Source of the DNA: Streptomyces canus 299MFChir4.1
GTDB lineage: Bacteria > Actinomycetota > Actinomycetes > Streptomycetales > Streptomycetaceae
Direction of reading: 5' to 3'
Length of the DNA: 64,000 nucleotides
Assembly: GCF_000383615.1 (NCBI RefSeq)
Contig: NZ_KB911583.1
Span: forward strand, 293,369 to 357,368
Within the stretch, counting starts at the first letter, position 1; every line of letters begins with the position of its first letter. A program made the position numbers and the translations under genes. The notes beneath the pieces were generated by a model. It was not told the origin of the DNA and searched no databases. It saw only the letters and a program-made list of their open reading frames with translations. Below, piece by piece: positions 1 to 64,000 of this stretch.

Positions 1-164
1 CGGTGCGGTGCGGTGCGGGCGGGCTCAGCCTCCTGTGTCCTGCGGACGACCCCGGCCTCCGGTGCCGCGCGAGGAGGCCCAGTCCTCGGTGCCGTGCGGG
101 CAAGGTCAGCCCCCGGCGCCCTGCGGACAACCCCGGCCCCCGGCCCCCCCGAGAGGACCCGCCC

Positions 165-1409
165 ATGACCGCCGTACGCCACGTCGACGTCCTGATCGTC
201 GGTGCCGGGCCCGCCGGGCTCACGGCTGCCGCTCGGTTGGCGGACGCGCAGGTGGGCCGGGTCGAGGTCCTGGACCGGGAACAGCAGGCCGGGGGAGTGC
301 CCCGGCACTGTGCTCACGGCGGTTACGGCAGCTGGTCGCGGCCCCTGACCGGGCCCGCCTACGCCCGACTCCTCGTCACGGCCGCCGAGCGCGCCGGGGC
401 CGTCGTACGCACCGGAGTCACCGCCCTCGACTGGGCCGGCCCGCTGTCGCTGCACACCGTCGGCCCGGCCGGACCGGAGACGATCCGGGCGCGGGCGGTC
501 GTCCTGGCCACGGGCGCCCGCGAACGCCCGCGTTCCGCACGGCTCGTCCCCGGCACCCGCCCCGCCGGAGTCCTCACCACGGGCGAACTCCAGCAGGCCG
601 TGCACCTCCACCAACAGCACATCGGGGAGCGCGCGGTCGTGGTCGGCGCGGAGGACGTCTCCTACGCGGCCGCCGCCACCGTACGGGCCGCCGGAGCGGT
701 GGTCGTCGCCATGCTCACGGACCTGCCCCGCGCCCGGACCACACCCAGCCGCGCCGCCGACGCCCGCCTCCGGCAAGGGATTCCGCTCCTCACCGGCACC
801 ACGGTCACCGAACTCCTCGGACACGCACGGCTGTCGGGCGTCCGCGTACGGCACCGTGACGGCAGGACGGCCGCACTGCCCTGCGACACCGTCGTGTTCA
901 CCGGCGACTTCGTGCCCGATCACGAACTCGCCCGGCGCGGCGGCCTGACCCTGGACACCGGCACCCTGGGCCCGGCCGTCGACGGGTCGCTGCGCACCTC
1001 ACGGCCCGGCGTGTTCGCGGCCGGCAGTGTGCTGCACCCCGTGGAGAGCGCGGCGATCGCGACCCGCGAGGGGGCGCAGGCGGCCGGTGCCGTGCTGGAG
1101 GCGCTGGCCGGAGTCGAACACCAGGACGGCGTCCCCCTGGCGGTGGCACCGCCCCTGCGCTGGATCGTCCCGAACCGGGTCACCCCGGCCCCGGCCGAGA
1201 GCGGTCTCCCGCACGGTCTGCCGTACATCCTGCGCACGACGGCCCCCTTGACCCGCCCGCTCCTCCAGGTCACCCAGGACGGCCGCACGCTGTACCGCCA
1301 ACGCCTGGCCAGGGCACTTCCGTACCGGCCCCTCGTCCTGAGCGCACGGTGGACCCACCTGGTCGATCCCGAGGGCGGCCCTGTGCGGGTGACGCTGAGC
1401 GGTCGGTGA
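165..1409 (+). CDS. NAD(P)/FAD-dependent oxidoreductase
   Basis: A 414-residue flavoprotein of the pyridine nucleotide-disulfide oxidoreductase fold, close to the HcnB/sarcosine-oxidase-alpha/glycerol-oxidoreductase-like group. The N-terminal Rossmann motif VGAGPAG (about residues 11-17) binds FAD. ATGARERPR (about 116-124) is the typical ATG motif before the second nucleotide-binding domain, and a late GVFAAGS motif (about 281-287) contacts FAD. The substrate cannot be told from sequence. The frame is open to the left edge of the window, but the part before the ATG at 165 is Pro/Arg-rich low-complexity sequence with a repeated CCTGCGGAC motif, so 165 is the likely start. The gene converges on the minus-strand membrane protein ending at 1426. 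An upstream partner, such as a dehydrogenase subunit, may lie outside the window. Confidence 0.8.
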   Translation: MTAVRHVDVLIVGAGPAGLTAAARLADAQVGRVEVLDREQQAGGVPRHCAHGGYGSWSRPLTGPAYARLLVTAAERAGAVVRTGVTALDWAGPLSLHTVGPAGPETIRARAVVLATGARERPRSARLVPGTRPAGVLTTGELQQAVHLHQQHIGERAVVVGAEDVSYAAAATVRAAGAVVVAMLTDLPRARTTPSRAADARLRQGIPLLTGTTVTELLGHARLSGVRVRHRDGRTAALPCDTVVFTGDFVPDHELARRGGLTLDTGTLGPAVDGSLRTSRPGVFAAGSVLHPVESAAIATREGAQAAGAVLEALAGVEHQDGVPLAVAPPLRWIVPNRVTPAPAESGLPHGLPYILRTTAPLTRPLLQVTQDGRTLYRQRLARALPYRPLVLSARWTHLVDPEGGPVRVTLSGR

Positions 1410-1425
1410 ACGACCCGGCCGCCGG

Positions 1426-2472
1426 TCAGATCACCTTCAACCGCACCAGCGCACCCAGCGTCAGCGCCCCCGGCACCAGCGGCACCCAGACCGTGATGAT
1501 CCGGAAGGCGAGCACCACCGCCGTGGACACGGCCACTGGACCGCCCGCCGCCACCAGCGCCACCACCAGGGCCGCCTCCACCGAGCCGACCCCGCCCGGC
1601 GTGGGCACCAGGGCCACCGCGCAGGTCGCTGCCAGATACGCGACGGCCATGTGCACGGGCGCCACCGGCAGCCCCAGCGCCTGCCCCACCGCGGCGAAAC
1701 CGGCCGCCTGGAGGGCCGGGAAGGCGAGCGAACCGCCCCACAGGGCGAACGCCCGGGACGGCATGGCGTGCACCGAGCGGGCCTCGCACAGGGCGGTCCG
1801 CAGGAAGGAGCCCACCGCCGTCCGCACCCGGCGGACACCGGCGAGGACACCCACGGCCGTCACCAGTACGGCGCCCAGGCCCAGCAACAGCGGACCCGCC
1901 GCCGTGTCGGGCAGCAGCGCGCCGAACCGCAGCGCCTCCGGGAAGGCCACGAAGAGCACGGTCAGCAGGGCGAGCCGGCCGACCGACTCCGCCAGCAGAT
2001 ACAGGGCCAGCGCGGCCGAGGAGCGGGCGAGCGGAACCCCGCACACGGTCATGAACCGCAGGTTGACCGCCCCGGCGCCGAGGCCCGTCGGCAGCAGATG
2101 GTTGGCCGCGCCCGCCGCGAACTGGGTGGCCAGCAGTCGCCGCCGGGGCAGTCGCGCCACCACGGCGCCCTGCCGGGTGAAGGAGGCGGCCACCCAGGTC
2201 AGACAGGTGGTGCCGGTCGCGGCCGCGAGCCATGGCCACTCGGCGTTGCGCAGGTGACCGAAGCCCTCGACGAGCACGGAACGGTGCCGGACCGCCACGA
2301 CGGTGACCAGCAGGAGCGGGACCAGACACAGGATCTGGCGGATACGGCGGACGGGGAGGCGCTGGAGAGGGCGTCCCTGGGGGAGTTCTACCGCTGTCAC
2401 ACCCGGAGAGGGTTTCCCCGCCGCGCCAACGGCGGGTTGCGGAAGCGGGGCCAGGGTCTTACGTGCGGTCAT
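1426..2472 (-). CDS. YbhN/LPG-synthase-type membrane protein
   Basis: A 348-residue integral membrane protein of the lysylphosphatidylglycerol synthase transmembrane-region (YbhN/AglD-like) family. About seven or eight hydrophobic segments follow a basic N-terminus. The segment TGLGAGAVNLRF (about residues 120-131) and the late GGVGSVEAAL (about 294-303) are family hallmarks. Members are lipid-flippase or lipid-transfer-like proteins; no soluble aminoacyl-transfer domain is attached, so true lysyl-PG synthesis is unlikely. I chose the ATG at 2472, which opens the protein MTARKTL. Longer readings of this frame run antisense through the neighbouring ABC gene and are spurious. The gene is divergent from the ABC transporter starting at 2545, with about 72 bases for both promoters. 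Confidence 0.8.
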   Translation of the reverse strand: MTARKTLAPLPQPAVGAAGKPSPGVTAVELPQGRPLQRLPVRRIRQILCLVPLLLVTVVAVRHRSVLVEGFGHLRNAEWPWLAAATGTTCLTWVAASFTRQGAVVARLPRRRLLATQFAAGAANHLLPTGLGAGAVNLRFMTVCGVPLARSSAALALYLLAESVGRLALLTVLFVAFPEALRFGALLPDTAAGPLLLGLGAVLVTAVGVLAGVRRVRTAVGSFLRTALCEARSVHAMPSRAFALWGGSLAFPALQAAGFAAVGQALGLPVAPVHMAVAYLAATCAVALVPTPGGVGSVEAALVVALVAAGGPVAVSTAVVLAFRIITVWVPLVPGALTLGALVRLKVI

Positions 2473-2544
2473 CGAGTCCTTCGGTCGGGCTGTTGAGGTG
2501 CGGGCGTTGACCTCGACAACGCTTGAGGTTCTAAGTTCTCTCCC

Positions 2545-4455
2545 ATGAGCATGGAGACCACAGCGTGGACACAGCTGCACAGTGTCATGAACGCCGAGCA
2601 GGAACGTCGCCCGTTCGCCCGCGCGACACTGCGCCGCATCGGCGCCTTCGCCCGCCCGCACCGTACCCGAATCGCCCGTTTCGTCGTGCTCGGGGTGGCG
2701 ACCGCGCTGCTCGCCGTGGCCACGCCCGTACTGGCCGGGAACGTCGTGGACGCGATCGTGTCGGGCGACGACGAGAGCAAGGTCGTACGCCTCGCCCTGC
2801 TCATCGCCCTGATCGCGGTCGCCGAGGCGGCGCTCGGCATCCTCGCCCGACGCCTGTCGGCCTCGCTCGGGGAGGGGCTCATCCTCGATCTGCGCACGGC
2901 CGTGTTCGATCATGTGCAGCGCATGCCCGTCGCGTTCTTCACACGTACCCGTACGGGAGCGCTCGTCTCCCGTCTCAACAACGACGTCATCGGCGCCCAG
3001 CGCGCCTTCAGCAACACCCTGTCCGGCGTGGTCAGCAACCTGGTCACCCTGCTGCTGACCCTTGTGGTGATGCTCACCCTGTCCTGGCAGATCACCCTGC
3101 TCGCGCTCGTGCTGCTCCCGCTGTTCGTGATCCCGGCCCGGCGCATGGGCAGCAGGATGGCCCGGATGCAGCGGGAGGCGGCCACTCTGAACGCGGCCAT
3201 GGGCACCCGCATGACCGAGCGCTTCTCCGCACCCGGCGCCACCCTCGTCAAGCTCTTCGGCCGCCCCGAGCAGGAGTCCGTGGAGTTCGCGGCCCGCGCC
3301 CGTCAGGTGGCCGACATCGGCGTGCGCACGGCGACCGCCCAGTCGGTGTTCATCACTGCCCTGACCCTGGTCTCCGCCCTCGCCCTCGCCCTGGTCTACG
3401 GCCTCGGCGGCTGGTTCGCCCTGCGCGGCAGCCTGGAACCCGGTGCCGTGGTCTCCCTCGCCCTGCTCCTGACCCGTATGTACGCCCCGCTCACCGCCCT
3501 GGCCGGCGCCCGTGTCGAGGTGATGAGTGCGCTGGTCAGCTTCGAGCGGGTCTTCGAGGTGCTCGACCTGAAGCCGCTGATCGCGGAGAAGCCGGACGCC
3601 CGTGAGGTTCCCGAAGGACCGGTCGCCGTCGAGTTCGAGGACGTCCGCTTCGGCTACCCCTCCGCCGACAAGGTCTCCCTCGCCTCCCTGGAGGAAGTCG
3701 CCTCCCTCGACACCCGCGGCGGCGCCGAGGTCCTGCACGGCGTCTCCTTCCGCGCCGAACCGGGCCAGACCATCGCCCTCGTCGGCTCCTCCGGCGCCGG
3801 AAAGTCGACCGTCGCGCAACTGCTGCCGCGCCTCTACGACGTCGACGAGGGCGCCGTACGCATCGGTGGCGTCGACGTCCGCGACCTGACCGCCGGCTCC
3901 CTGCGCGCCACTCTCGGCATGGTCACCCAGGACGGCCACCTCTTCCACGACACCGTCCGCGCGAACCTGCTCCTGGCCCGCCCCGAGGCGAGCGAGACGG
4001 AACTGTGGGACGCCCTGCGCCGCTCCCGCCTCGACACTCTCGTACGGTCCCTTCCCGACGGCCTCGACACCGTGGTCGGCGAGCGCGGCTACCGGCTCTC
4101 CGGCGGTGAACGCCAGCGCATGACCATCGCCCGGCTGCTGCTGGCGCGCCAGCGGGTCGTCATCCTCGACGAGGCCACCGCCCACCTGGACAACACCTCG
4201 GAGGCCGCCGTCCAGGAGGCGCTCGCCGAGGCGCTGGAGGGCAGGACGGCCATCGTGATCGCCCACCGCCTGTCCACGATCCGCACGGCCGACCTGATCC
4301 TGGTGGTCGAGGACGGGCAGATCGTGGAGCGGGGCACCCACGAGGAACTCCTCGCCCTCGACGGCCGGTACGCGGAGCTCTACCGGACCCAGTTCACCGC
4401 ACAGGACGGCGGCGGGATGCCGGAGATCGCGGCGGCGGGCGAGGCCGTGGCCTAG
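2545..4455 (+). CDS. ABC transporter, fused permease-ATPase (exporter type)
   Basis: A 636-residue half-transporter of the MsbA/LmrA-like exporter family that would work as a dimer in the cytoplasmic membrane. An N-terminal six-helix ABC membrane domain (about residues 40-330) is followed by the nucleotide-binding domain. Walker A GSSGAGKS starts at residue 414, the signature LSGGE at 518, and Walker B ends in D542-E543 with the H-loop in IAHRLST. The linker LASLEEVASLDTRGG before Walker A is longer than usual. The substrate is unknown; a lipid or drug is typical. Starts at 2545 and 2551 are both possible and no strong ribosome site is visible. Downstream is only a phosphatase remnant on the other strand, so the gene appears monocistronic. 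Confidence 0.88.
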   Translation: MSMETTAWTQLHSVMNAEQERRPFARATLRRIGAFARPHRTRIARFVVLGVATALLAVATPVLAGNVVDAIVSGDDESKVVRLALLIALIAVAEAALGILARRLSASLGEGLILDLRTAVFDHVQRMPVAFFTRTRTGALVSRLNNDVIGAQRAFSNTLSGVVSNLVTLLLTLVVMLTLSWQITLLALVLLPLFVIPARRMGSRMARMQREAATLNAAMGTRMTERFSAPGATLVKLFGRPEQESVEFAARARQVADIGVRTATAQSVFITALTLVSALALALVYGLGGWFALRGSLEPGAVVSLALLLTRMYAPLTALAGARVEVMSALVSFERVFEVLDLKPLIAEKPDAREVPEGPVAVEFEDVRFGYPSADKVSLASLEEVASLDTRGGAEVLHGVSFRAEPGQTIALVGSSGAGKSTVAQLLPRLYDVDEGAVRIGGVDVRDLTAGSLRATLGMVTQDGHLFHDTVRANLLLARPEASETELWDALRRSRLDTLVRSLPDGLDTVVGERGYRLSGGERQRMTIARLLLARQRVVILDEATAHLDNTSEAAVQEALAEALEGRTAIVIAHRLSTIRTADLILVVEDGQIVERGTHEELLALDGRYAELYRTQFTAQDGGGMPEIAAAGEAVA

Positions 4456-4480
4456 GCGTACGGCCGCCTCGGACCCCGGG

Positions 4481-4885
4481 TCAGGGCGTGAGCCGGTGCT
4501 GGTGGCCCGCACGCCATTCGGTCAGCAGGACGGTGGCGTCGTCGTCCAGACGGCCGGAGTGGTGGTCGAGGACCGCGTGCATCAGCCGGCCCAGGGTCTC
4601 GTGCAGTGTCTGGCGGCCGGAGCGGTGGCGGACGATGAAGTCGGTGAACCGCTCATGGCCGAACCGCCGCCCCTCGGCATCACGGGCTTCGACGATGCCG
4701 TCGGTGTACAGCAGCAGCCGGTCGCCGGGCTCCAGCTGATGGCGGCTGACGACGATCGTCAGCCCCAGGCTCGCGCCCATCGGCCCGGCGGGCGGGCAGG
4801 CCGGCTCGACGGTTCAGCGGTTGTCCCGGACAACGAGGGGCAGCGGGTGACCGCGGTGAAGGATGTGGAGAAACGGAATCGGCCA
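4481..4885 (-). pseudogene. SpoIIE/PP2C-type phosphatase, C-terminal remnant
   Basis: The open stretch from 4780 to 4481 (99 residues, starting MGASLGLTIVV) matches the C-terminal third of SpoIIE-like PP2C serine phosphatases, including GDRLLLYTDGIVEARD and the closing DDATVLL. Reading the same frame upstream gives HILHRGHPLPLVV, the conserved AGHPPPL region, but a TGA at 4814-4816 interrupts it between VVRDNR and TVEPACPP. The N-terminal half of the phosphatase domain and any PAS/GAF sensor domains are absent, because recognisable similarity stops near 4885. I read this as a decayed anti-anti-sigma regulatory phosphatase. The internal TGA could in principle be a sequencing error, but the missing N-terminus makes function unlikely. 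Confidence 0.7.
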
Positions 4886-4970
4886 GACGCGCGAGGTCCG
4901 CCTCAGCCGCCAGGGCAAGCACCCACGCGCCGCCCGTGGCACCCCGCCTTGCAGGGCGCGGACCGGCAGT

Positions 4971-5543
4971 TCAGGTCGTCGGGCCGGCCCCCGCCGCGGG
5001 CGCCGACGCGGAGTCCGGACGCCTCGCCGGAAACAGCAGCTCCGTGGCGGCCCGCGCGTGCAGCGCGTCCAACGTCTTGATCTGCCGCACGGCCCTGCGC
5101 AGCAGCTCCTCCAGCCGGTCGGCGTCCAGGCGCGAGTCCTGTGCCGACGCGGCGAGCAGCCCGCGCCACAGCGAGGCCTTGCCCTGTGCTCCCAGCCGCA
5201 GCGCTTCGAGCTCGACCAGCAGGGCCAGGCCGGAGCGGCGCAGCAGGCGGCCGTTGGGCTTCATCCGCGCGACCTTCTCGCCCAGCCACGCCCCGTACGT
5301 CTTGTAGCGCCGCACCGGGACGTCGAGGTCGGCGAGGAGGCGTACCAGGGCCTGCCGGTCCTGGGCGATCTCCTTCCTGAGGCTCTCCAGAGGCTCGCCG
5401 TAGGGCGAGCCACGGTGCTCCTGAGCCATACGACCGGCGAGTTCGACGCCCGCCGTCGCGCCGGCCAGGTGGTCGTTGAGATAGATCACCAGCCGTCTCT
5501 GCCGCGTCGGACCGTCGGGCGAGGTCGGTGCCGTCGTGTTCAT
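4971..5543 (-). CDS. Conserved hypothetical helical protein
   Basis: A 190-residue soluble protein with no domain I can name. It is predicted to be almost entirely helical, with regular leucine and alanine heptads such as LVRLLADLDVPVRRYK and LLVELEALRLG. Its size and helix pattern resemble four-helix ferritin-like bundles, but no metal-ligand ExxH pairs stand out. The start at 5543 (MNTTAPTSPDG) has a good ribosome site GGAGGG five bases upstream, so I prefer it over the longer start at 5603. It lies alone on the minus strand between the phosphatase remnant and the DUF2071 pair. Function is unknown. Confidence 0.65.
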   Translation of the reverse strand: MNTTAPTSPDGPTRQRRLVIYLNDHLAGATAGVELAGRMAQEHRGSPYGEPLESLRKEIAQDRQALVRLLADLDVPVRRYKTYGAWLGEKVARMKPNGRLLRRSGLALLVELEALRLGAQGKASLWRGLLAASAQDSRLDADRLEELLRRAVRQIKTLDALHARAATELLFPARRPDSASAPAAGAGPTT

Positions 5544-5765
5544 GATTCCCTCCGGCTGCCGAGTCCGGTGACGGTCTCCGAGTGCCCCGGCCGGGCCGGT
5601 CAACCATTTTGTCCCGAACGTCGGCCGGATCCGCCCCGTCGGCGCCTGGACCAGGTCGCGGCCGGCGAGGTCAGGGCGGCGCCGAGGCCGATCCGGCGGG
5701 CCCGGGCCCGAATCCGAGGGCTCCGGGGCCCGCCACGGCTGACCGAGTGCTCGTCCTGCTCATGG

Positions 5766-5804
5766 GTCCGCGCCTCGCGCGGACGTCCGGGTGCTCCTGC
5801 CCGG
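5766..5804 (-). terminator. Paired hairpins after the DUF2071 operon
   Basis: Two short hairpins sit just beyond the stop of the minus-strand gene at 5811. One is CCGGG/CCCGG with an 8-base loop (5787-5804). The other is GTCCGCG/CGCGGAC with a 5-base loop (5766-5784). There is no U-tract, which is common for Streptomyces terminators. Confidence 0.4.
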
Positions 5805-5810
5805 ATGTCG

Positions 5811-6449
5811 TCACTCCGGGGTCAGGCCCACGGTTGTGGTGACGCGGGTGAGGGATGGCTGCCTCGGTACGGACCCGAACCCGAAGCGCACGGGCGGGAC
5901 GACCGGTGCCGCCGGACCGAGGTCGACGCCTTCGAAGCGCCCCGACACCGCGTGGACGGGCCGCAGGTCCCGGGCTCCGTACCACTCCCGGCGGCCCGCC
6001 CGCGCACTGCCACGGGTGCGCACGCCGGGCAGCAGCACGGAGGCGGGTAGGGCCGTGAGCGCGCACCAGGCCGGCTGCCGGGCGAGCACGCCGGGCACCG
6101 CGCACAGCAGCAGCCCCAGAAGCCGTCGGCGGCCCGCGGTGAAACGCAGGTCGAGCGGTCCTGCCATGACCCTCCAGGTGTCACCGGTGACGCGCACGCC
6201 GACCGGGAGGACGCGCACGGTGTCGAAGACATAGGTGCCGCTGACGAAATCCGCCGTCTCCCGGGTGGGAGCGAGCAGCAGCCGTTCGCCGTCCGGCCGC
6301 TCCAGCATCACGTCGCTGAACGGCCCGAACGGCGACCGGGGCCAGTGCCCCAGCACGACCCGGGTCCCGGAGGCCGTGCCCAGGCCGGCGATCCAGCCGT
6401 CGAAGCGCAGCCGCCCGCCGTGGGACCGCGTGCCCGGCGGCCCGCTCAT
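5811..6449 (-). CDS. Hypothetical protein coupled to DUF2071 gene
   Basis: A 212-residue protein of unknown family. The N-terminal half has several beta-strand-like stretches rich in arginine and tryptophan (GWIAGLGTASGTRVVLGHW). The middle contains the alternating hydrophobic pattern TYVFDTVRVLPVGVRV. A central segment RLLGLLLCAVPGVLARQP may be membrane-associated. It starts at 6449 with an ATGA overlap on the stop of the DUF2071 gene, so the two are translationally coupled and probably act together. No catalytic motif is recognisable. Confidence 0.6.
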   Translation of the reverse strand: MSGPPGTRSHGGRLRFDGWIAGLGTASGTRVVLGHWPRSPFGPFSDVMLERPDGERLLLAPTRETADFVSGTYVFDTVRVLPVGVRVTGDTWRVMAGPLDLRFTAGRRRLLGLLLCAVPGVLARQPAWCALTALPASVLLPGVRTRGSARAGRREWYGARDLRPVHAVSGRFEGVDLGPAAPVVPPVRFGFGSVPRQPSLTRVTTTVGLTPE

Positions 6450-7129
6450 GGGGAAGAGGTCCGGGAGACCCCAAGCCGGACGTGCTCGACCCCGGGGGAG
6501 AAGTGCACGACGGGCCCGTCGAGCGGGGCCGGCAGGCCCGCCGCGGTGGTCAGCGTCTCCTCCAGCCCGTCGACGGCCGCACCGGCCAGCGGCCAGGGTT
6601 CGTGTTCCACCGGTGTCTCCCAGAGACGCCCGAGGCGTCGCGTGTACGCGCGCCACCGCGAGGTCAGCCACACGTCCCGCTCGGTCGGCTGAAGGGGGTC
6701 GCCGGGACGGACGCGCAGCCGGTACGACACACCGCGCGCCCCTCGCGCTCCCGCGTACGAGACGGTGGCGCCGTCGGTGGCCACCCGCAGGTGCCCCAGG
6801 TGGTACGGCGCCCCGACGGCACGAGCCGCCAGCATCAGCGGGCAGGCCACCTCGATGGACAGGAACCAGATCCCGTCCCGCCCGTCCTCGCGTCGCGCGT
6901 AGGTCCGCAGGTTGGTCTCCGCGAACGACGGGAGCCCGCGCACCGAGGCGGGGAGGCCCGCGGGGCGCACGTCCGCCATGACGAACGGAGTGAATCCCAC
7001 CCAGGCGGCCCCGTCGTACTCGTCCACGGTCAGCTCCGGCGGCAGGAGGGACTGCACGGCCTCCGGCCGGAAGGGCCAGTGCACGAATGTCTGCCGCAGC
7101 CAACGCGCCCGCACAGCCGGCACCCGCAC
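6446..7129 (-). CDS. DUF2071 (YqjF-like) family protein
   Basis: A protein of about 227 residues of the YqjF/DUF2071 family, whose biochemical role is unknown (acetoacetate-decarboxylase-like fold). Family signatures are RWLRQTFVHWPF near the N-terminus, then LLPPELTVDEYDGAAWVGFTPF and FAETNLRTYAR. The start is not certain. GTG at 7129 has a GGAGCGGAG sequence just upstream, and GTG at 7123 is also possible. The last four bases overlap the next gene (ATGA). Upstream sequence past about 7200 belongs to a truncated TetR gene on the other strand, so the promoter region may have been rearranged. Confidence 0.75.
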   Translation of the reverse strand: MRVPAVRARWLRQTFVHWPFRPEAVQSLLPPELTVDEYDGAAWVGFTPFVMADVRPAGLPASVRGLPSFAETNLRTYARREDGRDGIWFLSIEVACPLMLAARAVGAPYHLGHLRVATDGATVSYAGARGARGVSYRLRVRPGDPLQPTERDVWLTSRWRAYTRRLGRLWETPVEHEPWPLAGAAVDGLEETLTTAAGLPAPLDGPVVHFSPGVEHVRLGVSRTSSP

Positions 7130-7225
7130 GCGCTGCTCCGCTCCGTACGCCACCACGACCGCCGAGTCCCCACCCGGGAACGACGGAAACGCCCAGGCAG
7201 GGGTCGTGCCGCGGCGGACACTCCG

Positions 7226-7552
7226 TTGATCGGACGCATCCTCGTCGACGAGTCGTCCCGGGACACCGAACGATTGGACTACCTGTACGAGCGGCACATC
7301 GTTCCCACTCTTCAGCTCATGGCGCCCAGCATCGAGAGGCTCGTCGCCTCCGGACGCATGGCGCCCGTCCCGATGGACGTGCTGTTCTTCGCCGTCATTC
7401 CGCCCGTCTCGGGCATGGTGGACGGCCCTCTGGAGCGGCGCCTGGGCAGGCCCGAGCCCGCCTCGTCTCGGCACTTGACGGATACGGCGGAGGCGCTGGC
7501 GACGCTCGTGGTCAACGGACTGCTCGCGACGGGTGCGCAACAGGGCCGATGA
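7226..7552 (+). pseudogene. TetR-family regulator, C-terminal remnant
   Basis: An open segment of about 108 residues, beginning LIGRILVDESSRDTERLDYL and ending VVNGLLATGAQQGR, matches the ligand-binding C-terminal domain of TetR/AcrR regulators. The DNA-binding N-terminal half is missing. Immediately upstream, the sequence becomes the antisense strand of the DUF2071 gene, so a deletion or insertion junction lies at about 7190-7226. Without the helix-turn-helix it cannot be a normal regulator. Confidence 0.65.
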
Positions 7553-7904
7553 AGAACAGACCGAAACCCGGAGTAATCAGCTGGTGCAAACTGCAGTGCG
7601 TGTACGCCGTCACCATGCGGGCGGGCGCCGCGACTTGTGCACTCGACGTAAAAAGCGCGGGCGGCCCGAACCACGGGACTGCCCGGGGACCTTCCGAGTG
7701 GGAGCGCCCTGCCGCTCGGCGCTGATCACCGACGCGACTGATGTGTGGCGCCCAGCGGGTAGGCGTTGGCTCGCGGCGGCCGCACACCGAAAAGCCGAGG
7801 GGCGCGCACACACTGCTGACAGACGCGGCGGCCCTGTCTGTTCGGGTTCCCCTCTCCCATGCGTCAGCTGCTGGTGAACATCCCCGAGATGTGTTCACCG
7901 CGCA
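7553..7904. other. Gene-free stretch between two regulator remnants
   Basis: I see no supported gene in these 352 bases. Short open frames here have no homology I recognise. It probably holds eroded sequence between the TetR and AraC fragments. Confidence 0.5.
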
Positions 7905-8261
7905 ATGGGCGACCGACGAGGTGTCCGGGCTTCTGCTCTGGAGGCGGTTCTGGCCGAATGTGTCACGGGGCGGGGCGGCGCCAACCCGATCAGCACCCAG
8001 GCCACCGTGCTGGACCTCGTCCGTACGCTCGCGGCGGCACGGCGGCGGCTCCGCGTCGCCCGCCATCTTGCCGACCCCGGGTTGAGCGCGGGGCGGGTCG
8101 CCGAGGCGATCGGCGTGTCCGCGCGGCACCTCGGCCGTATCTTCCGACCAACCGGGGTGAGCCCCTCCCGGTACATACTCGAACAGCGGCTCGACAGGGC
8201 TCGACAGGTGCTCGCCGATCCAAGCTCCCGGCATCTGACGATCGCCGAAGTCGCCCATCTT
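7905..8261 (+). pseudogene. AraC-family regulator, truncated C-terminal HTH
   Basis: The frame from 7905 encodes a segment matching the AraC DNA-binding domain. The first helix-turn-helix is LSAGRVAEAIGVSARHLGRIF (about codons 60-80), followed by the linking helix SPSRYILEQRLDRARQVLAD. The second helix-turn-helix begins with LTIAEVAH and then stops abruptly at about 8260, where GFxxxSHFxRxF should follow. The frame continues into unrelated sequence to 8462. The N-terminal effector domain is also largely missing. It is a fragment and unlikely to bind DNA properly. Confidence 0.65.
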
Positions 8262-8581
8262 CCGGAGCCGGGCCGCACCCCGGGGGAAATGCGTCCGCTC
8301 ATCCTCTTGGCTTTGTCCAGCAGTCTCGTCGAGGCGCCGTCGGTAGCGGCTGCATCGGGGTGTTGCTGTCCGGGCCTGATCGCTGCAAGGCCGTGTGCGA
8401 ACTGCCGGATCCCCAGACGGCTCCGGTACTGCGACGCGACCTGTGCGGGAAGCATCCGATGACGCTTCCCGGCCGGACTCGACCGCCGCTCACCCTCAGC
8501 CGCATGTTGGTCGCTCGTCCAAGACGCTGCGCTACACTGCGTGTGAGCAGGCGTCTCGACTCACAGGGGAAAACGAACCGC
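8262..8581. other. Intergenic remnant before TetR gene
   Basis: No gene is supported in these 320 bases. They carry the read-through of the AraC fragment and then the upstream region of the TetR gene at 8582. No clear operator palindrome was seen. Confidence 0.4.
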
Positions 8582-9181
8582 ATGGCTCGTATGGCGGCAA
8601 AGGACCGACGGGAAGAGCTGATTGCGGCGGCGTTCCGAGTCATGGTCCGCGACGGAGTGACGAAAGCGACAACGCGCGCGATCGTCAACGAAGCGAAGAT
8701 GCCGTTGGGCGTTTTCCATTACTGCTTCAGCTCCCGGGAAGAACTCCTGCAGGAGGTCCTCACTCGCTTCACCGCCAGAAGTGCCGACGCGGCGCGGAAT
8801 GCCCTCCAGGAGGGTGGCGACCTCGGTCTGAGGGTCTCCAAGAGCCTGGGCGCGTTCTGGGACGGTGTGGAACGCGGCCCAGGAGAGCACCAGGTGACCT
8901 ATGAACTCACGCATTACGCCTTGCGGCAGGCCGGCTTCGAGGAACTGGCTCGTCGGCAGTACCAGAGTTACCTGGAAGTCCATCAGGGGCTCCTCATGGA
9001 GGCCGCCGAGGCCGAGGGGATCCGTTGGACTGTTCCTGTACCGGTCCTTGCGCGCTATCTCAACGCGGTGTTGGACGGCCTCATCCTTTGCTGGCTGGTC
9101 GACCGCAACGGCGAGGACAGTCGTGAAGTACTGCGTCTGACCGGCGAGCACCTCTTGACTCTCGCCGAGAGGAAGGAATAG
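8582..9181 (+). CDS. TetR/AcrR-family transcriptional regulator
   Basis: A 199-residue regulator. The N-terminal helix-turn-helix covers about residues 8-52 (RREELIAAAFRVMVRDG, then ATTRAIVNEAKMPLGVFHYCF), with the typical TetR turn into the YxxFxxREEL helix. The remaining 140 residues form the helical ligand and dimerisation domain. The ATG at 8582 follows GGGGAAAACGAACCGC, a purine-rich site. The reading frame is open upstream into the AraC debris but that part is not protein-like. It stands alone. The downstream neighbours on the other strand are fragments of a hydrolase and a P450, perhaps its former targets. Confidence 0.85.
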   Translation: MARMAAKDRREELIAAAFRVMVRDGVTKATTRAIVNEAKMPLGVFHYCFSSREELLQEVLTRFTARSADAARNALQEGGDLGLRVSKSLGAFWDGVERGPGEHQVTYELTHYALRQAGFEELARRQYQSYLEVHQGLLMEAAEAEGIRWTVPVPVLARYLNAVLDGLILCWLVDRNGEDSREVLRLTGEHLLTLAERKE

Positions 9182-9224
9182 CTCCGGCCTCGGCCCGGCC
9201 CCTTCGGGTTCGCTGGCCGGCTGA

Positions 9225-9293
9225 CACCACGACCAGGTCGCCGTCCTCGGGGCCGGCCAGTTCGTAGTGGGTGCAGCCGTTTGAGGTGGTCAT
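9225..9293 (-). pseudogene. Alpha/beta hydrolase, N-terminal fragment
   Basis: Codons from the ATG at 9293 read MTTSNGCTHYELAGPEDGDL, followed by VVV, which looks like the first two strands of an alpha/beta hydrolase. Similarity ends after about 23 residues, just before the HG oxyanion motif would appear, next to the stop of the TetR gene. It follows the P450 fragment by 27 bases on the same strand, so it may have been its operon partner. The assignment rests on a short stretch only. Confidence 0.4.
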
Positions 9294-9320
9294 AATGGAT
9301 CGTTCGGCCGTGCGGCACGC

Positions 9321-9520
9321 TCAGGTGACGATCCGGCAGGGAAGCCTGCTCAGCCCGTGCAGGGTGTTGTTCACGATGAACTCGGGCTTGCCGATCTCGA
9401 ACCGGCGCACCCGTGCCAGAAGTGCCGTGAGGAGGGCGTGCGCCTCCAGCTTGGCCAGGTTCTGGCGATCGGGCGCTCCGCGGGGTAAGCCATAAAGGTC
9501 TGCCCCGGCACCCTGCGGAG
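9321..9520 (-). pseudogene. Cytochrome P450, C-terminal remnant
   Basis: The last 48 or so residues of this frame (RQNLAKLEAHALLTALL, then RRFEI, then NNTLHGLSRLPCRI before the stop at 9321) match the end of a bacterial P450: the LAxxE helix after the haem loop and the C-terminal beta-hairpin. The haem motif FGxGxHxCxG is lost, replaced by GLPRGAPD, and everything upstream is unrelated. It differs clearly from the intact P450 at 11003 (NNVIHRLERLPLEL at the same place), so it is a separate ancestral gene rather than a recent duplicate. Confidence 0.6.
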
Positions 9521-9831
9521 CGTGGCGGGCGGGCGCCCCGCTCCGGCCTACCAGCCGTAAGAGTCGGGTCTTCGGCCCGGGCGTGGCGACGCCCTTGGGG
9601 AATGGTGTCTGCGGGGGAGCGGCTGGCTGACGACGACTGCTAGGAGGCGAAGCCGCTGACGACCACGGTGCCGTCGGCTGGAGTGCCCGCGTTTCCCGGC
9701 GGCGGCCGCACACCGCATCGCCTGCAAGGACGTTCGCAGGGTCCTGACACCGCGGAACGTTGCAGAGGGCTGTGCCTACCAGCCCACACCGCTGAGCGGG
9801 AGGCGACCGGGCGCCTTCCCCGGCCCGTCGG
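9521..9831. other. Debris between P450 fragment and TetR gene
   Basis: No intact gene. On the minus strand near 9643-9690 a short tail reads ADGTVVVSGFAS followed by a stop, which may be the end of another lost gene, but it is too short to identify. Confidence 0.35.
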
Positions 9832-10500
9832 TCAGCTTCCGGTGGGCCGCGCGGGGGTGGCCGGTGAGGTGGGTGCGGGGAGGGGGCGCCGGGCGACCTC
9901 ATGGGCGTCGTCCGGTGGGACGCCCAGCATGCGCAGGACCATCTCGGCGAGGTTCACCGCGGCCTTGTCACCGTCCAGGTCGGGGCGGGCGAATCTCATC
10001 TCCACCAGAGCCAGCAGGGTGCCGCCCAGTGCGGTCAGGGCGACCACTGGATCGAGGGGGGTGAAGCGGCCGGACGTGAGGCCCGCCTCGATGTCGCGCA
10101 GGGCTCGCCGGACCAGGCCGTTGTCCGAGTGGATGTGGCCGAGGCCGCGGCGGCGCAGGACCTGCATCAGCTCGGGGTGCGAGTCGGCCATGAGGGCGCT
10201 GAGTCGGAAGCCCGCCGCGACGAGTTCCGCAGGGTCGTCGATGCCCGCAAGGCGCTCGTCGAAGCTCTGGCCGTACTCTTCCATGGCGTCCACCACCGCC
10301 GCCTCGAACAGCTCCGTCTTGGAGTCGAAGTGGTTGTAGAAGGAGCCGAAGCCCACGTCGGCGCGCTCGGCGATCGCCTGGATGCTGGCGCTGGTGTCCC
10401 CGGTTTCGGCGAGTATCTGCCGGGCCGCTCGCACGAGAGCCCTGCGGGTCTCGGCGCGGCGCCGCTCGAACCGGTTGCTGGGTGGGGCTGACGTAGACAT
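9832..10500 (-). CDS. TetR-family regulator, divergent from P450 operon
   Basis: A 222-residue regulator. The helix-turn-helix is at about residues 12-57 (RRALVRAARQILAETG, then SIQAIAERADVGFGSFYNHF), followed by a helical effector domain and a Pro/Ala-rich tail after residue 200. The ATG at 10500 fits the family length. It is transcribed away from the P450-ferredoxin-reductase operon. The 502-base gap between them contains repeated TGATG(A/G) half-sites at 10540-10553, 10777-10790 and 10817-10853. By the usual TetR logic it would repress both itself and the P450 operon until a small substrate-like ligand binds. The ligand is unknown. Confidence 0.85.
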   Translation of the reverse strand: MSTSAPPSNRFERRRAETRRALVRAARQILAETGDTSASIQAIAERADVGFGSFYNHFDSKTELFEAAVVDAMEEYGQSFDERLAGIDDPAELVAAGFRLSALMADSHPELMQVLRRRGLGHIHSDNGLVRRALRDIEAGLTSGRFTPLDPVVALTALGGTLLALVEMRFARPDLDGDKAAVNLAEMVLRMLGVPPDDAHEVARRPLPAPTSPATPARPTGS

Positions 10501-10539
10501 GCGCCGATTGTAACCGCCGGGCGATGGCGATCGCAGTCC

Positions 10540-10553
10540 TGATGAATCCATCA
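10540..10553. promoter_or_regulatory. Operator-like inverted repeat near tetR start
   Basis: TGATG-AATC-CATCA is a perfect 5-base inverted repeat with a 4-base spacer, 40 bases upstream of the TetR start codon. The same half-site recurs in the P450 promoter, which suggests that the TetR protein binds both. Confidence 0.5.
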
Positions 10554-10776
10554 TATTCCCGCCGCGAGCACCCATGCCAGGGGGGCGACTTCGGGTTCCG
10601 ATCCGTAAGCCGGACGGCGCACCCGCCTCGACGTCCCGCCGTCGTCGAGGTCGTGAGGGCCACGTTTCGGCCGGGCGGAGGTCGTCCCGCTGCGTCCGGA
10701 CTGTGTCGTCCCGGACGTCATCCCCGTCGGAGGCCGTTACCTCACCGACACCGCTGTCTGTGAGTATCGGCAGTTC

Positions 10777-10853
10777 TGATGGTTTCATCGTTTTAATTCC
10801 GCCGTAACCCTTGACGCTTCATTCCATCAAGCTTGAGTATTTCATCATTACGA
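10777..10853 (+). promoter_or_regulatory. P450 operon promoter region with repeated half-sites
   Basis: A second copy of the operator motif, TGATG-GTTT-CATCG, lies at 10777-10790. A possible promoter follows, with TTGACG (10811-10816) and GAGTAT (10835-10840) 18 bases apart. Inside and just after that spacer, two more half-sites occur in inverted orientation (CATCA at 10825-10829 and CATCA at 10843-10847). Binding there would block RNA polymerase. The promoter call rests on consensus resemblance alone. Confidence 0.45.
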
Positions 10854-11002
10854 AGCTGTCGGGCTGACGCCGCCCGTTTGTGTGTAGACGGATGAGGAGC
10901 GAGCACCACCCAGGCTGCGCTCCGCCAGCCGTCCATGGACCCGCCCGCCCCCCGCGCACCGTCATCCTCCGCTCTCTCACGGCTCCTTCAGGAGGGCTCC
11001 TC

Positions 11003-12187
11003 ATGCCCATGCGTACGGAGATCCCCGTCTACCACCCCGACCTGTATTCGGCGTCGGCCATCCGCGACACCTATCCGCACTACGCCGCACTGCGTGAACT
11101 CGGCCCCGTGGTGTGGCTGAGCAAGCAAAAGGTCTACGCCCTGCCGCGCTATGCCGAGTGCAAGCAAGTGCTGCTGGACGACGACACCTTCGTCTCTTCC
11201 GGTGGCGTCGCCCTCAACCCCGTCGCCAACCGCGTGGGCCAGGGCACCACCCTGTTCAGCGACGGTGAGGACCACGCTCGCCGCCGTTCCCTCCTCGCGC
11301 ACCGCCTTACTCCCCGGGCGCTGCGCACGATGAAGGACACCGTCGACCAGCAGTCCGCCGCCGTTGTCGAGGACGCCGTGGCCCGCCGGACGGTCGATGC
11401 CGTCGAGGTCGCCACGGCGCTGCCGATGTCCGTCGTCCCCGACCTGGTTGGCTGGCCCCGTCAGGGCCGTGAGCACCTGCTGCGCTGGGCAGGCGCCACC
11501 TTCGACGCCCTGGGCCCGCTCAACTGCCAGGCGGCGCGCACGCTTCCCGCGTCCCTCGGCATGCTGCGCTACGCGCGCGGTGTCGTGCGCGACCGGTCCG
11601 CGTTGGACGGCAGCATGGGCCACGACCTGCTGCGCGCCGCCGACGAGGGCCAGATCATGCCCGCGGAGTGCGCCACCATGATGATCGACTACCTGGCGCC
11701 CTCCCTGGACACCACCATCAGCGCCATCTCAAGTGCCCTGTATTTGTTCGCCCTTCACCCCGAACAGTGGCGCCTGTTGAAGGCGAACCCGGACCTCGTC
11801 CCGAAAGCGGTCAACGAGGTCGTCCGCTACGAATCTCCGATCCGGGCCTTCTCGCGGACCGCCGCCCACGACACGGAACTCGCCGGCATCGCTCTCCCCA
11901 AGGGCTCCCGGGTGCTGGTCCTCTACGGCTCCGCCAACCGCGACCCGCTCGAGTGGGACGACCCGGACACCTTCGACATCCGCCGCGACGCCGCCCGTCA
12001 ACTCGGCTTCGGGCAGGGCACCCACGGCTGCGCCGGCCAGGGCCTGGCCCGCATGGAGACCTCCGCGATCCTGCGCGCCCTGGTCGAACGGGTCGACCGC
12101 ATCGAGGTGACAGGTGTACCCGAGTGGGCCCTGAACAACGTCATCCACCGCCTTGAGCGCCTGCCGCTCGAACTCATCCCCGCCTGA
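11003..12187 (+). CDS. Cytochrome P450 (class I, bacterial)
   Basis: A 394-residue soluble monooxygenase. The haem-binding motif FGQGTHGCAG has its cysteine ligand at residue 343. The K-helix ExxR is in NEVVRYESP and the I-helix reads MMIDYLAPSLDTTISAI, where the usual AGxDTT is altered to APSLDTT. The start ATG at 11003 is preceded by AGGAGG. A ferredoxin and a ferredoxin reductase follow directly, so the electron path NAD(P)H to reductase to ferredoxin to P450 is complete within one operon. This arrangement resembles the ThcB/EthB-type degradation systems of actinobacteria, suggesting oxidation of a small hydrophobic or aromatic compound rather than a biosynthetic tailoring step. The substrate is not deducible. 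Confidence 0.9.
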   Translation: MPMRTEIPVYHPDLYSASAIRDTYPHYAALRELGPVVWLSKQKVYALPRYAECKQVLLDDDTFVSSGGVALNPVANRVGQGTTLFSDGEDHARRRSLLAHRLTPRALRTMKDTVDQQSAAVVEDAVARRTVDAVEVATALPMSVVPDLVGWPRQGREHLLRWAGATFDALGPLNCQAARTLPASLGMLRYARGVVRDRSALDGSMGHDLLRAADEGQIMPAECATMMIDYLAPSLDTTISAISSALYLFALHPEQWRLLKANPDLVPKAVNEVVRYESPIRAFSRTAAHDTELAGIALPKGSRVLVLYGSANRDPLEWDDPDTFDIRRDAARQLGFGQGTHGCAGQGLARMETSAILRALVERVDRIEVTGVPEWALNNVIHRLERLPLELIPA

Positions 12188-12228
12188 ACCCGCCGCTCGC
12201 CCGTTCGAGGACAGCTGAGGAAAACACC

Positions 12229-12426
12229 ATGAAGATCTCCGTCGACTATCCACGCTGCGAAGGCCACGGCCTGTGCGCCGACCAGGCCCCTGACATCTTC
12301 AGCCTGGACGACGACGCCGAACTCACCTACCGCTTCGAGGGCACCGACGTCCCCGGCGAGCGTCAGCCTGCCGCCCGCGCGGCCGTCAACGCCTGCCCGG
12401 TCGCCGCCCTGCGAGTCCTGTCGTGA
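12229..12426 (+). CDS. Ferredoxin, P450-associated, 3Fe-4S type
   Basis: A 65-residue acidic ferredoxin. Cluster ligands are in CEGHGLC (Cys10 and Cys16, with His13 where a central cysteine would be) and the distal CPVAAL (Cys near residue 56). The CxxHxxC spacing is a known variant in actinobacterial P450 ferredoxins and points to a single 3Fe-4S cluster with altered potential. It lies 41 bases after the P450 stop and its last bases overlap the reductase start (GTGA), so all three are co-translated. Confidence 0.9.
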   Translation: MKISVDYPRCEGHGLCADQAPDIFSLDDDAELTYRFEGTDVPGERQPAARAAVNACPVAALRVLS

Positions 12427-13580
12427 CCGCACCCCGCCCGGTGCTCATCGTCGGCGAGTCACTCGCCGGCACCACCGCCGCACGCCACCTGCGCACCCTC
12501 GGCCACACCGGACCGGTCACACTGATCGGTGCCGAGGAGCACGGCGCGTACTCCCGCCCGCCCCTGTCCAAGGTGGTCCTGAAGGACCCATCCGCCGACC
12601 AGACCCTGGGCCTGGCCCTCGACGGCCTCGACGCCGACATCATCCGCTCGCCCGCCGTCGCCGCCGACACCCGCCGGCGCACCGTCACAACCGCCGACGG
12701 CCGCCGGATCGACTACGACGCGCTGATCGTCGCCACCGGCGCGGAGGCCCGCCGGCTCGCCGCCCCCGGACAGCGGGGCGAACTCGTCCTGCGCACCCTG
12801 GAGGACGCCCGCCTGCTCCGCGCCCGCCTGGCGGACGCCGGTTCGGCGCTCGTGCTCGGCGCCGGTTTCCTCGGCATGGAGGTGGCCAGCGCCTGCGCCG
12901 CCCGCGGCATCCCGGTGACCGTCGTGGACACCGACCGGCCGCTGGAACGCATCCTCGGCGACCACCTGTCCGCCGAGATCACCGCACGTGCCGCAGCACA
13001 CGGCATCCGCTTCGTACAGGCCACCGGCTTCGCCACCCTGACCGGTGACCCCGTGGGCGGCGTGGCGCTTCCGGACGGCACCGAACTCACCGCGGACCTG
13101 GTGGTCACCTGCGCCGGAGAAGTACCGTGCGTCGGCTGGCTGACGGGAACCGGCCTCGCCGGCCGCCTCGGCGTCGGCATTGACGATGCCTGCGCCACCA
13201 CCGTGCCCGGCGTGTTCGCCGCCGGTGACGTCACCTACCTTCGCGGCCACGGCACACAGCCCGACCGGCGTGCGCCCTTCTGGTCCAACGCCGTCGCCCA
13301 GGCCAGGACCGCGGCGGCCTCGGCACTCGGTCTTCCTCCGCCGGGATCAGCGCAGGACGACTACTTCTGGACCGAGGTCGCCGGTCTCACCGTCAAGATC
13401 GTCGGCCGTCTGCCGCTCCTCGGTGAACCGAGCACGGTGCAGGGCAGCGTGGCCGACGGACGCGCACTGCTGACCTGGAGCCATGCCGACGGAACGTCGA
13501 CGGCGGTCGCCTACGGACTGCGCAAACCGGTCGCCGCACTACGGGCCTTGGCCGCCACCTCGCTGCCGCCGGCACCGTGA
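12423..13580 (+). CDS. Ferredoxin reductase, FAD/NAD(P)-binding
   Basis: A 385-residue flavoprotein of the rhodocoxin/putidaredoxin reductase family that passes electrons from NAD(P)H to the ferredoxin. The FAD motif VLIVGESLAG (residues 5-14) is a divergent GxGxxG. ATGAEARRL follows, and the NAD(P) site is VLGAGFLGME. GVFAAGDV near residue 263 binds the FAD ribityl chain, and a C-terminal reductase dimerisation domain is present. The GTG start overlaps the ferredoxin stop by four bases. It completes the P450 electron-transfer operon. Confidence 0.9.
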   Translation: MTAPRPVLIVGESLAGTTAARHLRTLGHTGPVTLIGAEEHGAYSRPPLSKVVLKDPSADQTLGLALDGLDADIIRSPAVAADTRRRTVTTADGRRIDYDALIVATGAEARRLAAPGQRGELVLRTLEDARLLRARLADAGSALVLGAGFLGMEVASACAARGIPVTVVDTDRPLERILGDHLSAEITARAAAHGIRFVQATGFATLTGDPVGGVALPDGTELTADLVVTCAGEVPCVGWLTGTGLAGRLGVGIDDACATTVPGVFAAGDVTYLRGHGTQPDRRAPFWSNAVAQARTAAASALGLPPPGSAQDDYFWTEVAGLTVKIVGRLPLLGEPSTVQGSVADGRALLTWSHADGTSTAVAYGLRKPVAALRALAATSLPPAP

Positions 13581-13929
13581 CGGCGGCAAACACACAGACG
13601 CGCTGTCAGGTCACGTTCCGCCCGGCCGAAGCCAAGAGAACAGGTCGCGGCGGCCGGACAGAACAACCGGAAGACAGTCCGGCAGGGCGTCAGTCAGACG
13701 GTCCCGTCGACGACCCGGCCTTCGGCCACGCGGTTGATGAATGCCGCCGTACGGGCGGTTGAGATCGTCATGATGGTGGGTTGCGGCCTGCGCAATGGCG
13801 AGGCCGATCGAGAGGGGGGCGAAGGGCGGTCGCCTCGCGGCGGGGGGCTTCATAGGGCTTCAGCCGAACGATGGCCCGGTTGACGGCGTCCGTCGCGCGG
13901 TTTCCGGCGCGATCGGGTACTCAGGAACG
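13581..13929. other. Intergenic region before uvrA-like gene
   Basis: No gene of normal length is seen in these 349 bases. On the minus strand a 25-codon frame (13694-13771, MTISTARTAAFINRVAEGRV plus five residues) is open but has no ribosome site; it may be the start of a lost gene. No terminator hairpin for the P450 operon is obvious. Confidence 0.4.
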
Positions 13930-16398
13930 GTGAACGAGGACGCGACCGACCCCTTCGTGCATGTCCGGGGCGCCGGCGAGAACAACCTGCGGAATATCGA
14001 TGTCGACGTTCCGCGGGACGCGATGGTCGCCTTCACCGGCGTCTCCGGTTCGGGCAAGTCCTCGCTGGCCTTCGGCACGCTCTACGCGGAGGCCCAGCGG
14101 CGCTACTTCGAGTCCGTGGCACCGTACGCCCGACGGCTGTTGCAACAGGTCGGCGCACCGCACGTGCAGGAGATCACCGGACTGCCACCGGCCGTCGCCC
14201 TGCAGCAGCGACGCGGGTCGCCCAGCTCGCGCTCGACTGTCGGCACCATCACCACGCTGTCCAATCTGCTGCGCATCCTGTACTCCCGCGCCGGCACCTA
14301 TCCGCCCGGGGCCGCACGGCTGGAAGCCGAGTCGTTCTCACCCAACACCGCGGCCGGCGCCTGCCCGAACTGCCACGGACTGGGCGTCGTGCACGACGTC
14401 GCCGAGGACCTGCTCGTCCCGGATCCCTCGCTGAGCATCCGCGAGGGGGCGATCGCCGCCTGGCCGGGCGCCTGGCAGGGCGCCAACCTGCGCAGTGTCG
14501 TGAACGGCCTGGGGATCGACATCGACCGACCGTGGCGCAGGCTCAGGAAGAAGGACCGGGACTGGCTGCTGTACACGGACGAGCAGCCCTCCGTGTACAT
14601 CGAGCCGGAGGAGGACCGCATCGACTACGGCTACCAGGGCAAGTTCTGGAGCGCCCGCAAGCACGTCATGCACGTCCTCGCCGACTCCAAGAGCGAGAAG
14701 ATGCGCGAACGGGCGCTCCGGTTCGTCAGGAGTGTGCCCTGCCCCGAGTGTCACGGCAGCGGACTGCGGCCCGAGGCGCTCGCCGTGACCTTCGCCGGAC
14801 GTTCCATCGCCGAGATCAACGCGATGCCGCTCACCGAGGTCGTGGAGCTGCTGCGGCCCATCGCCGGGCGGTCCGAGGCCGACGCCACCACGTCGACCGC
14901 CCGATCCGGGGAGACGACCGAGGTCGCGGTCCGGATCTGCGGCGATCTGATCGCGCGGATCGACGTACTGCTCGACCTGGGCCTCGGATATCTCAGCCTC
15001 GGGCGCCGCTCCACGACCCTGTCGCCCGGCGAGGCGCAGCGCCTGCGGATCGCCACCCAGCTGCGCTCGGGGCTGTTCGGCGTCGTCTACGTCCTCGACG
15101 AACCCTCCGCGGGCCTGCACCCGGCTGACGCGGAACCGCTGCTGGACGTGCTGGACCGCCTCAAGGCGGCGGGCAACTCGCTGTTCGTCGTGGAGCACGA
15201 CATGGACGTCGTACGGCGGGCGGACTGGGTGGTCGACATCGGCCCCGGCGCGGGCGAGGGCGGCGGACGCGTGCTGTACAGCGGCCCGGTCGCCGGTCTT
15301 GAGCGGGTGGAGGAGTCGGCCACGAGCCAGTACCTGTTCGGGCGCGCCCAGCCGCTCGACCACCGCCCGCGCACACCGCACGGCTGGCTGCACCTGAGCG
15401 GCGTCTCCCGCCACAATCTGCGCGACGTGTCCGTCGACGTACCGCTCTGCGTACTGACGGCGGTGACGGGCGTGTCCGGTTCCGGGAAGTCGACGCTGGT
15501 GACGCAGGTGCTCGCCGAGGTCGTCCGCGGCCACCTCGGACTCGCACCCGAGGAACCCGACGAGGCGCAGCTGGAGATCGACGTCCAGGACGCGTCGGGG
15601 GTCGAGTCGTTCGACCGGCTGGTCCTGGTCGACCAACGGCCCATCGGCCGGACTCCCCGGTCCAACCTGGCCACGTACACGGGGATGTTCGACGCGGTGC
15701 GCAAGCTGTACGCGGCGACGGACGAGGCCAGGGCGCGCGGCTACTCGGCCGGGCGCTTCTCCTTCAACGTGCCCGAAGGGCGCTGCGAGACCTGCCAGGG
15801 CGAGGGGTTCGTCGCGGTGGAACTGCTGTTCCTGCCCGGCACCTACGCGCCGTGCCCGACCTGCCACGGCGCCCGGTACAACGCCGAAACGCTGGAAGTC
15901 ACCTACCAGGGCAAGAACATCGCGGAAGTACTGGCGCTGTCCGTCGACGCCGCCGCCAAGTTCCTCTCCGCCGTCCCGGCCGCCTCCCGCAGTCTGGAGA
16001 CGTTGCGCGAGGTGGGACTGGGGTACCTGAGGCTGGGCCAGCCCGCGACGGAACTCAGCGGCGGTGAGGCGCAACGCATCAAACTGGCGACCGAACTGCA
16101 GCGAGCCCGCCGCGGGCACGCGCTCTACCTTCTCGACGAGCCGACGGCCGGGCTGCACCCCTCGGACATCGCGCTGCTGCTGCGACAGCTGCACCGGCTC
16201 GTCGACGCCGGCAACACGGTCGTCCTCGTCGAGCACGACCTGGACACGATCGCCACCGCCGACTGGGTCGTCGACCTCGGGCCGGGCGGCGGCGACGCGG
16301 GCGGTCGGGTGGTCGCGGCGGGGCCGCCGGCCAAGGTGGCGAGGGTCCGCCGCAGCGCCACCGCGCCCTATCTCGCGGCCCGGCTCGCGCGCTCCTGA
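13930..16398 (+). CDS. UvrA2-like excinuclease ATPase subunit
   Basis: An 822-residue tandem ABC ATPase of the UvrA family. Two Walker A motifs are present (GVSGSGKSS near residue 35 and GVSGSGKST near 520) with signatures LSPGEAQRL and LSGGEAQRI. Zinc-type cysteine pairs occur at CPNC and CPEC in the first half. The diagnostic second finger CETC, followed about 20 residues later by CPTC, lies in the second half. At 822 residues it is about 130 shorter than housekeeping UvrA, consistent with loss of the UvrB-binding region, as in UvrA2 and DrrC-type proteins. Those are linked to tolerance of DNA-intercalating drugs or DNA damage without UvrB. The GTG at 13930 is chosen because similarity begins there; an in-frame ATG at 13795 is less likely. 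It appears monocistronic. Confidence 0.85.
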   Translation: MNEDATDPFVHVRGAGENNLRNIDVDVPRDAMVAFTGVSGSGKSSLAFGTLYAEAQRRYFESVAPYARRLLQQVGAPHVQEITGLPPAVALQQRRGSPSSRSTVGTITTLSNLLRILYSRAGTYPPGAARLEAESFSPNTAAGACPNCHGLGVVHDVAEDLLVPDPSLSIREGAIAAWPGAWQGANLRSVVNGLGIDIDRPWRRLRKKDRDWLLYTDEQPSVYIEPEEDRIDYGYQGKFWSARKHVMHVLADSKSEKMRERALRFVRSVPCPECHGSGLRPEALAVTFAGRSIAEINAMPLTEVVELLRPIAGRSEADATTSTARSGETTEVAVRICGDLIARIDVLLDLGLGYLSLGRRSTTLSPGEAQRLRIATQLRSGLFGVVYVLDEPSAGLHPADAEPLLDVLDRLKAAGNSLFVVEHDMDVVRRADWVVDIGPGAGEGGGRVLYSGPVAGLERVEESATSQYLFGRAQPLDHRPRTPHGWLHLSGVSRHNLRDVSVDVPLCVLTAVTGVSGSGKSTLVTQVLAEVVRGHLGLAPEEPDEAQLEIDVQDASGVESFDRLVLVDQRPIGRTPRSNLATYTGMFDAVRKLYAATDEARARGYSAGRFSFNVPEGRCETCQGEGFVAVELLFLPGTYAPCPTCHGARYNAETLEVTYQGKNIAEVLALSVDAAAKFLSAVPAASRSLETLREVGLGYLRLGQPATELSGGEAQRIKLATELQRARRGHALYLLDEPTAGLHPSDIALLLRQLHRLVDAGNTVVLVEHDLDTIATADWVVDLGPGGGDAGGRVVAAGPPAKVARVRRSATAPYLAARLARS

Positions 16399-16458
16399 CG
16401 ACACAATCGCGATCCCGAATCCCCGGGCACCTGCGGCGCGACCCGGTGGCCGGGTGGT

Positions 16459-16483
16459 CTCGCGCACCAGCGCGGTGCGCGAG
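16459..16483 (+). terminator. Hairpin downstream of uvrA-like gene
   Basis: A perfect 10-base stem, CTCGCGCACC/GGTGCGCGAG, with a 5-base loop lies 60 bases after the stop codon. No U-tract follows. It could terminate the uvrA-like transcript before the next promoter. Confidence 0.4.
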
Positions 16484-16572
16484 TACGACGACTTTGCGGC
16501 AACCGGGGGACCCGACCTGCCGCGGCAGTCCCGCAGCCCGGCGTGAGCGGTTGCCTGTGACTGAATGACCCC

Positions 16573-17235
16573 ATGCACTTTGTGATCGCGGGTGGACACG
16601 GAAAGATCGCGCGCCGGCTGACCCGGCTGCTCTCGGCGCGCGGCGACAACGTCACAGGGCTGATCCGCAACCCGGACCACGCCGACGACCTGCGCGCGGA
16701 CGGCGCGGAACCGGTGGTGTGCGATCTGGAGCGCGCCTCGGTGGACGAGGTGGCCGGCCACCTCGGCGGCGCCGACGCGGCACTGTTCGCCGCAGGCGCC
16801 GGACCCGGCAGCGGCGCGGCCCGCAAGCAGACGGTGGACCGGAACGCGGCCATCCTCCTTGCCGACGCGGCCGAGCGCGCCGGGGTGCGCCGCTTCCTGG
16901 TGATCTCCGCGATGGGTGTGGACAGCCCACCGCCGCCCGGCACCGACCCGGTGTTCGCCGCCTACCTGAAGGCCAAGGCGGAGGCGGACGCCGACATCGC
17001 CTCCCGTCCGGGACTGGACTGGACGATTCTGCGCCCGGGGCTTCTGACCGACGACCCCGGCAGCGGCCGCGTCACGCTCGCCGAGCACACCGACCGCGGC
17101 CAAGTGCCGCGCGACGACGTGGCCGCGGTGCTCGCCGCCCTGTTCCACGAGCCCAGGACCGCCGGGCGCATTCTCGAGCTGATCAGCGGGTCCACCCCGG
17201 TCGAGGAGGCGGTGCGCGCCGTGGCCGGCGGCTGA
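16573..17235 (+). CDS. NAD(P)H-binding atypical SDR (NmrA-like)
   Basis: A 220-residue Rossmann protein. The dinucleotide loop is GGHGKIARR (residues 7-15), the atypical-SDR pattern GGxGxIG. Strand 4 reads RRFLVISAMGVD and the active-site region has AAYLKAKAEAD, keeping a YxxxK-like lysine, with TILRPGLLTDDPG downstream. This is the YwnB/SDR_a5 group, whose members are mostly of unknown substrate (NADPH sensors, quinone or flavin reductases). It stands alone between terminator-like sequence and a gene-poor stretch. Confidence 0.85.
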   Translation: MHFVIAGGHGKIARRLTRLLSARGDNVTGLIRNPDHADDLRADGAEPVVCDLERASVDEVAGHLGGADAALFAAGAGPGSGAARKQTVDRNAAILLADAAERAGVRRFLVISAMGVDSPPPPGTDPVFAAYLKAKAEADADIASRPGLDWTILRPGLLTDDPGSGRVTLAEHTDRGQVPRDDVAAVLAALFHEPRTAGRILELISGSTPVEEAVRAVAGG

Positions 17236-17532
17236 CGCCGCATTCCGCCGTCGCCCGGGTGCGGGTCATGACTCACACCCGGCCCTCGAAGCAGTTGTGA
17301 GCGAAGGTGCCGGGGCCGTCGTAGTCGCGTTGCGCGGCTCTCTGGCGGTCACGGCCGATCCGGCACCGGTCGCGGCAGTCGTGATTCATGACGGTCGGGT
17401 TGACCCGGCGATGAGGACGGCTCCGGGCACCGCAGCGGCCCCGCCGCCGATCACAACACTCCCCGCGACGCCCAGCGCTACTGGACGACCCGTCGCCGGG
17501 GGCCGGGTGAGGGTGCACTTTTTCCGGCGCTG
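17236..17532. other. Gene-free stretch
   Basis: No gene, RNA or repeat is recognisable in these 297 bases between convergent genes. No clear terminator stem was found. Confidence 0.4.
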
Positions 17533-17904
17533 TCACCGGTTCCCGGCCCGCCTGCCGTCCAGCAGTCCGTGCAGGTGCGCGGCGGCGTTCTCGATGTCCG
17601 CGTATTTCTGCTGTGCGGCGCGTACCTCGGCAGAGAGCACACCGCAGCGGTGGGCGCGATCGAAATCGCCGTAGGGGAACTTGTACCGGCCCTTGGTCTC
17701 CTCGCCCATCTCGTCATCGATGCCCAGGTACCACCTGGCGTACTCGTGGAATCCGTGCTCCTCGAGGTAGGCATTCTCGTCCGCTGCCGAAGGCCGGTGC
17801 TCGCTCCACTCGTCCCGGTCGTCCAGGACGATCCGGCCCTCTTCGGTCAGTTTCCTTGCGTGGTTGAACGCCCTCGCGTTCAGTTTCACCGTCATGCCGT
17901 TCAC
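17533..17904 (-). CDS. Conserved hypothetical protein, about 123 residues
   Basis: A charged, soluble 123-residue protein. The pattern ARKLTEEGRIVLDDRDEWSE followed by YLEEHGFHEYARWYLGID is conserved-looking, and I recall similar small proteins in Streptomyces and relatives, without a known function. The GTG at 17904 or the ATG at 17895 could be the start. It is followed on the same strand only by intergenic sequence and preceded 22 bases upstream by the stop of the 219-residue gene, so the two probably form an operon. Confidence 0.65.
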   Translation of the reverse strand: MNGMTVKLNARAFNHARKLTEEGRIVLDDRDEWSEHRPSAADENAYLEEHGFHEYARWYLGIDDEMGEETKGRYKFPYGDFDRAHRCGVLSAEVRAAQQKYADIENAAAHLHGLLDGRRAGNR

Positions 17905-17926
17905 CGCCCCATCGAAACAGTCGCGC

Positions 17927-18586
17927 TCAGATGTCGGCTGCTGCCGCCCGGATGTCCTGCCGCGCCTGCCCCATCAGCTCGTCCAAGTCGCCGACCTCAG
18001 GAGCGAGTTCGCGGGCGCGCGGCGCGATCTGCTGCAGCCATGCCGCAGTGGCCAGTGCCAGTTCGACGGCCTCCCGGGTCCGTTCCTCGGCGAGCAGTTT
18101 CTCGACCTTGAAAGCAATGCTCGCGAGCGTGTCGTCATCGGTGGCAGGCACCAGGTAGGGCTCCAGGCCCGGCGGATACGGTGTCCGCTCCCGGTACTCA
18201 CGCATCGCGGTCACGACCGCGGGCACCGCGCTGTATTGGTCGAGGAGGCCCATGAAGACGTACAGGCGGGCCACCAGCCGTGGCAGGCCGGGGTGCCGAT
18301 CCAGCCAGGCCATCAGCTCACGCTGATCACCGAAGTGGTCCGTGATCCGCGACATCGCCTCCGCGACCCGGTGGGGCCAGGTCCAGTGGAAGGGCAGCAG
18401 CCGCGCCACCTGATGGGCGAGCGCCGCCTCGCCCTCCGCGTCCAGGGTGCCGGCGACGAATTCGGCGACCTGCCTGTGGTCCAGTCCGTAGCCGGCCGGC
18501 GCCGCCCGGTCCTGTGAGCTCTGCGACGAGTCGTGGCGCAGACGCAACAGCTGTGTGCCGATCTTGCTCAGTGTCCGGTTCCGCAT
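17927..18586 (-). CDS. Hypothetical helical protein, 219 residues
   Basis: A 219-residue soluble, mostly helical protein with no recognised domain. Visible segments include QVAEFVAGTLDAEGEAALAH and RHPGLPRLVARLYVFMG, and the C-terminus is leucine- and alanine-rich (DELMGQARQDIRAAAADI). The ATG at 18586 is preceded by GGGAGGAAC, a good ribosome site. It heads a likely two-gene unit with the small protein ending at 17533. Its upstream neighbour on the same strand is the broken Hsp20 gene, so it may once have been in a heat- or stress-response operon. Confidence 0.6.
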   Translation of the reverse strand: MRNRTLSKIGTQLLRLRHDSSQSSQDRAAPAGYGLDHRQVAEFVAGTLDAEGEAALAHQVARLLPFHWTWPHRVAEAMSRITDHFGDQRELMAWLDRHPGLPRLVARLYVFMGLLDQYSAVPAVVTAMREYRERTPYPPGLEPYLVPATDDDTLASIAFKVEKLLAEERTREAVELALATAAWLQQIAPRARELAPEVGDLDELMGQARQDIRAAAADI

Positions 18587-18696
18587 CGTTCCTCCCGGCT
18601 CGGGATGTGTTCTTCATCGTCCGGAGAGGCCGAACGGTCACTTCGTGGACCATGGTGTCGAAAGAGGAGAAACCCGTTTCGGTCACCTCATGGCTC

Positions 18697-19170
18697 TGAT
18701 CCATGTGACGGGGCTTGCTGACCTCCGCCTCGGGGACGGTGACCGTGAGCACATCGGCCGACATAGCCGTTGGGACCTTCTCGGCGTCCACCTCTCCGGG
18801 CAGTCTCAGCCGGTACTCGAAGGCACCGGTCCGGCGGGTGCCGTGGCGCAGGACGCCCTTGCGCTCCTTTTCCTTGATCTCTCCGTTGACCACCAGGTCC
18901 TGTCCGTTGGCCTCGACGTCGACGTCCTTTGCCCTTGACCCCAGGGAGTCAGGTCCCGACCTCGCAGGCGTCGTCGGTCTCTGTGACGTCCGCGAGTGGG
19001 GGTCCTCGCGGCGGCGGACGCGGCGCCGCCCCACCGTGGACTCGAAGCAATCCGCTCATCTGAGTGACCAGTTCGCCGAATTCAGTCAGCGGATCGTGGG
19101 CCCACCCGAGGCGCCGCTCCGTTGTTCCGCCCCTGCGGTGGCTCCGCAGGGCATGACCGTCGCCCTTCAT
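18697..19170 (-). pseudogene. Hsp20/alpha-crystallin small heat-shock protein, frameshifted
   Basis: Two frames together make one small heat-shock protein. The N-terminal part starts at 19170 and contains DPLTEFGELVTQMSGLL and PLADVTETDDACEVGT, ending at a TGA (18949-18951). The C-terminal part, in another frame, continues with AKDVDVEANGQDLVVNGEI and RTGAFEYRLRLPGEVD and the beta-strand LTVTVPEAE. Between them the expected ELDLPGVK reads as stop then LPGVK, followed by a one-base slip at GGGCAAAGGAC. The normal stop after KPRH is also gone, so the frame reads on. At least three lesions argue for a true pseudogene of a molecular chaperone. Confidence 0.75.
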
Positions 19171-19324
19171 CCCCGTCTCCTCGTGGGTTCGCGGCAGGCC
19201 GCCTTCTTCACCCGGCGGGGCGGACCGGCCGGGCGAACGTGCCTGCTTCGGTAGAGGAGCTCATGGTTCGCACCTGGGAAATGCAGTTCTCTTCCGCGCT
19301 TCCGGGGGCTGCCGCGGTGGTCCA

Positions 19325-19535
19325 TCGTGTTCACCCTCCTGCAGTGGTTCGCCGGCCGCCATCGCCTGCTCGACCCACGAACGCAGGATGTGCGCGGTGC
19401 CGCGCCGGCCTTGCCGACGAGCGTCTCGCCCTGATCCGCCGGCGAGGTCGCGGGCGACCCGTCCGAGGGCGCGGGGCTGACCATGCGGCAGGGGCCGCAC
19501 CAGGTGGCCCACACCGGGTTCCTACCGGTGCGCAC
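19325..19535 (-). pseudogene. Thioredoxin, fragmented
   Basis: The active-site segment WATWCGPCRMVSPA, with the classical WCGPC motif, is followed in a second frame by ALGRVARDLAG, in the first again by GETLVGKAGAAP, and in the second by HILRSWVEQAMAAGEP. This is the order of a Streptomyces thioredoxin, but the central strand region (VDVD, IPTLL) is deleted and the reading frame shifts at least twice. It lies just upstream of the broken Hsp20 gene on the same strand. It is not functional. Confidence 0.7.
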
Positions 19536-19779
19536 GGGGAGTCTCGAGCACTCCCCAGGGTGACGAACAGGGTGGCTCCACGCCTGCGTCTGGCGAGTCA
19601 GGAATGCACAGGTCCGGTCGCCCCACGAGTACGAGAGAAGGGACCGCGGCTGAGCTGGGCTACGAGCGAGCCGTTCACGCGCTCATGGCCGACGCCGCTG
19701 CCTCGGGTGGCGGCGAGGAAGCCGTCACCCGCGGACCGCACGGGCTCACTGGACTTCCCGCGCTGGTCGAGGACCGCTT

Positions 19780-20170
19780 CGGTCGGCCGTCCCGGCATCC
19801 GCAGGGCGGCCCGACGATGCCCCGGATCGCGCTGGGGACCGTGTCCACTCCTCGGCCGCTTGAAGCACAACCCCTCCACCCCGGCCGCCGTCCACGCCGG
19901 CCAATCCGGCGTCAACGTCAGGCGCCGCCAGTCCGCGGTGCGCGAACGACGCCTCCAGCGCCGCCCGAACGGCCGGCCGGTCAGGTCATCGCCTCGGTCG
20001 ACCAGGTCAGGTCTCAGGCCGTGAAGTGCGCCGGCCATTCCCCGCGGTGCCTGGGGGAGTCGTCCCGCGTCCGGCGAGCCGCTGCTGCAGCCGCTCGAAC
20101 GCAGCCTGTCCCGCTCCCGCTCCCGCTCCCGCACCCGGCCCGCCATGGAGAGCGCGGTCGACCGGTTCGT
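19780..20170 (-). pseudogene. ATP-dependent DNA ligase, fragment
   Basis: Reading across frames on the minus strand gives QAAFERLQQRLAGRG, then HRGEWPAHFTA, then DDLTGRPFGRR, then ALEASFAHRGLAAP, then WTAAGVEGLCFKR. That is the order found in the adenylation domain of small actinobacterial ATP-dependent DNA ligases (LigC/LigD ligase type), with GVEGLxFKR being motif IV-like. The nucleotidyl lysine region (ExKxDG) is missing and several frameshifts separate the pieces. Recognition is by motif order, so boundaries are approximate. Confidence 0.55.
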
Positions 20171-20173
20171 AGG

Positions 20174-21598
20174 TCAGCCCAGCACTTCTTCGATCGGGGC
20201 GTCGGCGTCCACGTAGCGCACGAGCTTGCGGTTCGCGAATTCCACGATGCCCACGTCGCCGAGTTCGCGCCCGTACCCGGAGCGCTTGATGCCGCCGAAG
20301 GGCAGCTCCGGTCGGGACGCGGTCGGGTGGTTGATCCATACCATGCCCGCCTCCAGCCGGTCCGCGACTCCGCGAGCACGTTCCGGGTCGGCGGCGAAGA
20401 CCGCGCCTCCCAGGCCGTAGGGGGAGGTGTTGGCCAGTGCCACGGCCTCGTCCTCGTCGGCGACCCGGTAGACCGTGGCGACGGGGCCGAAGAGCTCTTC
20501 CCGGTAGGCCCGCATGTCCGGTGTGACGTCGGTGAGAAGGGTCGGCTCGACGAAGGCACCCGGCAGGTCGGGCCGCCCGCCGCCCAGCACCACCGTGGCT
20601 CCCTTGTCCACCGCGTCACGGACCTGCTCCATCAGGAGTTCGGCCGCGGCCTCGGAGGACAGCGGGCCGAGCGTGGTGGCGGGGTCGACCGGATCTCCCG
20701 GTTGCACCTCGCTCATCCGGTCACGCAGCCCGGTGAGGAAGGCGTCGTAGACGTCGGCAAGGACGATGAAGCGCTTGGCCGCAACGCAACACTGCCCGGT
20801 GTTGCCCATCCGGCCGAGGAACGCGGCGTACACGGTGCGCTCTAGGTTGTGACCGTCCAGCACGACGAAGGGATCACTGCCACCCAGCTCGAGGACGGAC
20901 TTCTTGACATTGCGGCCGGCGATCTCGCCCAAGCTCACGCCCGCCCGCTCGCTTCCGGTCAGTGACGCTCCCTGCACACGAGAGTCATCGATGATTTTCC
21001 CGACGTCTCTGCCCCGCACGAAGAGATTGGTGTAGACCCCGCTCGGCACACCCGCATCCGTGAACAGCTGCTCGATTGCCAGGGCGGACTGGGGGCAGCT
21101 GCTCGCGTGCTTGAGCAGGATCGTGTTGCCGAGGACGAGGTTCGGACCCGCGAATCGGACGACCTGATACAGCGGGAAGTTCCAGGGCATCACACCGAGA
21201 AGGACGCCGACCGGCTCGTTCACCAGCACGGCCGTGCCCTCGGGCACCGGCAGGGGCCGTTCTTCCAGCAGCTCGGGGCCGTGCTCGCCGTAGTAGGTGA
21301 GGATGTCGGACGCGAGGTCGACCTCCGCACGGCTCGAGTTGATCAGCTTGCCGACCTCAAGGGTCAGGAGGTGCGCCAGTTCCTCCTTGCGCTCCCTCAT
21401 GAGCCGGCCGGCGCGGTTCACGAGGGCTCCCCGGTCGGCCGTCGACCGGGCACGCCAGTTCGGAAAGCTACAGTGCGCCGCGTCTATCGCGCGCCCTACG
21501 TCTTCCGTGCTCAGCGCCGCGAACTCACGAACCCTTTCACCGGTGTACGGGTTGACCGTGGCGATGGGGCTTCCCTGGGCAGTGACATGGGCGTCCAT
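20174..21598 (-). CDS. NAD(P)-dependent aldehyde (semialdehyde) dehydrogenase
   Basis: A 474-residue ALDH-superfamily enzyme closest in pattern to succinate-semialdehyde dehydrogenases. General-base Glu237 lies in VLELGGSDP and the nucleophile Cys271 in [12 protein letters not shown]. The MPWNFP motif (residues 137-142) shapes the active site and the late [13 protein letters not shown] is typical. It oxidises an aldehyde to an acid with NAD(P). The ATG at 21598 follows GGGAGGC, so a longer in-frame extension to 21730 is rejected. The stop lies directly beside the DNA-ligase debris. It is a complete gene among pseudogenes. Confidence 0.88.
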
Positions 21599-22057
21599 GA
21601 CGCCTCCCTGGAGTCGGGGCACCTCGGGTTTCCCCGCCCGGACCCGCTCACACGTGCTGATTCGTCCCATGCCACGGCAAGCTGTGGCACCTGGGTCCTC
21701 CATGCGAACACTTGAGCGCCGCACCGGCACTGGGAACCGATCGGCCTCACCGAGGGCGGCAACCTCATCTGGTCCCTCCCACCGTTCGCGGCCCAGGCCC
21801 GCAGCTGGGGCTGCCCCACCGTTCGCGGTCGAAGTTCGGCTACGTCGGCGCTCTCATGGCGTGGCTCATTGCCTGTGTGCAATACGACGAGATCAACCTG
21901 GCCGGCGAGGCCCTGCACACCATGGAGCGCGGAGGCGCCAAAGGTGTGGGTGGTCGTGGTCACCCGCGTCCGTGCGAGGGCGCGGGCCGGGGCGGCGTGG
22001 CAGGCTTGCTGGGGTCCGCACCATTTGTCGCACCACGGCAGCCAAGGAGGACGACGC
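21599..22057. other. Upstream region of ALDH and DUF2267 genes
   Basis: Divergent-promoter region of 459 bases. Short plus-strand frames contain protein-like pieces ([20 protein letters not shown] in one frame, [19 protein letters not shown] in another), which may be parts of one decayed gene, but I cannot name the family. Confidence 0.4.
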
Positions 22058-22438
22058 ATGGATGAGCAGGAATTCGCACATACCGTCGCCGAGCGCACCG
22101 GACTGAGCCGGCAGGAGGCGGCCGACCTGACCTGGGCCACGCTTGAGACGCTGGCCCACAGGCTGAGCCCCGGGGAAGCCAGGGACCTGATCATCGAGCT
22201 CCCAAAGGGCCTCGCGGAGGCGGTGCGCCGGGGAACCACGGACCGCATCGAGCGTTTCGGCCACTACGACAGCGTGCGGCGCGTGGCCGAACGCACCATG
22301 CTCAAGGAGGAGGAAGCCGACAGGGGCGTGCGGACCGTACTGGCCTTGCTCCGGGAGGCGATCAGCGAGAAGGAGTTCAACGACCTGATGTCGCAGCTCG
22401 GAACGGACTTCTCCCAGGCCCTCGAATCCGCCGGGTGA
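22058..22438 (+). CDS. DUF2267 family protein
   Basis: A 126-residue protein of the DUF2267 family. Two similar helical halves are seen: FAHTVAERTGLSRQEAADL with LETLAHRLSPGEARDL, and SVRRVAERTMLKEEEADRG with VLALLREAISEKEFNDL. The family is common in stress and dormancy gene sets of actinobacteria; its biochemical role is unknown. The ATG at 22058 is preceded by AAGGAGG. It is intact between pseudogenes. Confidence 0.85.
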   Translation: MDEQEFAHTVAERTGLSRQEAADLTWATLETLAHRLSPGEARDLIIELPKGLAEAVRRGTTDRIERFGHYDSVRRVAERTMLKEEEADRGVRTVLALLREAISEKEFNDLMSQLGTDFSQALESAG

Positions 22439-22445
22439 CTGCGGG

Positions 22446-22749
22446 GTGCCTGACTGCTGGTCCACCGAGGCGGCCGCCTTGGCGGTGTGCAAGGGATGCC
22501 GCAGGGGCATGACGCTGCCGGCGGTCCCCAGTGTGATCGCTGTGGTGCGGGCACTGAACCGCCCCAGGTACACCGACGGGTCGAAGACCTGCCCGGAGTC
22601 CCCGAAGCTCGGGTCCAGCAGCGGCACGTCACGGCCCCACACCGAGGCGAAGCCGGCGCGCTCGGCCTGCTGGATCCGCCCGATGTGCCCGCCAGGGACG
22701 GCACCGGCCCTTCGAAGCCTTCCAGAGGCGTGATGGCGCCAACGGTCAT
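22446..22749 (-). pseudogene. Luciferase-like monooxygenase, N-terminal fragment
   Basis: An ATG at 22749 opens MTVGAITPLEGFEGPVPSLA. After a frameshift near 22690 the protein continues as GRIQQAERAGFASVWGRDVP, LLDPSFGDSGQVFDP and LRHPLHTAKAAASVDQQSG. This is the start of an LLM-class flavin-dependent oxidoreductase. Similarity ends after about 95 residues, close to the stop of the DUF2267 gene on the opposite strand, so about two thirds of the enzyme is lost. Both a frameshift and a truncation are present. Confidence 0.65.
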
Positions 22750-22989
22750 CCCGCCGCCGGGATATGGCCGCCCGGCATTCGGCGAAGACTTCCTCGGCGC
22801 TCATCCCCTCGGGTACGTGGCCGTGCGTCGCGCGCCTGCCGTGAGTTGTCCGGCCACATCCGGCTCGCCCGCGATCACCCCGGGAATCGGCACGACGCAC
22901 CAGCGCACCCGCCACCGGGAGACCGGCAAGGACAACCGGGAGGCGATCCTGCGAGGGCGGGGCGACCGGGACCGGCCAACGGAGACCGC

Positions 22990-23206
22990 GGCCGAGCGTG
23001 CAAGGCTTCCGGTCTCGGAGCCCCTGCCGATCACCCTGGTCGACTACGCGGCTCCGATGGCCTCGACCTCACCGACTCCGCCGCGACCAACCCCCGTCGG
23101 CCCGGGCTGCCGCGTCTGCGAACGCCTCGACCTCCCGCAGCGCGCCGCACCGCCCCTCGGCCACCCACTCCGGATCGACCAGAACACCAGCACCTTCGTG
23201 CCGTAG
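22990..23206 (+). pseudogene. XRE/ScfR-type regulator, C-terminal remnant
   Basis: The end of this stretch reads GPGCRVCERLDLPQRAAPPL followed by GHPLRIDQNTSTFVP and a stop. That is the cysteine-containing tail of XRE-family regulators with an ImmA/IrrE-type (DUF955/DUF2083) domain, such as ScfR. The preceding part (DGLDLTDSAATNP) is in another frame, with the slip at a run of five C near 23092. In this tail the usual RPDCPQRA reads RLDLPQRA, so a conserved cysteine is also lost. The DNA-binding part is absent. Confidence 0.5.
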
Positions 23207-23570
23207 CCGGTGACCGATGTCAAGACCTGAAACGCCCAGTGGCGACGGTCAAACCGCACCAACTCGTACGGCGCTTCTGCTCGGGCCAGGCAACCGAAGA
23301 GCCGATATGACGTGTGTGACGGGCATGCCGCCCGACGGAATCCCGGTGCCGGTTCCGTCACTTCCCTGCTCCGCCGACGTGAGACGTGATGCAGATCTCG
23401 CTGCGCTTGCGGCACCGAGATCCGTATTCTGATCTCAATTGTTGCTTGAGAGTGCGACGGAATCGCTGTGGAGCGGCCTTGGGCCCTTGGCTGGCGAGGT
23501 GTCAGAAAACTCAGCAAGCGGTCAGCGTGCATCGGACGACGGCTACTCGGTGCCCACCGGCGAGTGAGCC
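23207..23570. other. Gene-free stretch upstream of panD leader
   Basis: No gene is supported in these 364 bases between the XRE remnant and the panD leader hairpins. The base composition is less G+C-rich near 23390-23450 than in the surroundings. Confidence 0.4.
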
Positions 23571-23613
23571 GCTGTTAGCCTTGAATAACAGCCCTTGACC
23601 TGCAAAAAGCAGG
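23571..23613 (+). promoter_or_regulatory. Two hairpins in the panD leader
   Basis: GCTGTTA/TAACAGC (23571-23592, 8-base loop) is followed by CCTGC-AAAAA-GCAGG (23599-23613), which ends 26 bases before the panD ATG. A TTGACC sequence lies between them. The stems could act in transcription or mRNA control, or the first could be an operator. No known riboswitch class was recognised. Confidence 0.4.
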
Positions 23614-23639
23614 CAGGGAGCGAATTTCGGGAGTGCTGA

Positions 23640-24059
23640 ATGCTTCGTACCCTGTTCAAGTCCAAGATCCACCGAGCCACCGTCACCCAGGCCGACCTGC
23701 ACTACGTGGGATCGGTGACCATCGACGCGGATCTGCTCGATGCGGCCGATCTGCTGCCCGGTGAGCTCGTCCATATCGTCGACATCACCAACGGCGCCCG
23801 GTTGGAGACGTACGTCATCGAGGGCGAGCGAGGCTCGGGAGTGGTCGGGATCAACGGTGCCGCCGCCCATCTCGTCCACCCCGGCGACCTGGTGATCATC
23901 ATCAGTTACGCTCAAGTGACCGACGCCGAGGCGCGGGCACTCGAACCGAGGGTCGTGCACGTGGACGCCGACAACCGCATCGTCGCCCTCGGGGCCGACC
24001 CGTCCGAGCCGGTTCCGGGCTCGGATCAGGAGCGCAGCCCGCAGGCGGTGTCGGCCTGA
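23640..24059 (+). CDS. panD: Aspartate 1-decarboxylase proenzyme
   Basis: A 139-residue PanD. It decarboxylates L-aspartate to beta-alanine for pantothenate and CoA synthesis in the cytoplasm. The precursor self-cleaves at Gly24-Ser25 in YVGSVTID, and Ser25 becomes the pyruvoyl cofactor. The conserved Lys9 in [21 protein letters not shown] and [12 protein letters not shown] are all present. The tail after residue 120 is a variable extension. A GGGAG ribosome site precedes the ATG. It stands apart from panB and panC here, and is followed by a GNAT gene 39 bases on, possibly in one transcript. Confidence 0.95.
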
Positions 24060-24098
24060 CCCAGCTGCTTCGACGACCTTCGGACCAGGAGCGTGCCC

Positions 24099-24449
24099 AT
24101 GAGCGACATTGAGATCCGTGACGACCGACAGGCAGGACGCCTGGAGGCGTTCGGTTCCGGGGGAGGTGAAGTCGTGGGCCACATCCAGTACTTCGTCCTC
24201 GAATCGCCCGAGCGCGCCCTGGTCCCGGTCCACACCATCGTGGAACCGGCCCATGAGGGACAGGGCATCGCGGGCTCCCTGGCCCGCGAGCTCTACGGCA
24301 TCGCGACGGCGGAGGGCATCCCGGTCGCCCCGCTGTGCCCCTACGTCGTCAAGTGGGCCGAACGCCACCCGGACGAGGCCCCTGCCGCTGCCCCGGAACT
24401 CCTCCACGCGGCGAAGCGGTGGCTGGCGGCCCACCCCGAGGGCTTCTGA
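24099..24449 (+). CDS. Small GNAT-family N-acetyltransferase
   Basis: A 116-residue protein of the YjdJ-like short GNAT group (acyl-CoA-dependent). The acetyl-CoA loop is EPAHEGQGIAGSLARELYG (about residues 50-68), a compact form of the Q/RxxGxG/A motif, and VAPLCPYVVKWAERHPD is the typical family end. Short GNATs of this type resemble PanZ, which in enterobacteria promotes PanD maturation. Its place directly after panD makes such a role worth considering, but that is inference. The ATG at 24099 with AGGAGC upstream is preferred to the GTG at 24093. Confidence 0.85.
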   Translation: MSDIEIRDDRQAGRLEAFGSGGGEVVGHIQYFVLESPERALVPVHTIVEPAHEGQGIAGSLARELYGIATAEGIPVAPLCPYVVKWAERHPDEAPAAAPELLHAAKRWLAAHPEGF

Positions 24450-25136
24450 CCCCGGCGACACCGGCGCCGGCCCTGTGGCCGCCGCCGGCCGAACAGCAAG
24501 AGACGCGGCCGGAGCGGTGCGGTGTCCCGGCGCCATGCCGAGTTCGAGCGGCGGCGTGATCGGCTGCCGCGTCAGCAAGACTCCCGCCGGGTGTGGCACA
24601 CCGGGGCGTCATGCCGGGTTCGCGGGGGGCGTGTTGAGGCCCGTGCCGTATGCACGGCGGCAGTCGACCCTCGAATGCGCACACCGGGGCGTCATGCCGA
24701 GTTAGTGGGGCGGCGGATTCAGACCGGTGCTGCTACGGCGGGGAAGCCTTCCTGCGGGTGCGGCACTCAGGGTGCGGCACTCAGGGTGCGGCACTCAGGG
24801 TGCGGCACACCGGGGCGACATGCCGAGTCCATTCGCCGGCGTGATCAGCCCGGTGCCGCGCACCACAGCGCCGAAGCCCTCCCACAGTGCCGCGCACCAC
24901 AGCGCCGAAGCCCTCCCACAGTGCCGCGCACCACAGCGCCGAAGCCCGCCTCAGGCACCGCTGCCGTCGCCGCCGCTCTCCAAGCCCTCGTCGCCCTACG
25001 CCAAGCCCCCCGAGCCGCACGCCCCACACCCCCACCCGGACCTTGCTCATCACGCGGGTGGGTGACTGGCGGGAAGCCTTGCGGGTACGCGGGGAGTAGT
25101 CCAGAGCCGACGTCGACCGACTGGCTGGAGGACCCG
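24450..25136. repeat. Repeat-rich non-coding region with tandem repeats
   Basis: Three layers of repetition are visible. A 14-base unit GGGTGCGGCACTCA is repeated nearly four times (24756-24808). A 34-base unit starting GTGCCGCGCACCACAGCGCC is repeated three times (24853-24886, 24887-24920 and a diverging third copy from 24921). A motif like CACCGGGGCGTCATGCCG recurs loosely at about 24526, 24600, 24680 and 24810. No gene is supported. The region may be a hotspot for slippage or a degenerate array of binding or secondary-structure elements. Confidence 0.7.
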
Positions 25137-25325
25137 ATGACCAACCCGTACCCCGACCCCGTCCCGCCCGGTCCCACTCCGGGCCCAGGGCCCGGCCCAG
25201 GCCCCGTCCCTACACCGGGCCCGCCCCCGGAACCTCCGAATCCGACCCCGACTCCCGACCCGTCACCGATCCCGCCGGGCCCGGAGCCGGTCCCGAACCC
25301 GGAACCAGGGCCGCCGCTCAGCTGA
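25137..25325 (+). CDS. Small proline-rich protein
   Basis: A 62-residue protein made almost wholly of proline, glycine, threonine, glutamate and asparagine in PxP repeats (MTNPYPDPVPPGPTPGPGPG and onward). A GGAGG site precedes the ATG with suitable spacing, and two strong hairpins follow the stop, so expression is plausible. Without a signal peptide or known motif the function is unknown. The bias of G+C-rich DNA for proline codons means it could also be fortuitous. Confidence 0.45.
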   Translation: MTNPYPDPVPPGPTPGPGPGPGPVPTPGPPPEPPNPTPTPDPSPIPPGPEPVPNPEPGPPLS

Positions 25326-25424
25326 CCGCGGCAAAGCCGACCCGGAATTCGCCGCCGCCCGCGCCGCCACGGCAGGACCATGCCGCCCGACCGGCGCGCG
25401 CCGCGAGAACCGGCTGAACACGAA

Positions 25425-25456
25425 GGAGGAGGGCCGCCCCACGGCGGCCCTCCTCC
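25425..25456. terminator. Strong hairpin between convergent genes
   Basis: A perfect 14-base stem, GGAGGAGGGCCGCC/GGCGGCCCTCCTCC, with a CCAC loop. It lies between the proline-rich gene (plus) and gnd (minus), so it can act in both directions. Confidence 0.65.
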
Positions 25457-25522
25457 ACGCGTGCTGACGCCTAGCCGTGCCGCCCGACCGACGCCCACCG
25501 CGAGATCAGGCCGAACGGGAAA

Positions 25523-25552
25523 GGAGGGGCCGCTCAACAGCGCGGCCCCTCC
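25523..25552. terminator. Second hairpin, adjacent to gnd 3' end
   Basis: An 11-base stem, GGAGGGGCCGC/GCGGCCCCTCC, with an 8-base loop starting 15 bases beyond the gnd stop. It is similar in sequence to the hairpin at 25425 and sits in a locally duplicated context (CCGCGAGAACCGGCTGAACACG and CCGCGAGATCAGGCCGAACGGG), which suggests a terminator duplication. Confidence 0.65.
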
Positions 25553-25567
25553 TCGCGAGCGTCATGC

Positions 25568-27007
25568 CTAGCCGGTCACCTCGGACCGGTCCCCGCCCCA
25601 CAGCGTGTGGAACGAGCCGTCCCGGTCCGTGCGCCGGTACGTGTGCGCACCGAAGAAGTCCCGCTGCCCCTGCGTGAGCGCGGCCGGCAGCCGCTCGGCG
25701 CGCAGGGCGTCGTAGTAGGCCAGCGCCGCGGAGAATCCGGGCACCGGCACTCCCTGCCGCGTCGCCGCGATGATCACGTCACGCCAGTCGTCCTGCGCCG
25801 AGGCGATCTCCTGCGCGAAGGTGTCGTCGGAGAGCAGGCTCGGCAGGTCCGCGCGGGTGTCGTACGCGGAACGGATGCGGTCGAGGAAGGCAGCGCGGAT
25901 GATGCAGCCACCGCGCCAGATCGCGGAGACGGCGCCCAGGTCGATGTCCCAGTCGTACTCCTCACGGGCGGCCGCGATCTCGTGGAAGCCCTGCGTGTAC
26001 GACACGATCTTCGAGGCGTACAGCGCCTGCTCGACGCGGTCCGCGAAGGCGCCCGCCTCGGACTCCGACAGCGGGGTTGCCTTGGGCCCGGCGAGAGAGC
26101 GGGACGCCTCCCGCAGCTCCGCGTGGCCGGACAGGGAGCGGGCGAAGACCGCCTCCGCGATGCCCGAGACCGGGACGCCCAGGTCGAGGGCGATCTGGAC
26201 GGTCCAGCGGCCGGTGCCCTTCTGCTCGGCCTGGTCCACCACCACGTCCACGAACGGCTTGCCCGTCGCCGCGTCCACGTGGGAGAGCACCTCGGCCGTG
26301 ATCTCGATCAGGTACGAGTCCAGGCGGCCGGTGTTCCAGGTGCGGAAGATGTCGGCGATCTGGGCGGGGGAGTACCCGGCCACGTCCCGCAGCAACTGGT
26401 ACGCCTCACCGATCAGTTGCATGTCGGCGTACTCGATGCCGTTGTGGACCATCTTCACGAAGTGCCCGGCTCCGTCGGGACCGACGTGTGTGACACAGGG
26501 CGCCCCGTCCGCCGCCTTCGCGGAGATCTTCTCCAGCATCGGGCCGAGAGAGTCGTACGACTCCTTCGGGCCGCCCGGCATGATGCTCGGGCCGTTGAGC
26601 GCGCCCTCCTCGCCGCCGGAGACGCCCATGCCGACGAAGTGGATGCCCTGCTCGCGCAGTTCGCGCTCCCGGCGCCGGGTGTCGGCGAAGTGCGCGTTGC
26701 CGCCGTCGATGATCATGTCGCCCGGCTCCAGCAGCGGTGCGAACTCCTGGATCACCGCGTCGGTCGGCTCACCGGCCTTCACCATGATGACCAGACGGCG
26801 CGGCCGCTCCAGGGCCGCCACGAACTCCTTCGCCGTCTCGGCCGCGATGAAGTCGCCCTCGCTCCCGAACTCCTCGACCAGGGCGTGCGTGCGCGACGCG
26901 GTCCGGTTGTGCAGAGCGACCGTATAGCCGTTGCGGGCGAAGTTGCGGGCCAGGTTGCGGCCCATGACCGCGAGGCCCGTGACACCGATCTGCGCTGTGT
27001 TGCTCAT
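25568..27007 (-). CDS. gnd: 6-phosphogluconate dehydrogenase, decarboxylating
   Basis: A 479-residue enzyme of the oxidative pentose phosphate pathway that converts 6-phosphogluconate to ribulose 5-phosphate and CO2 with NADP+. The nucleotide motif is GLAVMGRNLARNFARNGY with HNRTAS downstream (the Arg of HNRT favours NADP). The substrate signature is IIDGGNAHFADT and VGMGVSGGEEGAL, and the catalytic Lys and Glu lie in GHFVKMVHNGIEYADMQLIG. The C-terminal tail domain includes FHTLWGGDRSEV. Full length matches the long form of Gnd. I chose the ATG at 27007 (MSNTAQIGV) rather than 27022. It is monocistronic, with two terminator hairpins. Confidence 0.95.
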   Translation of the reverse strand: MSNTAQIGVTGLAVMGRNLARNFARNGYTVALHNRTASRTHALVEEFGSEGDFIAAETAKEFVAALERPRRLVIMVKAGEPTDAVIQEFAPLLEPGDMIIDGGNAHFADTRRRERELREQGIHFVGMGVSGGEEGALNGPSIMPGGPKESYDSLGPMLEKISAKAADGAPCVTHVGPDGAGHFVKMVHNGIEYADMQLIGEAYQLLRDVAGYSPAQIADIFRTWNTGRLDSYLIEITAEVLSHVDAATGKPFVDVVVDQAEQKGTGRWTVQIALDLGVPVSGIAEAVFARSLSGHAELREASRSLAGPKATPLSESEAGAFADRVEQALYASKIVSYTQGFHEIAAAREEYDWDIDLGAVSAIWRGGCIIRAAFLDRIRSAYDTRADLPSLLSDDTFAQEIASAQDDWRDVIIAATRQGVPVPGFSAALAYYDALRAERLPAALTQGQRDFFGAHTYRRTDRDGSFHTLWGGDRSEVTG

Positions 27008-27261
27008 ACCGCCTGCTCCCAAAAGATCCCGTGGATCGCGTAGGTCGTCTATCGCTGCCCGTTGTGCTTGTCAGTATCGTCCACCGGTCATCCTGGCTTG
27101 TCGGGGGACTGTCCGCACACCAGGGATACGGTTCGGGCGCCTCGTTGCGTTCAGCGGGAGACGCGGGTCCGACGCACGCCCCTACGCGGCTGGTTGCCGT
27201 CTTGTCATGGCCTGTTCGCGGCGCTTACTTTTGCCCCTCCTGACGCATGACGCATGTCTAG

Positions 27262-29581
<2,320 letters not shown>

Positions 29582-29809
29582 GAGCTGCTCCTCTGCGTGA
29601 GGCGCGGGCTGGCTGCCCGGCGCGACGATCGGTCGTCTTCCATGACCAACACGATGCCCGGAAAAATTCTTCCCGTCGTCGTACCTGAGCAGGCAATGGG
29701 TCCTACTGCCGATGGAGTACGAATGGGTCCGTGTCCTCCCCAGGGCGGGTGACACGGGGTGGAGGGCCCCTGCTGGGTACCCCTACGGGTCCTGGTACTA
29801 CTGCTGGTC

Positions 29810-30538
29810 GTGGACCTGGACCCGGAACTCGCGGCACTGCGACCGCTCGGCGCCTTCTTCGTACTACGGACGATCGGCGGCACTCCCGGCGCACCGAGCC
29901 CGGCGCTGCCGACCCTCGCACAAGTCTACGAGAAACAGGGGTCGGATGTTTACCGAAATACGCTGACTTTCCGGGTCCGGAAGGTCGCCGAGGCCCTGCG
30001 GGCCCCCGAGCCCCGGATCGCGGCCTCCATCGCCCACCAGGGCCTCGCGGCCCGGCTGTGGTCGGTGGCGCTCGGCTGCGCGGTCCTGTACGGCCGGATC
30101 CCCGATCTCGCGCCGCACCGCCTGCACTGGGACCCCGACGCGAGCGCCCCCGACGACCTGTGGCTGGAGGGCGTCGAGTCGTTGCCGGGCGATGCCGTCA
30201 CCGTCGCCGACGTCGTGCTGCACGGCCATCTCGAACCGCTGGCGGCGGCGCTGCACGCCGAGTACCGGCCGGCCGTCGGACTGCTGTGGGGCAACGCCGG
30301 ATCGGCGCTCGCGGGCGCCGCCCGTCAGCTGCTGGAACGGCGCCCGGACGTCTCCGCGCGCACCCGCGACCTCACGGCAGGGCTCCTCGCCCACCCCCTG
30401 CTCGCCGGCACGCTCGACGGCACTACGCTCCGCCGCCGCAGCTGCTGTCTGTACTACCGGTTGCCGGGGGGTGGCGTGTGCGGTGACTGTTGCTTCACAC
30501 GAGCCCCGCGCTCTTCCCCGCGCGGCGCATCTGGGTGA
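29810..30538 (+). CDS. FhuF-like (2Fe-2S)-binding protein
   Basis: A 242-residue protein ending in RRRSCCLYYRLPGGGVCGDC, which fits the CC-x10-C-x2-C iron-sulfur motif of FhuF-type ferric-siderophore reductases. The upstream part is helical (RIAASIAHQGLAARLWSVAL is family-typical). It probably reduces ferric siderophores in the cytoplasm to release iron. I favour the GTG at 29810 (VDLDPELAALRPLG) because relatives start at that point as I recall them; a longer in-frame GTG at 29759 is possible. No iron-box operator was identified. It is divergent from the DMT gene and precedes glgA. Confidence 0.8.
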   Translation: MDLDPELAALRPLGAFFVLRTIGGTPGAPSPALPTLAQVYEKQGSDVYRNTLTFRVRKVAEALRAPEPRIAASIAHQGLAARLWSVALGCAVLYGRIPDLAPHRLHWDPDASAPDDLWLEGVESLPGDAVTVADVVLHGHLEPLAAALHAEYRPAVGLLWGNAGSALAGAARQLLERRPDVSARTRDLTAGLLAHPLLAGTLDGTTLRRRSCCLYYRLPGGGVCGDCCFTRAPRSSPRGASG

Positions 30539-30577
30539 CCATGAAAGCCGACCAGCCGCGAAGACAGGGGGTTCCGG

Positions 30578-31729
30578 GTGCGTGTGGGCCTGCTGACCCG
30601 GGAGTACCCGCCGGATGTGTACGGCGGTGCGGGTGTCCATGTCGAGTTCCTCGCCCGGGAGTTGAGGTCCCTAGTCGACCTGGATGTGCACTGCTGGGGC
30701 GAGGGCAGGGCGGACGGCGTCGTACGGCACCGGCCCTGGTCCGCACTGGACACCGCCAACGACGCGCTGCGCACGTTCTCCGTGGACCTCGCCATGGCCG
30801 CGGGCCTCGAAGGCCGTGAGCTCGTCCACTCGCACACCTGGTACGCCAACCTCGCCGGCCACTTCGGCAAGCTGCTGCACGGCATCCCGCACGTGATGAC
30901 CGCCCACTCCCTGGAACCCCTGCGCCCCTGGAAGGCCGAGCAGCTCGGCGGCGGGTACGCGCTGTCGAGCTGGGCCGAGCGCACCGCGATCGAGACCGCC
31001 GACGCGGTGATCGCCGTGTCGGGAGCCATGCGCGAGGACATCCTCGGCTGCTATCCGGCACTGGATCCGGCCAAGGTCCACATCGTGCACAACGGCATCG
31101 ACACCGCCCTGTACCGGCCCGACCACGGCACCGAGGTACTGGACCGCATCGGCCTGGACCGGGACCGCCCGTTCGTGCTGTTCGTCGGCCGGATCACCCG
31201 TCAGAAGGGGGTGCCCCATCTGATGCGCGCGGTCCGGGACATCGACCCGGCCGCGCAGGTCGTGCTGTGCGCCGGCGCGCCGGACACTCCGGAGATCGAC
31301 CGGGAGTTCCGCGAGCTCTTCGAGGAGCTGAGCCGGGTCCGCGAGGGCGTGCACTGGATCCCGCAGATGCTGCCGCGCCCCGAGGTGATCCAGCTGCTCA
31401 CCCATGCCGCGGTGTTCGTCTGCCCCTCGGTGTACGAACCGCTCGGCATTGTCAACCTGGAGGCCATGGCCTGCGGGACTCCCGTGGTGGCCTCGCGCGT
31501 CGGCGGTATCCCCGAAGTCGTGGACGACGGCAGAACCGGACTGCTCGTGACCGCGGACGACGGGTTCGAGACGGCCCTCGCGGGGGCACTCGACTCAGTG
31601 ATCGGCGATCCGGCCACGGCACGGCGGATGGGCGAGGCGGGACGGGAGCGCGCGGTCGACGAGTTCGGCTGGGACGCCGTCGCGCGGCGCACGGTCCGGC
31701 TGTACGAGGAGATCGTCAAACAGGCGTAG
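30578..31729 (+). CDS. glgA: GT4 glycogen synthase / maltose-1-phosphate synthase
   Basis: A 383-residue GT-B glycosyltransferase of family 4, the actinobacterial glgA type. The N-terminal nucleotide-sugar loop is TREYPPDVYGGAGVHVEFLA. The C-terminal donor site includes GRITRQKGVPHLMRA and the EX7E-like stretch SVYEPLGIVNLEAMACGTPV. In mycobacteria the orthologue (GlgM) makes alpha-maltose 1-phosphate from ADP-glucose, feeding the GlgE glucan route, so either name may apply here. A GTG start with GGGGG upstream is used. glgC follows on the same strand after 53 bases, an operon that supplies its own ADP-glucose. Confidence 0.88.
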   Translation: MRVGLLTREYPPDVYGGAGVHVEFLARELRSLVDLDVHCWGEGRADGVVRHRPWSALDTANDALRTFSVDLAMAAGLEGRELVHSHTWYANLAGHFGKLLHGIPHVMTAHSLEPLRPWKAEQLGGGYALSSWAERTAIETADAVIAVSGAMREDILGCYPALDPAKVHIVHNGIDTALYRPDHGTEVLDRIGLDRDRPFVLFVGRITRQKGVPHLMRAVRDIDPAAQVVLCAGAPDTPEIDREFRELFEELSRVREGVHWIPQMLPRPEVIQLLTHAAVFVCPSVYEPLGIVNLEAMACGTPVVASRVGGIPEVVDDGRTGLLVTADDGFETALAGALDSVIGDPATARRMGEAGRERAVDEFGWDAVARRTVRLYEEIVKQA

Positions 31730-31782
31730 CGAGCCTCTGACAAGGGCAAGCATGGGTCACAAACCAGGTGAGGGGAGCGGCC

Positions 31783-33003
31783 ATGCGTCGTGGCGGACCT
31801 TCGGTGCTCGGCATCGTACTCGCGGGCGGAGAAGGCAAACGCCTGATGCCCCTGACCACGGATCGCGCCAAACCCGCGGTCACCTTCGGGGGAACGTACC
31901 GGCTGGTCGACTTCGTCCTGTCCAACCTGGTCAACGGTGACATCCTGCGCATCTGCGTGCTCACGCAGTACAAGTCGCACTCGCTTGACCGGCACATCAC
32001 CACCACCTGGCGGATGTCGAGCCTGCTCGGCAACTACATCACGCCGGTGCCCGCCCAGCAGCGCCTCGGACCGCGCTGGTACCTGGGCAGCGCGGACGCG
32101 ATCCTGCAGTCCCTGAACCTGATCTACGACGAGCGCCCCGAGTACGTGGCGGTGTTCGGCGCCGACCACGTGTACCGCATGGACCCGCGCCAGATGCTCG
32201 CGCAGCACATCGAGTCCGGCGCGGGCGTCACGGTGGCCGGCATCCGCGTCCCGCGCTCCGAGTCCCCGTCGTTCGGGGTGATCTCCCCGGGCTCGGACGG
32301 CCTCACGGTGGAACGTTTCCTGGAGAAGCCGGCCGACCCGCCCGGTCTCGCGGACGACCCGGAGACCGTGTTCGCCTCGATGGGCAACTACATCTTCACC
32401 ACCAAGGCCCTGATCGAGGCGCTCCAGCGGGACTCCGAGGACGAGCACTCCGTCCACGACATGGGCGGTTCGATCCTCCCGCAGCTCACCGACCGCGGTG
32501 AGGCCCAGCTCTACGACTTCAGCGCCAACCACGTGCCCGGCGAGACCACCCGCGACCGCGGCTACTGGCGGGACGTCGGCACCCTGGACGCCTACTACGA
32601 CGCCCACATGGACCTGATCGCCGAGCGCCCCGCCTTCAACCTCTACAACCGGCAGTGGCCCGTCTACACCCACTCCGGCCAGCTGTCCCCGGCCCGTTTC
32701 AACGCGGGCGGCATAGCCAGCGAGTCCATCATCAGCGCGGGCTGCCTGATCCGCGGCCAGGTCTCCCGGTCCGTGCTCTCACCGGGCGTCCTGGTCGACC
32801 CGGGGGCCGTCGTCCAGGGGTCGGTGCTGCACGACAACGTCAAGATAGGACGGGGCGCGGTGGTCCGCGGCGCCGTCCTCGACAAGAACACCGAGGTCCC
32901 GCCGGGCGCCACGATCGGCGTGAACCCGGAGCGGGACGCGGAGCTGTACACGGTGTCCAAGGGCGGGGTGATCGCCCTCGGGAAGGGGCAGCTGGTGTCG
33001 TAG
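31783..33003 (+). CDS. glgC: Glucose-1-phosphate adenylyltransferase
   Basis: A 406-residue ADP-glucose pyrophosphorylase that makes ADP-glucose from ATP and glucose 1-phosphate, the committed step of bacterial glycogen synthesis. The N-terminal nucleotidyltransferase domain has [12 protein letters not shown] and the activator/substrate segment [19 protein letters not shown], with GSADAI and [10 protein letters not shown]. The glucose-1-phosphate site is [10 protein letters not shown], and the C-terminal left-handed beta-helix covers the last 120 residues. The ATG at 31783 with AGGGGAGCG upstream is better than the GTG at 31768. It forms an operon with glgA. Confidence 0.95.
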
Positions 33004-33015
33004 CCGGGCTGCGGG

Positions 33016-33399
<384 letters not shown>

Positions 33400-33441
33400 C
33401 TCCGTCGCCTTCTTCCGGCAGGGGAGGGTTCTTGTGCCCAT

Positions 33442-33475
33442 TGTCCGCGTGCTGTCCGTGGACAGCACGCGGACA
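33442..33475. repeat. Perfect 16-base inverted repeat
   Basis: TGTCCGCGTGCTGTCC and its exact complement GGACAGCACGCGGACA are separated by only two bases. It lies between the divergent cupin and GH2 genes, so it is not a terminator. It may be a cruciform or operator, or the footprint of a small mobile palindrome. Confidence 0.7.
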
Positions 33476-33509
33476 CTTGTCATGTCCCTGGACGGAAGCC
33501 GGAATCCGT

Positions 33510-33548
33510 GTTGTCATGCCAATTCCTGCCCATGACAACGTTGTTATG
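33510..33548. promoter_or_regulatory. LacI-type palindromic operator before GH2 gene
   Basis: CATGACAAC-GTTGTTATG (33531-33548) is an 18-base palindrome with one mismatched pair and a central CG, the usual LacI/GalR operator form. A further half-site GTTGTCATG (33510-33518) lies 12 bases upstream, facing it. The palindrome ends 10 bases before the GH2 start codon and covers part of the ribosome site, so a bound repressor would block expression. Confidence 0.6.
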
Positions 33549-33557
33549 GAGGCTTCT

Positions 33558-36161
33558 GTGCACAGCAGGCACCTCACCCGCCTCAGAGACCGGCTGGCCT
33601 TACTGGTCGCCGCCCTCCTCGGGCTCGCCGGTCTGACCGCGGTACCCGCCGTGGCCGACGATCCCGTCGAGGCCCGCGGACTCAAGGGCGAGTACTACAC
33701 CCAGTCCGCCCCCGGCGCCTTCGACTTCCACGAGCTCAAGGCCACCACCTTCGACCCGAACCTCGACTTCGACACCCTCGAACCCCGGCTCGCCGCCGCG
33801 ACCGGCCGCTCGGACGACATCAGTGTCCGCTGGACGGGCAGGCTCGTCCCGACGGCCTCCGGCCCCCACACCTTCTCCGTCATCGGCGACAACGGCTTCC
33901 GTCTGTGGATCGGCGGGCAGCTCCTCATCGACCACTGGGTCGACGACTGGAACCGCGAACAGACGGCGCAGCCCGTCGAGTTGACCGCCGGACAGTCCTA
34001 CGACATCAAGGTCGAGTACTTCGAGCACTACGGCGGCTCCAATCTCCACCTGCGCTGGGTACCGCCCGGCGGCACCAAGGAGGCCGTACCGCAGTGGGCG
34101 TTCCGGCTCCCCGACGGCTACGACTACGACGGCCCGATCGCGACCACCGTCCTCGGCACCGGCCGCACCCTGAAGCTCGACTTCGCCCAGCCGCTCGCGG
34201 CACCTCCGGCCGGTCTCACCGACCACCTCCAGGCCGTGATCGGCGGCGCCAAGTGGCCCCTGGGCGCGGCGAAACAGGACCCGCGGGACCCCCGTGCGCT
34301 GCTCGTCGCCCTCGCCGAACCCGTCGTGGGCAACAAGGCCGGCACCGCGCGCGGCACCGCCGACCTCCGCTACGACGGCGAAGGCGGGCTCACCAGCGCC
34401 GACGGCAACGTTGTCAACGCCTTCTGGAGCAGCGGCCCCAACCGCTCGACATACGAGCTGCGCACCAAGTGGGCCGACCAGGTGGGCCCCGGCAACGCCC
34501 ATCCCGAGTACCCGCGACCGCAGTTGACCCGTGACGAGTGGCAGAACCTCAACGGGCGCTGGCAGTTCGCCGCCGCCGAGGCGGGCGAACAGCCGCCGGT
34601 CGGCCGCACCCTCGCCGAGCGCATCCTCGTCCCCTACCCGGTCGAGTCCCAGCTCTCGGGTCTGGAACGGCACGAGGACCGCATGTGGTACCGCCGCACC
34701 TTCACCGTCCCGGCCGACTGGCACATCGGCTCCGGCAAGCGCCTGCGGCTCAACTTCGGGGCGGTCGACTGGCGGTCCGAGGTGTACGTCAACGGGACCA
34801 GGGTCGCCGAACACACCGGCGGCTACGACAAGTTCAGCGCCGACATCAGCGACGCGCTGAAGCCCGGCCGTACCCAGGAACTGATCGTCGGCGTGTACGA
34901 CCCCACCGACGCGGCCGACGGGGAGAACCCGCCCCTCGGCAAGCAGCGTCTCGACCCGAGCGGCATCTGGTACACCCCGTCCTCCGGCATCTGGCAGACC
35001 GTCTGGATGGAGCCCGTCGCCCGCGACCACGTCGACTCCCTCAAGCTCACCCCGGACGTCTCCACCAACCGTCTGACGGTCGAGGCACAGGGCGTCCGCG
35101 ACGGCGTACCGGTCGCGGCGACGGCGTACGACGGCAAGCGGAAGGTCGCCACGGCCCGCGGCCGGACCGGTGAGCCACTGACCCTGACCATCGAGAAGCC
35201 GCGCCTGTGGTCGCCCGACGACCCGTTCCTGTACGACCTGAAGGTGACCGTCGGCGCCGACCGCGTCGGCGGCTACTTCGGGATGCGCTCCATCGCCGTC
35301 GAGAACGTGAACGGCACCCCGCGCACGGTCCTCAATGGTCAGCCGGTCTTCATGATGGCCACCCTCGACCAGGGCTTCTGGCCCGACGGGCTGCACACCG
35401 CACCCACCGACGAGGCCCTCGCGTACGACCTGAGGGTGCACAAGCGGCTCGGCTTCAACGCCGTGCGCAAGCACATCAAGGTCGAGCCCGACCGCTGGTT
35501 CTACTGGGCCGACCGGCTGGGCCTGATGGTGTGGCAGGACATGCCCGCCATGACCGCGGGGGTGAATCCGAGCCCCACCGCCCGCGCGGAGTACGAGCGC
35601 GAGATGAAACAGATGATCGACGAACACATCAGCAGTCCGTCGGTCGTCATGTGGGTGACCTTCAACGAGGGCTGGGGGCAGTACGACGTCGGCCGGATCG
35701 CCGAGCAGGCCAAGGCCTGGGACCCGACCCGCCTGGTCAACAACCAGTCGGGGCTCAACCTCGGCGCCGACGGCAACGCCGGCGACATCATGGACGAGCA
35801 CGGCTATCCCAGTCCCGCTCTGCCACCCCACCCGGACGGCAGACGTGCCCTGGTCAGCGGCGAGTACGGCGGGCTCGGCCTGGCGGTGCCCGGACACGCG
35901 TGGTCGGTCCAGCAGTCGTACGTCGACGTCGATCCGGCGACCTACACCGACGACTATCTGTCCAGACTCGACGAGGTACGGGCGCTGGCCTGCCGCGGCG
36001 GCAACGCGGCCGTCTACACCCAGATCTCGGACGTCGAGGGTGAGCTGAACGGGCTGCTCACCTACGACCGCAAGGTCCTGAAACCGGACGTCGAACGGGT
36101 CAGGGCCGCACACCAGGGCCTCATCCGGGACGCGTCCCGGACGACTCCGGCAGGGTGTTGA
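33558..36161 (+). CDS. Secreted glycoside hydrolase family 2 with PA14 domain
   Basis: An 867-residue secreted glycosidase. A signal peptide (residues 1-33, ending AVPAVADDP) is followed by a PA14 carbohydrate-binding domain at about 42-165. A GH2 sugar-binding domain begins near 317 (PQLTRDEWQNLNGRW), then immunoglobulin-like and TIM-barrel domains. The acid/base Glu704 is in TFNEGWGQYD and the nucleophile Glu769 in SGEYGG. Specificity (galactoside, glucuronide or mannoside) is not clear from sequence. The GTG at 33558 follows GGAGG at ideal spacing. Codon 15 is the rare TTA (33600-33602), so translation depends on the bldA tRNA. A LacI-type palindrome precedes it. Confidence 0.88.
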   Translation: MHSRHLTRLRDRLALLVAALLGLAGLTAVPAVADDPVEARGLKGEYYTQSAPGAFDFHELKATTFDPNLDFDTLEPRLAAATGRSDDISVRWTGRLVPTASGPHTFSVIGDNGFRLWIGGQLLIDHWVDDWNREQTAQPVELTAGQSYDIKVEYFEHYGGSNLHLRWVPPGGTKEAVPQWAFRLPDGYDYDGPIATTVLGTGRTLKLDFAQPLAAPPAGLTDHLQAVIGGAKWPLGAAKQDPRDPRALLVALAEPVVGNKAGTARGTADLRYDGEGGLTSADGNVVNAFWSSGPNRSTYELRTKWADQVGPGNAHPEYPRPQLTRDEWQNLNGRWQFAAAEAGEQPPVGRTLAERILVPYPVESQLSGLERHEDRMWYRRTFTVPADWHIGSGKRLRLNFGAVDWRSEVYVNGTRVAEHTGGYDKFSADISDALKPGRTQELIVGVYDPTDAADGENPPLGKQRLDPSGIWYTPSSGIWQTVWMEPVARDHVDSLKLTPDVSTNRLTVEAQGVRDGVPVAATAYDGKRKVATARGRTGEPLTLTIEKPRLWSPDDPFLYDLKVTVGADRVGGYFGMRSIAVENVNGTPRTVLNGQPVFMMATLDQGFWPDGLHTAPTDEALAYDLRVHKRLGFNAVRKHIKVEPDRWFYWADRLGLMVWQDMPAMTAGVNPSPTARAEYEREMKQMIDEHISSPSVVMWVTFNEGWGQYDVGRIAEQAKAWDPTRLVNNQSGLNLGADGNAGDIMDEHGYPSPALPPHPDGRRALVSGEYGGLGLAVPGHAWSVQQSYVDVDPATYTDDYLSRLDEVRALACRGGNAAVYTQISDVEGELNGLLTYDRKVLKPDVERVRAAHQGLIRDASRTTPAGC

Positions 36162-36192
36162 GAACCCTCGATTGATCCCATCCGCACCATGT

Positions 36193-36220
36193 GTCCCGCC
36201 CCTTTCGCGAGGGGCGGGAC
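36193..36220 (+). terminator. Terminator after GH2 gene
   Basis: A perfect 10-base stem, GTCCCGCCCC/GGGGCGGGAC, with an 8-base loop followed by TTAATCT. It ends the GH2 transcript. Confidence 0.75.
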
Positions 36221-36264
36221 TTAATCTGCTGTTAACTGTGCGTAGCTTGATCGTACTTGACCGT

Positions 36265-36282
36265 AATCGCTGTGGAGCGATT
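36265..36282. promoter_or_regulatory. Inverted repeat upstream of wax-ester synthase
   Basis: AATCGCT-GTGG-AGCGATT is a 7-base inverted repeat 38 bases before the TTG start of the acyltransferase gene. It may be an operator. Confidence 0.35.
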
Positions 36283-36320
36283 GACTGCTGGCCCACCCGT
36301 TGTCGACGCGAGGCAAGCCA

Positions 36321-37649
36321 TTGACTTCTGACCTGCTGGCCCCTCTCGACCTGGCGTTCTGGAACATGGAGTCCGCCGAGCACCCGATGCACCTGGGAGC
36401 GCTCGGCGTCTTCACGGCGCACTCGCCCACCGCGGGCGCCCATGCGGCCGACCTGCTCGCGGGCCGGGCGGCCGCGGTCCCCGGCCTGCGGATGCGGATC
36501 CGGGACGTGTGGCCGCTCGGCTTCCCGTACGCCTTCGGGGGAGCCGCCCGTGTCCCCGACCCCGACTTCGACCCGCTCCGGCACGTCCTGCTGCACGCCC
36601 CGACCGCGGACTTCCACGCCGAGGCCGGCCGGCTCATGCAGCGGCCGCTGGACCGTGAGCGGCCGCCCTGGGAGGCGCACGTGGTGCCGGGCGAGGACGG
36701 CGTCTCCTTCGCCGTGCTCTTCAAGTTCCACCACGCCCTGGCCGACGGACTGCGGGCCCTGACGCTCGCCGCCGCCGTCCTGGACCCCATGGACCTGCCC
36801 GCACGCAGGCCACGCCCCGAGGAGCCCGCGAAGAGCGCGCTCCCGGATGTGCGCAAGCTGCCCGGGCTCGTCCGGGGCGCCGTCTCCGATCTGGGGCGCG
36901 CCCTCGACATCGGCGCCTCCGTCGTCCTGTCCTCCATGGGTGTGCGCTCCAGCACCGCGCTCACCTCCGAGCCGAGCGGTACCCGGCGCACCGCCGGAGT
37001 CGTCGTCGACCTCGACGACGTGCACCACGTCCGCAAGAGCCGGGGCGGCACCGTCAACGACGTCCTGATCGCGGTCGTCGCGGGCGCCCTGCGCCGCTGG
37101 CTGGACGAGCGCGGTGACGGCAGCGAGGGCGTGGCACCCCGGGCCCTGATCCCCGTCTCCAGGCGCCGCCCGCGCACCGCGCATCCGCAGGGCAACCGGC
37201 TCTCCGGGTATCTGATGAGGCTCCCGGTCGACGACCCCGACCCGCTGGGCCGCCTCGACACGGTCCGCACGGCCATGGACCGCAACAAGGACGCGGGCCC
37301 CAACCGGGGCGCCGGAGCGGTCGCCCTGCTCGCCGACCACGTCCCGGCCCTCGGCCACCGCCTCGGCGGACCCCTGGCCGGTCAGGGCGCCCGGCTGTGG
37401 TTCGACATCCTCGTCACCAGTGTCCCGCTGCCCGGCGTCGGCCTGAGGCTGGGCGGCAACCCGGTCGCCGAGGTCTACCCCTTCGCCCCGCTCGCCCGCG
37501 GCCAGTCCCTCGCGGTCGCCATCTCGACGTACCGGGGACAGGTCCACTACGGCCTGGTCGCCGACGCGGAAGCGGTGCCCGACCTGGACCTGCTGGCTCG
37601 ATCCTTGACCGAGGAGGTGAAGGAGCTGCTGGTCGCCTGCGGTTCTTGA
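36321..37649 (+). CDS. Wax ester synthase/diacylglycerol acyltransferase (WS/DGAT)
   Basis: A 442-residue acyl-CoA-dependent acyltransferase of the bifunctional WS/DGAT family that makes triacylglycerol or wax esters at the membrane surface. The catalytic HHxxxDG motif is HHALADG (about residue 141) and the later NDV motif is in GGTVNDVLIAVV. The N-terminus ALDLAFWNMES-like segment (PLDLAFWNMESAEHPMHLG) is strongly conserved. Streptomyces store triacylglycerol as carbon reserve, and an orthologue of this type is the main TAG synthase in S. coelicolor. I chose the TTG at 36321 (MTSDLLAPLD) with GAGGC upstream; an in-frame TTG at 36300 is possible. Confidence 0.88.
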   Translation: MTSDLLAPLDLAFWNMESAEHPMHLGALGVFTAHSPTAGAHAADLLAGRAAAVPGLRMRIRDVWPLGFPYAFGGAARVPDPDFDPLRHVLLHAPTADFHAEAGRLMQRPLDRERPPWEAHVVPGEDGVSFAVLFKFHHALADGLRALTLAAAVLDPMDLPARRPRPEEPAKSALPDVRKLPGLVRGAVSDLGRALDIGASVVLSSMGVRSSTALTSEPSGTRRTAGVVVDLDDVHHVRKSRGGTVNDVLIAVVAGALRRWLDERGDGSEGVAPRALIPVSRRRPRTAHPQGNRLSGYLMRLPVDDPDPLGRLDTVRTAMDRNKDAGPNRGAGAVALLADHVPALGHRLGGPLAGQGARLWFDILVTSVPLPGVGLRLGGNPVAEVYPFAPLARGQSLAVAISTYRGQVHYGLVADAEAVPDLDLLARSLTEEVKELLVACGS

Positions 37650-37754
37650 TCGTTTCCGGTTTGCGGGTGGACCCCGGCGCTGAAGTAAAATTCCGCGTTC
37701 GACAAGCGGACGCGGCACAGCGCCGCACGGGTGACCCAGGGAAGCGGCAGCGCG

Positions 37755-39275
37755 ATGACGGTGACAGAGGACGGTTCGGCGACGGCCATGGACGAGGTCG
37801 TGCGCGAGCCCGGTGACGAGGTCGTATACGGCCCCGGCATCGACCCGGAGCGGCTGGCCGTCTGCCTGAGCGTGCTCGACGAGCTCGACAAGCTGGAGGT
37901 GGACCACCCCCACGCGATCGCCGTGCGCCGGGCCACCGCCGGGGTCTACCGCCAGGTGAAGCAGCGCCGCAGGCAGGAGCGCCGGGCCGCCAAGACCGCC
38001 CACGACAAGGCGGTCACGGAAGCCACGGCGACCGGCTCCGCCCAGCGCATCGACGACGAGACCGAAGGCATCCTGCCGTCCTCGGTCACCGAGGAGGGCA
38101 GGATCGCGGGGATACTCCAGCGCCCGCGCTCCTGCTACACCTGCAAGACCCGGTTCGTCGAGGTCGACTACTTCTACCACCAGCTCTGTCCGGACTGCGC
38201 CCGCCTGAACCGCGGCAAGCGCGACGCCCGCGCCGACCTCACCGGCAAGCGGGCCCTGCTCACCGGCGGCCGCGCCAAGATCGGCATGTACATCGCGCTG
38301 AGGCTGCTGCGGGACGGCGCGCACACGACGATCACCACCCGGTTCCCGAAGGACGCCATCCGCCGGTTCAAGGCCATGGACGACTCCGGGGACTGGCTGC
38401 ACCGCCTGGAGGTCGTCGGCATCGATCTGCGCGACCCGGCGCAGGCCGTGGCTCTCGCCGAGCAGGTCGCCGGGGCGGGCCCGCTCGACATCCTCGTCAA
38501 CAACGCGACGCAGACCGTACGCCGGCTGCCCTCCGCCTACGCCGCCCTGGTCGACGGCGAGAGCGCCCCGCTGCCCGCCGGTGAACTCCCCGCCCACCAC
38601 GTCATCGGCGCCTTCGGCTCCGGCGCGGTCGACGGGCTCGCCTCGCTGCCCGCCGGGATCTCCGGCATCGACGCCCAGCAGGTCGTCGACCTCGCCCTGG
38701 TCGCGGGCAACGCCAGCGTGGCCCGGCACCTCGACGGCACCGCCATCGACGCGGGCGGCCTCGTCCCCGACGTCGTCGACAGCAACACATGGGTCCAGAC
38801 CATCGAGCAGATCTCCCCGGTGGAGCTCCTCGAGACCCAGCTGTGCAACTACACGGCACCGTTCATCCTGATCAGCGCACTGCGCCCGGCCATGGCCGAC
38901 GCCGCGAAGAAGGCCAGGAGCGGCCGGTCCTACGTCGTGAACGTCTCCGCGATGGAAGGCGTCTTCGGCCGCGGCTACAAGGGCGCGGGCCACCCCAACA
39001 CCAACGCCGCCAAGGCCGCCATGAACATGGTCACGCGGACCAGCGCCCAGGAGATGTTCCAGACCGACGGCATCCTCATGACCTCGGTCGACACCGGCTG
39101 GATCACCGACGAGCGCCCGCACTACGACAAGCTCCGCCTCGCCGAGGAGGGCTTCCACGCCCCCCTCGACCTGGTCGACGGCGCGGCCCGCGTCTACGAC
39201 CCGATCGTGCGCGGCGAGGACGGCGAGGACGTGTACGGGGTCTTCCTGAAGGACTACGCGCCCGGCAAGTGGTGA
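37755..39275 (+). CDS. Large SDR with N-terminal zinc-ribbon-like region
   Basis: A 506-residue protein. An N-terminal region of about 125 residues has helical basic sequence (YRQVKQRRRQERRAAK) and a four-cysteine site (SCYTCKTRF, then LCPDC), probably zinc-binding. The rest is a short-chain dehydrogenase: the nucleotide loop TGGRAKIG (about residue 176), ILVNNAT, and MEGVFGRGYKG with HPNTNAAKAA in place of the usual YxxxK. A long insertion (LPAGELPAHHV through TWVQTIEQ) sits in the middle. With no Tyr of the catalytic tetrad, it may not be an ordinary SDR. The ATG at 37755 is used; no partner gene is evident. Confidence 0.75.
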   Translation: MTVTEDGSATAMDEVVREPGDEVVYGPGIDPERLAVCLSVLDELDKLEVDHPHAIAVRRATAGVYRQVKQRRRQERRAAKTAHDKAVTEATATGSAQRIDDETEGILPSSVTEEGRIAGILQRPRSCYTCKTRFVEVDYFYHQLCPDCARLNRGKRDARADLTGKRALLTGGRAKIGMYIALRLLRDGAHTTITTRFPKDAIRRFKAMDDSGDWLHRLEVVGIDLRDPAQAVALAEQVAGAGPLDILVNNATQTVRRLPSAYAALVDGESAPLPAGELPAHHVIGAFGSGAVDGLASLPAGISGIDAQQVVDLALVAGNASVARHLDGTAIDAGGLVPDVVDSNTWVQTIEQISPVELLETQLCNYTAPFILISALRPAMADAAKKARSGRSYVVNVSAMEGVFGRGYKGAGHPNTNAAKAAMNMVTRTSAQEMFQTDGILMTSVDTGWITDERPHYDKLRLAEEGFHAPLDLVDGAARVYDPIVRGEDGEDVYGVFLKDYAPGKW

Positions 39276-39367
39276 GCCCGCGGACCTGAGCTTCGGCGGT
39301 GGCCCGGCGTGTGGGCCGCCGCCGAAGGGGAACTCGGGGGCCCTGAGCGTTCCCGCCAGGAGTTGTC

Positions 39368-39598
39368 ATGCCACGTCCACACAGCATCGACCCGCGTGCC
39401 TTCAACGATCCGCGCAATCACTACCCGACCGACGAGGAGTTCTACGCGAGTGACCGTCCGGTCCACCGCGAGCTCCCCGAGGACCGGCCCCGAGGCGGTG
39501 CCTCCGACCCGCTCAGGCACCCCTGGACCTGGGGCATGATCGCGCTCGTCGTCTTCGTGTGCCTGATCGTCCTCATGGGCATCGCCCTGTTCCCGTGA
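39368..39598 (+). CDS. Small single-helix membrane protein
   Basis: A 76-residue protein with a polar N-terminal half (SIDPRAFNDPRNHYPTDEEF) and one C-terminal membrane helix (MIALVVFVCLIVLMGIALF). AGGAG precedes the ATG by seven bases. The family is unknown. It lies 92 bases after the SDR and ends five bases before the convergent SDR gene. Confidence 0.65.
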   Translation: MPRPHSIDPRAFNDPRNHYPTDEEFYASDRPVHRELPEDRPRGGASDPLRHPWTWGMIALVVFVCLIVLMGIALFP

Positions 39599-39603
39599 CC
39601 TTG

Positions 39604-40395
39604 TCAGGAGGGCGGCGGGGCGTACGACCGCAGCCGGTCGTGCACGGCGTACCCACCCGGGTGCGCCGCCCGCACCCGGGTGCCCCCGTCCACCAGGAGG
39701 TCGGCCCCGGTGATCCACTCGGCCGCGTCGGACACGAGCCACACCACGGCCCGCGCGATGTCCCCGGGCTCGCCGATACGCCCCAGCGGCAGCTCGACGG
39801 GACCCTTCTCCCACACGAACCGGGCCATCTCCGTCCGTACGAGACCGGGCGAGACGGAGTTGACCCGCACTGTCGGTGCCAGCTCGCCCGCCAGCTGCTG
39901 GGTGAGGTGAAGCAGCGCCGCCTTGCTGGTGCCGTACGCGCCGACGTTCGGGCCCACGTGCCCGGCGCCCTCGGTGCAGACGTTGACCACCGACCCGCCG
40001 TGCTCCCGCATCCATCCCCGCCAGGCGGCCTGCACCAGCCGCAGCGGTGCCTCGACATTGACGGTGAAGGCCTCGCGCCAGGCGTGCGGATCCACGTCCA
40101 CGAGGGGGCCGTACGGCTGATTCGTCGCCGCGTTGTTGACCACGATGTCGAGGCGGCCGAACTCGCGCAGGGCGAGGTCCACGAGGGCGCGTGGATGGGC
40201 CGGATCGGCGACGCTGCCCGCGAGTCCGACGCCACCGAGCTCGGCGGCGGTCCGCAGGACGTCCTCCCGGTCCCTGGCCGTGACGCACACCAGTGCGCCG
40301 GCGTCGGCGAGTTGCCGGGCGACCTCGTGCCCGATCCCGCGGGTGCCGCCCGTCACGAGGGCGGCCCTGCCGTGCAGTCCGTACGACGCCGTCAT
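39604..40395 (-). CDS. Classical SDR oxidoreductase
   Basis: A 263-residue NAD(P)-dependent short-chain dehydrogenase, FabG-like. The cofactor loop is VTGGTRGIGHE (residues 14-24), NNAAT is at about 87-91, Ser is replaced by Cys-Thr in VVNVCTEGAG, and the catalytic Tyr-Lys pair lies in YGTSKAAL. The C-terminal LVDGGTR is typical. The missing catalytic serine (threonine may substitute) is notable. Substrate is unknown. It is monocistronic, converging on the small membrane protein. Confidence 0.88.
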   Translation of the reverse strand: MTASYGLHGRAALVTGGTRGIGHEVARQLADAGALVCVTARDREDVLRTAAELGGVGLAGSVADPAHPRALVDLALREFGRLDIVVNNAATNQPYGPLVDVDPHAWREAFTVNVEAPLRLVQAAWRGWMREHGGSVVNVCTEGAGHVGPNVGAYGTSKAALLHLTQQLAGELAPTVRVNSVSPGLVRTEMARFVWEKGPVELPLGRIGEPGDIARAVVWLVSDAAEWITGADLLVDGGTRVRAAHPGGYAVHDRLRSYAPPPS

Positions 40396-40420
40396 CGCCG
40401 TACCGTCTCATGACGGCCCG

Positions 40421-40771
40421 TCAGTCAACAGTCTCCAGGCGGGAGTTGCGTGCCGCGACCAGCTCCAGGACGGCGCGCCAGTCCTCCAGGACACCGGCGT
40501 CGAACCGGGCCGTCAGGCTCTCCTCGGCCGCCAGGCGCAGCAGTTCGTCGTCGGTGGCGGAGCCATGATGGCACACCAGGCGGTAGACCCGTTCGCCGAG
40601 CAGGGTGCGGACGACCTCGGCCGCCTGGCCGGTGTCCATCACCAGGCCTGCCACCTGGAGTTCCTTGTCGGCGGGCCGGCCGCGGCGCAGCAGCGCGGCG
40701 GTCCGCAGGGCCTGTTCGCTGCCGCAGGCGTGCAGCAGATCCATCAGCTCGTCGACACTGCGCAGTTCCAT
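40421..40771 (-). CDS. Hypothetical protein, 116 residues
   Basis: A 116-residue soluble, helical protein (SVDELMDLLHACGSEQALRT; LLGERVYRLVCHHGSATDDE). No domain is recognised. GGGAGGTC precedes the ATG at 40771, so translation is plausible. It lies 25 bases upstream of the SDR gene on the same strand, so the two may be co-transcribed. Confidence 0.6.
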   Translation of the reverse strand: MELRSVDELMDLLHACGSEQALRTAALLRRGRPADKELQVAGLVMDTGQAAEVVRTLLGERVYRLVCHHGSATDDELLRLAAEESLTARFDAGVLEDWRAVLELVAARNSRLETVD

Positions 40772-41241
40772 ACGTCAGACCTCCCGCCGGCCGGACCGTT
40801 GCCATGGGTCAGCAGAACATGGGCGCCTTGCGAATCGGCCAACGGGACTTGAACTGCGCGACCCCGACGGCTCGGAGGGCCGGTCGATCCGTAGGCCGAA
40901 CGGGTGACTTCAGAAAGGCGTATCAAGTGACAAATCAGGCGTAAAACAGGCGGAGAAGTCAAAGTGAATTGCAATGGTTACACCTTGTTTTCAGCCCCTA
41001 TCGAGCGGCCCCCCGCTCATCTGGTTAATCTGTAGCCGACGGACGGCAGTACGGGGTCCCACCCACACCCACAGTCCGTCCCGGGACAAGCCGTTCACCA
41101 TGGCCTGCTCTCACCTGAGTTGCCGGCGCCACCGCGTCCGAACCCGATCTCGACCCAGACCCGAGCGGACGTCCAGGCACCGGACCGTAGGTTGGACAGG
41201 TACCCGTCCCGAGGGTGAGCCCGACACATAAGGAGTGCGCG
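40772..41241. other. Intergenic region with no recognised gene
   Basis: These 470 bases contain a locally less G+C-rich segment (40920-41040, with GTGAATTGCAATGGTTACAC) that may hold divergent promoters. A tRNA-like stretch at 40843-40880 does not fold into a cloverleaf. No coding sequence is supported. Confidence 0.45.
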
Positions 41242-41415
41242 GTGACACCGGAGAAGACGAATCGCGAACAGCGCCCCAAGGAACGCCCGGAGCGCGCGGG
41301 CCGACGGCCCGGAGACATCGGCAGCCTCGACGTGTGGGCGCGCTCCGCCCCCATCCGTCTCGCGGGTTACGAGGACGACCTGGCCGAACCCCACATCCTG
41401 CCCAGCGTGGACTGA
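41242..41415 (+). CDS. Small conserved-looking hypothetical protein
   Basis: A 57-residue protein with a charged N-terminal half (PEKTNREQRPKERPERAG) and a distinctive C-terminal end, RSAPIRLAGYEDDLAEPHI. The GTG at 41242 has AAGGAG at proper spacing. I recall similar short proteins in other Streptomyces, but no function. The leader-like charged front and sharply defined tail make a precursor-peptide reading possible, though no modification enzyme lies nearby. Confidence 0.6.
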   Translation: MTPEKTNREQRPKERPERAGRRPGDIGSLDVWARSAPIRLAGYEDDLAEPHILPSVD

Positions 41416-41466
41416 CCGCAGGACCTTCGCGATCGCCGACGGCATGGGCGTGCGAAACTCACGCCC

Positions 41467-41955
41467 ATGCTGATCAGACAAGCCGTGGCCGAGGACTGGC
41501 CACGGATCTGGCCGTTCTGGCACCGGATCGTGGCCGCGGGCGAGACCTACGCCTGGGACCCCGGCACCTCCGAAGAAGCCGCCCGCGCCCTGTGGATGAA
41601 CCCGGCCAAGCGCGTGTACGTCGTCGAGGACGAAAGCGGCGCTCTCGTCGCCTCGGCCTACGTCACCCCCAACTACGGCGGCCCCGCCGCCCGGATCGCC
41701 AACGCCGCCTTCATGGTCGACCCCGACCGGGGCGGCCGGGGCTACGGCCGCGCCCTGGCCGAGCACATCCTGGCCGCCGCCGCGGCCGACGGCTACCGGG
41801 GCATGGTGTTCAACGCCGTGGTGGAGACCAACCCAGCAGTGAAGCTGTGGACCTCGCTCGGCTTCACGATCCTCGGCACCGTGCCGGACGCCTTCGAACA
41901 CCCCCGGCACGGACGGGTCGGCCTGCACATCATGTACAAGGCCCTCCAGGGGTAG
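41467..41955 (+). CDS. GNAT-family N-acetyltransferase
   Basis: A 162-residue acetyl-CoA-dependent acyltransferase. The N-terminal strand is IRQAVAEDWPRIWPF. The acetyl-CoA motif A is VDPDRGGRGYGRALAEHIL (R/Q-x-x-G-x-G/A) at about 85-103, and motif B includes ETNPAVKLWTSLGF. The pattern WxxI..AGETY is shared with phosphinothricin- and amino-acid-acetylating relatives, but the substrate is unknown. It is followed after four bases by the convergent amidase. Confidence 0.88.
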   Translation: MLIRQAVAEDWPRIWPFWHRIVAAGETYAWDPGTSEEAARALWMNPAKRVYVVEDESGALVASAYVTPNYGGPAARIANAAFMVDPDRGGRGYGRALAEHILAAAAADGYRGMVFNAVVETNPAVKLWTSLGFTILGTVPDAFEHPRHGRVGLHIMYKALQG

Positions 41956-41959
41956 GAGT

Positions 41960-43303
41960 TCAGTCGAGCGGCGCCGTCCGCCGCCACGGCTGCCGCCGCT
42001 CCAGCTCCTCCGCGACCTCCAGCAGCACCGCTTCGGACCCGGGCCGCGCCACCAGCTGTACGGCGGTGGGGGCGCCCGAGGACAGGGTGCCGAGCGGGAC
42101 CGACACGGCCGGCCAGCCGGTGAGGTTCCACGGCGGGGTCAGCGGCGAGTAGTTGGTGTTGGCCAGGACGTTGCGCAGCCACCCCCGCTCGTGCCAGGCC
42201 TCGGCCTTGGGAGAGCGGCGGGCCAGCGCCGGAAGCAGCAGGACATCGTGCTCGGCGAAGAACGGCTCCAGGCGCTCGCGCAGTTCCTCCCGGGCCTTGC
42301 CCGTCCGCACGGCCTTGACGAAGCGCCGGCCGATCGCCGCGTGCACCCGGGTGCGCCGGGCCAGGAGACGGGGGTCGAGTCCCTGGGCGTCCACCGCGGT
42401 ACCCGCGGTCCAGGTGGCCAGCGAAGTGACGCCCAGCGACAGCGGGTACGGCGGGTCGGCGCGCCGCACCTGATGCCCCGCCTTGATCAGCAGTCCGGCC
42501 GCCTCGCGGACCGCGTTCGCGTACGGCGCGCTGATCGTGACTCCGGCGAGCGGGCTGCGCAGAGACATGGCGATGTCGAGCGTTGCGGGAGTGTCCCGTC
42601 GTACGAACTCGGTGCCGGCGATGACCGAAAGCAGCAGGCGGGTGTCCTCGACCGTGGTCGCGAGGGGGCCGTTCTCGGACATGCCGAACCAGTCGCCGTC
42701 ACTGATGCCGGCCGGTACCACTCCCGACCCGGGCTTCAGTGTGACGAGCCCGCAGTTGGCCGCAGGGATGCGCAGGGAGCCCATGCCGTCGTTGCCGAGG
42801 GCGATCGGGACCAGGCCCGCGGCGACCGCGGCCGCGCTGCCACCGGACGAGCCGCCCGCCGTGCGCGAGGTGTCCCAGGGGTTGCGGGAGGTGCCGTGCA
42901 CGCCCTCGGTGGTGCCGAAGACACACAGCTCCGGCACGTTCGTCAGCCCCACGACCACCGCGCCCGCGGCCCGCAGCCGGGCCACGACCTCATGGTCGGC
43001 CTCGGCGGGCGTGTCCGGTGTCGCGGCGGAGCCGACGCGATTGGTCTCGCCGCGCACCGCGAGGTTGTCCTTGACGGCCACCGGCACACCGGCCAGGGGC
43101 AGTTCACCGAGATCGCCCCGGGAGCCCACCTCGTCGGCCTCCGCCAGTGCCGCCTCGGCGCGGACCACCCGGAACGCCCCGATCCGCCCGTCGAGCTTCT
43201 CGATCCGGGCGAGGTGCTCGGCCACCACCTCCCGGGGCGTGGCCCGCTTCTCGCGGACGGCGGCGGCGATCTCGGCGGCGGTACGGCCGACCCAGCTGGT
43301 CAC
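41960..43303 (-). CDS. Amidase signature family enzyme
   Basis: A 447-residue amidase (Ser-cisSer-Lys hydrolase). The catalytic residues are Lys78 in VAVKDN, cis-Ser152 in the signature GGSSGGSAAAVAAG, and nucleophile Ser176 in GMGSLRIPAANCG. The nucleophile loop reads GNDGMGS rather than the common GTDTGGS. It hydrolyses an amide to acid and ammonia; specificity is open (aryl-acylamidase or peptide amidase like). The GTG at 43303 follows GAGGAG. It is not next to gatB or gatC, so a role in Gln-tRNA synthesis is unlikely. Confidence 0.88.
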   Translation of the reverse strand: MTSWVGRTAAEIAAAVREKRATPREVVAEHLARIEKLDGRIGAFRVVRAEAALAEADEVGSRGDLGELPLAGVPVAVKDNLAVRGETNRVGSAATPDTPAEADHEVVARLRAAGAVVVGLTNVPELCVFGTTEGVHGTSRNPWDTSRTAGGSSGGSAAAVAAGLVPIALGNDGMGSLRIPAANCGLVTLKPGSGVVPAGISDGDWFGMSENGPLATTVEDTRLLLSVIAGTEFVRRDTPATLDIAMSLRSPLAGVTISAPYANAVREAAGLLIKAGHQVRRADPPYPLSLGVTSLATWTAGTAVDAQGLDPRLLARRTRVHAAIGRRFVKAVRTGKAREELRERLEPFFAEHDVLLLPALARRSPKAEAWHERGWLRNVLANTNYSPLTPPWNLTGWPAVSVPLGTLSSGAPTAVQLVARPGSEAVLLEVAEELERRQPWRRTAPLD

Positions 43304-43494
43304 GTGCGCTCCTCGGGGCTACTCGCGAGTACGTAGGGAGAACTCTGCCCGTAGGCGGACGTCACGTCGAGAGCGCTCGCGCTTGGACATTCGGACCGGT
43401 GTTCTTGGACTTTTCGCGACGGGTGAGGTTGGGGAGGGGCGTCGACCAGCAGGTCATCCGATCTCTGGCTCAACTCTCCGCTGCTTCCGCACCG

Positions 43495-43523
43495 TTGACA
43501 GTGCATGTGGCGACCTCAAGTAT
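43495..43523 (+). promoter_or_regulatory. Probable promoter of the GH20-GH29 operon
   Basis: TTGACA (43495-43500) and AAGTAT (43518-43523) are 17 bases apart, resembling a vegetative sigma-70-type promoter, and lie 28 bases before the start codon. No obvious operator palindrome is nearby. Confidence 0.4.
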
Positions 43524-43551
43524 CAGCCATCCGATGAATAGGGAGTCGCTC

Positions 43552-45417
43552 ATGAGGAAACGGCTGGGATTCGCCGCCGCCGCAGCAGCAGCAGCCGTCG
43601 TCGCGCTGCTGGCGCTGCTCCTGGCACCCGTTCCGGCGGTCGCCCGCACGGACCAGCGGGCGCCGGTCGGCGTGCCTGCCCTGACCGTGCCCGCCCTGAC
43701 CCGCTGGACCCCGGAGTCCGGCGCCTACGTCTATCGGCCCGGGGCCCGGCTGATCGCGGACGGCCCGGCCGAACGCCGGGTCGCCGACACGCTGGCCGGC
43801 GATCTGCGGGCGGCCGGCCACGGCCGGGTCCCCGTTGTGCGCGGTGGAGCCAGGACCGGTGACATCGTTGTCGACGTCAGTCCCTCCCGGACCCCCCTCG
43901 GCGCCGAGGGCTACGAACTCCACGTCGGCACAACCCTGTCCATCACCGGGGCGACCGAGGCCGGCGCTTTCTACGGCACACGGACCCTGCTCCAGCTGCT
44001 CGCGCAGGGCGACCGGATCCCCGCCGGACGCACGGTCGACGTGCCGCGCTACAAGGAGCGCGGTGTGGGCGTGTGCGCCTGCTACATCCACATCTCGCTG
44101 CCCTGGCTGGAGAACCTCGTCCGCGAGATGGCGTACAACAAGCTCAACCAGCTGCTCGTGGAGCTGAAAGTCAAGAGCGACGCCCACCCCGAGGCAAACA
44201 CCTGGGGCTACTACACCAAGGACGAGATACGGCAGCTCGTCGCACTCGGCGACCGGTACCACGTCGAGATCATCCCCGAGATCAACTCCCCGGGGCACAT
44301 CGACCCGTGGATCGAGAACCGCCCGGACCTCCAGCTCACCGACTCCGACGGCGACAAGCAGCCCTCACGCCTCGACATCACCCAGCGGGCGGCCTTCGAC
44401 TACTACACGAGTCTGATGGACGAGTACGCCCAGGTCTTCACGGCGAAGTCCTGGCACATGGGCGCCGACGAGTACATGCTCGGCTCCGACTTCGCGAAGT
44501 ACCCGCAGATCCTGAACTACGCCCGGGAGAAGTACGGTCCGGACGCCACCCCGCAGGACGCCTTCGCCGACTTCGTCAACCGCGTCCACGACCACGCGGC
44601 GAGCAAGGGCGTCCGGCTGCGCGTCTGGAACGACGGGCTGACCGGCGCCAACACCGTACCGGTGAAGACCGACACCACGGTCGAGCACTGGCTGAACGTG
44701 GCGGTGAAACCCAGCGCGCTCATCGCGCAGGGCTACTCGGTGATGAACTCCGCCTACTCCCTCTACCTGATCCGCGGCGGCTTCCACAGCGACACCGAGT
44801 CGCTCTACGACCAGAGTTGGGACCCGCGCGGCTTCGAGGGCGAGAAGCTGGCCTCCTCCCGGGGTGTCACCGGAGCGAAGATCAGCCTGTGGCCGGACAA
44901 CGGGCGTGGTGAGACCGAGAACGAGGTCGCCGTACGGCTCTGGCCCGCCCTACGGCACGTAGCCGAGGCCACCTGGGGCGATCCGCATCCCGACGCGACC
45001 TACGCGGAGTTCGTGGCACGCGGTACCGCTGTCGGGCACGCGCCCGGTTGGCGGGATCTGACCCGGGTGGCGTTGGCGGACGGGACGTACACCTTCGGGC
45101 GGTCCTTCACGGCCTCGGTGCAGCGCACGCCGGACGGCTATGTGACCCTCCGGTCGGCGGCCGGCTGCCTCGCGATCAGCGGCGGCAAGCTCACGCTCAA
45201 CGTGCCGCTCCAGCCCGGCGTCGAGGCGACCTGGGACACCTGCGACGCGGCGAGCACCCTGCAGCGCTGGGAGCCGGAGCCGGAGCCGGAGCCGGTGGCG
45301 GGCGGCTACCGACTCGTCAACGCGATCACCCGGATGGCGCTCACCGTCACGGACGAGGGCCGGATCGTGCAGTACCCGGCCGACCAACGCACGCCCGCAG
45401 TCTGGCACTTGAGCTGA
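43552..45417 (+). CDS. Secreted GH20 beta-N-acetylhexosaminidase-like enzyme
   Basis: A 621-residue secreted glycosidase. A signal peptide (1 to about 32, AAAAAAAVVALLALLLA core) is followed by a GH20 N-terminal alpha/beta domain (YVYRPGARLIADGPAERRV). The GH20 barrel has the catalytic pair Asp306-Glu307 in HMGADEYML. A C-terminal beta-trefoil/lectin-like domain (LRSAAGCLAISGGKL onward) contains a short EPEPEPEP run. It would remove terminal GlcNAc or GalNAc. ATG at 43552 with GGGAG upstream. It heads an operon with the GH29 fucosidase nine bases downstream, suiting glycan or mucin-like substrates. Confidence 0.88.
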   Translation: MRKRLGFAAAAAAAAVVALLALLLAPVPAVARTDQRAPVGVPALTVPALTRWTPESGAYVYRPGARLIADGPAERRVADTLAGDLRAAGHGRVPVVRGGARTGDIVVDVSPSRTPLGAEGYELHVGTTLSITGATEAGAFYGTRTLLQLLAQGDRIPAGRTVDVPRYKERGVGVCACYIHISLPWLENLVREMAYNKLNQLLVELKVKSDAHPEANTWGYYTKDEIRQLVALGDRYHVEIIPEINSPGHIDPWIENRPDLQLTDSDGDKQPSRLDITQRAAFDYYTSLMDEYAQVFTAKSWHMGADEYMLGSDFAKYPQILNYAREKYGPDATPQDAFADFVNRVHDHAASKGVRLRVWNDGLTGANTVPVKTDTTVEHWLNVAVKPSALIAQGYSVMNSAYSLYLIRGGFHSDTESLYDQSWDPRGFEGEKLASSRGVTGAKISLWPDNGRGETENEVAVRLWPALRHVAEATWGDPHPDATYAEFVARGTAVGHAPGWRDLTRVALADGTYTFGRSFTASVQRTPDGYVTLRSAAGCLAISGGKLTLNVPLQPGVEATWDTCDAASTLQRWEPEPEPEPVAGGYRLVNAITRMALTVTDEGRIVQYPADQRTPAVWHLS

Positions 45418-45426
45418 GGAGCCCCC

Positions 45427-46959
45427 ATGACCGTCTCCAGACGCCTCTTCGTCACCGCAGCGGCCGGCCTTGCCGTGACCGGCATTCCGGGTCCGGCCGT
45501 CGCCGTGGACGGTGACCGCTTCTACCGCATCCCCGTCTCGCCTGACGACAGCGAGACCGACCTGGTGCGCAAGGCATCCCAAGTCCGGCCCACCGCACGG
45601 CAGATCGCCTGGCAGCGCCTGGAGCGGACCGCGTTCCTGCACTTCGGCGTGAACACCTTCACCGGCCTGGAGTGGGGCACCGGCGACGAGGACCCGGACG
45701 TCTTCCAGCCGACCGGGCTCGACACCGACCAGTGGGCGGCGGCGCTGAAGGACGGCGGCTTCAAGCTGGCCATCCTCACGGTCAAGCACCACGACGGCTT
45801 CGTGCTCTACCCCTCCCGCTACACCGACCACACCGTGGCGTCGAGCAGTTGGCGGGACGGCCGGGGCGACGTGCTGCGCTCCTTCGCCGACTCGATGCGA
45901 CGGCACCAACTCAAGGTCGGCGTCTACCTCTCGCCCGCCGACGAGAACCAGTACCTCCACGGCGTCTACGCCAACGGCAGCGCCCGCTCCCCGCGCACGA
46001 TCCCGACCCTCGTGGCGGGCGACGACCGTACGCCGGACCGCTCCTTCACCCTCCCCGCGACCGACTACGGCGCCCACATGCTCAACACGCTGTACGAGGT
46101 GCTCACCGAGTACGGGCCCGTCGACGAGGTGTGGTTCGACGGCGCCCAGGGACACATCCCGCCCGACAAGGTCGAGAGCTACGACTGGGACAGCTGGTAC
46201 ACCCTGGTCCGCGCCCTCGCTCCGGACGCGGCGATCGCCGTCACCGGCCCCGACCTGCGCTGGGTCGGCAACGAGAGCGGTATCGCGCGCGAGGACGAGT
46301 GGAGTGTCGTCCCGGTCAAGGAGAATCAATACGGCCGCACCGACTGGGCGCTGTCGTACGACACCCCAGACGAGGGCAGCCGCGCGGCCCTGATGAAGGC
46401 GCGGCCCGCGACGGACTACCTCCAGTGGTGGCCCGCCGAGTGCGATGTCTCCATCCGGGACGGGTGGTTCTACCACGCCGACCAACAGCCCAAGTCCGTC
46501 GACTACTTGACGGAGATCTTCTTCGGGTCGGTGGGCCGCAACGCGGTACTGCTGCTCAACGTCCCGCCGGACACGGACGGCCTGCTGCACGACACGGACG
46601 TCGTCCGGCTGCGCGAGTTCCGTGAGCGCCTCGAACGTGAACTGCCCCGCGATCTGGCCCAGGGTGCCCCGAGGACCGTGACCCCGGATCGCGTCACGCT
46701 GGACCTGGGCCGCGAGCAGGAGGTCGACCGCATCCGCCTCGCCGAGGACATCCGGCACGGTCAGCAGGTGGAGCGCTGCGTCGTCGAGGCCTTCCGCGAC
46801 GGGGCCTGGACCCAGGTCGCGGCCGCCGGGACGATCGGCGCGAGCCGCATCCTGCTGCTCGCGGCTCCGGTACGGGCCCGGCGGTGGCGTTTGAGGGTCC
46901 AGCAGGCCCGAAGTACCGTACGGATCAAGGAGGTCGGTCTGTACCGCTCCAGGGTCTGA
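45427..46959 (+). CDS. Secreted GH29 alpha-L-fucosidase
   Basis: A 510-residue enzyme with a twin-arginine-like signal (SRRLFVTAAAGLAVTG) and a GH29 barrel. The nucleophile Asp238 lies in VDEVWFDGAQG. Typical segments are FGVNTFTGLEWG and LTVKHHDGFVLYPSRYT. The last 85 residues form a beta-rich galactose-binding-like domain (DRVTLDLGREQEVDRIRLAE). The lack of an obvious acid/base beside the barrel places it with the broader GH29-B (1,3/1,4-fucosidase) group, by inference. It is co-transcribed with the GH20 gene; together they trim fucose and hexosamines from glycans. Confidence 0.88.
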   Translation: MTVSRRLFVTAAAGLAVTGIPGPAVAVDGDRFYRIPVSPDDSETDLVRKASQVRPTARQIAWQRLERTAFLHFGVNTFTGLEWGTGDEDPDVFQPTGLDTDQWAAALKDGGFKLAILTVKHHDGFVLYPSRYTDHTVASSSWRDGRGDVLRSFADSMRRHQLKVGVYLSPADENQYLHGVYANGSARSPRTIPTLVAGDDRTPDRSFTLPATDYGAHMLNTLYEVLTEYGPVDEVWFDGAQGHIPPDKVESYDWDSWYTLVRALAPDAAIAVTGPDLRWVGNESGIAREDEWSVVPVKENQYGRTDWALSYDTPDEGSRAALMKARPATDYLQWWPAECDVSIRDGWFYHADQQPKSVDYLTEIFFGSVGRNAVLLLNVPPDTDGLLHDTDVVRLREFRERLERELPRDLAQGAPRTVTPDRVTLDLGREQEVDRIRLAEDIRHGQQVERCVVEAFRDGAWTQVAAAGTIGASRILLLAAPVRARRWRLRVQQARSTVRIKEVGLYRSRV

Positions 46960-47023
46960 CCGGGGTCCGGTGGGGGCCCGACGCGGGACCTGACCTCCCG
47001 TACCGGGCCCGGCACCCCGCCGG

Positions 47024-47465
47024 TCAGGCCCGGGACGCCAGGGGCCGTCGGGCGTTCCAGGTGTCCAGCCGCTGCCGGTAGGCGGCCTCGACGACCGGAC
47101 AGGGGTAGGTGCCGAGGACGAGCCGCAGGGGCGGTTCGGGGTGCGTCGGCGGTGGCCCGGGGATCCTGCGGGGCTCGGGCGGCGGCACCGGCCCTGCGGG
47201 CCTCGCGGATCGGTTCGCAGGCGGCGAGGGGGTCGGTGTGCACCGCGGAGGAACCGGACCAGTCGGTGCCGTACGGGCATGGTTCGACGATCGTGACGCG
47301 GAGGCCGAGCGGTCCGACCTCCTGGGCGAGCAGGACCGGCAGTGCCGCCTGGGTCACCCACAGCGGGCCGAGCACGTTCGTGTCCAGCTGGGCGCGGGCT
47401 TGTTCCTCGGTGGTCTCCTCGGCCACGCCGAACAGACCGTAAGCCCGCGTTGTCGACGACCACGA
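47024..47465 (-). pseudogene. SDR oxidoreductase, deleted and frameshifted
   Basis: Fragments of one short-chain dehydrogenase: VVVVDNAG (NNAG region) at the 5' edge, then EEQARAQLDTNVLGPLWVTQ with ALPVLLAQEVGPLGLRVTIV, then VEPCPYGTDWSGSSAVHTDP, and in another frame THPEPPLRLVLGTYPCPVVE with RLDTWNARRPL before the stop at 47024. The stretch that should hold SSxxG and YxxxK is gone, cut at a repeated LAQ sequence, so the active site is missing. The Rossmann N-terminus is also absent. Confidence 0.7.
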
Positions 47466-47790
47466 CAACGTGCTGGGCGAGGTGCTGGCCGCCAACAAGC
47501 CGGCCCGCGCGCTCGCCGCGATGTACGAGCCGGGCCGCAACGTGGCTCGGGAGATGTTCCTCGGACCGGAAGCCCGCCGGTTCTTCCCGGACCGGCCGGA
47601 GACCGCCGCGCAGACCGCGGCCGCCCTGCGGGCCGAGGCCGACTCCCCCACGACCCCGGGACCGAGCGGCTGGTGGCCTAGCTGGAGGCGGACGAGGAGT
47701 TCCGCCGGTTGTGGGCCCGGCACGACGTACGGCCCGCCCGTGACGAGCTCAAGCGGTTCGCGCACCCGGTGATCATCGTCTACCAGGCCC
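47446..47790 (+). pseudogene. MmyB-like XRE regulator, C-terminal remnant
   Basis: Reading plus strand, LGEVLAANKPARALAAMYEP and REMFLGPEARRFFPDRPETA match the ligand-binding domain of MmyB-type XRE regulators. After a one-base frameshift near 47645 it continues with DPGTERLVA, a TAG stop at 47679-47681, then LEADEEFRRLWARHDVRPAR and DELKRFAHPV. The helix-turn-helix part is missing. It overlaps the edge of the SDR remnant on the opposite strand. In Streptomyces such regulators are often divergent from SDR genes, so both probably derive from one decayed pair. Confidence 0.65.
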
Positions 47791-47889
47791 TGCCCGGCGG
47801 CCCTTCCGAGGCCGCCCTCGCCCGGCTCGTCTGCCCGGCGGGGCACTCGGCGCGGGTGCCTCTCGCACGCGGCCCCGGCGTCAGCTCGC

Positions 47890-49359
47890 TCACGTCGTCC
47901 CCCCGGCGTCCGGCACACACCCGCGCAGGTCGCGGGGGAGGAGGGCGAGGACGCGGGAGCGCTCCTCGTGGCCGGGGCCGATTTCGAGAGCCAGGCGCAG
48001 CAGGCCCAGATGCGACTCGGCGCTTTCACCACCGGCCGTCAGCTTCTCGGCCGCCTCGATCCGTACCGGGACGGGCGCGGTCCGGTCGGCGAGCACCGTA
48101 CGGAGCACCTCCTTCGCCCGGCCGCGGGCGGTACGCCATCTCATCAGCGCGGCCGCGGCCAGGACGCGGTACCGGGCGGGCACCCCTTCACAGTCCACCA
48201 CCCGGCGGCAGGCGGCCTCGGCCTCGGCTCCGACGTCCAGCTTCGTCCATGCCGCGGCCACCGCGAGATGCGCTTCGATGTCGGTGGTCTCAGGACCGGA
48301 GAGCGACCGCAGGATGCGTCGGCCTTCCTCGCCCAGGTCCTCGGCGAGCAGCGCGGCGGCCCGAGTGCGGACCTCGACGGGTTGGGCAGGGTCGGTGGCC
48401 AGGGCGCGCGTCACGGGAACGCGGTTCAGCGCGCCGCTCGCCGGGAGGTGTGCGCAGACCGCGACGCGCAGTTCAGGCGGTGTCTCGGCGTCGGAGGCCA
48501 GAGCGAACCAGGGCTCGTCGAGGTTGCCGCCCGCGGTCGCGGCCGCCGCGCACCGGTCCTGGAGGGCGGCCGTGTCGTCCCGGGCCCAGGAGAGAAGCAT
48601 GTCCTCGACATGGCGGGAGGGGTTGACGAAGCGCAGCAGGCTCGACAGTTCCCTCAACCGCGTGAGCGCCTCCGGCCGCCGTTCCTCGACGAGGCCGACC
48701 CATCGGGTGAGGGAAGCGGCGAGATCGGCCCCGGCCAGGGCGCCTGCCGGGACGGCTGTGCCCTCGTCGTCCTCATAGAAGGAAAGGGTCTGCCACGCAG
48801 TGGAGTGGGATGTGTGGCTGGACATGAGCCCCGCCGTCGCGTGCAGGCTCAGGCGGTGCAGAGGATCCTGGCTGACCTCGGCCATCAGTGTGCGCCACCG
48901 CGGGTACGGGATCAGTCCGACCAACGCGGCGGCGGCCCGGACGCGGGCGGAGGGGTCGGCCGTGGAGTCCGTCGCGATGCGCGTCAGGGCGTGGCGGGTC
49001 CGGGGGGCGAGGTCCGACCGGTTCAGATGGGACCCCCCGTCGAATTCCAGCAGTGACTCCGTGGGCAGCGAGTCGTCGTCGATCAGCGCTTCCAGGCGCC
49101 TGCGCAGCGTGGCGTCCGGAGCCAGGTGGTCGGCCAGGTCGAGCAGGCGCCACAGGTGTTCGTCGGGCAGCCCGGCCTCGTCGAGGAGACGGTGCAGCGT
49201 CTCGGAGGCGGCACGGACGTCCACTTCGGCCAGGACCGAGAGGGCTCTGATGCGGTCGTGCATGCCCCCGCCCGGGTCCTCGGCGACCCGGCGCAGCAAC
49301 CCCGAGGCGGCGTCGCGGTCACCGGTGTCGAGCAGACGCGTAGCCGCGTCCCGGCGCAC
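47890..49359 (-). CDS. C-terminal repeat part of trypsin-NACHT protein (shifted frame)
   Basis: A 489-residue open frame that continues the large trypsin-NACHT gene after a frameshift. It is built of helical HEAT-like or ARM-like repeats (RRDAATRLLDTGDRDAASG; ARVRAAAALVGLIPYPRW; RVAVCAHLPASGALNRVPVT; RIEAAEKLTAGGESAESHL) and ends VLALLPRDLRGCVPDAGGTT. Such repeats form the sensor arm in STAND NTPases. The upstream frame reads DDLLARSRRTLPC, while shifting by one base at about 49390 gives LARIATDPALPAEVRRDAAT, in perfect repeat phase. That suggests one lost G (CCAGATC for CCAGGATC). If real, this part is not made; if a sequencing error, it belongs to a single protein of about 1590 residues. 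Confidence 0.65.
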   Translation of the reverse strand: MRRDAATRLLDTGDRDAASGLLRRVAEDPGGGMHDRIRALSVLAEVDVRAASETLHRLLDEAGLPDEHLWRLLDLADHLAPDATLRRRLEALIDDDSLPTESLLEFDGGSHLNRSDLAPRTRHALTRIATDSTADPSARVRAAAALVGLIPYPRWRTLMAEVSQDPLHRLSLHATAGLMSSHTSHSTAWQTLSFYEDDEGTAVPAGALAGADLAASLTRWVGLVEERRPEALTRLRELSSLLRFVNPSRHVEDMLLSWARDDTAALQDRCAAAATAGGNLDEPWFALASDAETPPELRVAVCAHLPASGALNRVPVTRALATDPAQPVEVRTRAAALLAEDLGEEGRRILRSLSGPETTDIEAHLAVAAAWTKLDVGAEAEAACRRVVDCEGVPARYRVLAAAALMRWRTARGRAKEVLRTVLADRTAPVPVRIEAAEKLTAGGESAESHLGLLRLALEIGPGHEERSRVLALLPRDLRGCVPDAGGTT

Positions 49360-52300
49360 CTCCGCCGGCAGGGCAGGGTCCGTCGCGATCTGGCGAGCAG
49401 GTCGTCGGTGCCCGCCGCGTCCAGCTGGTGCAGGGCCTCCGCCGCCTCGAGCCGGTCCGCGGCCCCGATGCCCGTGTCCGTCGCCATGCGCGTCAAAGGG
49501 GCGCGCAGGTCGTCCGTGACCGCGAAGGTCCTCAGGAACTCCAAGGGGCCGATCCGGTCCCCGATGGCCAGCGTGGGATCGTCGAACACGCTCAGCACGA
49601 ACTGCCGGAGCCTGGCGGACTCTCCCAGCCCGTGCAGAACCCGCGGGAGGTAGTGGACAAGGTTCCCTCGTTCCCCGGGGGTGGCCAGGAGACGGTCCAC
49701 CCAGTCCATCGCGAGGGAGCGGCGACCGAGCCGGGCGAGTCGGGCCATGGCGTCGAACCGGGTCCAGCCCCTCAGCCGTTCGTCACGTGCCACGCGCTCG
49801 GCCAGCACCACGTCGTCGATGTGGGACACCGCCGTGCCGACGGCGCTCTCCGGCGAGTCGGGACAGGCGACGACCCGCGTGCAGACCAGGACCTGCGTTT
49901 CCTGGTCGACCTCCGGCAGCGTCCATATCGCCCTGTGCCGCACATGCACGGGCACGGAAGGGTCCCTGCACAGTTCGACGAGGGGTTCCGGTCGGGCCGG
50001 AGCCAGCAGCGCACCCGTCAGATAGCGCGTCATGTACGGGTCCCCGGCCAGGGCGGGATTGCCGTGCAGGGCGTCCGCCAGGGCGCCGAGTGTCGCCTCG
50101 GGGAGGTGGCCGGGGAGGATGTCCAGCACGCGGTCGACGTGCAGGTAGGGAAACTCCGAGGCCCGGAGCAGTGCGCACAGGGCGCCGGTCCCCGCGGGAG
50201 GGTCCAGGCGGAGCAGTGCGACGGCCGCCGCCTGCCGGGTCTCGGGGACGTGGCCCGCATCCCCGGCCAGAGCGCTCAGCCGACGGCACGCTCCCTCGGC
50301 GTCGCCCGCCCACGCCAGCAGAGAGGCCGCCTCGACCCGTCTGCCGCCCGGCAGTTCCGGATCGTCGGCCAACGCGGCGGCCAGGCCCGCCGCGTCGTCG
50401 ACGGCTCGGCGCACACAGTGCTTCAGAGCCTCCACGCGCACCCCGTGCGGGACGGTGGGATCGGCGACGACACCGGCCAGGCCCGCCCCGTCGAGCACCG
50501 CGAACAGCCGGTCCAGCACGGTGGACACATCGAGGTCGCCCACGGTGACGGAGCGGCCGGACAGCTTGATCACGGCTCGGGTGAACCGCCCGGTCAACTT
50601 CTCGTCCGCCACCAGCTCGTCACTCAGGATCGTCGCGCACAGCAGCAGGTCGCGCCAGCCGCCGCCGTCCACGACGGTGCGCAGGAACTCCTCGAGCGAC
50701 ATGCCCTGTTCGCGCCAGCGGGCAGCCATGAACAGCACCAGGTTGGGGCGTTCGGCCGCGATCGCCTCGCGCACGGTGGCGAGGGCTTCCGGCGCTTTGG
50801 GGTTGAGGCGGTCCGCCAGGGAGCAGCCGGCCAGGTACTCCTGAACCGTGTGGTGGAGGAAACGCAGGTCCTCGCCGTGCCGCAGGACGAGCCCGGTGAA
50901 GGCGAGGGCGCCGAGGACCGCGTCCCGGTCGGCGGAGGTGTCCGGGTGGCGCTCGGCGAGCAGGTCCCGCACCTGGTCCAGCAGGGGCCGCGGGTCGCCG
51001 CTCTGGCGGGCCTCGGCCGCCGCGTACAGCACCTCGTGCACCCGGTCCAGCAGATCGGGTGTGACGCCGTGACCGGTACCGCTGCTTCGGCGCAGCCGTG
51101 CGGAGCCCCTCTCGCGGAGGATGGCGATGAACCGTGCGTAGAGTTCGGCCGGGTTGCGGGGCAGCTCGTGCAGGGCGGCGACCACGCAGATCATCGTCAG
51201 GTAGAGCGGATTGCGGGCGACTTCGGACAGGCGGCCCAGGCGCAGCCCTGCGGTCAGTTCCGTGGCCCGCCCTGCGGCGCCGGGCACGTCCAGTGCCGTG
51301 AACCAGGCGTGGGCGACACTCTCGATCTCCCGGTCGCCGAACTCCATCAGCGTGTACCGGCGCAGCATGCTCAGCCGGTTCATCTCGGCGGTGACCAGGG
51401 AGCGGCTGGCGACGACGAAGCGCAGATATGGCTCGCGGGCCCAGCTCTGGACCAGGCGGATGACCTTGCCGCGCTCTTCCGGGTCCAGGACCTCGTCGAG
51501 CCCGTCGACGCAGACCAGCCAGTCCACCGACGGCAGCGGGGCGCTCTCGAAGAACGCCGGTGGCAGTGAGCGCCGCAGACCGGGCAGATCGCGTCCGACC
51601 GCCCGGGCCAGGGCCTCCGGGAAGGGCAGGTCCAGAAGCTGGTCGGCGCCGACCCGGACGGGGATGTACGAGGGCGCCCGCGCGGGGTCGTCCAGCCAGG
51701 CGGAGGCCGCCGTGCAGGTCAGCCGCCGCAGCAGGCTCGACTTGCCCGTTCCGGCACCGCCGGTGAACAGCACGTGCCGGTCGTCGGCGAGGACGCTCTC
51801 GGCGGCCGGCCGGTCCCGGCCCGGGTGCCGGGAGCGGCCGGTGCGAGGGCGGTCTGAGTCCGGGGGAGCCGTGTCGTCCTGCGCTTCGTCGGCCGCCGAC
51901 GCCTCCTGGCGGACGTACACCGTGGACAGCGGTATGTCCTGGGCGTCCGTCAGCACGGCGGCGTACGGATGCTCGTCGGCGGTGTCCCGCGCGGCCGCGA
52001 GGTAGTCGCGCAACCGAGCTCCGGGGTGCCGGAACCCCCCGGCCCGCAGCTGCTCGTCGGTGAGTGTGTCCAGCCAGGGCACCGGTGGTGTCGGAGCGGG
52101 GCAGCGGGAGAGGATCTCGGAGACCGGGACCATGTGGGTGCTGCCGGCCTTGTTGGAGCGGGCAAGCATCCCGCACACCCCGCCGGTGCGCCCGTTGACC
52201 ACCGGGCTGCCGCTGAACCCCTCGCCGACCGGGGTGCCGTGGCCGCGGGGCATCGGCAGCGGGTCCTCGAAGGTCAGCCGGGAGTCGCCCTGGTACTCGA

Positions 52301-52661
52301 GGGCGGCCCACTGGCCGGCGCGGTAGTCGCCGCGCGGATGGCCGTGGACCCACATGCGGTCGCCGAACGCCATGTGCGGAGCGGTGAGCACGTACGCAGG
52401 GGTGAGGGCCGACGGCTCGAACCGCAGAAACGCGATGTCGAGGCCGCTCGCCGCCCGATGGAGCGCGTCCTCGGCGAGCGTCAGGGTGAGTTCGGTCCCG
52501 GTCGCCACGATACGGCCGCGCACCGTGGCGGCCCCGGCGACCACATGGGCGCAGGTGACCACGGTTCCGGGGGCGAGGACGAAGCCACTGCCGCCGCCGC
52601 TCCCGTCCAGGAGGTCCAGGGCGACGGTGGCGGCCTCCAGCTGATGTCTCCAGCCGTCCAT
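49083..52661 (-). CDS. Trypsin-NACHT STAND protein, N-terminal and ATPase part
   Basis: As it reads, 1192 residues. The N-terminal trypsin-like protease (residues 1 to about 190) has an intact triad: His39 in TCAHVV, Asp75 in LDIAFL and Ser150 in GFSGSP. A linker leads to a NACHT/STAND ATPase with Walker A GGAGTGKS (301-308) and Walker B VCVDGLDE (383-390). HEAT-like repeats follow from about 600. The last 100 or so residues, after about 1090, are out of phase (Arg/Cys-rich) because of the frameshift near 49390. The start ATG at 52661 is two bases after the stop of the TRYPCO1 gene. Trypsin-NACHT proteins with TRYPCO partners are predicted immune systems in which ATPase oligomerisation activates a suicidal protease. 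No signal peptide; cytoplasmic. Confidence 0.8.
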   Translation of the reverse strand: MDGWRHQLEAATVALDLLDGSGGGSGFVLAPGTVVTCAHVVAGAATVRGRIVATGTELTLTLAEDALHRAASGLDIAFLRFEPSALTPAYVLTAPHMAFGDRMWVHGHPRGDYRAGQWAALEYQGDSRLTFEDPLPMPRGHGTPVGEGFSGSPVVNGRTGGVCGMLARSNKAGSTHMVPVSEILSRCPAPTPPVPWLDTLTDEQLRAGGFRHPGARLRDYLAAARDTADEHPYAAVLTDAQDIPLSTVYVRQEASAADEAQDDTAPPDSDRPRTGRSRHPGRDRPAAESVLADDRHVLFTGGAGTGKSSLLRRLTCTAASAWLDDPARAPSYIPVRVGADQLLDLPFPEALARAVGRDLPGLRRSLPPAFFESAPLPSVDWLVCVDGLDEVLDPEERGKVIRLVQSWAREPYLRFVVASRSLVTAEMNRLSMLRRYTLMEFGDREIESVAHAWFTALDVPGAAGRATELTAGLRLGRLSEVARNPLYLTMICVVAALHELPRNPAELYARFIAILRERGSARLRRSSGTGHGVTPDLLDRVHEVLYAAAEARQSGDPRPLLDQVRDLLAERHPDTSADRDAVLGALAFTGLVLRHGEDLRFLHHTVQEYLAGCSLADRLNPKAPEALATVREAIAAERPNLVLFMAARWREQGMSLEEFLRTVVDGGGWRDLLLCATILSDELVADEKLTGRFTRAVIKLSGRSVTVGDLDVSTVLDRLFAVLDGAGLAGVVADPTVPHGVRVEALKHCVRRAVDDAAGLAAALADDPELPGGRRVEAASLLAWAGDAEGACRRLSALAGDAGHVPETRQAAAVALLRLDPPAGTGALCALLRASEFPYLHVDRVLDILPGHLPEATLGALADALHGNPALAGDPYMTRYLTGALLAPARPEPLVELCRDPSVPVHVRHRAIWTLPEVDQETQVLVCTRVVACPDSPESAVGTAVSHIDDVVLAERVARDERLRGWTRFDAMARLARLGRRSLAMDWVDRLLATPGERGNLVHYLPRVLHGLGESARLRQFVLSVFDDPTLAIGDRIGPLEFLRTFAVTDDLRAPLTRMATDTGIGAADRLEAAEALHQLDAAGTDDLLARSRRTLPCRRRCAGTRLRVCSTPVTATPPRGCCAGSPRTRAGACTTASEPSRSWPKWTSVPPPRRCTVSSTRPGCPTNTCGACSTWPTTWLRTPRCAGAWKR

Positions 52662-52663
52662 GG

Positions 52664-52999
52664 CTACGACTCCGGAGACTCACCGGTTTCCGGAGCGGTC
52701 CACTCCAGTGTCACCTTCCACGCCGACTTCGAGGACGCCTTGCCGACCACGGCCAGCAACTGGCCCGTGTCGAGGGAGACATCGCAGCCGAACTCCACCG
52801 TCGCCCTCGACGCGCCGGTCTGCTGGAGCCGGGTGCCCATGGCCCGGGCCACGGCGGTCAGACTGTCGAGCACGGTGTCCAGGCGCGGGGTCCGCCAGCC
52901 GATCTCCTCCTCCTCGGCCAGTGCGGATCCGGCCGGAGCTCCCGACGTACCGACCGAGACGAGGATCCTGTGCCCGTCCACATCGACCGGGACCGTCAC
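52664..52999 (-). CDS. TRYPCO1 (CU044_2847-like) trypsin-co-occurring protein
   Basis: A 111-residue protein from a GTG with GAGGAAG upstream. An alternative ATG at 53056 overlaps the LacI stop as ATGA and would add 19 residues. The fold pattern is strands VTVPVDVDGHRILVSV, a helix LDTVLDSLTAVARAMGTRL, and strands ATVEFGCDVSLDTGQLL and AWKVTLEWT. This matches the trypsin-co-occurring domain 1 family (CU044_2847), which is found beside trypsin and STAND genes in bacterial conflict systems. It probably acts as substrate, sensor or regulator of the adjacent protease. It sits between lacI and the trypsin-NACHT gene in one transcription unit. Confidence 0.8.
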   Translation of the reverse strand: MTVPVDVDGHRILVSVGTSGAPAGSALAEEEEIGWRTPRLDTVLDSLTAVARAMGTRLQQTGASRATVEFGCDVSLDTGQLLAVVGKASSKSAWKVTLEWTAPETGESPES

Positions 53000-53052
53000 A
53001 TCTGCTTCCTCGCCCAACTGCCCTGCTCCTCTGCCCGATCGGAACGGACTGC

Positions 53053-54111
53053 TCATCGTAGCGGCTGCGCCCCACGGGCAACGCCCGTGCTGTCCCGCAC
53101 GATCAACCGCGGCACCGGCACCCGGACCGTCCGCGCCGGCCCCCCGTCCAGCAGCGCCGTCAGTTCCCTGGCCGCCGTGCGGCCGAACTCGACGCTGTCC
53201 CGGGACAGGGCCGACAGCCAGGGCTTGACCATGCGGCACAGTGCCGAGTCCTCCCAGGCCACCACCGACACGTCCGCGGGGACCGATTGGCCCAGTTCGG
53301 TCGCGGCGGCTACTCCGGCGAGGGCCATCACGTCGTTGTCGTAGATCAGCGCGGTCGGGGGAGCGGACGCCTCCAGGACCCGGCGGGTCACGGCCGCGCC
53401 CGCCGCGTCGGAGTAGTCGGTGGTCACCGACTTCACCCCGGTCAGCCCGCGCCGCCCGGCCTCCGCGCGCAGGGTGCGGATGCGGCGCTCGGTGTGGGCG
53501 AGCCCCGGCAGGCCCGCGATGTGCACGATCCGCCGGTGGCCGAGCGCGTACAGCTCGTCCACGACCGCGGCCATCGCGCCCGCGTCGTCCGCCCAGACGG
53601 TCGACAGCCCGGGATGGCGCTCGTCGGGGGCGCCGCCGATCACGACCCCGGGCAGGCCCAGTTCGTCGAGAACCCCGGTGCGGGGGTCGTCGGTTCGCGG
53701 GTCGACCACCAGGACGCCGTCCACCCGGTGTTCGGCCCACCAGCGCCGGTACACCGCGCACTCGTCCTCGATGTCCTCCACCACCTGGAACAGCAGCCCG
53801 AGATGACGCTCCGCCAGCACCTCCTGTATCCCCGAGACGAGTTGGAGGAAGAAGGAGTCGACGCCGAGCGTCTCGGCGGGGCGGGCCAGGACGAAGCCGA
53901 CCGTGGCGGCACCCTCGCCGGACAGTGCGCGGGCCGCGGTGCTGGGGCGCCAGCCGAGTTCCTCGGCGACCTGCCGCACCCGGTCGCGGGTGTCCTCGGA
54001 GACCCCGGGCCGGCCGTTCAGCGCGAAGGAGACCGCGCTCTGGGAGACCCCGGCCCGCCGCGCGATGTCCTTCATCGTGGGCCTGCGGGCCGGGGTCCTC
54101 TTGCCTGACAC
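53053..54111 (-). CDS. LacI-family regulator of the N-glycan operon
   Basis: A 352-residue repressor. The helix-turn-helix and hinge cover about residues 13-66 (TMKDIARRAGVSQSAVSFAL, with the LacI hinge helix near RPSTAARALSG). The periplasmic-binding-like effector domain follows (IYDNDVMALAGVAAATELG; VVAWEDSALCRM). The GTG at 54111 has GGGGAAA upstream. It is divergent from the sugar ABC operon, with CTAATG..CATTAG operators between them, so it very likely represses that operon and itself until a glycan-derived sugar binds. Its stop overlaps the upstream start option of the TRYPCO1 gene, linking the conflict module to this regulator. Confidence 0.88.
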   Translation of the reverse strand: MSGKRTPARRPTMKDIARRAGVSQSAVSFALNGRPGVSEDTRDRVRQVAEELGWRPSTAARALSGEGAATVGFVLARPAETLGVDSFFLQLVSGIQEVLAERHLGLLFQVVEDIEDECAVYRRWWAEHRVDGVLVVDPRTDDPRTGVLDELGLPGVVIGGAPDERHPGLSTVWADDAGAMAAVVDELYALGHRRIVHIAGLPGLAHTERRIRTLRAEAGRRGLTGVKSVTTDYSDAAGAAVTRRVLEASAPPTALIYDNDVMALAGVAAATELGQSVPADVSVVAWEDSALCRMVKPWLSALSRDSVEFGRTAARELTALLDGGPARTVRVPVPRLIVRDSTGVARGAQPLR

Positions 54112-54154
54112 GCTGTTTCCCCAATTCCGCGACGGTCGATGGGCCCAGAATGTA

Positions 54155-54208
54155 CTAATGCGGTTCAGCTGCGTCAACCTAATGCGCATTAGTCACTAAA
54201 CACATTAG
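54155..54208. promoter_or_regulatory. LacI operators between lacI and sugar ABC operon
   Basis: CTAATGCGCATTAG (54179-54192) is a perfect 14-base palindrome with a central CG. CTAATGCGGTTCAG (54155-54168) and CTAAACACATTAG (54196-54208) are weaker copies on either side. Three sites within 54 bases of the divergent promoter region fit cooperative repression by the neighbouring LacI protein. Confidence 0.7.
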
Positions 54209-54295
54209 CTGTGCGAGATGCATTGACGGGCCTGTGGAGTGGCGTGCAGGGTCTCCGTCGTTGGCCACCTCCGCCGCGAAGGAGAACGGTTCGCC

Positions 54296-55582
54296 GTGCC
54301 CATTTCCCGCAGAACCCTCGCTGCCGCCGCCGTCTGTGTCGTCCTGCCGCTGAGCGGCTGCGGCTCCGGCGACGACAGCGGTTCGAGCGACGCCTCCGGC
54401 AAGATCGAGGGTGACATCACCTTCCAGACCTGGAATCTCAGGGCGAACTTCAAGGACTACTTCGAGGGCCTGATCGCCGACTTCGAGAAGAAGTACCCGG
54501 GCACCGAGGTGAAGTGGATCGACCAGCCCGCCGAGGGTTATGCCGACAAGATCAGCGCCGATGCCGCGGGCGGCACCCTGCCCGACGTCGTCAACGTGTC
54601 CCCGGACCTGGTCGCGCCCCTCGCCAAGGCGGGCCTCGCGCTCGACCTCGACAAGGCGGCCGGACAGTACAGGAGGGAGTACCTGGACGGCGCCTGGGCC
54701 AGCCATCAGATACCGGGCATGACCGGCACGTACGCCTTCCCCTGGTACCTCAACACCGGCCCGCTCTTCTACAACAAGTCGCTCTTCGAGGAGGCCGGAC
54801 TGGACCCCGACCAGCCGCCGAAGACGTACGACGAACTCTTCACCGACGCCCTGGAGCTGGCGAAGAAGAGCGACGGCAAGGTCGCCACCCTCGCCAACGT
54901 GCCCACCATCGAGGACTTCGGCCGCTACGGCGTCCCGCTCATGAACTCCGAGGGCACCGCCTTCGCCTTCAACGACGCCAAGGGCATCGAACTCCTCACC
55001 AGGTACAAGAAGTTGTACGACGCCAAGGCACTCGACCCGCAGGCGCTGACCGCCACACCCGAGTCGTCCGGCAAGAAATTCCTCACCGGGGCCGTCGCCA
55101 TGAATCCCGGGAGCGCCCTGGACCTCGGCAACTTCAAGAAGCAGGCGCCGAACCTGTACAAGAACATCGGCATCACCGACCAGATCACCAGCACCGGGCA
55201 CGTCAACATGTACGTGATGGGCGTGATGGTGAACGCGCAGACCAAGAAGAAGGCGGCCTCCGTCGCCTTCGCGCACTACGTCACCGACGCCGAGCACCAG
55301 ATGTCCTTCGCGAAGAAGGTCGCGATCTTCCCGAGCACCGCGGGATCTCTGGACGACCCGTACTTCACCAAGGAGGACGGGACGGACGAGACACGGGTGC
55401 GGATCGCCGCCGCCAAGTCCCTGAAGAACGCGGTCAATTACACGCCCGTGCTGTTCAGCGAGCAGATGAAGACGGCACTGCGCAACGAGGTCGCCAAGGC
55501 GTTGCAGGGCAAGGAGAGCCCCGAGGAAGCCCTCGACAACGCTGTCAAGGCGTGTGACACGCTGCTGCGGCAGCAGGGATAG
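54296..55582 (+). CDS. ABC sugar transporter, substrate-binding lipoprotein
   Basis: A 428-residue lipoprotein of the family-1 extracellular solute-binding proteins. The signal has RR near the start and lipobox LSGC (Cys near residue 22), so it is anchored outside the membrane. Binding-protein features are ITFQTWNLRANFKDYFEGL, FEKKYPGTEVKWID, LPDVVNVSPDLVAPLAKAG, and FPWYLNTGPLFYNKSLFEEA. The GTG at 54296 is used. It starts the operon; the permease follows after two bases. The likely ligand is an oligosaccharide released from N-glycans, judged from the downstream enzymes. Confidence 0.9.
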   Translation: MPISRRTLAAAAVCVVLPLSGCGSGDDSGSSDASGKIEGDITFQTWNLRANFKDYFEGLIADFEKKYPGTEVKWIDQPAEGYADKISADAAGGTLPDVVNVSPDLVAPLAKAGLALDLDKAAGQYRREYLDGAWASHQIPGMTGTYAFPWYLNTGPLFYNKSLFEEAGLDPDQPPKTYDELFTDALELAKKSDGKVATLANVPTIEDFGRYGVPLMNSEGTAFAFNDAKGIELLTRYKKLYDAKALDPQALTATPESSGKKFLTGAVAMNPGSALDLGNFKKQAPNLYKNIGITDQITSTGHVNMYVMGVMVNAQTKKKAASVAFAHYVTDAEHQMSFAKKVAIFPSTAGSLDDPYFTKEDGTDETRVRIAAAKSLKNAVNYTPVLFSEQMKTALRNEVAKALQGKESPEEALDNAVKACDTLLRQQG

Positions 55583-55584
55583 GC

Positions 55585-56481
55585 ATGTCGTCGTCCCCCA
55601 CCGTGTCCCGGGTGCGGCGTCAATGGCCGCTGAGTCCCTGGCTGCTCGCCGCACCCGGGCTGCTGATCATCGGCGCGTTCATCCTGTACCCGTTCGTCTC
55701 CACGCTGGTCAACGCCTTCACCGACAAGCGCACCCTGATCCCCGGCGAGTTCGTCGGCCTCGCGAACTTCCGTGAGCTGCTGCACGACGACATGTTCTGG
55801 ATCGGGCTGCGCAACAGCACGCTGTACGTCCTCGGAGTCGTGCCCGCGCTCGTGATCCTGCCGCTGCTGCTCGCGCTGCTGGTCCAGAAGAACATCCCCG
55901 GCATCACCTTCTTCCGGTCCGCCCTCTACACCCCGGTCGTCGCGTCGATCGTCGTGGTCGGACTCATCTGGGTCTGGCTCCTCGACGAACGCGGCCTGAT
56001 CAACTCGCTGTTGGAGGCCGTCGGGGTCGGCCGGGTCGGTTTCCTGAGCGACCAGTGGCTGCTCCTGCTGAGCGCCATGGCGGTCACGGTGTGGAAGGGC
56101 CTGGGCTACTACATGATCATTTACCTGGCCGCGCTGGCCAACGTGCCGCGTGAGCTGCACGAGGCCGCCGCGGTGGACGGGGCGGGTGCCGTCCGGCGGT
56201 TCGTCACGGTGACGGTGCCCGCCGTCCGATCGACGATGGCACTCGTCGGGGCGCTGTCCTCGGTCGCCGCCTTCAAGGTGTTCTCCGAGGTCTACCTGAT
56301 GGCCGGCCCGAGCGGCGGACCGGCCGGCGAGGACACCACGCTCGTGATGCTCGTCCAGCGCACCGGCACCGGACTGACCGGCCGGGTCGGCTACGCCTCC
56401 GCGATCTCGGTCGTCGTGTTCGTCGTCACCGTCGCGCTGATGCTGCTCGTGCTGCGGGCCGATCGGAGGGCGGAGACATGA
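55585..56481 (+). CDS. ABC sugar transporter, permease 1 (MalF-like)
   Basis: A 298-residue membrane protein with six transmembrane helices. The N-terminal WLLAAPGLLIIGAFILYPF is typical for MalF/UgpA-type permeases, and the cytoplasmic EAA loop reads ELHEAAAVDGAGAVRRFVTV. It overlaps the second permease by four bases (ATGA). No ATPase is encoded in the operon; in Streptomyces a shared MsiK ATPase usually serves such importers. Confidence 0.92.
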   Translation: MSSSPTVSRVRRQWPLSPWLLAAPGLLIIGAFILYPFVSTLVNAFTDKRTLIPGEFVGLANFRELLHDDMFWIGLRNSTLYVLGVVPALVILPLLLALLVQKNIPGITFFRSALYTPVVASIVVVGLIWVWLLDERGLINSLLEAVGVGRVGFLSDQWLLLLSAMAVTVWKGLGYYMIIYLAALANVPRELHEAAAVDGAGAVRRFVTVTVPAVRSTMALVGALSSVAAFKVFSEVYLMAGPSGGPAGEDTTLVMLVQRTGTGLTGRVGYASAISVVVFVVTVALMLLVLRADRRAET

Positions 56482-57311
56482 CCACCCGCGTCCGTAAGGG
56501 CGAACTGCTGCTGAGATACGTCCTGTTGCTCGCCGTCCTCGCCCTGACCATCGGCCCCTTCCTCTGGCAGCTGTCGACCTCGCTCAAGGGCCCCACGGAG
56601 GACATCTACAGCTCGCCGCCGTCCTTCCTCCCCCGGCATCCGACCCTGCACAACTACGAGCGGGTCGCCGACACCATCCCCGTCTGGGACTACGCCTTCA
56701 ACTCGCTGAAGGTCGCCACCGCCAACGTCGTGACCAACTGCGCCGGTTCGGCACTCGCCGGCTACGCCCTGGCCCGACTGCGCTACCGCGGCCGCCGGGC
56801 GGCCACCCTCGCCTTCGTCCTGGCGATGCTCGTGCCCGTGGAGGGCATCATCATCGCCCAGTTCACCACCATGCGGGAGCTCGGCCTCAACAACACCCTG
56901 GTCGGCGTGGTCCTGCCGGGCTGCGTCGGCGCCATGAACGTCCTGCTGATGCGCAACGCCTTCCTCAACCTGCCGTACGAGATCGAGGAGGCCGCCTACG
57001 TCGACGGCGCCAACGTCTGGCAGCGGTTCCTGCGGATCGCGCTGCCGTCGGTGAAGGGGACGGTGGCCGTCGTCGCGATCTTCGCCTTCATGGGCGCCTG
57101 GGACGACTTCCTGTGGCCGCTGATCGTGCTGAGCGACCCGTCGAAGTTCACACTGACCATCGGCCTCAACTATCTGCACGGCACCTTCGCAGGCGACGAA
57201 CGGCTCGTCGCCGCGGGCACGGTCATCGCCGTGGCCCCGCTGATCGCCCTCTTCGCCGGCCTCCAGCGGTACTTCTTCCGCGGGGTGGGCGAGGGGGCGG
57301 TGAAGGGCTGA
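56478..57311 (+). CDS. ABC sugar transporter, permease 2 (MalG-like)
   Basis: A 277-residue permease with six helices. The EAA loop is EIEEAAYVDGANVWQRFLRI, and the start VLLLAVLALTIGPFLWQLST matches MalG/UgpE proteins. It pairs with the preceding permease to form the membrane channel. Confidence 0.92.
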   Translation: MTTRVRKGELLLRYVLLLAVLALTIGPFLWQLSTSLKGPTEDIYSSPPSFLPRHPTLHNYERVADTIPVWDYAFNSLKVATANVVTNCAGSALAGYALARLRYRGRRAATLAFVLAMLVPVEGIIIAQFTTMRELGLNNTLVGVVLPGCVGAMNVLLMRNAFLNLPYEIEEAAYVDGANVWQRFLRIALPSVKGTVAVVAIFAFMGAWDDFLWPLIVLSDPSKFTLTIGLNYLHGTFAGDERLVAAGTVIAVAPLIALFAGLQRYFFRGVGEGAVKG

Positions 57312-57342
57312 ATCCCAGCCCCGCGTCTGACAAGGACTCCGC

Positions 57343-58590
57343 ATGCCTGCTGCCGTGCGCTTCGGCGTCAACTACACCCCGAGCGTCGGATGGTTCCACC
57401 ACTGGCTCGACTTCGACCTGGACGCCGTCCGCGCCGACCTCGACTCGATCGCCGCCCTGGGCCTCGACCACATCCGGGTCTTCCCGCTGTGGCCGTACTT
57501 CCAGCCGAACCGCACCCTGATCCGGGAGCGTGCCGTCACGGATCTCGTACGGCTCGTCGACGCCGCCGCCGAGCGCGGTCTCGACGTCAACGTGGACGGT
57601 CTGCAAGGGCACCTGAGCAGCTTCGACTTCCTGCCGGCCTGGACGAGGACCTGGCACCGCCGCAACCTCTTCACCGACCCGGAGGTCATCGAAGGCCAGG
57701 CCGCCTATCTGCGCACGCTGGCGGCGGCGCTGGCGGACAGCCCCGCCTTCCTCGGCATGACCCTCGGCAACGAGGTCAACCAGTTCTCCGCGGCGCCCCA
57801 TCCCGACCCCGACCCGGCCACGTCCGGGCAGATCGACGCCTGGCTCACCCGCATGCTGGCCGCCTGTGAGGAAGGGGCGCCCGGGCGGCTGCACCTGCAC
57901 GCCGAGTACGACGCCACCTGGTACCAGGACGACCAGCCCTTCACCCCCGCCCAGGCCGCCCGCCACGGCGCTGTCACCGCCGTGCACTCCTGGGTCTTCA
58001 ACGGCACCGCCCAGCGCCACGGCCGCACCTCCGTCCAGAGCGAGCACCACGCGGCCTACCTCGTCGAGCTGAGCAAGGCCTGGGCCGAGGACCCGCACCG
58101 GCCGGTCTGGCTCCAGGAGGTCGGCGCGCCCGCGCCGCTGGTCCCGCCCGAGCACGCCGCCGCCTTCACCGAGGCGACCGTGGCCAACGTCCTGGACTGT
58201 CCCGACCTGTGGGGCGTCACCTGGTGGTGTTCCCACGACGTGTCCCGGGACCTGGCCGACTTCCCCGAACTGGAGTACGGACTGGGCCTGTTGACCAACG
58301 ACCGGCAACCGAAGGACACGGCCCGGGTGCTGGAGCGGGCGGCACGCGCCGGCTCCACCGCTCCGGAACGGCGTACGACAGCCCTGGTCGTCCCCGCCGA
58401 CCCCGGCTCCCGCTCGCTGTGCGCGCCCGGCGGCCCGGTCTACGAGGCCTACTTCCGGCTGGTCGCGGACGGCGCCCGCCCCACCACCGTCCTCGACACC
58501 CGTGCCGCCGACCGGGAGCACCTGTCCGCGCGCGGGATCACCGAGGTCGTCACCTCCGATCAGGTACTCCCACCCCACCAGGACCACTAG
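57343..58590 (+). CDS. GH5_18-like beta-mannosidase (intracellular)
   Basis: A 415-residue TIM-barrel enzyme without a signal peptide, so cytoplasmic. The barrel opens FGVNYTPSVGWFHHWLDFD and continues LDHIRVFPLWPYFQPN. The acid/base Glu144 is in LGNEVNQF and the nucleophile Glu259 in WLQEVGAP. The pattern fits the GH5 subfamily 18, whose characterised members in bifidobacteria cleave the Man-beta-1,4-GlcNAc core of N-glycans. Its place between the importer and GH85/GH38 enzymes supports that activity, making mannose and GlcNAc available inside the cell. Confidence 0.8.
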   Translation: MPAAVRFGVNYTPSVGWFHHWLDFDLDAVRADLDSIAALGLDHIRVFPLWPYFQPNRTLIRERAVTDLVRLVDAAAERGLDVNVDGLQGHLSSFDFLPAWTRTWHRRNLFTDPEVIEGQAAYLRTLAAALADSPAFLGMTLGNEVNQFSAAPHPDPDPATSGQIDAWLTRMLAACEEGAPGRLHLHAEYDATWYQDDQPFTPAQAARHGAVTAVHSWVFNGTAQRHGRTSVQSEHHAAYLVELSKAWAEDPHRPVWLQEVGAPAPLVPPEHAAAFTEATVANVLDCPDLWGVTWWCSHDVSRDLADFPELEYGLGLLTNDRQPKDTARVLERAARAGSTAPERRTTALVVPADPGSRSLCAPGGPVYEAYFRLVADGARPTTVLDTRAADREHLSARGITEVVTSDQVLPPHQDH

Positions 58591-58603
58591 GAGGCACCCG
58601 CTC

Positions 58604-60595
58604 GTGAACCCCACCAGACGCACGGTTCTGCTCGCCGCGACCGCGGCGGCGGTGCTGCCCGCGCTGCCCGCGAAGGCGGCGACGGCGACCGCGCTCCAGC
58701 CGTACGCCACCTACTGGTACCCGGACTCCCTGCCCTCCGGCAGCCCCGGCCCCGGCATCACCTGGCGCAGCCTCAAGGCGTGGCGGGCGGCCGACGACGC
58801 AGACCTCGCCTTCAACGCGGCCTCCGTGCCGCTCGCCGCCCGCTTCACCCCGACGCCCGCGAACCCGACGGCACGCGCGGGCCAGGCCCGCATCCAGTCG
58901 CTGGTCTCCTTCGGGCCCACGGCGGGCAACCCCTCGCAGGGCTCGGCGACCTCCGACTACTACGCCTTCGGGCACTGGGCCTACGTCGACGAACTGGTCT
59001 TCTGGGGCGGCTCGTCCGGCGAAGGGCTGATCCTCGCGCCGAACGCCCCGATCGTGGACGCGGCCCACCGCCACGGCGTGCCCGTCCTCGGCAACGTCTT
59101 CCTGCCGCCGGTCGCCTACGGCGGACAGCTGCGGTGGACGCGTGACCTGGTGCAGAAGGACGCGGCCGGCCGGTACCCACTGGCGGCTCAACTCGTCGCG
59201 GTCGCCACGGCGTACGGCTTCGACGGATGGTTCGTCAACGCGGAGACCGGCGGAGGGGACGCCGCGCTCGGGGCGGACATGCTCGGATTCGTACGGGAGT
59301 TGAAGTCCCTCTCCGCCGCGAAGGGACAGCGGGTCACCTGGTACGACTCGATGACCGTGAACGGGACGGTGAGCTGGCAGGGCGCGCTGAACAGCCGCAA
59401 CCAGGCGTTCTTCGAGACCGCGGACGACCTGTTCGTCGACTTCCGGTGGACGGCGGCCGGTCTGGCGTCCTCGGGCACGCTGGCCCGGCAACTGGGTCGC
59501 AGCCGCTACGCGTTGTGGGCGGGCCTGGACGTGGAGGCGGGCGGCTGGAACACGTCCGAGAACTGGGACGCGATCGTGCCCCGGGACCGGGCCCATGTGA
59601 CCTCGATCGGGCTGTACCGGCCGGAGTGGACCCGCAACCACCTGCCCTCGGACCAGCGGGCACCGGAGAACTTCCACGCGGCCGACGACCGTTTCTGGAC
59701 GGGGGTGTCCCTCGATCCCTCACGGCCGGACGAGACGGACGGCTGGCGGGCTCCGGCGGTGTCGGTCGCGGACCGGTCGACGGTCACCGCGCTGCCGTTC
59801 GCGAGCGTGTTCAACACCGGCCACGGGCTGCGGTGGTACGAGGAGGGGGCCGTCACGTCGGAGACGGCGTGGAACCACCTCGGGCTGCAGGACCGGCTGC
59901 CGTCGCGGCGGTGGGTGGTGCGGACGGACGGATCGCGGCCGGCCGTCTCCTTCGACTTCGCGGACGCCTGGCGGGGCGGCAGCAGCGTGCTCGCGGCCGG
60001 TGCGCTGGACGCGCCGGTCACGGTGGACCTGTACACGGCCCGGCTGCCGATCAGCGGTGACACGGTGGTCGAGCTCACCCACCGGACGGACGAGGGCGAG
60101 GTGGGCGTCGAGCTCGCCGTGGCCACCGCGGAGCCGGGCGCGCCGGGGGCGACACCGCCGTACACCTTTCTCCCGGTGACCACCGGTGACGGCTGGCGGA
60201 CCTCGACCGTACGGCTCACCGGCCTCGCCGGGTCCGTCCACGCACTCGGAGTACGGCTCACCGGCACCGGGCCGGTGAAGTGGCGGCTCGGCGGACTCGC
60301 CGTGTACGACACGCGCCGCACCCCCTGCCCGCCCTCCGGGCTGCGCGTCACCGCGGCCTCGGGCGGCGACCTGCGTCTGGCCTGGAACCCCGCACCCGGC
60401 GCCGTGCGCCACTACACCCTGCACCGGCTCCTGCCCGACGGCAGCCGGCGCTTCCTCGGCGGCACTTGCCAGCGGGCCTGGTTCGTCGCCGGCCTCCGGC
60501 CCGAACAGGGCGAGCGGCAGGCACGGTTGGAGCTGCGTGCCGTGGGGGAGCTGTACACCTCGTCGGACCCTGTGACCGTCACCCATCCCTGGTGA
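58604..60595 (+). CDS. Secreted GH85 endo-beta-N-acetylglucosaminidase
   Basis: A 663-residue secreted enzyme. A signal with two arginines (TRRTVLLAATAAAVLPALPA) is followed by the GH85 barrel. The catalytic Asn212-x-Glu214 pair is in DGWFVNAETGG, as in EndoA-like enzymes, with QPYATYWYPDSLPSGSPGPG and RNQAFFETADDLFVDFRWT nearby. Beta-sandwich domains close the protein, ending near a fibronectin-like segment (CPPSGLRVTAASGGDLRLAW). It cuts between the two core GlcNAc residues of N-linked glycans. The GTG at 58604 follows AGGAGG. Confidence 0.88.
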   Translation: MNPTRRTVLLAATAAAVLPALPAKAATATALQPYATYWYPDSLPSGSPGPGITWRSLKAWRAADDADLAFNAASVPLAARFTPTPANPTARAGQARIQSLVSFGPTAGNPSQGSATSDYYAFGHWAYVDELVFWGGSSGEGLILAPNAPIVDAAHRHGVPVLGNVFLPPVAYGGQLRWTRDLVQKDAAGRYPLAAQLVAVATAYGFDGWFVNAETGGGDAALGADMLGFVRELKSLSAAKGQRVTWYDSMTVNGTVSWQGALNSRNQAFFETADDLFVDFRWTAAGLASSGTLARQLGRSRYALWAGLDVEAGGWNTSENWDAIVPRDRAHVTSIGLYRPEWTRNHLPSDQRAPENFHAADDRFWTGVSLDPSRPDETDGWRAPAVSVADRSTVTALPFASVFNTGHGLRWYEEGAVTSETAWNHLGLQDRLPSRRWVVRTDGSRPAVSFDFADAWRGGSSVLAAGALDAPVTVDLYTARLPISGDTVVELTHRTDEGEVGVELAVATAEPGAPGATPPYTFLPVTTGDGWRTSTVRLTGLAGSVHALGVRLTGTGPVKWRLGGLAVYDTRRTPCPPSGLRVTAASGGDLRLAWNPAPGAVRHYTLHRLLPDGSRRFLGGTCQRAWFVAGLRPEQGERQARLELRAVGELYTSSDPVTVTHPW

Positions 60596-60645
60596 CCCCG
60601 TGACCCGTCCCTGGTAACCCCCCGGACCCTTGGAGAGCACCCCGC

Positions 60646-63600
60646 ATGCATGACGACCGCAGCCTGGTCGAAGCCCGCCTCAAGCGCGTCCTCGACGAGC
60701 GCATCCGCCCCGCCGTGTACCCCGAGTCCGTGCCGCTGGAGGTGGCGGTGTGGCACGCGCCCGACGAGCCGGTGCCCGTCGCCGAGGGCCTGGCCGCCGA
60801 GCCGGAGCCCATCGCCGTGGGAGCCCGCTGGGGCGCTCCCTGGGGCACCAGCTGGTTCCGCGTCACCGGGACCGTCCCCGAGGAGTGGGCCGGGAGGACC
60901 GTGGAGGCGCTCCTGGACCTCGGCTTCGACGAGAACATGCCCGGCTTCCAGTGCGAGGGCCTGGTCTACCGGCCCGACGGCACCCCGGTGAAGGGGCTCA
61001 ACCCGCGCAACCAGTGGGTGCGGATCGGCGCGCCCGTCGAGGGCGGCGAGGAGGTGCGCCTGCACATCGAGGCCGCCTCCAACCCCGTCATCCTCGACTA
61101 CCACCCCTTCCTGCCCACGCGGTTGGGCGACAAGGAGACCGCGGGCAGCGAGCCGCAGTACCGGCTGGCACGCATGGACCTCGCCGTCCTGGACGAGACG
61201 GTGTGGCAGCTGGTGCTCGACCTGGAGGTGCTCGGCGAGCTGATGGCCGAGCTGCCGGTGGAGTCGGCGCGCCGCTGGGAGATCCTGCGGGCGGTGGAGA
61301 GGGCGCTGGACGCCCTGGACCTCCAGGACGTGGGCGGCACGGCGGCGCAGGCCCGCGTACGGCTGGAGACGGTCCTGTCCGAGCCCGCCGTCCCCTCCGC
61401 GCACCGCATCAGTGCCGTGGGCCACGCGCACATCGACTCGGCGTGGCTGTGGCCGCTGCGCGAGACCGTCCGCAAGGTCGCCAGGACCACCTCCAACATG
61501 ACCGCGCTGCTCGACGACGAGCCGGAGTTCGTGTTCGCCATGTCCCAGGCCCAGCAGTGGGCCTGGGTGCGCGACCACCGGCCCGAGGTGTGGGCGCGGG
61601 TGAAGAAGGCGGTGGCCGACGGGCGGTTCGTGCCCGCCGGCGGCATGTGGGTGGAGTCGGACACCAACATGCCCGGCTCGGAGGCGATGGCCCGCCAGTT
61701 CGTGCACGGCAAGCGGTTCTTCCTCGACGAGTTCGGCATCGAGAACGAGGAGGCGTGGCTGCCCGACACGTTCGGCTTCGCGGCCGGACTGCCCCAGATC
61801 ATCAAGGCGGCCGGTTCCAAGTGGCTGCTGACACAGAAGATCTCCTGGTCGCAGACGAACAAGTTCCCGCACCACACCTTCCGGTGGGAGGGCATCGACG
61901 GAACACGGATCTTCACCCACTTCCCGCCCGTCGACACCTACAACTGCTCCATGAAGGGCAGCGAAATCGCCCACGGGGCACGGAACTTCAAGGACAAGGG
62001 GGTCGCCCGGCACTCCCTCGCCCCCACCGGCTGGGGTGACGGGGGCGGCGGCACCACCCGGGAGATGATCGCCAAGGCGGCCCGGCTGCGCGACCTCGAA
62101 GGGTCGGCGACCGTGGCCTGGGAGACCCCGGCGGAGTTCTTCACCAAGGCCGAGGCCGAGTACCCCGAACCGCCCGTCTGGGTCGGCGAGCTGTACCTCG
62201 AACTCCACCGCGCCACCCTCACCAGCCAGGCGAGGACCAAGCAGGGCAACCGCCGCAGCGAGCACCTCCTGCGCGAGGCCGAGCTGTGGGCGGCGACGGC
62301 GGCCGTACGGACGGGATTCCCCTACCCGTACGAGGAGTTGGACCGCATCTGGAAGACCGTGCTGCTGCACCAGTTCCACGACATCCTGCCGGGGTCCTCC
62401 ATCGCCTGGGTGCACCGGGAGGCGCGGCGCACGTACGAGCGGCTCGCGGTCGAGCTGAACGGCATGATCGACGCGGCCCAGCGCGCGCTGGCGGGGGAGG
62501 GGACACGGGATCTGCTCTTCAACTCCGCACCCCACGGCCGGGGCGGAGTCGCGGCGGGCGGCGCCGGAACCGCGGTCGTCGCGGGGCGGACGACGGTGAC
62601 CGGGCGCCCCGGCGGCGGCCACGTCCTGGACAACGGCGTCCTGCGGGTCGAGATCGACGCGCGGGGCCTGGTCGTCTCCGCGTACGACATCGAGGCCGAC
62701 CGGGAGACCATCGCACCGGGGCAGGCGGGCAACCTTCTCCAACTCCACCCGGACTTCCCGAACATGTGGGACGCCTGGGACGTGGACGAGTTCTACCGCA
62801 ACACCGTCACCGACCTCACCGAAGTGGACGAGCTGGTCGCGGAGGACGGAGGCGTGCGGATCACCCGCGCCTTCGGCTCCTCCCGCGTCACCCAGATCCT
62901 GTCCCTGGCTCCGGACGAGGGCAGGCTGCTCATCGACACGGAAGTGGACTGGCACGAGACGGAGAAGTTCCTGAAGCTCGCCTTCCCGCTCGACGTGCAC
63001 GCCGAACGGTACGCGTCGGAGACGCAGTTCGGGCACTTCCACCGGTCCACGCACACCAACACGTCCTGGGAGGCGGCGAAGTTCGAGGCCTGCAACCACC
63101 GCTTCGTGCACCTGGAGGAACCCGGCTGGGGCGTGGCGATCGTCAACGACTCGACGTACGGCCACGACGTGACCCGAACCGTGCGCACGGACGGCGACCG
63201 GGGTACGACCACCACGGTCCGGGCGTCGCTGCTGCGCGCCCCGCGGTTCCCCGACCCGGAGACCGATCATGGCGTCCACCGCTTCCGGCACGCGCTGGTG
63301 CCGGGAGCCGGCATCGGGGACGCGGTGCGGGAGGGGTGGCGGATCAATCTGCCGGAGCGGTCCGTACGGGGTTCCCAGGAGGTCGCGCCTCTGGTGACCG
63401 TCGACCAGGACGCCGTCGTCGTCACCGCGGTCAAGCTGGCCGACGACGGCAGCGGGGACGTGGTGGTCCGCTTCCACGAGGCCCACGGCGGCCGGGTCCG
63501 GGCCACACTCACGGCCGGGTTCGAGGTGGCCGGGGTCACGGCGACGGATCTGCTGGAGCGACCGCTGACCGACGCGCCCTCGCTGCGCAGCGAGGGGAGC

Positions 63601-63660
63601 GAAGTGTCGTTGCGGCTGCGGCCGTTCGAGCTGGTCACGCTGCGGTTCGCCAGGGCCTGA
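60646..63660 (+). CDS. GH38 alpha-mannosidase (intracellular)
   Basis: A 1004-residue alpha-mannosidase without a signal peptide. The zinc site is GHAHIDSAWLWPLRET (His262, Asp264) and the nucleophile is Asp374 in WLPDTFGF. A long N-terminal beta domain and the C-terminal beta-sandwich region (LLFNSAPHGRGGVA; EVDWHETEKFLKLAFPLDV) are intact. It removes alpha-linked mannose from imported high-mannose chains. It is the last gene of the operon; the 50-base gap before it holds a direct repeat (CCATCCCTGGTGACCCC and CCGTCCCTGGTAACCCC). A strong terminator follows. Confidence 0.92.
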   Translation: MHDDRSLVEARLKRVLDERIRPAVYPESVPLEVAVWHAPDEPVPVAEGLAAEPEPIAVGARWGAPWGTSWFRVTGTVPEEWAGRTVEALLDLGFDENMPGFQCEGLVYRPDGTPVKGLNPRNQWVRIGAPVEGGEEVRLHIEAASNPVILDYHPFLPTRLGDKETAGSEPQYRLARMDLAVLDETVWQLVLDLEVLGELMAELPVESARRWEILRAVERALDALDLQDVGGTAAQARVRLETVLSEPAVPSAHRISAVGHAHIDSAWLWPLRETVRKVARTTSNMTALLDDEPEFVFAMSQAQQWAWVRDHRPEVWARVKKAVADGRFVPAGGMWVESDTNMPGSEAMARQFVHGKRFFLDEFGIENEEAWLPDTFGFAAGLPQIIKAAGSKWLLTQKISWSQTNKFPHHTFRWEGIDGTRIFTHFPPVDTYNCSMKGSEIAHGARNFKDKGVARHSLAPTGWGDGGGGTTREMIAKAARLRDLEGSATVAWETPAEFFTKAEAEYPEPPVWVGELYLELHRATLTSQARTKQGNRRSEHLLREAELWAATAAVRTGFPYPYEELDRIWKTVLLHQFHDILPGSSIAWVHREARRTYERLAVELNGMIDAAQRALAGEGTRDLLFNSAPHGRGGVAAGGAGTAVVAGRTTVTGRPGGGHVLDNGVLRVEIDARGLVVSAYDIEADRETIAPGQAGNLLQLHPDFPNMWDAWDVDEFYRNTVTDLTEVDELVAEDGGVRITRAFGSSRVTQILSLAPDEGRLLIDTEVDWHETEKFLKLAFPLDVHAERYASETQFGHFHRSTHTNTSWEAAKFEACNHRFVHLEEPGWGVAIVNDSTYGHDVTRTVRTDGDRGTTTTVRASLLRAPRFPDPETDHGVHRFRHALVPGAGIGDAVREGWRINLPERSVRGSQEVAPLVTVDQDAVVVTAVKLADDGSGDVVVRFHEAHGGRVRATLTAGFEVAGVTATDLLERPLTDAPSLRSEGSEVSLRLRPFELVTLRFARA

Positions 63661-63665
63661 GTCCC

Positions 63666-63699
63666 GGGTGAGGGGGCGGGAAGACCCGCTCCCTCACCC
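63666..63699 (+). terminator. Terminator after N-glycan operon
   Basis: GGGTGAGGGGGCGGG/CCCGCTCCCTCACCC forms a 15-base stem (one G-U pair) with an AAGA loop, five bases after the GH38 stop. Confidence 0.75.
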
Positions 63700-63744
63700 G
63701 ATGAGCAGATCCCCTCGCACCGTGAACCGCGGCCTCCCCCTCGG

Positions 63745-64000
63745 TCACGCCCCGAGCTGCGCCCGCAGCCACTCCTCCACCTCGCCGACGTGCGCGGCGG
63801 CCGCCGCCCGGGCCGCCTCCGGGTCGTGCGCGACCAGGGCCCGGTGGATCGCCGCGTGCTCGCGCCGGGTGCGCTCGAAGGCGCCCTCCTCCTGATAGCC
63901 GCGCCAGACCCGGGCCCGGAAGGTGCGGGAGGACAGGCCCTCCAGGATCGCCGCCATCGTGTCGTTGCCGGCGGCCACCGCGATCTCCCGGTGGAAGGCC
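63745..64000 (-). CDS. GntR/FCD-domain regulator (partial, window edge)
   Basis: The C-terminal 85 residues of a gene that runs off the right edge. AFHREIAVAAGNDTMAAILE and AIHRALVAHDPEAARAAAAA are the FCD effector-domain signatures (metal-binding His and D/N positions) of FadR-type GntR regulators. The DNA-binding N-terminus is outside the window. It converges on the N-glycan operon and may control the gene block to the right. Confidence 0.85.
   Translation of the reverse strand, partial: AFHREIAVAAGNDTMAAILEGLSSRTFRARVWRGYQEEGAFERTRREHAAIHRALVAHDPEAARAAAAAHVGEVEEWLRAQLGA

What the first reader, a model, noticed from the sequence alone, without database searches (positions are those of the whole stretch)
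33510..33602. GH2 gene under both LacI-type and bldA (TTA) control
CATGACAACGTTGTTATG sits right before the start, and codon 15 in the signal peptide is the rare leucine codon TTA. Sugar induction and developmental timing would thus both limit this secreted glycosidase. The operator differs from CTAATGCGCATTAG of the local LacI, so another LacI protein should act.
Basis: partly seen in the sequence, partly recalled or inferred. Interest (0 to 1): 0.5.

Follow-up and report, generated by a model that had tools for sequence, protein, structure and literature searches.

The report
LacI-controlled, TTA-tagged fungal-glycan enzyme gene
A soil Streptomyces gene for a secreted enzyme that probably trims galactofuranose off fungal cell-wall sugar has a conserved repressor site between its promoter and its start and a rare developmental TTA codon in its export signal, a combination already proposed for two Streptomyces cellulose-degrading genes, so it is a good new example rather than a new kind of control.

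Summary
Confirmed: CATGACAACGTTGTTATG (33531-33548) directly precedes the Shine-Dalgarno and GTG start (33558) of a PA14-GH2 gene, and codon 15 in the signal peptide is TTA. The nearest solved structure is a beta-D-galactofuranosidase, so the gene is probably a PA14-type Galf-ase.

The "other LacI" is probably a LacI gene on contig 4. Its own promoter carries the same 12-bp core (TGACAACGTTGT), present in 46 of 46 orthologue loci examined. In this genome and 6 others the exact core recurs at LacI/ROK kinase and at a solute-binding protein/GH92 pair (7 of 7 each), and at this GH2 in 4 of 7. That looks like a regulon for fungal galactomannan/alpha-mannan.

TTA is patchy: 14 of 16 TTA codons in 67 orthologues (58,416 codons) fall at this one column, in 12 of 14 genes whose operator abuts the ribosome site but 2 of 53 with a longer leader. 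Some close relatives lack it, and its codon identity alone is no proof of selection. bldA dependence is plausible, not shown.

CebR-box plus early-TTA control of secreted Streptomyces hydrolases has been proposed in print (PMC5332605). New member of a known kind.

The parts
33489..33494 (+). probable -35 element TGGACG
   Evidence: TGGACG in 13 of 13 aligned short-leader genes, TGGACA in the long-leader consensus; 17 nt before the -10. The consensus scan called no promoter here.
33512..33517 (+). probable -10 element TGTCAT
   Evidence: TGTCAT in 12 of 13 aligned short-leader genes (TGTTAT in L135), also in the long-leader consensus
33531..33548 (+). LacI-type operator CATGACAACGTTGTTATG, probably just downstream of the transcription start
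   Evidence: conserved in orthologues; same core before a LacI gene and GH92 genes
33548..33552 (+). Shine-Dalgarno GGAGG, sharing one base with the operator
33558..36161 (+). secreted PA14-GH2 glycosidase, probably beta-D-galactofuranosidase
   Evidence: Pfam PA14 and GH2; nearest solved structure beta-D-galactofuranosidase 9j6n, E 5e-173; NE at 703-704 and E769 aligned
33558..33656 (+). signal peptide MHSRHLTRLRDRLALLVAALLGLAGLTAVPAVA
   Evidence: read by eye: basic start, leucine-rich core, AVA before DD; no signal-peptide program was run
33600..33602 (+). TTA leucine codon (codon 15)
   Evidence: column occupied by TTA in 14 of 67 orthologues, the window's gene included

Best explanation
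The gene encodes a secreted PA14-type beta-D-galactofuranosidase in a LacI regulon for fungal galactomannan/alpha-mannan. Transcription probably starts near 33524 from TGGACG-17-TGTCAT. The LacI protein of contig 4 (next to a ROK sugar kinase) binds TGACAACGTTGTTA between that start and the ribosome site and blocks transcription until a breakdown sugar (mannose, a mannoside or galactose; identity inferred) releases it. Where TTA is present, the mRNA also needs the bldA tRNA at codon 15, so that full synthesis would await later growth. Shown: site, codon, gene families, recurrence of the site at LacI and GH92 genes. Inferred: binding, effector, promoter, enzyme specificity, bldA limitation.
For: With up to 1 mismatch, TGACAACGTTGTYA has 6 places in the 10.48-Mb genome and the reversed control none. 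Three lie before or between likely starts: this GH2, LacI/ROK, SBP/GH92. A second GH92 gene has two imperfect sites 45 bp apart. The LacI is found in 112 of 121 genomes, own included, counted as best E below 1e-150. TGACAACGTTGTC is before it in 30 of 30 and 16 of 16 loci examined. In 6 other genomes, chosen by me from the 12 with a GH2 match of 70% or more, the exact 12-mer sits at LacI/ROK 6 of 6, SBP/GH92a 6 of 6, GH2 3 of 6. Before GH92a it also lies 6-14 bases upstream of a GGGAGGG in 7 of 7 printed loci. TTA: 14 of 16 in one column; tRNA-Leu(TAA) gene present. Galf-ase.
Against: No binding or expression data. Many GH2 orthologues carry CCAACGTTGTACA, or in the S. violaceorubidus group ACATCGATGT, while the LacI site in the same genomes stays TGACAACGTTGTCC and the recognition helix is unchanged: either the repressor tolerates variants or another protein acts there. 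Among 11 TTA orthologues, 11 of 55 invariant Leu columns keep one codon, so TTA identity alone is not exceptional. TTA is absent despite the operator in L135 (= L261), L136 (= L246), L253, L258, L260 and L266. The promoter scan found nothing. The reversed-pattern control is weak, and several exact sites lie in coding sequence or at genes I could not tie to this pathway.
Confidence: 0.6

Rival explanations
1. Only the LacI layer is real; the TTA is an accidental, AT-leaning codon near the start (eased ribosome loading or drift) and does not limit expression.
For: TTA is missing in close relatives (TTG in L258). The same column also holds CTA 7 and CTT 6 times in 67 genes. 11 of 55 invariant Leu columns keep one codon anyway. 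LacI, ROK, SBP (the part held), both GH92 and GH27 of this genome lack TTA.
Against: 14 of 16 TTAs of 67 orthologues lie in one column, with at least 5 changes on a quick tree; accidents should scatter more.
Confidence: 0.45
2. A different, paralogous LacI protein than that of contig 4 controls this gene.
For: The genome has 48 LacI-type HTH hits. The GH2 operator drifts in other species while the contig-4 LacI site does not.
Against: Of 24 LacI genes whose HTH my script could place (30 loci fetched of 48 hits), only the contig-4 one has CAWCGWTG in its upstream 450 bp; the other 24 hits were not examined this way. No place lies within 1 kb of another hit.
Confidence: 0.15
3. The palindrome is not an operator but a chance or RNA-level element at the ribosome site.
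For: It touches the SD and no binding was shown.
Against: The site occurs at LacI and GH92 promoters in several genomes. In long-leader orthologues the palindrome core stays near the promoter, away from the SD.
Confidence: 0.05

Closest known systems
CebR box plus early TTA in S. scabies scab51081 and celS2, and txtR (PMC5332605, passages read)
   Same: 14-bp repressor box (CebR as a LacI-family protein is recalled) upstream of secreted enzymes that also have TTA at nucleotide 13 or 22; the authors call both possible bldA targets and propose combined CebR and bldA control for txtR
   Different: other operator (TGGGAGCGCTCCCA), cellulose-related enzymes, box at -54 or -177 instead of touching the SD
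PA14-type beta-D-galactofuranosidase ORF0643 of Streptomyces sp. JHA26 (PMC5391426, whole text)
   Same: GH2 enzyme with N-terminal PA14 domain; that domain is reported important for activity on Aspergillus fumigatus galactomannan
   Different: its regulation is not treated there; its sequence was not compared here
Beta-D-galactofuranosidase 2, PDB 9j6n/9j6m (9J6M placed in GH2_18 and cited to Streptomyces sp. JHA19 in PMC12243196, passages)
   Same: nearest solved GH2 core, aligned over query 300-865
   Different: the alignment fills most of that chain (32-606 of 612) and starts after the window protein's PA14 domain

Membership tests
LacI-family operator | CG-centred palindrome at the promoter | tested here: met
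   33531-33548, 8 of 9 arm positions pair, next to a conserved promoter-like pair
LacI-family operator | same site at the regulator's own gene and at functionally linked genes | tested here: met
LacI-family operator | bound by a LacI protein and relieved by a sugar | not testable with these tools
   needs gel shift and expression work
bldA target gene | in-frame TTA in the coding sequence | tested here: met
   33600-33602, codon 15
bldA target gene | tRNA-Leu(UAA) gene in the genome | tested here: met
   L240, anticodon taa
bldA target gene | TTA conserved in orthologues | tested here: inconclusive
   14 of 67; 14 of 20 GH2 loci with operator and SD adjacent, partly the same genes
bldA target gene | expression lost in a bldA mutant | not testable with these tools
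   no experiment
PA14-type beta-D-galactofuranosidase | PA14 plus GH2 domains, nearest solved kin a Galf-ase | tested here: met
PA14-type beta-D-galactofuranosidase | activity on galactofuranosides | not testable with these tools
   needs an enzyme assay

The most novel reading that the evidence does not exclude
One LacI repressor governs a scattered Streptomyces regulon for fungal galactomannan (galactofuranosidase, GH92 mannosidases, uptake, ROK kinase). In one lineage a compact 5' cassette (operator touching the ribosome site, TTA in the signal peptide) has been gained and lost as a unit, so that closely related species differ naturally in whether the enzyme is bldA-gated.
Probability: 0.3. 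Interest if true: 0.55.

Novelty: new member of a known kind. Interest (0 to 1): 0.38.

Why it matters
It gives a probable regulator and regulon for Streptomyces PA14-type galactofuranosidases, enzymes of interest against fungal galactomannan. Searches of open-access papers for the motif and for a LacI regulator of such enzymes gave nothing on point; of the 13 papers listed I read one. The patchy TTA among closely similar genes offers a natural test of whether early TTA codons really gate secreted hydrolases.

Tried and rejected
A conserved hairpin hiding the ribosome site in long-leader orthologues: no supported structure (46 of the 53 long-leader genes, consensus -2.6, mean z -0.43 against mononucleotide shuffles). 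Co-evolution of regulator and site in the ACATCGATGT group: rejected, LacI site and recognition helix unchanged. The 34-bp inverted repeat at 33442-33475 as a genomic repeat family: besides itself only 2 places with 3 mismatches, while the control pattern gave 3. TTA kept by selection, judged from codon identity alone: not supported.

Dropped rows: from 69 near loci (L007-L062, L067, L070, L135-L145), L053 and L056 (truncated) and L058 (no core found by the script; its start region does show operator and TTA) were left out; with the window's gene this makes the 67 genes. L010/L137 and L049/L144 are identical over the tree's columns. L063-L066, L068, L069, L071-L083, L085 and L086 are more distant homologues (46-54% identity) and L084 is partial; none was counted. 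L146 and later loci were not used. Of 36 match rows, 30 had loci and went into; the control gave 5 rows in 295 genomes.

Full report
Observation. The start GTG 33558 has an SD at 33548-33552, and orthologues have an SD-like stretch and a start at the matching place; the scripts preferred starts with an SD. The nearest named homologues are Streptomyces (best 93% identity, L067).

The enzyme. Pfam gives PA14 and GH2 domains. The best solved relative is beta-D-galactofuranosidase 9j6n (580.7 bits, aligned over 300-865). By general knowledge of GH2, the catalytic pair would be E704 (NE motif) and E769; both are aligned with E in 9j6n. A PA14-type Galf-ase from Streptomyces sp. JHA26 is described whose PA14 domain matters for action on A. 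fumigatus galactomannan (PMC5391426, whole text). Assignment to this type is by homology.

The regulator. With up to one mismatch the motif has six places in the genome. Besides this gene, one lies at the divergent LacI / ROK kinase pair (contig 4), with a GH27 gene next to ROK, and one between a solute-binding protein gene and a GH92 gene (contig 21). Of the other three, C10 (L003) and C13 (L004) were not assigned to genes. C45 (L006) lies inside long ORFs, and the similar regulator-like ORF of G032 also has the site inside it (L186). The two-mismatch scan has 27 places against 9 for the control, so a good part of those is noise; two of them, 45 bp apart, lie before a second GH92 gene.

Comparative test. 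The LacI is present in 112 of 121 genomes (best E below 1e-150, my count). Its promoter carries TGACAACGTTGTCC in 30 of 30 best-scoring loci, own included, and in 15 of 16 genomes of GH2-bearing loci that I chose, the sixteenth having TGACAACGTTGTCT; the two sets may share species. In six other genomes (G001, G007, G011, G024, G027, G032; 6 of the 12 with GH2 at 70% or more) the exact 12-mer gave 32 rows, 0 in the reversed control. Of 30 loci, LacI/ROK is found in 6 of 6 genomes, SBP/GH92a in 6 of 6 (SBP 36-86% identical), GH2 in 3 of 6, GH92b-like genes (41-45% identical) in 2 of 6. The rest lie inside coding sequence or near other genes; in G027 and G032 two look-alike secreted proteins have the site near their likely start (by eye). 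Two rows had no locus. In G024 a GH92 gene beside a glgC-like gene has, by eye, the same promoter-operator stretch as GH2 genes.

Anatomy. In 13 aligned short-leader genes TGGACG (13 of 13), TGTCAT (12 of 13) and ATGACAACGTT (12 of 13) are conserved, suggesting a promoter TGGACG-17-TGTCAT and an operator downstream of the start of transcription. The consensus scanner finds no promoter at its thresholds, so this rests on conservation. In the long-leader group (52 genes aligned) the consensus keeps CCAACGTTGTACA at the promoter and the SD lies further downstream.

The TTA. In 67 orthologues (65 different on the tree), 58,416 codons, there are 16 TTA codons; 14 are in the column of codon 15. Twelve of 14 short-leader genes and 2 of 53 long-leader genes have it. 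On a quick tree without the signal peptide, TTA needs at least 5 changes and the leader type 3; independent pairs are too few for significance (3). In 295 genus genomes the operator-plus-SD 21-mer with up to 3 mismatches hits 34; the control gave 5 rows. Of 30 loci, 20 are GH2 genes, among them 16 of 16 with at most 1 mismatch. The script counted 13 with TTA; L262, with a TTG start, also has it on reading, making 14 of 20, partly the same genes as above. L258 has TTG at that column. The link between leader type and TTA may simply reflect physical closeness. Codon identity among 11 TTA genes is not exceptional.

Known precedents. S. scabies scab51081 and celS2 combine a CebR box with TTA at nucleotides 13 and 22, and txtR combines CebR control with TTA (PMC5332605, passages). 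In S. coelicolor 147 genes carry TTA, and nearly all genes influenced by bldA in that study lack a TTA, so that those effects were judged indirect (PMC2000904, passages); this calls for caution about the developmental claim.

Verdict. A well-supported LacI operator with a named candidate repressor and probable regulon, plus a TTA codon whose effect is open. New member of a known kind.

Noticed in passing
33442-33475: 34-bp inverted repeat with 16-bp perfect arms and a 2-bp loop, the longest of three in the window with arms of 12 bp or more and loops up to 4; lies between the cupin gene and this promoter; no good second copy in the genome.
   Followed up: partly
L013 and other long-leader loci, upstream of GH2: A conserved stretch CGAGCCGCCACCCTTCCTC between operator and SD in the long-leader consensus; no supported hairpin. 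Function unexplained.
   Followed up: partly
L204 1-1684 (minus strand): In G024 a GH92 gene, not GH2, follows a glgC-like gene with the same promoter-operator stretch by eye.
   Followed up: no
L011, L017, L019, L061, L062 upstream of GH2: One or two ACATCGATGT-like palindromes in place of ACAACGTTGT, while the LacI gene keeps its own site.
   Followed up: partly
L192 and L201: Two look-alike secreted proteins in G032 and G027 with the exact 12-mer near their likely start (by eye): possible further regulon members of unknown function.
   Followed up: no
9832-10788 (minus strand): The only other TTA among 41 GC3-called ORFs of the window, codon 61 from the ORF start; gene call uncertain.
   Followed up: no
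53053-60595: GH85 (endo-beta-N-acetylglucosaminidase) gene with two transporter permease genes, a LacI gene and the site CTAATGCGCATTAG: a second possible glycan locus under another LacI.
   Followed up: no
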